Positions 1 through 34,876 of a stretch of 34,876 nt of DNA are shown piece by piece (position 1 is the first letter of the stretch; each line of letters begins with the position of its first letter). This stretch comes from Vicinamibacteraceae bacterium. GTDB lineage: Bacteria > Acidobacteriota > Vicinamibacteria > Vicinamibacterales > JAFNAJ01. The stretch is taken from NCBI GenBank assembly GCA_023384595.1, contig JAHDVQ010000016.1, positions 1 to 34,876 of the forward strand, in the 5' to 3' direction. A program made the position numbers and the translations under genes. The notes below the pieces were generated by a model. It did not search any database. It was not told where the DNA came from and worked only from the letters and a program-made list of their open reading frames with translations.

Positions 1-850
1 GCAGAATGCGGTCGAGCGTGGCGGCGGCGCGCGTGACGGGCAGGTTGCTGATGTAGAAGTGGCGCACGCCGAGGTCCGCGAGCTGGCGCAGCGTGCGGGC
101 GCAAATCTCCTCGGCTGTCGCGCCCGCGGCAAACTCCGCGGCGATGGCCTCGACGGGCACCGGCATGAAGCCGCGAAGCAGCGCGAGCGTCTGCGGATTG
201 GCGCTGCGGTAGAAGAACACGCCGAAGACCCCCTCGAGTCCGAGGCCGAGCCGCCGGGCCTCGGCGAGGTAGCGCTCCACGCGCGCCGCGTCGTGGTGCG
301 AGACCACCTGGGTCAGGTAGAAGTCCGCCGTGGCGTGGGCCTCGAGCAGGAAGCCGACCTGCCGGGCGGCATCGGAGTGCGGGTTGGCCCAGCCGCCCAG
401 TGCCAGCCCGGGCTGCCGCCGGCGAATCAGCTCCCGGAGCTGCCACGCATGCGCGAGGGCCCGCGGCGGTCCCACGGACCGGTCGCCCCCGAGCACGACG
501 AGGGCCGGGAACCCCTGTTCTACCGCGCGGTCGGCGTACGACAAGCAGTAGTCGAGCGAGTGTTTCGCGGTCAGGAACGGGACCACGCGCGCGCGCGGGA
601 CGTCGGCGCCGAGGTTGATCGTGAGGTGGCGGAGGTTGTCCTCCTCGTGTGAGCCGACGGCGCTGTCGGTGAGGCAGACGAACGAGCCGCGCCGGGTGAG
701 GCTTCGGACGGCGTGGTACGTGTCGATCCAGGCGTCGATGCCGGCGTGCGCGCTGAGCTCCGCCCTGGGCGGGCGGAGCTCGGCGGCGATCACGCGGTCC
801 TCGGACCGCAGCGCGTCGGCCAGCGACCGATCGGGGCGCGGTGTGGACAC
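1..850 (-). CDS. Methylenetetrahydrofolate reductase-family protein (partial, C-terminus off the window)
   Basis: Minus-strand translation from GTG at 850: VSTPRPDRSLADALRSEDRVIAAELRPPRAELSAHAGIDAWIDTYHAVRSLTRRGSFVCLTDSAVGSHEEDNLRHLTINLGADVPRARVVPFLTAKHSLDYCL...GVRHFYISNLPVTRAAATLDRIL. Resembles the MTHFR TIM-barrel family. Open to the window edge, so absent from the ORF track. Starts 6 nt after the stop of the upstream gene. Confidence 0.7.
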   Translation of the reverse strand, partial: MSTPRPDRSLADALRSEDRVIAAELRPPRAELSAHAGIDAWIDTYHAVRSLTRRGSFVCLTDSAVGSHEEDNLRHLTINLGADVPRARVVPFLTAKHSLDYCLSYADRAVEQGFPALVVLGGDRSVGPPRALAHAWQLRELIRRRQPGLALGGWANPHSDAARQVGFLLEAHATADFYLTQVVSHHDAARVERYLAEARRLGLGLEGVFGVFFYRSANPQTLALLRGFMPVPVEAIAAEFAAGATAEEICARTLRQLADLGVRHFYISNLPVTRAAATLDRIL

Positions 851-856
851 TCCGGC

Positions 857-1639
857 TTACTTCTTCTTCACCTTGTAGCCCGCCGGCACCGTGAACATGT
901 CGTCGGCGATCGGGGCGTCGCTGACGGTGGTGACGGTGTTCGACAGCGTGGTGTTGCCCATCTTCCGCATCATGGCGGCCATCATGCCCTCGCCCTCGAA
1001 GGAGATGGAGAGCACCGACTCGAGCGGCAGGCCCGCGTCGGCCATGAGCTTGTAGGCCTGCGCCATGCCGCGGGCGTTGCCGGCCTGCGCCTTGGCGGCT
1101 CGCGGATCGCCGAGGAAGAGCCCTCGCTCGGCCATCGTGGCGAAGTAGGCGGCGTAGTCGGCGGCGCCGGGGGCGTCCTTGCTCACGAAGACGGGACCGG
1201 AAATCACGACGCGCATCCCGGCCATGGGCGATCCCTGTTCGCCGGACATCGGCACGGCGATCTTCACGTCGTAGCCGGTGGCCTCGAAGCCGGCGATGGT
1301 CTTTGTCTGGCCGTTCGGCGTGACGCTCGCGGTGATGTCGTCGAGGCCGATCTTGGCGAGTTCGGTGCTCACCTCGCCCATGTCACTCACCTCGGCCTCG
1401 CGCTTGTCGGGATTCAGCTGGATGAACTGGCGCGCATCGAGGTCGGTAATGGTGATGGTCTTCTTGCCGCGGAAGGTGGCCTCGGCGCGGGACTTGTTGC
1501 CCTTGACGTAGGTGACCACCTGCCCGTCGCCCTGCATGCCGAGGGCCTTGCCGGTGGAAGTCGAAGTCAGCGTCACCTGGGCGCCCGCCGGCACGGCGAG
1601 GGCGAGGCAAATCGTCAGCGTACCCAACACACGTCGCAT
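857..1639 (-). CDS. Exported protein of unknown function (DUF4412-like), N-terminal signal peptide
   Basis: MRRVLGTLTICLALAVPAGAQVTLTSTSTGKALGMQGDGQVVTYVKGNKSRAEATFRGKK...; the start at 1639 gives a clean signal peptide, and the upstream extension in the ORF track looks non-coding. Confidence 0.65.
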   Translation of the reverse strand: MRRVLGTLTICLALAVPAGAQVTLTSTSTGKALGMQGDGQVVTYVKGNKSRAEATFRGKKTITITDLDARQFIQLNPDKREAEVSDMGEVSTELAKIGLDDITASVTPNGQTKTIAGFEATGYDVKIAVPMSGEQGSPMAGMRVVISGPVFVSKDAPGAADYAAYFATMAERGLFLGDPRAAKAQAGNARGMAQAYKLMADAGLPLESVLSISFEGEGMMAAMMRKMGNTTLSNTVTTVSDAPIADDMFTVPAGYKVKKK

Positions 1640-1706
1640 TCTGTGTTCTCCTGTGGGGGTGGCTCGAACGGGCGGCGGTGGCCCCGCGTTCGTGGGCTGG
1701 GATGGA

Positions 1707-1715
1707 GTATACAAT
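1707..1715. promoter_or_regulatory. Candidate overlapping divergent -10 elements (minus TATACT, plus TACAAT)
   Basis: AGTATACAAT in the divergent gap: minus strand reads TATACT (1707-1712), plus strand reads TACAAT (1710-1715). No convincing -35 on either side. Confidence 0.35.
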
Positions 1716-1813
1716 AGGGCTTCCGCTCCCCCGCGCGAGCAGTGTTCCAGCCGTCATGGCGGCGCCGTCTCTCGAGATTTCGGGCAGCGGGCGACGTGGC
1801 GGCCGAAGGTCGA

Positions 1814-4102
1814 ATGATGGACTCACAGCACAGCGAGCCGCCGGCGGGAGCCCCTCGGGCGGGGACGTCTCCGAGCCCCGCGTGGGTCGCCTCCGAGGAC
1901 CTGACGCGCGCGGTGCTCGACAACGCCACCGACATCATCTACACCCTCGACCTCGAGGGCCGCTTCGTGTTCATCAACCGGGCGGGCGAACGTCTGCTCG
2001 GTTATTCGGCGGGCGAGCTGCAGGCGATGAGCGTGCACGACCTCGCGGCGCCCGAGACGGGCGACCTGACGCGGCGGATGCTGCGGCGCAAGCTCGAAGG
2101 CGAGGAGCAGACGCTCTACGAGCTCGAGGTCGTGGCCCGCGACGGCCGCCGCATCCCGCTCGAGGTGAACTCGCGCCTCGTGCACCGCGAGGGCGTGCCC
2201 GTTGGCGTCCAGGCGGTCGCCCGTGACGTGAGCGACCGCCGCCGCGCGGAGGACGCGCTGCGGCATGGCGAGGAGCGATTCCGCATCCTCGTCGAGAACG
2301 CGAGCGAGGGCATCTGCCTGCTCGCGCCCGATGGGGTCATCTTCTACGCCAGCCGGCCGGCCAGCCGCATCCTCGGCTCCGGCCTGCAGGATCTCGTCGG
2401 CCGTCAGGCCGTCGACATGGTGCACGAGGAGGACCGCGAGCGCCTGGCCTGGATCGTGGCCGACTGCCTGAGCAAGCCAGGCATTCCGGTGCACGCCGAC
2501 TGCCGCGTGCGCCACCGGGAAGGGACCTGGCGTCACATCGAGGGCGTCGGCGTCAATCGCCTCGACCACCCGGCGCTCGGCGCCATCGTCATCAACTTCC
2601 GCGACGTCACCGAGCGCCGCGAGGCCATCCGCGCGCTCAAGGAGAGCGAGGAGCGCTTCCGGGCCGTGTTCGAGTCGTCGATGCTCGGCATCGCGCACGT
2701 CGACCCCGCGGGCCGCATCCTCGACGCCAACCCCGCCATTGCCCGCATCTCGGGGTACGCCATCGAGGATCTGCGGGGCCGCCGGATGACCGACTTCGCA
2801 CACCCCGACGATCTGGAGGCGGTGAAGGGTGACTTCTCCACGCTCCTGCGGGGCGAGTCCGACACCTATCGCGCGGAGCGCCGTTACACGGTGCGCGACG
2901 GCACGGTGCTCTGGGCCGACGTCTCGGCCTCGGCCGTGCGCGACGAGCACGGCAACCTGCGCTTCACGATCGTGATGCTCGAGAACATCACCGAGCGCAA
3001 GCGCGCCGAGCGCGACCTGGTCGAGACCAACGAGCGGCTCTCGGTCTGGGTCGAGGAGCTCGAGCAGCGGACGCGGGAGATCACCCTGCTCGGCGAGCTG
3101 GGCGAGCTGCTGCAGGCCTGCCGCACGACGTCGGAAGCCTACGGCGTCGTGGGCCCGATGGCGGCGCAGATGTTCCCCCGGACGGGCGGCGTGCTCGCGG
3201 TGGTGACCGAGGACGGCACCGCCCTCGAGGCCGTGGCGTCATGGGGCGGCGCGATGCTCCCGGCGCCCTCGGCCATCGACGACTGCTGGGCCATCCGCCG
3301 CAGCCGCGTCCACGTGGTCACCAACGTCGTCGACGGGCTCGTGTGCCGCCACCTGGCGGACTGGATCGATCGGCCCTACCTGTGCGTGCCGATCATGGCG
3401 CACGGCGAGCTGATCGGACTCTTCACGGTGTTCTTCGAGGGGGTGGGCGGCAAGATCGAGAACCAGCGCCGGCTGGCGGTCACCGTCGGGGAGCACATCG
3501 GCCTGGCGGTGGCCAACCTGCGTCTGCAGGAGACGCTCCGCAGCCAGTCGATCCGGGATCCGCTCACCGGACTCTTCAACCGGCGCTACATGGAGGAGTC
3601 GCTCGAGCGCGAGATGCGGCGCGCGGCGCGCGGCCAGCAGCCGGTCGGCATCATCATGGTCGACCTCGATCACTTCAAGGACTTCAACGATCGCCACGGC
3701 CACGGCGCGGGCGACGCGCTGCTGCAGGCGGTGGGGCAGCTGCTCCAGCGGAGCATTCGCGCCGAGGACATCGCGTGCCGCTACGGCGGTGAGGAGTTCA
3801 CGCTGATCCTGCCCGATGCCTCGCTCGCCGAGGCCCGGCAGCGTGCCGAGTACCTGTGCGATCTCGCGCGCCGACTCACCTTCGCCTACGCGGGGCAGAC
3901 GCTCGGCCCCGTCTCGATGTCGGCGGGCGTGGCGATCTTCCCGAATCACGGACCCACGGCCGACACGGTGCTCCGCGCGGCCGACCTCGCGCTCTACAGC
4001 GCCAAGGCCGAGGGGCGCAACCGCGTGGTCGTGAGCCGTGCCGGCGCGCTCCTGCTGGGCGAGGAGGCGGTCACGCCTCAACTGCGCGAGTTCGACGAGT
4101 GA
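1814..4102 (+). CDS. Multi-sensor diguanylate cyclase (PAS-PAS-PAS-GAF-GGDEF)
   Basis: Three PAS/PAC repeats ending in RDVSDRRRAE, RDVTERREA and ENITERKRAE; GAF region; GGDEF domain with YGGEEF and RAED exactly five residues upstream (I-site). The ORF opens at 1742; ATG at 1814 is preferred. Confidence 0.9.
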   Translation: MMDSQHSEPPAGAPRAGTSPSPAWVASEDLTRAVLDNATDIIYTLDLEGRFVFINRAGERLLGYSAGELQAMSVHDLAAPETGDLTRRMLRRKLEGEEQTLYELEVVARDGRRIPLEVNSRLVHREGVPVGVQAVARDVSDRRRAEDALRHGEERFRILVENASEGICLLAPDGVIFYASRPASRILGSGLQDLVGRQAVDMVHEEDRERLAWIVADCLSKPGIPVHADCRVRHREGTWRHIEGVGVNRLDHPALGAIVINFRDVTERREAIRALKESEERFRAVFESSMLGIAHVDPAGRILDANPAIARISGYAIEDLRGRRMTDFAHPDDLEAVKGDFSTLLRGESDTYRAERRYTVRDGTVLWADVSASAVRDEHGNLRFTIVMLENITERKRAERDLVETNERLSVWVEELEQRTREITLLGELGELLQACRTTSEAYGVVGPMAAQMFPRTGGVLAVVTEDGTALEAVASWGGAMLPAPSAIDDCWAIRRSRVHVVTNVVDGLVCRHLADWIDRPYLCVPIMAHGELIGLFTVFFEGVGGKIENQRRLAVTVGEHIGLAVANLRLQETLRSQSIRDPLTGLFNRRYMEESLEREMRRAARGQQPVGIIMVDLDHFKDFNDRHGHGAGDALLQAVGQLLQRSIRAEDIACRYGGEEFTLILPDASLAEARQRAEYLCDLARRLTFAYAGQTLGPVSMSAGVAIFPNHGPTADTVLRAADLALYSAKAEGRNRVVVSRAGALLLGEEAVTPQLREFDE

Positions 4103-4111
4103 GCCGGCCCG

Positions 4112-4139
4112 CCGGGACGCCGCGCGCGCGGCGTCCCGG
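4112..4139. terminator. 28-nt perfect palindrome between convergent genes; candidate bidirectional terminator or hairpin
   Basis: CCGGGACGCCGCGCGCGCGGCGTCCCGG, 14 bp self-complementary, lies in the 46-nt gap between the convergent stops at 4102 and 4149. No U-tract. Confidence 0.5.
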
Positions 4140-4148
4140 GCGGCGCGC

Positions 4149-6398
4149 TCAGTTGGTGGCCGGGGTCCGCGCCTCGGGTGCGAGCGTCCGCAGCACGAAG
4201 TCGAACATCATCTGGCGCATGTGCCTGGCCAGCCGCGGGTCGGTCACGCCGTGCCGCGATTTCGGGTAGATCATCAGCTCGAAGGGCTTGCCGGCGCGCT
4301 GCAGCTCGTAGGCGAACTGCATGGTGTTCTGCGCGTGCACGTTGTCGTCGATGGCGCCGTGCACGAGCAGCAGGTCGCCGTGCAGGTTCTTCGCGGCCTT
4401 CGACGGCGCCGTCCGCGCGTAGCCCTCCGCGTTGTTCTGCGGCAGCCGCATGTAACGCTCCGTGTAGATGGAGTCGTAGAGGCGCCAGTCGGTCACCGAT
4501 CCGCCCGCGATGCCCATGCGGAACCGCGTGCTGTGCGTGAGCGCGTAGCTCACCATGAAGCCGCCGTAGCTCCACCCGTTGATGCCGATGCGCGACGCGT
4601 CCACCCACGGGTGCGAGGTGAGCCAGTCGAGCCCCTCCTCGATGTCGGCCAGCTCCGTTTCGCCCAGCCGCTTGTAGGCCGCCCACGCCGACTCGGCCCC
4701 CTTGCCGCTGGCCGACCGGTTGTCGCACACCCACACCACGATGCCGTGCTGCGCGAGCATCTGGTTGTACAGCCCGTTGACGCCGGTCCACGCGTTGCGG
4801 ACCTGGGGGGCGTGAGGCCCGGCGTAGGTGTGCTGATAGACGGGGTACTTCTTCGACGGATCGAAGTCGGGCGGCTTGATGAGCATCGCCTCCATCACGA
4901 ACCCGTCGCGCGTCGTCACCTGCACGAACTCCGGCGTGCTCATCGCGTACCGGGTGAGCGCCTCGATGCGGTTCTCGTCGATGAGGCGCACCTCGCGGCC
5001 GTCGGCCGCGTGCAGGCGCAGCTGCGGCGGCGTCGTCACGTCGCTCCAGGTGTCGAGAAACAGTGAATACGAGGGGTTGAAGCGCACCGAGTGCGTGCCC
5101 GCGCGCTCGGTGAGCCGGCGAAGGCCCGTGCCGTCGAGGCCCACACGATAGAGGTCGCTCCCGATGTGGCTCCGCTCGGTGCCCGAGAAGTAGACGCTGC
5201 CGCTCGTCTCGTCCACGCCGTGCAGCGTGCGCGCCTCCCACTTCCCGTCGGTGACCTGCCGCACGAGCGTGCCGTCGGCCTTGTAGTGATACAGGTGCTG
5301 CCAGCCGTTCCGCTCCGAGAACCACAGGAACGTCCCGTCATCGAGCCACTCAGGGTCGCCGTTGACCGACACCCAGGCCTTCGTCGTCTCGCGCAGCAGC
5401 GTGCGGACCGAGCCGGTGCGCGGATCGCCGAGGTTCAAATCGAGCCAGGTCTGCTCGCGGTCCTGCACCTGGAAGACGACCGAGGCGCCATCGGGCTTCC
5501 AGTCGACGCTCACGACGAGGGGCTCCACCGGGGTGTAGCGGGCCAGGTCCATCCACGTCACCGCGCCGCCCGCGGCGCCGACCACGCCCACGCGCGCCAC
5601 CGGGTTCGGATCGCCCGCCTTCGGGTAGCCGAAGACCTCGAGCGCCGGCCGCGTTGAGAGGTCGTCGATGAGCGTCATGTCGGGCACCCGCGCGAGGTCG
5701 AGCTGCAAGAAGGCCAGACGCTCCGAGTCGGGGCTCCACCAGAAGGCCCGGTAGCGCCCACGGCCGTAGATCTCCTCCTGGTAGACCCAGTCGAGGCGGC
5801 CGTTCAGCAGGCGCGCGTGCCCGTCAGTGGTGAGCTGGCGTTCGCGCCCGGCGCCGTCCACGACGAAGAGGTTGCCCTCGCGCGTGAAGGCCACGAGGCG
5901 GCCGTCGGGGCTGAAGGCCGGGTCGTGCTCCTCGCCCGGTGAGCTCGTGAGGCGGGTCAGATCCCCCGTCGCGATGGTGTACCGATAGAGGTCGCCGGCG
6001 ACGGCGACGAGCACGGCCGTCCGGCCGGTGTCGAACACCAGCCCCCGTATCGGCACGGCGCGGCGGGCCTCGTCGGCACCGATGCCCGGGATGCCGGCCA
6101 CCGCCTCGCGCACCTTCGCGACGTCGAGGAAGGGAGTGCTGCGGCCCGTCTGGGCGTCGACGCGCAGCAGGGCGCCGGGGACGTCCCCCTCGTCTGGCTT
6201 CGCCACCAAATAGGTGCGATCATCGAGCCACGCGACCACCGTGGTCGCCGTCCCCGCGAGCGCCGCGCGCTTGGCGGGGTCGTACAGGTCGTCGATGGTG
6301 AAGCGCTGCGAGCCGGCCTGCGCCGCCGCCTGAGAGGCGGTGAGGGCCAGCAGGGCAAGCGCGCAGACGATGCGGCTGGTCAGTGTCGTTGGTGCCAT
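4149..6398 (-). CDS. Secreted S9 prolyl oligopeptidase family protein, DPP IV-like
   Basis: MAPTTLTSRIVCALALLALTASQAAAQ signal peptide; beta-propeller DPPIV N-terminal domain; GINGWSYGGFMVSYAL nucleophile elbow; HGAIDDNVHAQNT and SRHGV for the Asp/His. The 1260-aa ORF in the track over-extends antisense to the next gene. Confidence 0.92.
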   Translation of the reverse strand: MAPTTLTSRIVCALALLALTASQAAAQAGSQRFTIDDLYDPAKRAALAGTATTVVAWLDDRTYLVAKPDEGDVPGALLRVDAQTGRSTPFLDVAKVREAVAGIPGIGADEARRAVPIRGLVFDTGRTAVLVAVAGDLYRYTIATGDLTRLTSSPGEEHDPAFSPDGRLVAFTREGNLFVVDGAGRERQLTTDGHARLLNGRLDWVYQEEIYGRGRYRAFWWSPDSERLAFLQLDLARVPDMTLIDDLSTRPALEVFGYPKAGDPNPVARVGVVGAAGGAVTWMDLARYTPVEPLVVSVDWKPDGASVVFQVQDREQTWLDLNLGDPRTGSVRTLLRETTKAWVSVNGDPEWLDDGTFLWFSERNGWQHLYHYKADGTLVRQVTDGKWEARTLHGVDETSGSVYFSGTERSHIGSDLYRVGLDGTGLRRLTERAGTHSVRFNPSYSLFLDTWSDVTTPPQLRLHAADGREVRLIDENRIEALTRYAMSTPEFVQVTTRDGFVMEAMLIKPPDFDPSKKYPVYQHTYAGPHAPQVRNAWTGVNGLYNQMLAQHGIVVWVCDNRSASGKGAESAWAAYKRLGETELADIEEGLDWLTSHPWVDASRIGINGWSYGGFMVSYALTHSTRFRMGIAGGSVTDWRLYDSIYTERYMRLPQNNAEGYARTAPSKAAKNLHGDLLLVHGAIDDNVHAQNTMQFAYELQRAGKPFELMIYPKSRHGVTDPRLARHMRQMMFDFVLRTLAPEARTPATN

Positions 6399-6491
6399 GA
6401 GCGGAATCCTGCCTCCAGTGTGGACCGGACGCCAGCAGATTCTGTCGGAAACCGCACGGCGCGTCCACCGGCGCAGAACAGGAGACTGCCG

Positions 6492-7880
6492 TTGCCACGC
6501 CTGACCTTCCTCGGGGCGGCTCGTACCGTCACCGGATCCAAGTACCTGCTCGAAGCCAACGGCGACAGGATCCTCGTCGACTGCGGGCTGTTCCAGGGGC
6601 TGAAGGAGCTTCGGCAGCGGAACTGGGAGCCGCTGCCCGTCGACGCCGCCTCGATCGACGTCGTCGTCCTCACGCACGCGCATCTCGACCACGTGGGCTA
6701 CCTGCCGCGGCTCGTCGCGGGAGGCTTCAAGGGCCGCGTGTTCTGCACGGCCGGCAGCGCCGATCTCGCGAAGGTGGTCCTGCCCGATGCGGGCCGGCTG
6801 CAGGAGGAGGACGCGAGGCAGGCCAACAAGCACGGGTACTCGAAGCACGATCCGGCGCTGCCGCTCTTCACCGAGACCGATGCCTACCGCGCCCTGACGC
6901 ATCTGCAGCCCGTCGGCTACGACCGATCGATGCCCGTCACTGCCGGCGTGACGGCGGAGTTCGTCAACGCGGGACACCTGCTCGGATCCTCGATCGTCCG
7001 GATGCGCGTGGCGGCCAACGGCAGCGAGCCCCTCACGCTGGTCTTCGGGGGCGACCTCGGACGCTACGACCGGCCCGTGCTGCCCGATCCCTCGCCGGTC
7101 ACCGAGGCCGACATCCTGCTGGCCGAGTCCACCTACGGCAACCGCATCCACGAGCCCGACGACGACGGCGAGGCGCTCGCGGAGATCATCAGGACGACCA
7201 TCGATCGCGGCGGACGGGTGATTGTGCCGGCCTTTGCCATCGGCCGCGTCGAGGAGGTCCTCTACTGGATCCGCCGGCTCGAGGAAGAACGCCGGATTCC
7301 GATCGTGCCCGTGTTCCTCGACAGTCCCATGGCGTCCGAGGCGCTGCGGTTCTATGCGGCGCGCTATCACGAACTCGATCCCGACATCCGTCCCGGCCGG
7401 CACGACGTCTCGGCGTTCGCCACGGCACGGTTCACCCAGGTCTCGTCGCCGCAGCAGTCGAAGGAGGTCATGCGCGCGCGCAAGCCCGCCGTCATCATCT
7501 CGTCGAGCGGCATGGCGACGGGCGGCCGCGTCCTGCACCACCTGAAGGAAGGCTTGCCCGATTCGCGCGTCACCGTGCTCTTTGTCGGCTACCAGGCGGC
7601 CGGCACGCGCGGGCGCGCCATGCTCGAGGGGGCCGACACGGTGAAGATTCACGGGCAGCTCGTGCCCGTCAACGCGCGCGTCGCCAAGCTCGATTCGATG
7701 TCGGCGCACGCCGATCAGCAGGAGATGCTGCGGTGGCTCGGGAGCTTCACTTCGCCGCCCCGCACCACCTACCTGGTGCACGGCGAGCCCGAGCCCATGG
7801 ACGCCCTCGGCGCCGAGATCCGCACGCGGCTCGGATGGGAGGTGCAAACGCCGGAGTATCTCGATGCGGTCGAGTTCTGA
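6492..7880 (+). CDS. Metallo-beta-lactamase/beta-CASP fold hydrolase (RNA-processing exonuclease family)
   Basis: LPRLTFLGAARTVTGSKYLLEANGDRILVDCGLFQG; THAHLDHVGYLP; SSSGMATGGRVLHHL; SMSAHADQQEML; YLVHGEPEPM. TTG start at 6492 preceded by AGGAG; the ORF-track start at 6420 is in the divergent intergenic region. Confidence 0.88.
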   Translation: MPRLTFLGAARTVTGSKYLLEANGDRILVDCGLFQGLKELRQRNWEPLPVDAASIDVVVLTHAHLDHVGYLPRLVAGGFKGRVFCTAGSADLAKVVLPDAGRLQEEDARQANKHGYSKHDPALPLFTETDAYRALTHLQPVGYDRSMPVTAGVTAEFVNAGHLLGSSIVRMRVAANGSEPLTLVFGGDLGRYDRPVLPDPSPVTEADILLAESTYGNRIHEPDDDGEALAEIIRTTIDRGGRVIVPAFAIGRVEEVLYWIRRLEEERRIPIVPVFLDSPMASEALRFYAARYHELDPDIRPGRHDVSAFATARFTQVSSPQQSKEVMRARKPAVIISSSGMATGGRVLHHLKEGLPDSRVTVLFVGYQAAGTRGRAMLEGADTVKIHGQLVPVNARVAKLDSMSAHADQQEMLRWLGSFTSPPRTTYLVHGEPEPMDALGAEIRTRLGWEVQTPEYLDAVEF

Positions 7881-9852
7881 CGACACGGCCGCCCGTCCGT
7901 ACCTGCTCGAGCGGGTGGACGATGCGGCCATTGTGCAGCTCTATGCCGACGGATTCGCGCAGCTGCCGCTTGCCGAGCGCCGGCTCGCATTCCACCTGGC
8001 CGAGGCGGCCATTGCCGGACGCGACATCTACTTCGATCAGCGGCACCGCCTGAACCTCGACGCGCGCGCGTTGCTCGAGGCGCTCGTCACCTCGGAGGCC
8101 GCGCTTCGTCCCGTGACGGCGCGGGAGCTCTGGCGCTATACGAAGTTGTTCTGGCTCAACTCGGGACCGTACAACGCGCACACCGCCCGCAAGTTCGTCC
8201 TGGGGCTCACGCGGGAGGCTCTCGACGAGGCCGTGGCCGCCGCAGCCGCTGCGGGAGCGGCGCTGCCGCGTCGCGAGGGCGAGGGGATCGGCCAGTTGCT
8301 CGATCGGCTGGCGCCGTTCCTGCTGGACCCCGCCGTCGATCCGGTCGTGACGAACAAGAACCCCGAGAACGGGGAGGACATCCTCGTCGCGAGCGCCTCC
8401 AACCTGTACGAGGGCGTGACGCTCGCCGATCTGGCGACCTTCGAGGAGCGCCACCCCCTCAACTCGCGCATCGTGCGGCGCGACGGGACGATCGTCGAAG
8501 AGGTCTACCGCGTCGGGGGACGCTGCGGGGCCGCCATCGAGGCCGTCGTCGCGCACCTCGAGGCCGCGCGCGAGGACGCGACGCCCGCCATGCGTCTGGC
8601 GCTCGACGCACTGGTGCGCTATTACCGCACGGGCGAGGACGACGACCGGCGGGCGTACGACATCGCCTGGGCCGCCGACACCCGGTCGCCCGTCGACACC
8701 GTCAACGGGTTCATCGAGGTCTATCTCGACCCGCGCGGGCAGAAGGGCGCCTGGGAAGCGCTGGTCTGCCATGTGAACGAGGAGAAGACCCGGCTGGTCG
8801 AGGCCATTGCCGCCAACGCCGCCTGGTTCGAGGCGCACCTGCCCTGCCGTGCCGAGTTCCGCCGCGACCGGGTAGTCGGCATGGCGGCACGGGCCATCGA
8901 CGTCATCGTGGAGACAGGCGAGGCAGGCCCGCTCACCGCCATCGGGATCAACCTGCCCAACGACGAGGTCATTCGCGAGCGGCACGGGTCGAAGTCGGTG
9001 CTGCTCGCCAACGTGGTCGAGGCCTACGAGCGATCGACGCCGCCTGAGTTCCGCCGCGAGTTCGCGTGGACCGACGAGGAAGTGGACCGCGCCGAGCGGT
9101 TCGGCGCGCTGGCGCAGGAGCTCCACACGCACCTGCACGAGGTGCTCGGCCACGGATCGGGCCGTCTGTCGCCGTCGCTCACCGCCTCGCCGCAGGCCTA
9201 CCTGAAAGAGCACTACTCGTCGCTCGAGGAGACGAGGGCCGACCTGGTCGCCCTCTACTTCATCGCCGATCCCCGGCTCGTCGAGCTCGGCGTCGTCGAG
9301 GCCGGCGAGCATGCGGCGGTGGCGAGGACCGCCTACGAGGCGTTCGTACGCGCGGCGCTCGTGCAACTGCGGCGCGTCCGCACCGGCAGCCAGCTCGAGG
9401 AAGATCACATGCGCAACCGGCAGGCCGTCACTCACTGGCTGATGGCCCGGGAGGCCGGCGTCGTCCGACGCCGCCGCGAGGGACGCACCTGCTACGTGGT
9501 CGAGGACGTCGAGCGGATGCGGCAGGGCGTGGCCGAGATGTTCGCCGAGGTGCAGCGCATCAAGTCGGAGGGCGACTACGATGCGGGACGGCGTCTCTTC
9601 GAGACCTTCGGCGTCTCGTTCGACCCGGCGCTGCGCGACGAAGTGGTGGCGCGCGTCGAGCGTATCGGCCTTCCGTCGTACACGGGCTTCGTAATGCCGA
9701 CGCTCGAGGCGACGCGCGACGCGACGGGGGCCGTCGTCGACGTGACGATCTCCTATTCCTGCGACTTCGCCGCGCAGATGCTCGACTACTCGCGGCGCTC
9801 ACCGCTGCGGCACCCCGCGGCCGCGCCGGCATCGTTATGCGGACCGCGGTGA
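7864..9852 (+). CDS. M49-family metallopeptidase (dipeptidyl peptidase III-like), cytoplasmic
   Basis: HEVLGHGSGRLS (HExxGH-type zinc motif) and EETRADLVALYF second zinc ligand motif, as in M49; no signal peptide. Overlaps the previous CDS by 17 nt. Confidence 0.87.
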   Translation: MRSSSDDTAARPYLLERVDDAAIVQLYADGFAQLPLAERRLAFHLAEAAIAGRDIYFDQRHRLNLDARALLEALVTSEAALRPVTARELWRYTKLFWLNSGPYNAHTARKFVLGLTREALDEAVAAAAAAGAALPRREGEGIGQLLDRLAPFLLDPAVDPVVTNKNPENGEDILVASASNLYEGVTLADLATFEERHPLNSRIVRRDGTIVEEVYRVGGRCGAAIEAVVAHLEAAREDATPAMRLALDALVRYYRTGEDDDRRAYDIAWAADTRSPVDTVNGFIEVYLDPRGQKGAWEALVCHVNEEKTRLVEAIAANAAWFEAHLPCRAEFRRDRVVGMAARAIDVIVETGEAGPLTAIGINLPNDEVIRERHGSKSVLLANVVEAYERSTPPEFRREFAWTDEEVDRAERFGALAQELHTHLHEVLGHGSGRLSPSLTASPQAYLKEHYSSLEETRADLVALYFIADPRLVELGVVEAGEHAAVARTAYEAFVRAALVQLRRVRTGSQLEEDHMRNRQAVTHWLMAREAGVVRRRREGRTCYVVEDVERMRQGVAEMFAEVQRIKSEGDYDAGRRLFETFGVSFDPALRDEVVARVERIGLPSYTGFVMPTLEATRDATGAVVDVTISYSCDFAAQMLDYSRRSPLRHPAAAPASLCGPR

Positions 9853-12032
9853 GGCCGGTCCTGGTCCTGCTCGGCGCGTGGCTTTGCGGCGCCGTCTCCC
9901 CAGTCGCGGCCGGGGGGACCGGGCGTGAAGGGGCGGGGACCGTCCGCCAGGGACTGCCGGCGCGACCCGCGACGACCGCGCTGCTCCAGGTGATTGCGGC
10001 CGAGGACTCGCGCGCGGCCACGCCAGCGGCCCTCGACCTGCTGAAGCGGGCGGCCGCCGGCGCACCCGATCTCGAAGTGCAGCGTGCGGCGGTCAGGGCG
10101 CTCGGCCGGCTGGAACGCCCGGACCTCGTGGGATACCTGGCCGGCATCACGAGGACCGCCGACCCGGTGGTGCGCGCCGAACTGGCCAACGCCCTGGCGC
10201 AGTCCGTCTTTGGCGGAGACGGGACCGCGGCGCTCGAGCCGCTGCTCGACCGGCTACGTCAGGAGGGCCACCCGCTCGTCCGCGGCGTCGTGGCCGCCTC
10301 GCTCGGGCGGCTCGCCCTCCCCGACCCGGCCGCGCGTGAGCGGGCGGCGGCGGGGCTGCTCGGCACCGGCTGGCCCGAGGTTGACGGACGCCGCCGGCCG
10401 GCGTCGCCCGCCGTGCTCCTCGGTGTGCTTCGGGGTGTGGAGAGCTTCGCGCAGCGGCACCGCGAGCTGCGCGCCGGCGCCGTCGATCTCGAGACCGTGC
10501 TCCGCGAGGTCGCGTTTCCCTCGGCCTCGCCGCCGTCCGCCTCCGGCGTCCCCGAGGCGTCGGCGGTCGGCATCGCGACGGCGCGCCATCGCGCGATGTC
10601 GGCGCTCGTCGCCGTCAGGACACCCGCCGTCGAGGACGTCTCCCGCGGACTCGCCGATGCGGATCCCGAGCTGCGGCGCCTGGCGGCGTCGGCCCTCGCG
10701 CGGATCGAGCCGTACAACACGGACCAGGCCGCGCTCGCGCTGAGCGACGCCGAGCCGGCCGTGCGCGTGCAGGCGCTGCGCGCGCTCTCGAGCCGCGCCG
10801 ACGGCAGGCCCTCGTGCGAACAGGCGCTGGCGGCGGCCCGCGACGCGGCACTGCACGTCCAGCTGCTCGGCATCGAGCTCGTTGGCAGCCGGTGCCGCGG
10901 CAACGCCACCGCCGAGGAGCACCTCGAGGCGTTGCTGCTTGCCGTGCGGGCCGTCGACGAACCCGGCGCCTGCCGTCCGCTCCCGGTTCGTGACTGGCAT
11001 CGCCCGAACGCCGCCCTGGTGGCGCTCGCCCAGACCGGCACCACCGACCTCGAACGGTGGCTGCCGTGCTTCCGTGCCGCCGACGTGTGGCGCGCCCGCG
11101 CCGCCGCCGCCCGCGCGCTGGCGGCCAGAGGCGATCGCGAGGCGCTCGTGCCGTTCTTCGAGGACCCCGAGCCCAACGTCAGGGTCGTCGCGCTCGAGCT
11201 CACCGAGCCCGGCAACCTGCTGGCCGTGCGCGGCGCGCTGCAGGCGCTCGAGGGGCGCGACTACGAGCTGCTGCTCGTCGCGGCCAACAAGCTGCAGGGG
11301 GCCACGCCCGACCGCGTCATCGGCGAGGCGGTCGCCGGCGCACTCGAACGTGTGACGGCTGAACGGAAGGAGACCTCTCGCGACACCCGGCTGGCCCTGC
11401 TCGATCGCCTGGAAGAGCACGGCGACGTCCGCCTGGAGCACAAGGTGGCCCCGCTCGTCCGCGATTTCGACCCGGTCGTCGCGGTCCGCGCCGCGGCGCT
11501 CGTGTCGCGCTGGCTGGGACGTCCCGTGGCCGCCGAGCCCCGCCCGCAGGGCCCGCCCCCGCTGCCGTCGCCGGCGGAGTTCGACGCGCTCCGGCGCACG
11601 CGCGTCGTGATGGTGATCGACGGCGGCGAGGTCGTGGTGCGCCTGCTCGCCCGCGAGGCGCCGCTCAACGCGTGGCGGTTCGCACGGCTCGCCCGGTCCG
11701 GGTACTACACGCGCCTGACCCTCCACCGCGTCGTCGCCAACTTCATCGTGCAGGGAGGGAGTCCCGGCGCCAACGAGCACTCGGGCGACGGTCCGTTCAC
11801 GCGCGACGAGGTCGGGCTGCAGTCGAACGTCCGCGGCAGCGTCGGCCTCTCCACCCGCGGGCGGGACACCGGCGACGGGCAGTTCTACGTGAACCTCGTC
11901 GACAACCCGCGGCTCGATTTCACCTACACGGTCTTCGGGCAGGTCGAGCGGGGGATGGAGGTGCTCGACGGCGTCGCCGAGGGTGCGGTGATCGAGCGCG
12001 TGACGGTGGAAGTGGAGCCGGAAGTCAGGTGA
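9837..12032 (+). CDS. Exported HEAT-repeat protein with C-terminal cyclophilin-type peptidyl-prolyl isomerase domain
   Basis: MRTAVRPVLVLLGAWLCGAVSPVAA signal; repeated helical segments (VQRAAVRALGRL, VRAELANALAQ, VRVQALRALSS); C-terminal YYTRLTLHRVVANFIVQGGSPGANEHSGDG...GDGQFYVNLVDNPRLDFTYTVFGQVERGMEVLD. Start at 9837 overlaps the M49 stop by 16 nt. Confidence 0.88.
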   Translation: MRTAVRPVLVLLGAWLCGAVSPVAAGGTGREGAGTVRQGLPARPATTALLQVIAAEDSRAATPAALDLLKRAAAGAPDLEVQRAAVRALGRLERPDLVGYLAGITRTADPVVRAELANALAQSVFGGDGTAALEPLLDRLRQEGHPLVRGVVAASLGRLALPDPAARERAAAGLLGTGWPEVDGRRRPASPAVLLGVLRGVESFAQRHRELRAGAVDLETVLREVAFPSASPPSASGVPEASAVGIATARHRAMSALVAVRTPAVEDVSRGLADADPELRRLAASALARIEPYNTDQAALALSDAEPAVRVQALRALSSRADGRPSCEQALAAARDAALHVQLLGIELVGSRCRGNATAEEHLEALLLAVRAVDEPGACRPLPVRDWHRPNAALVALAQTGTTDLERWLPCFRAADVWRARAAAARALAARGDREALVPFFEDPEPNVRVVALELTEPGNLLAVRGALQALEGRDYELLLVAANKLQGATPDRVIGEAVAGALERVTAERKETSRDTRLALLDRLEEHGDVRLEHKVAPLVRDFDPVVAVRAAALVSRWLGRPVAAEPRPQGPPPLPSPAEFDALRRTRVVMVIDGGEVVVRLLAREAPLNAWRFARLARSGYYTRLTLHRVVANFIVQGGSPGANEHSGDGPFTRDEVGLQSNVRGSVGLSTRGRDTGDGQFYVNLVDNPRLDFTYTVFGQVERGMEVLDGVAEGAVIERVTVEVEPEVR

Positions 12033-13089
12033 CGGCCGGCTCCAGCATCCGGATGGTGCCCGCCGAGGCGTCGACCTCGACCTCGCACCCCACCGGCAGG
12101 GTGAACTGGCGCTTCACGTGGCCGATCATGGCGCCCTGCCAGGCAGGCACGCCGAGCGGCTTGACGTGGTCGTCGAGCACGTCCGTGATGGTGAGCGAGC
12201 CGAACCCTTCGCCGGGATCGCACTCGCGGCACGTGCCCCAGACGACGGCGCGCGCCCGCTCCAGGATGCCGGCGAGCGCGAGCTGCGTGAGCATCCGGTC
12301 GATGCGGTACGGCGCCTCGCTGACGTCCTCCAGGAACAGGATGCAGTCGTCGAAGGCCGGCACGTAGCTCGAGCCGATGATGGCCGTGAGCACCGTGAGG
12401 TTGCCGCCGAGCAGCCGTCCGCGAGCGACGCCCGGCGTGATCGTCTGCACACGATGCTCGACCTGCGCCAGCGTGTCGCCCTTCTCCTTCAGGTTCTCGA
12501 AGGTGACGGCCTCGCCCTCCATCAGGACGCGCCGATACCAGCCCGCGTTGAACGCGTTCCACTCCGACGACCCGTTCGGGCCGTGGAAGGTCACGACACC
12601 CGTGCGCGCGTGGAGCGACAGCAGCAGCGCGGTGATGTCGCTGTAGCCGATCACCGCCTTGGGGTGCCTGGCGATGGCGTCCCAGTCGAGCAGTGGCAGC
12701 AGGCGTGCCGCGCCCCAGCCCCCCCGGACGCAGTGGATGGCCTTCACCTCGGGGTCGGCGAACATCGCGTTCACGTCGGCGGCGCGCTGCGCGTCGGTCC
12801 CGGCGAAGTATCCGCGCCGTTCGAGCAGGTGCGCGCCGCGTTTCGACTTCAGCCCGAGCGCCGCGAGCGACTCGACGACGATCTCCACGTCCACGGGCTC
12901 CCAGGTGGCGCTCGAGGGATCGACGAGCCCGACGGTGTCGCCGGCGCGGAGGCGTGGCGGCCTGACGACGGGCCTGGCGACGGCCGCGTCGGCCTGACGG
13001 GATTCGAGGGCCGCGGCCGAAGGCCGCAAGGGGGCGATGGCGGCGGCGGCCGCCGCTGCACCCAGGAACGAGCGTCGTGACACGGGCAT
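12025..13089 (-). CDS. S66 family LD-carboxypeptidase with Tat-type signal
   Basis: MPVSRRSFLGAAAAAAAIAPLRPSAAA; RLRAGDTVGLVDPSS; HCVRGGWGAARLLPLLDWDAI; IGYSDITALLLSLHA; FHGPNGSSEW. The stop overlaps the convergent upstream CDS (12025-12032). Confidence 0.88.
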   Translation of the reverse strand: MPVSRRSFLGAAAAAAAIAPLRPSAAALESRQADAAVARPVVRPPRLRAGDTVGLVDPSSATWEPVDVEIVVESLAALGLKSKRGAHLLERRGYFAGTDAQRAADVNAMFADPEVKAIHCVRGGWGAARLLPLLDWDAIARHPKAVIGYSDITALLLSLHARTGVVTFHGPNGSSEWNAFNAGWYRRVLMEGEAVTFENLKEKGDTLAQVEHRVQTITPGVARGRLLGGNLTVLTAIIGSSYVPAFDDCILFLEDVSEAPYRIDRMLTQLALAGILERARAVVWGTCRECDPGEGFGSLTITDVLDDHVKPLGVPAWQGAMIGHVKRQFTLPVGCEVEVDASAGTIRMLEPAVT

Positions 13090-13238
13090 GGTGCGTCTCT
13101 CGCGCAAGGGGCGCCAATGGGTCGAGCGGGCCGCATGGTAGCACGGCGTCACGTGGCCCGAACCGGCTCGGACCTTGCTGATCAGATCTCGGAACAGGTG
13201 TCTCTATCCCTGCCGCTGTCGCAATTGCCAACATCGCA

Positions 13239-13273
13239 CGGGCGTGGTCTGACGTGATTTCAGACAACGCCCG
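13239..13273. promoter_or_regulatory. 14-bp inverted repeat (13/14 matched) with 7-nt loop upstream of the poly-HAMP kinase operon
   Basis: CGGGCGTGGTCTGA-cgtgatt-TCAGACAACGCCCG, 77 nt before the GTG start at 13350; not followed by a U-tract. Confidence 0.55.
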
Positions 13274-13349
13274 GTGAAGCACCTCGCGCCCAGCGACGCG
13301 ATGCCGGTCTGCGGCCAGGTATCCCCCGGCCCGCCCCCAGGAGTCGATC

Positions 13350-17866
<4,517 letters not shown>

Positions 17867-17870
<4 letters not shown>

Positions 17871-18703
17871 GGCTCATGCACCGGCGCAACGGCATCGAAG
17901 AGACCGAGATCGACCTGCTCGTCGAAGCCATCGTGCGCTGTCACGGATTCGACTTCCGCGGCTACGCGTGGTCGTCGCTGCGGCGCCGCATCCTGGGCGC
18001 GGTGGCTCGCGAGGGCACCGGGACGATCAGCGGCCTCATCGAGCTCGTCCTGCACGATCCCGCGGCGATGCAGCGCGTGGTCTCGAGCATCGCCGTGAAC
18101 GTGAGCGCCATGTTCCGGGACCCGCCGTTCTTCAAGGCGTTCCGCGACGCGGTCGTGCCGCTGCTCCGGACCTACCCGTTCATCCGTGTCTGGCAGGCCG
18201 GATGCTCCATGGGCGAGGAGGTGTATTCGCTGGCCATCCTGCTGGAGGAGGCGGGCCTGTACGACCGGTGCCGCCTCTACGCCACGGACATGAGCGAGGA
18301 CGTGCTGCGACAGGCGCGCGAGGCCGTGTACCCGCTGAACCTGATGCAGCGCTACACGCAGAACTACATCCAGGCCGGCGGCACGCGAGCGTTCTCGGAG
18401 TACTACACGGCCACCCACGAGCAGGCGGCGCTGCGCCCCTCGCTGCAGCGGAACATCGTGTTCTCGCAGCACAACCTGGTGACCGACGGGCCGTTCAACG
18501 AGTTCCACGTCGTGCTGTGCCGGAACGTCCTGATCTACTTCAACCGGCCGCTGCAGGACCAGGTCCACACGCTGCTGCACCAGAGTCTCACGCCGTTCGG
18601 CGTGCTGGGACTGGGCTCGAAGGAGACACTGCGGTTCACCTCGGTCGAGACGAACTACGAGCCGCTCGTCGAGAGCGAGCGTCTGTATCGAAGGGTGGCG
18701 TAG
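17867..18703 (+). CDS. cheR: CheR-family protein-glutamate O-methyltransferase
   Basis: HGFDFRGYAWSSLRRRI; VWQAGCSMGEEVYSLAILLEE SAM motif; ATDMSEDVLRQAREAVYPL; VVLCRNVLIYFNRPLQ; GSKETLRFT. The start at 17867 overlaps the kinase stop; ATG at 17876 is an alternative. Confidence 0.93.
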
Positions 18704-19279
18704 ATGACCGAGCTCATCGTCATCGGCACCTCGCTCGGGGGGCTGGCCGCCCTCGGTGAGATCCTCGCGACGCTGCCGCCGGGATTCGCGTGTCCCGTCG
18801 CCGTGGTCCAGCACCGGGGGCCGACCGTCGACGGCGTGCTCGGGTCCCTGCTGCAGCGGCAGACGACGCTCACCGTCGTGGAGCCCGACGACAAGACGCC
18901 GATTCGCGCCCGGCACCTGTACGTGGCGCCGGCCGATTACCACCTGCTCGTCGAGCCCGACGCCTCGTTCTCGCTGTCGATCGACCCGCCCGTGCGCTGG
19001 GCGCGCCCGTCGATCGACGTGCTGTTCGAGTCGGCGGCCGACGTCTACGGCCCGGCGCTCACGGCGGTGGTACTGACAGGCGCGAGCACCGACGGCGCGG
19101 CGGGCGTGACGAGGGTGCGGGAGCAGGGCGGGTTCGCCATCGCGCAGGACCCTGCGACGGCCGAGTCGCCCGTCATGCCGCGGGCGGCCATCGCGGCGGG
19201 CGTGGACCTCGTGCTGCCCCTCGCCGCGATCGGACGGCACCTCGGGCGCATGGGGTGCGTCGACAGAGCGGCGTCATGA
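18704..19279 (+). CDS. cheB: Stand-alone CheB methylesterase domain (no receiver)
   Basis: ELIVIGTSLGGLAAL (Ser), VAVVQHRGP (His), VVLTGASTDGAAGVTRV (Asp) give an intact S/H/D triad; start is immediately after the cheR stop. Confidence 0.92.
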   Translation: MTELIVIGTSLGGLAALGEILATLPPGFACPVAVVQHRGPTVDGVLGSLLQRQTTLTVVEPDDKTPIRARHLYVAPADYHLLVEPDASFSLSIDPPVRWARPSIDVLFESAADVYGPALTAVVLTGASTDGAAGVTRVREQGGFAIAQDPATAESPVMPRAAIAAGVDLVLPLAAIGRHLGRMGCVDRAAS

Positions 19280-21018
19280 CTTCGATGGAACCCGTCCAGA
19301 TCCTGCTCGTCGACGACCGTCCCGAGAACCTCCTCGCCCTCGAGGCGGTCCTCGAGGGGCGGGGCTACCGCCTGGTGAAGGCGGGCTCCGGCCGGCAGGC
19401 GCTGAAGCTGTTGCTCGAACAGCATTTCGCGCTGGTGCTCCTCGATGTGTCGATGCCCGACCTCAGCGGCTTCGACGTCGCCGAGCTGATTCGATCGCGC
19501 CACCGCACGCGGCACACGCCGATCATCTTCATCACGGCCAACAGCAAGAGCGTCTCGCAGGTCTTCAGGGGGTACTCGGTCGGCGCCGTCGACTACCTGT
19601 TCAAGCCGTTCTCGCCCGAGGTGCTCGTCTCGAAGGTGGACGTGTTCGTCGACCTCTATCGCAAGTCGTGCGCGCTCGAGGAGCAGGCCGAGGCGCTCAG
19701 GCGCGCGCACGACGAACTCGAGGCCAGGGTGCGCGCGCGGACGGCGGAGCTGGCCAATGCCAACGAGATGTTGAGCGCCGAGATCGCCGAGCGTCGGCGC
19801 ATCGAGTCGGAGCGCGCCGAGCTCTTCGAGCGCGAGCAGAGGGCGCGCCTCGAGGCCGAGGCCAGCAACCGCGCGAAGGACCAGTTTCTCGCGACGCTGT
19901 CCCACGAGTTGCGCACGCCGCTCAACGCCATCCTCGGGTGGGCGCACATGCTCGAGGCCGGCCAGCTCGACGCCGACGCCTCGCGGCGGGCCGTCGCCAT
20001 CATCAGGAACAACGCCACAATCCAGCGCCAGCTCATCGACGACATCCTCGACGTCTCCCGCATCGTCAGCGGCCGTATGTCGCTCGAGATCCGTCCGGTG
20101 GCGCCTCGCGAGGTGATCGAACTCGCACTCGACGCCGTCAGGCCGGCCGCCGAGGCGAGGCAGACGACCATTGCCGCCAGGCTCGACGAAGGGCCGCCGA
20201 TCATGGCCGATCGCGATCGCCTTCAGCAGATCGTCTGGAATCTGCTGTCGAACGCGGTGAAGTTCACCCCGAAGGGCGGACGGATCGAGGTGGAGCTGGA
20301 GCGCCCCGATCAGGAGTTGCGCCTCGTCGTGCGCGACAACGGCCAGGGCATCGAGCCCGAGTTCCTCCCACACGTCTTCGAGCGATTCACGCAGGCCGAC
20401 AGCTCCGTGAGCCGGCGCCACGGCGGGCTCGGCCTCGGCATGGCCATCGTGCGCCACCTGGTGGAGCTGCACGGGGGCACGGTCTCGGTTGCGAGCGAAG
20501 GGACCAACAAGGGGAGTCGCTTCACCGTCACGCTGCCGGCGCGGGCCGCGGAGGCCGGCGACGAGACAGCGGACATCGAGGGCGCCGCGCGCTCGCGCGG
20601 GAAGCCGTCGCTCCACGGCCTGTCGATTCTGGTCGTCGACGACGAGCCCGACGCGCGCGAGTACGCGGAGATCGTGCTCAGGCAGGCGGGGGCCGACGTG
20701 CGCACGGCCGATTCAGCGGACGAGGCGTGGCGGGCGATCGAGACGCGAACGCCCGACATCGTCGTGAGCGACATCGGGATGCCCGGCGAAGACGGCCTGC
20801 GCCTGATGCGCCGCATCCGGCAGCGCCCGCCCGGCGAGGGCGGCCGCGTGCCGGCGGTGGCACTGACGGCGTATACCAGCGCGGCCGACGAGCACGAGGC
20901 CCGCCAGGCTGGCTTCCAGGCGCACCTGCGCAAGCCGGTCGACGAGCTCACCCTGCTTCGCGCCGTCGCGGCCGTGGCGCGGCCGCCCGAGGACGGCCGC
21001 GAGGGACTCACACACTAG
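19276..21018 (+). CDS. REC-HisKA-HATPase_c-REC hybrid response regulator/histidine kinase
   Basis: ILLVDDRPENLLALEAVL...LLDVSMPDLSGF...[64 protein letters not shown]-terminal ILVVDDEPDAREYAE...VVSDIGMPGEDG...LRKPVDE. ATG overlaps the cheB TGA. Confidence 0.94.
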   Translation: MTSMEPVQILLVDDRPENLLALEAVLEGRGYRLVKAGSGRQALKLLLEQHFALVLLDVSMPDLSGFDVAELIRSRHRTRHTPIIFITANSKSVSQVFRGYSVGAVDYLFKPFSPEVLVSKVDVFVDLYRKSCALEEQAEALRRAHDELEARVRARTAELANANEMLSAEIAERRRIESERAELFEREQRARLEAEASNRAKDQFLATLSHELRTPLNAILGWAHMLEAGQLDADASRRAVAIIRNNATIQRQLIDDILDVSRIVSGRMSLEIRPVAPREVIELALDAVRPAAEARQTTIAARLDEGPPIMADRDRLQQIVWNLLSNAVKFTPKGGRIEVELERPDQELRLVVRDNGQGIEPEFLPHVFERFTQADSSVSRRHGGLGLGMAIVRHLVELHGGTVSVASEGTNKGSRFTVTLPARAAEAGDETADIEGAARSRGKPSLHGLSILVVDDEPDAREYAEIVLRQAGADVRTADSADEAWRAIETRTPDIVVSDIGMPGEDGLRLMRRIRQRPPGEGGRVPAVALTAYTSAADEHEARQAGFQAHLRKPVDELTLLRAVAAVARPPEDGREGLTH

Positions 21019-21042
21019 TGCCAGCGCTCACCGGCCGGGGGC

Positions 21043-23886
21043 TCAGCGCGGTTCGCGTGGCGCCGGCGTGCGCGGCGGGGCCTCCTGGGTCACGCGCTGC
21101 AGGTGCTCCAGGATGTCGCCCAGTCGGCGGACCTCTTCACCGTAGAGCGCCCAGTTCCCATCGCGCTGGGCTCGGAGCGCACGCTGGTACGTGGCCCGGG
21201 CCTCGAGGATGAGCGTCGACGTGTCGGTGGGGAGCGTCCCCACCGCCGCGCCGGGCACGGCGGAAGGCGGGGCCGGCAGCGCAGCGGCGCCGGGCGTGGG
21301 CTCGGTGGCGGCCCTGGGGGGCGCCGGGGCCGCGCCCTCGGCGGGGGACAGAGCGGCGGCAGCCGCAATCTCCTCTGCCGACCGCCCGCGCGGGAAGATC
21401 CGGTTGAGCGCCGCCTCGAGGGTCTCCTCCATCACGATCTGGTTCTGATACGCGACAATCACCCGTTTCAGCTCGGGAATGCGCCCGCCGGCAGACCTCA
21501 GATAGAGGGGCCGGATGTAGATGAGTGATTCCTCGATGGGGATCACGAGCAGCGTCCCCTGGATCACCTCGGACCCCTGCTGGTTCCAGAGGGTCACCTG
21601 CGGCGAGATGACCTGATCCTGGCTGATGCGCGCCACGACCTGTCGGGGCCCGAAGATGACTTTCTGCTTCGGGAACTGGAACACCATCAGCCGTCCGTAG
21701 TTCTGCCCGTCGGAGCGCGCGACCATCCACGCGGCGAGGTTGTCCTTCTGCCGCGGCGTATAGGGCAGCATCTGGATGAACTCGGTGTCCTGCTCGCCGG
21801 GCAGCCGCATGATGGTGTACCACGGCAGCATCCGCGAGCTCTGACCGGCGCGCGTGTCGAGCGACGGCACCTCCCACTGGTCTTCCTTGTTGTAGAAGAC
21901 CGCCGGGTTGGTCATGTGGTAGGTCGAGAAGACCGCCGTCTGGATCTGGAAGATCCCTTGCGGATACCGCAGCCGTGTGCGCAGCCCCTCCGGCATCTCC
22001 GCCAGCGGCTGCAGGAGCCCCGGAAACGCCTTGGCGAGCGTCTGCGCGATCGGGTCGCGGTCGTCCACCAGATAGAAAGACGTCCGCCCGTGATACGCGT
22101 CGACGACCGCCTTCACCGAGTTGCGGATGTAGTTGATGTTGTCGGAGAACGGCGTGGAATAGGGGTAGCGCGCGCTCGTCGTGTAGGCGTCCTGGACCCA
22201 GAAGAGGCGGCCTCCCGCGATCGACAGGTAGCGGTCTTCCTCGAAGGTGAGGAAGGGCGCGATCTTCCGCACCCGCTCGCCGATCTGCCTGTAGTACATG
22301 ACGCGGCTCTCGGGCGTGAGGTCGTTGCTCAGCAGCGTCTTCAGCGAGCGGAACTTGATGCTGAAGAGGAGCTTCCGGAAGAAGGAGTCCACCGGCACGC
22401 CGCCATCGCCCGTATAGGTCGAGTAGACGTTGTCCTCGCCTCTCGGGTAGTGGAACTCACGCGTGCGGGTTCGCACGAACACGTGGTCGTTGGCGAGCTC
22501 GCCGTAGTAGATGCTCGGCTCGGTCACCTGCAGGTCCACCGAGGACTCGGGGGGCAGGTTCTTGATGAAGAGCACCGGGAGCCCCTCGGTCGTCACCTGG
22601 TTCACCGGGCCGAGCGTGAGTCCGTAGCCGTGGGTGAAGGTGAGGCGCTCGTTGATCCAGGTGCGGTTCGGCAGGCTCGCCGAGTTCAGCTCGCGCGCCG
22701 ACAGCATGATCTGCCGGTATTCGCCGTTGATGGGGTAGCGATCGTTGTGCACCGACACGAAGTCGTAGTAGGTCCGGATCTCCTGGATCTGGCTGAAGGT
22801 GTCGAGCAGCGGCTGGTGATCCCAGAGCGGCACGTTCCTCAGCGTGGCCGCGTTCCGGTCGATGTCCTCGCGCGACAGCAGGGCGTCGCCGCTCAGCTCC
22901 CGCTCGGCCACGCCCTCGAGCCCGAAGGCGCGGCGCGTCGCCTCGATGTTGTGCACGATGAAGGGGGTCTCCTTCACCTGCTCGTTGGGCGCGACGACGA
23001 AGCGCTGCACCATCGCGGCGTAGGCGGAACCGGCGAAGGCGACCCCCAGGTACAGGACGATGGCCGACACAATCGGCCAGCGGCGCTCGGTGAAGGCCTG
23101 GTAGACGGCGAGGGCCGCGGCGACGAGCGCCGCCACCATCGTCATGCGGAGCACCGGCAGCCGCGCGTGGACGTCCACGTACGAAGCCCCATAGAACAGT
23201 CCCGAGTCGGACGTGAGCAGCCCCGCCTGCCCGAGCCAGGCGCCGGCGGCGAGCAGCAGGAACAGCACCACGCCAATCCACGTGAGGTGCTGCACGGCGA
23301 CCCGCTGCAGCCTCAGACCCCGCAGCGGATCGAACTGCACGACGCCCGACAGCCCGTAGGCGACGCCCACCCCGATGAGCACCGCGACGACCAGCGTGAG
23401 CGCGAGTCCCTGCAGGAACTGATAGAAGGGCAGGCTGAAGACGTAGAACCCCACGTCGCGGCCCAGGATGGGGTCGGCCGTGCCAAAGGGCGTGGCGTAG
23501 ATGAAATACAGCAGGCGCTCCCACTGCGACGACGCGTAGGTGGCGGCCAGCAGCGCGGCCACGGCCGACAGCCCGTACAGGAGCGGCCGCAGGCGCAGGG
23601 GATCGACGGCGATCGTGCGGGGCCCGTCGGGCGTCATCACCACGAACTCGCGTCGCGGCGTCACGCGCAGCGTCAGGCGCAGGTTCCCCGCGAACACGAG
23701 GAATGCCACGACGAAGGCGACTCCCCCGAGCGCCATCTGCGTCGTCAGGACGCGAAGGAAGATGTGCTGGTAGTTCGTTTCGCCGTACCAGAGCCAGTCG
23801 GCGTAGAAGTCGACGAACGACGGCACCACGAAGAAGAGCAGCAGTGCCAGCAGGAGGAGTTGGAATCGAATGCCCAGACGCGACAA
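21043..23886 (-). CDS. UPF0182 family (COG1615) large membrane protein
   Basis: Multiple N-terminal hydrophobic segments (FQLLLLALLLFFVVPSFVDFYADWLWYGETNYQHIF...), large soluble domain with YYDFVSVHNDRYPINGEYRQIMLSARELN and LPIPIEESLIYIRPLYL-like segment (VIPIEESLIYIRPLYLRS). TTG start at 23886 preceded by a GAGG motif. Confidence 0.88.
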   Translation of the reverse strand: MSRLGIRFQLLLLALLLFFVVPSFVDFYADWLWYGETNYQHIFLRVLTTQMALGGVAFVVAFLVFAGNLRLTLRVTPRREFVVMTPDGPRTIAVDPLRLRPLLYGLSAVAALLAATYASSQWERLLYFIYATPFGTADPILGRDVGFYVFSLPFYQFLQGLALTLVVAVLIGVGVAYGLSGVVQFDPLRGLRLQRVAVQHLTWIGVVLFLLLAAGAWLGQAGLLTSDSGLFYGASYVDVHARLPVLRMTMVAALVAAALAVYQAFTERRWPIVSAIVLYLGVAFAGSAYAAMVQRFVVAPNEQVKETPFIVHNIEATRRAFGLEGVAERELSGDALLSREDIDRNAATLRNVPLWDHQPLLDTFSQIQEIRTYYDFVSVHNDRYPINGEYRQIMLSARELNSASLPNRTWINERLTFTHGYGLTLGPVNQVTTEGLPVLFIKNLPPESSVDLQVTEPSIYYGELANDHVFVRTRTREFHYPRGEDNVYSTYTGDGGVPVDSFFRKLLFSIKFRSLKTLLSNDLTPESRVMYYRQIGERVRKIAPFLTFEEDRYLSIAGGRLFWVQDAYTTSARYPYSTPFSDNINYIRNSVKAVVDAYHGRTSFYLVDDRDPIAQTLAKAFPGLLQPLAEMPEGLRTRLRYPQGIFQIQTAVFSTYHMTNPAVFYNKEDQWEVPSLDTRAGQSSRMLPWYTIMRLPGEQDTEFIQMLPYTPRQKDNLAAWMVARSDGQNYGRLMVFQFPKQKVIFGPRQVVARISQDQVISPQVTLWNQQGSEVIQGTLLVIPIEESLIYIRPLYLRSAGGRIPELKRVIVAYQNQIVMEETLEAALNRIFPRGRSAEEIAAAAALSPAEGAAPAPPRAATEPTPGAAALPAPPSAVPGAAVGTLPTDTSTLILEARATYQRALRAQRDGNWALYGEEVRRLGDILEHLQRVTQEAPPRTPAPREPR

Positions 23887-23974
23887 GGTGGCCTCGTTGT
23901 AATGGGAGCCGAGCTCGGCCGAATCGTACTACCGCAGACCTTGCCCGGCCAACCGCACCCCGCGGCCGTCCGGC

Positions 23975-24871
23975 TCAGCGCGTCGTGCGCCGGGCCGACG
24001 CCGGCTCGTCCACGCGGCGGAACCGGGAGTACTCGTAGACCGCGTCAATGGACACGGGCTTGACCAGAAACGCCCGGCCCGAGGCCTCGAGGCGCGCCAG
24101 GGTCAGCATCCACGTGCCGTCGACCAGCGTCCGTTCGAGGACGGCCCGGCCGCCCTTGTGCACGCGGCCGACGAGCCCCAGCCCGATGTTGATGGGGCGG
24201 ACGACCTCGAGTTCGGCGCGCACGAGCTGAAAGTCGTCGGGCGTCATCCAGGCCCGCCCCTTGACGCTGCGGAGGTACTTGCCGAGGCGCGTGCGGACGC
24301 GCGCGTCGGGGCGAGGCGTCAGCTCCGCGGCCAGCAGCGTCCTCGGGCCGAGGCGCTCGTACCCCGTCAGCCTGACGTGCCACACCCGCAGCGCGTCTTC
24401 GAGCTCTTCCTGGTTCTCACGCAGTTTCTCGGCGTGCTTGCGGATGCGGCGGGCGCGCTCGACCGGGGTCTCACGGGCGCGGCGCTCCAGGTCGCGCCGC
24501 CGGTCGGCGTCCTGCTTGGCGAGCTCCGCGGGCGGCACGGGCACGCCGTTGCGGCGGATGAGCCTGCGGTACAGGCGCCCGACCGGCTGGTCCGGGTAGA
24601 CCTCGTAGACCTTTTCCTCGATGACTTCCGCGCGGCCGTTGCCGTCGTGCTTCATCCGGCGGCGGGTCTCGAGGTAGGTGAACTTCGACTCGCGGACCGG
24701 ATCGAGCCGGAAATGCTCGCGGATCGCGTCCTTGACCGTTTCGACGCCGGGCAGCGGCCGCGAGGGTTGGCGGACGTCGGCCCCGAGCCTCGCGTTTGAC
24801 GCGGCGGCGGCGGCGAGCGCGAGGGCCGCGCAGGCGATGCCACGAGCGAGAGGGCGAAGACGGCGTTTCAT
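23975..24871 (-). CDS. Exported protein of unknown function
   Basis: MKRRLRPLARGIACAALALAAAAASNARLGADVRQ signal peptide; YLETRRRMKHDGNGRAEVIEEKVYEVYP; C-terminal LVRAELEVVRPINIGLGLVGRVHKGGRAVLERTLVDGTWMLTLARLEASGRAFLVKPVSIDAVYEYSRFR. Confidence 0.65.
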   Translation of the reverse strand: MKRRLRPLARGIACAALALAAAAASNARLGADVRQPSRPLPGVETVKDAIREHFRLDPVRESKFTYLETRRRMKHDGNGRAEVIEEKVYEVYPDQPVGRLYRRLIRRNGVPVPPAELAKQDADRRRDLERRARETPVERARRIRKHAEKLRENQEELEDALRVWHVRLTGYERLGPRTLLAAELTPRPDARVRTRLGKYLRSVKGRAWMTPDDFQLVRAELEVVRPINIGLGLVGRVHKGGRAVLERTLVDGTWMLTLARLEASGRAFLVKPVSIDAVYEYSRFRRVDEPASARRTTR

Positions 24872-24918
24872 GGGGCGTCGGAGCGGGACGGCGGTGCAGC
24901 GACGGCCGTCCGGCGGGC

Positions 24919-25521
24919 TCAGAAGAAGCCGAGCTGCAGGCGCGCGACGTCGGACATCCGCTCGGGCGACCACGGCGGATCCCACACGATTTCGACGGCG
25001 GCCGCCTTCACGCCCGGCACGCGGCGCACCTTGTCCTGCACTTCGCCGGGCAGCTGCTGCGCCGCCGGGCAGGCGGGGCTCGTGAGGGTCATCTTGATCT
25101 GCACGCGAGCCTCGGCGTCGATGATCACATCGTAGATGAGGCCCAGCTCGTAGATGTTGACCGGAATCTCCGGGTCGAACACCGTCGACAGGGCCTCGAC
25201 GATCTGCGGCTTGAGCTCCAGGGTCTTGAGCGGGTCGCTGGCGAAGCCCGGCGCGGCCTGGGCGGGCGCCGGCGGCTCCGGCTTGAGCGCCTCGAAGTTC
25301 CAGGACCCGTCCCCAGGCTGGCCGCCCGACGCGTCGCCCGACGCGTCGCCTGCCGCACCGCCTGCCGCGCCGCCTTGCGTCGCCGCCTCCGCGGTGGCGA
25401 ACTCCGCCGCGGTGTCGGTCGTCGTGGTGTCCGGGGCGCGCTCCGACGCCGGGTCAGGCGTGGCCTCGCGCCGCTCGGTCTCGTCGCCGCCGCGCTGGCC
25501 GAGAAATGACAACCAGGACAT
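24919..25521 (-). CDS. sufT: MIP18/DUF59-family Fe-S assembly protein (SufT-like) with Ala/Gly/Asp-rich N-terminal extension
   Basis: KPQIVEALSTVFDPEIPVNIYELGLIYDVIIDAEARVQIKMTLTSPACPAAQQLPGEVQDKVRRVPGVKAAAVEIVWDPPWSPERMSDVARLQLGFF; located at the end of the suf operon. ATG at 25521. Confidence 0.82.
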   Translation of the reverse strand: MSWLSFLGQRGGDETERREATPDPASERAPDTTTTDTAAEFATAEAATQGGAAGGAAGDASGDASGGQPGDGSWNFEALKPEPPAPAQAAPGFASDPLKTLELKPQIVEALSTVFDPEIPVNIYELGLIYDVIIDAEARVQIKMTLTSPACPAAQQLPGEVQDKVRRVPGVKAAAVEIVWDPPWSPERMSDVARLQLGFF

Positions 25522-25562
25522 TGGGGGCGTCCTCCAGTTCGATGACGGGCGGCCGCGGCCGC

Positions 25563-26027
25563 CTACTGCGTTTCGCTCTCGGTCGACACCTCGGCGCCGG
25601 CGTGGTGCAGCGCGGCTTCGAGCGTGTGCCACGCGAGGCTCGCGCACTTCACGCGCGCGGGGAACTCGGCGACGCCGCTCAGCACGGCGAGCTTGCCGAG
25701 ACGATCGACGTCGACTTCGTGGCCCGCCTCGCCCGTTACCATCGCGTGCACGTCGGCGAACAACCGGTCGGCCTCCTCGATTGAACGGCCCTTCACGGCG
25801 TCGGTCATGAGCGAGGCCGACGCCTTCGAGATGGCGCAGCCCGACCCGTCGAAGCGGATGTCGGCGATGCGCCCGTCCTCGAGCCGCAGCGTGAGCGTGA
25901 GGCGGTCGCCGCAGAGCGGGTTGTGACCGTTGGCCTGATGCGTGGGGTGCTCGAGCCGTCCGAAGTTCCGCGGTCGCTTGTTGTGGTCGAGGATGACCTC
26001 CTGGTAGAGGTCGCGAAGCTCGGACAT
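25563..26027 (-). CDS. sufU: SufU-type Fe-S assembly protein / sulfur acceptor
   Basis: NPLCGDRLTLTL, GSGCAISKASASLMTDAV, insertion GRSIEEADRLFADVHAMVTGE, ARVKCASLAWHTLEAAL; next to sufS. Confidence 0.92.
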   Translation of the reverse strand: MSELRDLYQEVILDHNKRPRNFGRLEHPTHQANGHNPLCGDRLTLTLRLEDGRIADIRFDGSGCAISKASASLMTDAVKGRSIEEADRLFADVHAMVTGEAGHEVDVDRLGKLAVLSGVAEFPARVKCASLAWHTLEAALHHAGAEVSTESETQ

Positions 26028-26111
26028 ATCGTGAACGCCCCTGTCAGGCCGGCCCTCTCTCCATGCTACCGTCTCGGCCTTGCCGCGACCAGCCGTCCCG
26101 CACGGGCTCGC

Positions 26112-27362
26112 TCAACCGAACAGCTCGCGGACGCGGCCGAGCGCGGCCACGAGGGCCTCGACCTCGTCGGTCGTGTTGTAAATGCCGAAAGAGGCGCGAA
26201 CCGTCGCAGGCACGCCGTAGCGGTCCATGACCGGCTGGGCGCAGTGCTGGCCGGTGCGCACCGCGACGCCCTCGGAGTCGAGGATGGTGCCGACGTCGTG
26301 CGGGTGCACCCCCTCGACGACGAACGAGACGACGCCAGCCTTGTGGGGCGCCCGCCCGATGATGCGGATGCCGTCCATCGCGTCGAGGCGGGCGGTGAGC
26401 GCCTCGACGAGCGAGCGCTCGTGGCGCGCGAGGGCGGCCATGTCGAATCGCTGCAGCCACTCGACGGCGGCGCCAAAGCCCACGACGCCCGCGATGTTCG
26501 GCGTGCCGGCCTCGAACTTGTACGGCACTTCGTTGTAGGTGGTGCGCTCGAAGGTGACCGACGCGATCATGTCACCGCCACCTTGCCAGGGCGGCATCTG
26601 CTCGAGGAGCGCCGCCTTGCCGTAGAGCGCGCCGATGCCCGTCGGGCCGTACAGCTTGTGCGCCGAGAACGCGTAGAAGTCGCAGTCGAGCGCCTGCACG
26701 TCGACGGCCAGGTGCGGCACGGCCTGCGCCCCGTCGACCAGAATCGGCACGCCCCGCTCGTGCGCCAGCCGGACCAGTTCCTCGACGGGGTTCACCGTGC
26801 CGAGCGCGTTCGAGACGTGGATGAGGCTCACGAACTTCACCGACGGCCCCGCGAGCGCGTCGCGGAAGTCGTCGAGGTCGAGTTCGCCCCGGTCGGTGAT
26901 GCGGACCGCGCGCACGCGGGCGCCCGTCTGCTCGCACACGAGCTGCCAGGGCACGATGTTCGAGTGGTGCTCCATCCAGGTGAGCACCACCTCGTCACCG
27001 GGCCGGAGGTTGGCGCGGCCCCACGACTGCGCGACGAGATTGATGGCTTCGGTGCAGCCGCGCGTGAACACCACCTCGCGCGACTCGCGCGCGTGAATGA
27101 GCCGCTGGACCCGCCGGCGCGCCCCCTCGTACGCCTGCGTCGCCCGCTCGCTCAGCAGATGCGTCGAGCGGTGGATGTTCGCGTTGATCGTCGCGTAGTA
27201 CGCCGATTCCGCGTCGATGACGGCCTGCGGCTTCTGGGTCGTGTTGGCGCTGTCGAGATACACGAGCGGCCGCCCGTGGATCTGCTGGGCCAGGATGGGG
27301 AACTCCGCACGGATCGCGGCGAGGTCGAGGCCGGGCGTCGAGGCGATGGGTGCGGAGTCCAC
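26112..27362 (-). CDS. sufS: Cysteine desulfurase SufS
   Basis: VDSAPIASTPGLDLAAIRAEFPILAQQIHGRPLVYLDSANTTQKPQAVIDA...SAHKLYGPTGIGALYGK (PLP Lys)...VRTGQHCAQPVMDRYGV (active Cys). GTG at 27362; the upstream extension in the track is antisense/out-of-frame to sufD. Confidence 0.94.
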   Translation of the reverse strand: MDSAPIASTPGLDLAAIRAEFPILAQQIHGRPLVYLDSANTTQKPQAVIDAESAYYATINANIHRSTHLLSERATQAYEGARRRVQRLIHARESREVVFTRGCTEAINLVAQSWGRANLRPGDEVVLTWMEHHSNIVPWQLVCEQTGARVRAVRITDRGELDLDDFRDALAGPSVKFVSLIHVSNALGTVNPVEELVRLAHERGVPILVDGAQAVPHLAVDVQALDCDFYAFSAHKLYGPTGIGALYGKAALLEQMPPWQGGGDMIASVTFERTTYNEVPYKFEAGTPNIAGVVGFGAAVEWLQRFDMAALARHERSLVEALTARLDAMDGIRIIGRAPHKAGVVSFVVEGVHPHDVGTILDSEGVAVRTGQHCAQPVMDRYGVPATVRASFGIYNTTDEVEALVAALGRVRELFG

Positions 27363-27370
27363 TGTCGGAA

Positions 27371-28687
27371 TCAGGCGACGAGGTCCTTGGGCAGCTGCTC
27401 GAGCAGCGTGTCTTCGAGGGCGGCCCTCAGCGGCTCGATGGTCACCCGGTCGATGACGTCGCTGGCGAAGGCGTGCACGAGCATCGCCCGGGCCTCGGCC
27501 GCGCCGATGCCGCGCGCGCGCAGGTAGAAGAGCGACTCGGCGTCGAGCTGGCCGACCGTCGCCCCGTGCGTGCACTTCACGTCGTCGGCGAAGATCTCGA
27601 GCTGCGGCTTCGTGTTGATCGTGGCGTCGTCGGAGAGCAGCAGGACCTTGTTGGTCTGCTTGGCGTCGGTCTTCTGCGCGTCGGGCCGTACGAAGATCTT
27701 GCCGTTGAACACGCCCTTCGAATGGCCGTCGAGCATCCCCTTGTAGATCTCGTGGCTCTCGCAGTGCGGCTTGGCATGCACGATGGCCGTGTGATTGTCG
27801 ATGAGCCGCCGGTCGTGTCCGAGGTACAGGCCGTTCAGCGTGCACGCGATGCCCTCGGCGTCGAGCAACGCGTTGACGTCGTTGCGGGCGAGGGCGCCGC
27901 CGAAGGTGAAGCTCTGCTGGGCGAAGACGGCCGCCTTCTCGAGGTAGATGTGGGTGCTCGAGATGTGCGTCGCGGCCATGCTCTCGCGCTGCACGCGATA
28001 GTGCTCGGTGTGCGAGTGCTCGCCGACGACGAACTCGGTCACCGCGTTGGTGAAGTAGGCGGCCCCGGGCCGGCCCGCGTAGCTCTCGATGAGCGTCAGG
28101 CTGCTGCGGTCGCCGACGACCACGATGGTGCGCGGGTGGGTCGCCGCCGGGGCGTCGGTGGTCGTGTAGTAGAGCACGTGCACGGGGTCGGCGATGGAGA
28201 CGCCCGACGGGATGTAGAGGAACCCGCCGTCCCCGGTGAACGCGGTGTTGAGGGCGCAGAAGGCGTGCGCGTCGAAGGCCGCGCACTTCGAGAAGTACGG
28301 ATCGACCAGCCCCGGATCGCTCGCGAGCACCTCGCCGAGCGAACCGATGATGACGCCCTTCGGCAGCGAGCGCGCGCTCGAGAGCGCGGGCGCGAACCGG
28401 CCGTTCACGAAGACGAGCAGCGTCGCCGAGAGCTGGCGGACGAGGAACGGAGCGAGGTCCGCCTGAGCGACCTCGGCCGCCGGCGCCTCGCCAAACGCCT
28501 GATCGGCGAGCGCGGTGACGTTGGTGAACCGCCACTCCTCGTCACGCGTCGTGGGGATGCCCAGGCGCGTGAACGCGTCCATGGCCGACCGGCGGGTGCC
28601 GGCGAGCCACGAGGGTTCCGAGGCGCGGCGGGCGGAGAGCTCTTCGAACTGCGCGGCGTAGGACGCCTGCGCGGAAGCCACGGCCAT
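27371..28687 (-). CDS. sufD: Fe-S cluster assembly protein SufD
   Basis: SufBD core: VGDRSSLTLIESYAG, HTEHYRVQRES, LYLGHDRRLIDNHTAIVHAKPHCESHEIYKGMLDGHSKGVFNGKIFVRPDAQKTDAKQTNKVLLLSDDATINTKPQLEIFADDVKCTHGATVGQLD. Confidence 0.95.
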   Translation of the reverse strand: MAVASAQASYAAQFEELSARRASEPSWLAGTRRSAMDAFTRLGIPTTRDEEWRFTNVTALADQAFGEAPAAEVAQADLAPFLVRQLSATLLVFVNGRFAPALSSARSLPKGVIIGSLGEVLASDPGLVDPYFSKCAAFDAHAFCALNTAFTGDGGFLYIPSGVSIADPVHVLYYTTTDAPAATHPRTIVVVGDRSSLTLIESYAGRPGAAYFTNAVTEFVVGEHSHTEHYRVQRESMAATHISSTHIYLEKAAVFAQQSFTFGGALARNDVNALLDAEGIACTLNGLYLGHDRRLIDNHTAIVHAKPHCESHEIYKGMLDGHSKGVFNGKIFVRPDAQKTDAKQTNKVLLLSDDATINTKPQLEIFADDVKCTHGATVGQLDAESLFYLRARGIGAAEARAMLVHAFASDVIDRVTIEPLRAALEDTLLEQLPKDLVA

Positions 28688-28700
28688 GTCTGAATGCCTC

Positions 28701-29462
<762 letters not shown>

Positions 29463-29504
29463 CTCGTCCTTCGTCCTTCCGTGTTCCGGCCGCAGCCGTC
29501 GAAC

Positions 29505-30947
<1,443 letters not shown>

Positions 30948-31064
30948 GGTGCTCCTACGGATCGGCCTCGATGGGCCCCATTCCGTGCCGGCGGTGCGGC
31001 GGGCTCGGCGGCCAGGCCCGAAGCGGCGCAGGTATCCACCTGCGGCGCCGGGCCCGGTGCTAAC

Positions 31065-31081
31065 CCGACCAAACTGGTCGG
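31065..31081. promoter_or_regulatory. Perfect 7-3-7 palindrome, candidate repressor operator for the suf operon (Rrf2/IscR-like in form)
   Basis: CCGACCA-aac-TGGTCGG, abutting the predicted transcription start of the promoter at 31088-31116 (minus). Confidence 0.65.
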
Positions 31082-31087
31082 TATTCC

Positions 31088-31116
31088 AATATACGACCTC
31101 TGGAGTCGGAGATCAA
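31088..31116 (-). promoter_or_regulatory. Sigma70-like promoter for sufB operon
   Basis: Minus strand reads TTGATC (31116-31111), 17-nt spacer, TATATT (31093-31088). Confidence 0.6.
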
Positions 31117-31122
31117 CCGGAG

Positions 31123-31164
31123 CCGGGCTACCCGAAGAGCTAGGACCGGGCTACCCGAAGAGCT
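31123..31164. repeat. 19-bp direct repeat with 23-bp period at the 3' end of the LysR gene
   Basis: CCGGGCTACCCGAAGAGCT at 31123-31141 and again at 31146-31164. Confidence 0.9.
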
Positions 31165-32050
31165 TCGACCGGGCGGCCTCGGAGATGGCGACGACCGCGG
31201 GGTGCCGGAGCTTCTTCTCGACCGAGATCGCGAAGTACCGTTCCTTGATCTCGTCGGTGCGGCCCACGAGCGCCACGTCGTGCTGCCGCACGATGTCCTT
31301 CTCGACCACCAACGGCCCGGGGAAGAGGGTGCCGCTGCCTTCGCCGAAGACCTTCATCAGGGCGCTGTCCTCGAACTCCCCGACGATGTGGGGGCGGATG
31401 CCGTGGGTGTCGAACCACTGGTCGATGGCGCGGCGCAGCGCCGTGTTGCTCGTCGGCAGCAGCAGCGGGGCCTCGCCGAGACTCTCCGGGAACCGGCGCC
31501 GCAGGCGGGCGGCGGCCGCCTTGCCGGCGAACCAGCCGATGCCGCTCTCGCCGAGCACGTGGTTGAAGGCCTTGACGCTCGTGCCCGGCGGCATGGGCGT
31601 GTCGGCGAGCACCAGGTCGAGCTCGTGGATCGAGAGTTCGGCCAGGAGACGCTCGGTCTTGTCCTCGCGGCAAATGAGGTGCACGGGCACGTCCAGGGCC
31701 TGGGCGGGCTCGAGCAGACGCCGTACCACGAACTTGGGGAGGACGTCGGCGACGCCCACCACGAGCCGGAACGGCCGGCCCGTCGGCCTGTCGTTCAGCG
31801 TGTTCAGCAGCTCGCGGCCGAGGGCGAAGATGTCGTCGGCATAGCGGTAGACGAGCCGGCCGACCTCGGTGAGCACCAGCCCGCGCCCCTCGCGCTGGAA
31901 GAGCTGCTCGCCCAGGGCCTGCTCGAGCGCCTTGATCTGGCCGCTGATGGTCGGCTGCGTCAGGTTGAGCTCGGCGGCCGCCTTCACGACGCTCCCCTCG
32001 CGGGCGACCATCCAGAAGTAGAGCAGGTGGTGGTAGTTCAGCCACTGCAT
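31151..32050 (-). CDS. nhaR: LysR-family transcriptional regulator, NhaR-like
   Basis: MQWLNYHHLLYFWMVAREGSVVKAAAELNLTQPTISGQIKALEQALGEQLFQREGRGLVLTEVGRLVYRYADDIF. ATG at 32050 preceded by GGAGGGG on the minus strand; the track start at 32074 is a TTG. Confidence 0.87.
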   Translation of the reverse strand: MQWLNYHHLLYFWMVAREGSVVKAAAELNLTQPTISGQIKALEQALGEQLFQREGRGLVLTEVGRLVYRYADDIFALGRELLNTLNDRPTGRPFRLVVGVADVLPKFVVRRLLEPAQALDVPVHLICREDKTERLLAELSIHELDLVLADTPMPPGTSVKAFNHVLGESGIGWFAGKAAAARLRRRFPESLGEAPLLLPTSNTALRRAIDQWFDTHGIRPHIVGEFEDSALMKVFGEGSGTLFPGPLVVEKDIVRQHDVALVGRTDEIKERYFAISVEKKLRHPAVVAISEAARSKLFG

Positions 32051-32065
32051 GCGTACCCCTCCGTA

Positions 32066-32078
32066 TCGACTCAAACGA
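32066..32078. promoter_or_regulatory. LysR-type T-N11-A box with TCG/CGA dyad
   Basis: TCGACTCAAACGA in the divergent regulator/terC intergenic region; the ATCGACT half is repeated 31 bp away at 32096-32102. Confidence 0.4.
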
Positions 32079-32160
32079 AGTATGGCATCATAACAATCGA
32101 CTTGTCCAATATGTTTCCGAGGGCGATGCTGGATCCTGCGCGTCGAGCGCCTCCCTGCAC

Positions 32161-33234
32161 ATGAACACCCTGCTCTTCCCGTTTGCCGAGTACTGGTGGC
32201 TCTACGCCGCCTTCTCCGCGTTCGTCCTCCTCCTGCTCGCCCTCGACCTCGGCGTGTTCCACCGCAAGGCGCACGAGGTGTCGTTTCGCGAAGCCACCAT
32301 CTGGAGCGTCGTCTGGGTGACCCTCGCCCTCGCGTTCAACTACGGGTTCTACCTGTACGCCGCGTCGACCTTCGACGACAACCCGCGGCTGCTCGCGATT
32401 CCCGGGTTCAGTCCGGACGACGCCGCCCGGCAGGTCGGCCTCGAGTTCCTCACCGGCTACATCGTCGAGAAGGCGCTCGCCGTCGACAACATCTTCGTGT
32501 TCGTCGTCGTCTTCGGGTACTTCGCCATTCCGGCGAAGTACCAGCACCGGGTCCTGTTCTACGGCATCATCGGGGCGCTCGTCTTCCGCGCGCTCTTCAT
32601 CGCCATGGGATCGGTGCTGATGCAGTACCACGCGGTGGTGGTGGCCTTCGGTGCGCTGCTCATCCTCACCGGGGTGAAGATGATGTTCGCGCCCGAGAAG
32701 CCCATGGACCCGTCGCGAAACCCCGTCATCCGGCTCTTCACGCGCGTGATGCCGGTCGCGCCGGCCCTCGACGGCCAACGGTTCTTCACGAAGATCGCGG
32801 GGCGGTGGCACGCCACGCCGCTGCTCGTGGCGCTGCTCTTCCTCGAGATGAGCGACATCATCTTCGCCGTCGATTCGGTGCCGGCGATCTTCGCCCTCAC
32901 GCGCGAGCCCCTCATCGTCTTCACGTCGAACATCTTCGCGATTCTCGGGCTGCGGGCGATGTACTTCATGCTCGCCGGCGCCGTCGATCGGTTCCACCTG
33001 CTGAAGTTCGGCCTCGCGGTCGTGCTCGTGTTCGTGGGACTGAAGATGGTGTGGCTGAACGACGCGTTCGGGGGCAAGTTCCCCATCACGTGGTCGCTCG
33101 GCTTCATCCTCGCGGTGATCCTGGCGTCGGTGGCGGCCTCGCTCCTCTTCCCGCGCCGGCCTCGCTCCGCCGGCGGTGAGGATGCGCTGCGCGGCGTCGA
33201 CGCGCCGGCGCCGTTCGCGCCGGAACGGCAGTAA
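32161..33234 (+). CDS. TerC/Alx-family integral membrane protein (predicted metal transporter/exporter)
   Basis: FTGYIVEKALAVDNIFVFVVVFGYFAIP-type TerC signature (LEFLTGYIVEKALAVDNIFVFVVVF), LFLEMSDIIFAVDSVPAIFALTREPLIVFTSNIFAILGLRAMYFML. Confidence 0.94.
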   Translation: MNTLLFPFAEYWWLYAAFSAFVLLLLALDLGVFHRKAHEVSFREATIWSVVWVTLALAFNYGFYLYAASTFDDNPRLLAIPGFSPDDAARQVGLEFLTGYIVEKALAVDNIFVFVVVFGYFAIPAKYQHRVLFYGIIGALVFRALFIAMGSVLMQYHAVVVAFGALLILTGVKMMFAPEKPMDPSRNPVIRLFTRVMPVAPALDGQRFFTKIAGRWHATPLLVALLFLEMSDIIFAVDSVPAIFALTREPLIVFTSNIFAILGLRAMYFMLAGAVDRFHLLKFGLAVVLVFVGLKMVWLNDAFGGKFPITWSLGFILAVILASVAASLLFPRRPRSAGGEDALRGVDAPAPFAPERQ

Positions 33235-33250
33235 CGGCGGCAGCCGCTCC

Positions 33251-33270
33251 GCGCCGCGCATCGGCGGCGC
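33251..33270. terminator. Short GC hairpin after the terC-family gene; weak terminator candidate
   Basis: GCGCCGC-gcatcg-GCGGCGC, 7-bp perfect stem, 17 nt after the stop at 33234; no U-tract. Confidence 0.3.
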
Positions 33271-33296
33271 GTGCGCCGGCGGGCGCGTGCCTGCCC

Positions 33297-33302
33297 TACA
33301 AT
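33297..33302 (+). promoter_or_regulatory. Candidate -10 (TACAAT) placing the transcription start at or near the purE ATG
   Basis: TACAAT ends 8 nt before ATG at 33310, with no Shine-Dalgarno-like sequence between. Confidence 0.45.
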
Positions 33303-33309
33303 GTCGGGC

Positions 33310-33804
33310 ATGAGCGACCCCGTCGCACCGCTTGTCGGCATCATCATGGGATCGAAGTCCGACTGGGAGACCATGAAGCACGCCGCCGACGTGCTCGCGC
33401 GCTTCGACGTGCCGCACGAACGCCGCGTCGTGTCGGCGCACCGGACGCCGGCATGGATGGCCGAGTACGCGGGGGCGGCCGAGGCCCGCGGACTCGAGGT
33501 GATCATCGCCGGCGCCGGCGGCGCGGCCCACCTTCCCGGGATGGTGGCCTCGCACACCCTCGTGCCCGTCATCGGCGTGCCCGTCCAGAGCCGCGCGCTG
33601 AACGGGCTCGACTCGCTGCTGTCCATCGTGCAGATGCCGGGAGGCGTCCCTGTGGCGACGATGGCCATCGGCACGGCCGGGGCGACCAACGCGGGGCTGC
33701 TGGCGGTGGCGATGCTGGCCGTGACGCGTCCCGACCTGCGTGAACGCCTCCGCGCGTGGCGCGCCGAACAGACGGCGGCCGTCGCCGGGGACTCCGTCCT
33801 GTGA
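33310..33804 (+). CDS. purE: N5-carboxyaminoimidazole ribonucleotide mutase PurE
   Basis: [46 protein letters not shown]...[57 protein letters not shown]. Start at 33301 is an alternative. Confidence 0.95.
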
Positions 33805-34876
33805 GCGCGCCGATTCTGCCTGGCTCCACCGTCGGCGTGCTCGGCAGCGGGCAGCTCGGACGCATGTTCGCCATCGCCGCGCGCCGGATGGGGTATCGCG
33901 TCCACGTGCTCTCGCCCGACGACGACACCCCGACGGGCCAGGTGGCCGACGTCGAGGTGCAGGCTGCCTACGACGACCTCGACGCCGTTCGCGCGTTCTC
34001 GCGCCAGGTCCAGGTGGTGACCTTCGAATTCGAGAACGTGCCGGCGGCGACGGCCGCGGCCGCCGCCGGGTGCGCGCCCGTGCGGCCGGCCGGCCAGGTG
34101 CTGCACACCACGCAGAACCGCGCCCGCGAGAAGCAGTTCCTGGCCGGCATCGGCCTTCCCGTGACCCCGTTCGCCTTCGTGAAGAGCTGGGCCGAGCTCG
34201 ACGAGGCCGTGCAGCGGCTCGGCATGCCGGCCGTGCTCAAGACCGCCAGCTTCGGGTACGACGGCAAGGGGCAGTGGCTCGTCGACACCCCCGAGGCCAC
34301 CGAGGCCGCGTGGCAGGCGGCCGGCGGACAGCCGGCGGTGGTCGAGTCGTTCATCCGCTTCGAGCGCGAGTTGTCGGTGGTGGCCGCGCGCGGCCTCGAT
34401 GGCGCGTTCGTGGCCTTCGACCCGGTCGAAAACCGGCACGCGCGGCACATCCTCGACGTGACGATTGCGCCGGCCGGTGTTCCCGACCGCGTCGCGCGCG
34501 AGGCCGTCGACATCACCCGCGCGGTGCTCGACTCGCTCGACGTGGTCGGCGTGCTCTGCGTGGAGTTCTTCCTCACGCGCGACCACCGGCTGCTCATCAA
34601 CGAGCTGGCGCCGCGGCCCCACAACTCGGGACATCACACCGTGGACTCGTGCGTGACGAGTCAGTTCGAACAGCAACTGCGGGCCGTGTGCGGGCTGCCG
34701 CTGGGCTCGGCCGAGCGGCTGGCGCCGGCGGCGATGGTGAACCTGCTCGGAGACCTGTGGACGGCAGGGGAGCCAGACTGGGCCCGCGCCCTCGCGCTCG
34801 GCGACGTCAAGCTTCACCTGTACGGCAAGAAGGAGCCGCGGCCCGGCCGGAAGATGGGGCACATCACCGCGCTTGG
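33801..34876 (+). CDS. purK: N5-carboxyaminoimidazole ribonucleotide synthase PurK (partial, runs off window end)
   Basis: Read from GTG 33801: [50 protein letters not shown]...[11 protein letters not shown]...[43 protein letters not shown] overlap with purE. Absent from the ORF track because no stop lies in the window. Confidence 0.95.

Follow-up and report, generated by a model that had tools for sequence, protein, structure and literature searches.

Predicted tandem operators for a trans-encoded Rrf2-type repressor at the sufBCDSUT promoter of a Vicinamibacteraceae bacterium

The promoter of the sufBCDSUT operon in a Vicinamibacteraceae genome carries two tandem sites with a GAC-N7-GTC core, which we regard as candidate operators for a trans-encoded, Fe-S-sensing Rrf2 repressor (gene on contig C194) that would belong to a regulon joining suf and iron uptake; we give this reading a probability of about 0.83. 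Control of this kind is known from IscR, RisR and RirA, and the example described here is a predicted but well-supported one. No published or experimental work on the Vicinamibacterales regulator was found in the literature searched. Placement of the genome in Vicinamibacterales (Acidobacteriota) agrees with the named neighbours of its SufB protein and with a named Vicinamibacteria contig coinciding with one order-mate locus. Coordinates given without a contig refer to the window, that is, the whole stretch of 34,876 nucleotides that was analysed.

Results

The suf promoter was read from the minus strand as TTGATC (31116-31111), a 17-nt spacer and TATATT (31093-31088). A promoter scan of positions 30900-31300 returned exactly one promoter, the same TTGATC-N17-TATATT (31088-31116), compared to a mean of 0.0 in shuffled sequences; it is predicted to be of the sigma-70 type, and its TATATT is retained in relatives. 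The first gene 3´ of this promoter is sufB (29505-30947, minus strand; Pfam SUFBD_core, 8e-79), followed on the same strand by sufC (28701-29462; TIGR01978 above cut-off), sufD (27371-28687; SUFBD_core, 3.4e-84), the cysteine desulfurase gene sufS (26112-27371, start codon not fixed; TIGR01979 above cut-off), sufU (25563-26027; TIGR01994 above cut-off) and a sufT-like gene (24919-25647; TIGR02945 above cut-off), in which the domain corresponds to the last ~98 residues of the ORF. A LysR-type gene (31151-32074) lies upstream of the suf promoter, and its end is duplicated beside the promoter as a 19-bp direct repeat, AGCTCTTCGGGTAGCCCGG, at 31123-31141 and 31146-31164.

Two further elements were seen in the sufB leader. 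A short block, GGAATGGGGCCCATCGAGGCCGATCCGTAGGAG (30950-30986, minus strand), lies directly 5´ of the ribosome-binding site and is kept in family-f4 genomes (L089, L090, L091, L100) as well as in G003; it may function as a structured leader or in translation, and an Rfam search gave no match to it. At 31023-31050 there is an imperfect inverted repeat, CGGCGCCGCAGGT-GGAT-ACCTGCGCCGC, which was not seen among the relatives in the leader alignment.

Beginning 6 nt past the -10 hexamer is the perfect 7-3-7 palindrome CCGACCAGTTTGGTCGG (31081-31065, minus strand). Both the palindrome and the promoter (31116-31088) had been named in the original prediction and are indeed present; a second site which that prediction had overlooked, GACTCCAGAGGTC (31107-31095), is situated entirely within the -35/-10 spacer, upstream of the palindrome at a distance of 28 bp, centre to centre. 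With their flanks, the two sites define candidate operator A (TGATCTCCGACTCCAGAGGTCGTATATTG, 31087-31115, minus strand; core GAC-N7-GTC at 31107-31095), which fills the spacer and overlaps the -10, and candidate operator B (GGAATACCGACCAGTTTGGTCGGGTTAGC, 31059-31087, minus strand), which comprises the palindrome and whose palindromic part would span about +1 to +17.

The window was scanned with a symmetric weight matrix of 29 positions, whose training set comprised 20 related sites, all of them preceding rrf2 genes in 20 genomes from other families. Over the 34.9 kb, operator A was the best match with 32.8 bits, followed by operator B with 8.4 bits, the third-best match reaching 2.1. Since the matrix was trained on the rrf2 sites of other families, this makes A a strong site independently. 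Maxima in shuffled windows ranged from 1 to 10.5 bits, and the value of operator B falls inside that range. Operator B is weak by score, and its candidacy rests on its position, on a sequence that is near-unique in the genome (CCGACC-N5-GGTCGG occurs at only 2 places in 4.83 Mb) and on the recurrence of tandem sites in relatives. The rarity of the palindrome was rejected as evidence because 7-3-7 palindromes are common in a window of 70% G+C, where eight perfect ones were observed vs. a shuffle mean of 5.9. Position and conservation speak for the palindrome as a repressor site, as originally proposed, but of the two tandem sites it is the weaker, and the imperfect site between the -35 and the -10, rather than the perfect palindrome, is predicted to be the main operator.

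It is conservation upstream of sufB that gives the palindrome observation its significance. Among 30 sufB loci from this and related genomes of the order, 18 carry GACY-N5-RGTC in the 250 nt preceding sufB, compared to 0.65 expected from shuffles (maximum, 4), in agreement with the original prediction. With the rrf2-trained matrix, sites upstream of sufB or sufA-sufB were detected in 20 of the 30 loci (7.7–35.5 bits; background maximum, 2.1 per 450 bp), and in most of the remaining ones sufB comes after sufA and rrf2, with the site preceding rrf2. The pattern TDATNNNSGACYN5RGTCSK gave 53 rows in 40 genomes vs. 9 for a reversed control; a site that is symmetric may be counted twice here, once per strand. 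The order-mate genomes are not independent samples.

Operator A is kept in the family mates G001 (30.8 bits) and G003 (35.5 bits). A second site equivalent to B was observed in G003, with 15.8 bits, and with 6.5–8.1 bits also in G023, G033 and G038, while the matrix scan revealed none in G001, which has only A. The two sites are 36 bp apart in G003, 32 bp apart in G023, G033 and G038, and 34 bp apart upstream of rrf2 in locus L008; the tandem-operator layout recurs, at spacings of 28–36 bp. In distant phyla, sites directly upstream of sufB are rare (3 of 79). In many of those loci rrf2 heads the operon and the site stands in front of rrf2, and the rrf2-suf loci of several other phyla show sites similar to GAC-N7-GTC. 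Co-occurrence of rrf2 and the motif was dropped as a test, since with rrf2 present in almost every genome of the order it carries no information.

The existence of an Rrf2 homologue, presumed in the original prediction, was confirmed: the genome carries three rrf2 genes (contigs C194, C162 and C115), and one of the products has Fe-S-type cysteines. This is the C194 protein, whose gene (C194:14465-14953, minus strand) is flanked by a ThiS-ThiF-rhodanese gene on one side and an iscS-like gene on the other. As its gene sits on a different contig from suf, the regulator would act in trans, in line with what had been anticipated. In this genome rrf2 is not linked to suf; rrf2-sufA-sufB linkage was observed in G004, G005, G011, G012, G014, G022, G032 and G035. 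An orthologue of the C194 protein was recovered from 37 of 39 relatives, the two exceptions being G013, a draft genome with a weak Rrf2 match only, and G017, with none, in which the suf contig ends where rrf2 is expected. Every orthologue recovered retains the three cysteines C93, C100 and C106, which lie towards the C-terminal end of the domain.

The C194 protein scored above the curated cut-off of TIGR02944 (suf_reg_Xantho, SUF regulator), if only slightly (113.2 vs. 110.65 bits); this model is named in no paper found in the literature searched. Scores were far below the cut-offs of the models for IscR (TIGR02010; 78.2 vs. 207.55), RirA (NF008886; 54.5 vs. 193), NsrR and CymR. In a phylogenetic tree, the protein grouped with its order mates, at a distance from both paralogues and E. 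coli IscR. It fell closer to the RisR side of Myxococcus than to IscR of E. coli, but in a separate group joined at weakly supported forks. These results support Rrf2-family control by an Fe-S sensor, as first suggested. The putative regulator is of the TIGR02944 type rather than an orthologue of IscR, and it appears closer to RisR of M. xanthus.

Site and regulator are connected by gene neighbourhood. At least 20 related genomes have the GAC-N7-GTC motif immediately 5´ of their rrf2 orthologue, an arrangement that is the usual mark of autoregulation, and several relatives show the gene order site-rrf2-sufA-sufB. In the present genome, a relaxed palindrome, TATAAT-TCCGACTGTTTCTGTCGGAGAT (C194:16649-16673, 18.8 bits), heads the ThiS-ThiF-rhodanese/rrf2/iscS operon, with a TonB-dependent receptor gene diverging on the other side; the family mates G002 and G003 have an equivalent site. 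The regulator's site persists at suf even where its gene is unlinked to suf.

In genome-wide searches, the strict patterns CCGACC-N5-GGTCGG, MSGACYN3WN2RGTCSK and TN3GACN7GTCSKWNW returned mostly noise, near control level, and missed the rrf2-iscS site on C194; MSGACYN3WN2RGTCSK is one base longer between the half-sites than A and B, and hence missed both. Signal separated from control only with the AT-flanked pattern WWNNNSGACN7GTCSNNNWW, which gave 8 sites vs. 1 for its reversed form. Four of these exceeded 3.3 bits, namely sufB A, sufB B, the divergent rrf2-iscS/TonB-receptor region and feoAB; the other four scored 3.3 bits or less. The feoAB site (C111:2600-2624, 24.4 bits) is about 39 nt upstream of feoA-feoB, and an equivalent is present in 7 of the 9 loci with a recognisable feoA in this and related genomes (4.0–30.4 bits). 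Elsewhere in the order, sites precede genes for cysteine synthase, the FTR1 iron permease, PepSY-TM proteins and TonB receptors, and about a dozen more pattern matches have no obvious link to iron. FTR1 was rejected as a target in the present genome, in which no FTR1 gene was found.

An alternative is that one of the Rrf2 paralogues (C162 or C115, C-x7-C-x5-C) is the main protein binding these sites, in response to NO, redox state or another signal. Both paralogues are encoded in the genome, with three cysteines each. The C115 paralogue is closely preceded by a partial operator of 15 bits (C115, near 35518-35546; L119:9827), in which ATATCCGACC makes up one half-site; this suggests that motif specificity may overlap among paralogues. 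However, both proteins are remote from that of C194 and reach the cut-off of no Fe-S regulator model, the motif is found upstream of the C194-type gene, and beside the widely kept C194 orthologue the other Rrf2 matches in relatives are sporadic and weak, all of which makes control by a paralogue distinctly unlikely.

Discussion

For the C194 Rrf2 protein as the suf repressor, we infer DNA binding, cluster ligation and sensing, the sign of regulation and the signal by analogy with M. xanthus RisR, whose cluster-bound (holo) form represses both suf and isc (PMC9973013). When iron and clusters are sufficient, a cluster-bound Rrf2 dimer would bind A, and B as a second site; on A it would block RNA polymerase between the -35 and the -10, and B would be occupied at the predicted start site. 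Upon iron limitation or exposure to oxidants, cluster loss would cause Rrf2 to release the DNA, leading to induction of suf, of its own iscS operon, of feoAB and of a TonB receptor. Both the position of the sites and homology support the repression mechanism proposed.

RisR belongs to the Rrf2 IS6 group, which is reported to include Acidobacteria, and its footprint, T(t/g)GAC-N7-GTCC(t/a), overlaps the -35/-10 of suf and the -10 of isc (PMC9973013); in the Myxococcus suf locus (L040), we found a RisR-type site upstream of the risR homologue. The two systems share a GAC-N7-GTC palindrome overlapping the -35/-10 of a sufBCDSUT operon and a three-cysteine Rrf2 protein. They differ in that risR heads the suf operon in M. 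xanthus, whereas the gene described here lies elsewhere, with iscS; in the cysteine spacing (C-x9-C-x5-C vs. C-x6-C-x5-C here); in the flanks of the core matched by A and B (GGAC/GTCC vs. CGAC/GTCG here); and in the two tandem sites and predicted feoAB and TonB-receptor targets found here. The likeness to E. coli IscR extends to the Rrf2 fold, the three cysteines, the type 1 half-site GAC(T) with 5-nt spacing and the position next to iscS, but the C194 protein is not its orthologue (~30% identity, distant in the tree, 78 bits vs. 207). Further, at suf the E. coli protein is an activator, working through type 2 sites (PMC9973013).

Alternatively, the palindrome could act as RNA, i.e., as a stem-loop at the 5´ end of the suf mRNA, protecting the transcript or regulating it, without a DNA-binding role. 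Operator B would give a 7-bp stem at the extreme 5´ end (-11.4 kcal/mol; -10.7 in G003), but the second site of G023, G033, G038 and G013 keeps the GAC-N7-GTC core with a stem of only 4–5 bp (-2.8 to -5.3). Moreover, site A lies upstream of the predicted start and therefore cannot be part of the transcript, the motif is seen again and again at different distances from promoters, and an Rfam search for an RNA element yielded no match. We consider a purely RNA-level function highly improbable.

Joint control of suf and iron uptake by the C194 Rrf2 protein would have precedents in RirA and in the IscR of Rhodobacter and other Rhodobacteraceae (Iron-Rhodo-box), Rrf2 proteins acting on Fe-S assembly together with feoAB and TonB receptors (PMC4618611). 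Those regulators come from another phylum, the C194 protein scores far below the RirA model, and Fur is also present here. Although two Fur-family genes in this genome, their presence in 39 of the 40 genomes searched and targets typical of Fur (feoAB, TonB receptors, FTR1) might point to a general iron regulator such as Fur, there is very little chance that the sites belong to one, as the motif is unlike Fur boxes, which are AT-rich GATAAT repeats, shares its half-site and spacing with the RisR site and with the IscR type 1 core, and precedes rrf2 genes in several phyla.

For iron and Fe-S homeostasis in Vicinamibacterales, the candidate operators and the C194 protein provide an operator/regulator pair that can be tested, along with a predicted regulon. 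They also suggest that Acidobacteriota, as is known from alphaproteobacteria, place iron uptake under Rrf2 control along with Fe-S assembly. More tentatively, and at somewhat less than even odds, the TIGR02944-type Rrf2 protein of Vicinamibacterales may be a broad iron and Fe-S regulator that reached a RirA-like regulon independently and works beside Fur through one GAC-N7-GTC operator. That regulon would take in suf, iscS, sulfur-carrier-dependent cysteine synthesis (cysteine synthase, ThiS-ThiF-rhodanese), feoAB, FTR1, PepSY-TM and TonB receptors.

Some minor observations were made on individual loci of the order. In L142, L153, L201, L236 and L237, a cysteine synthase gene located a few kb away from rrf2 and iscS has the motif in front of it, a hint that cysteine synthesis and Fe-S assembly may be controlled together. 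Three relatives (L199, L200, L208) have the motif between the FTR1 iron permease gene and a divergent gene, which in L199 encodes a VWA-domain protein. Finally, two contigs of G033 (L202, L203) hold near-copies of a motif-bearing region, one of them beside a TetR-type gene, possibly as part of a repeat or mobile element.
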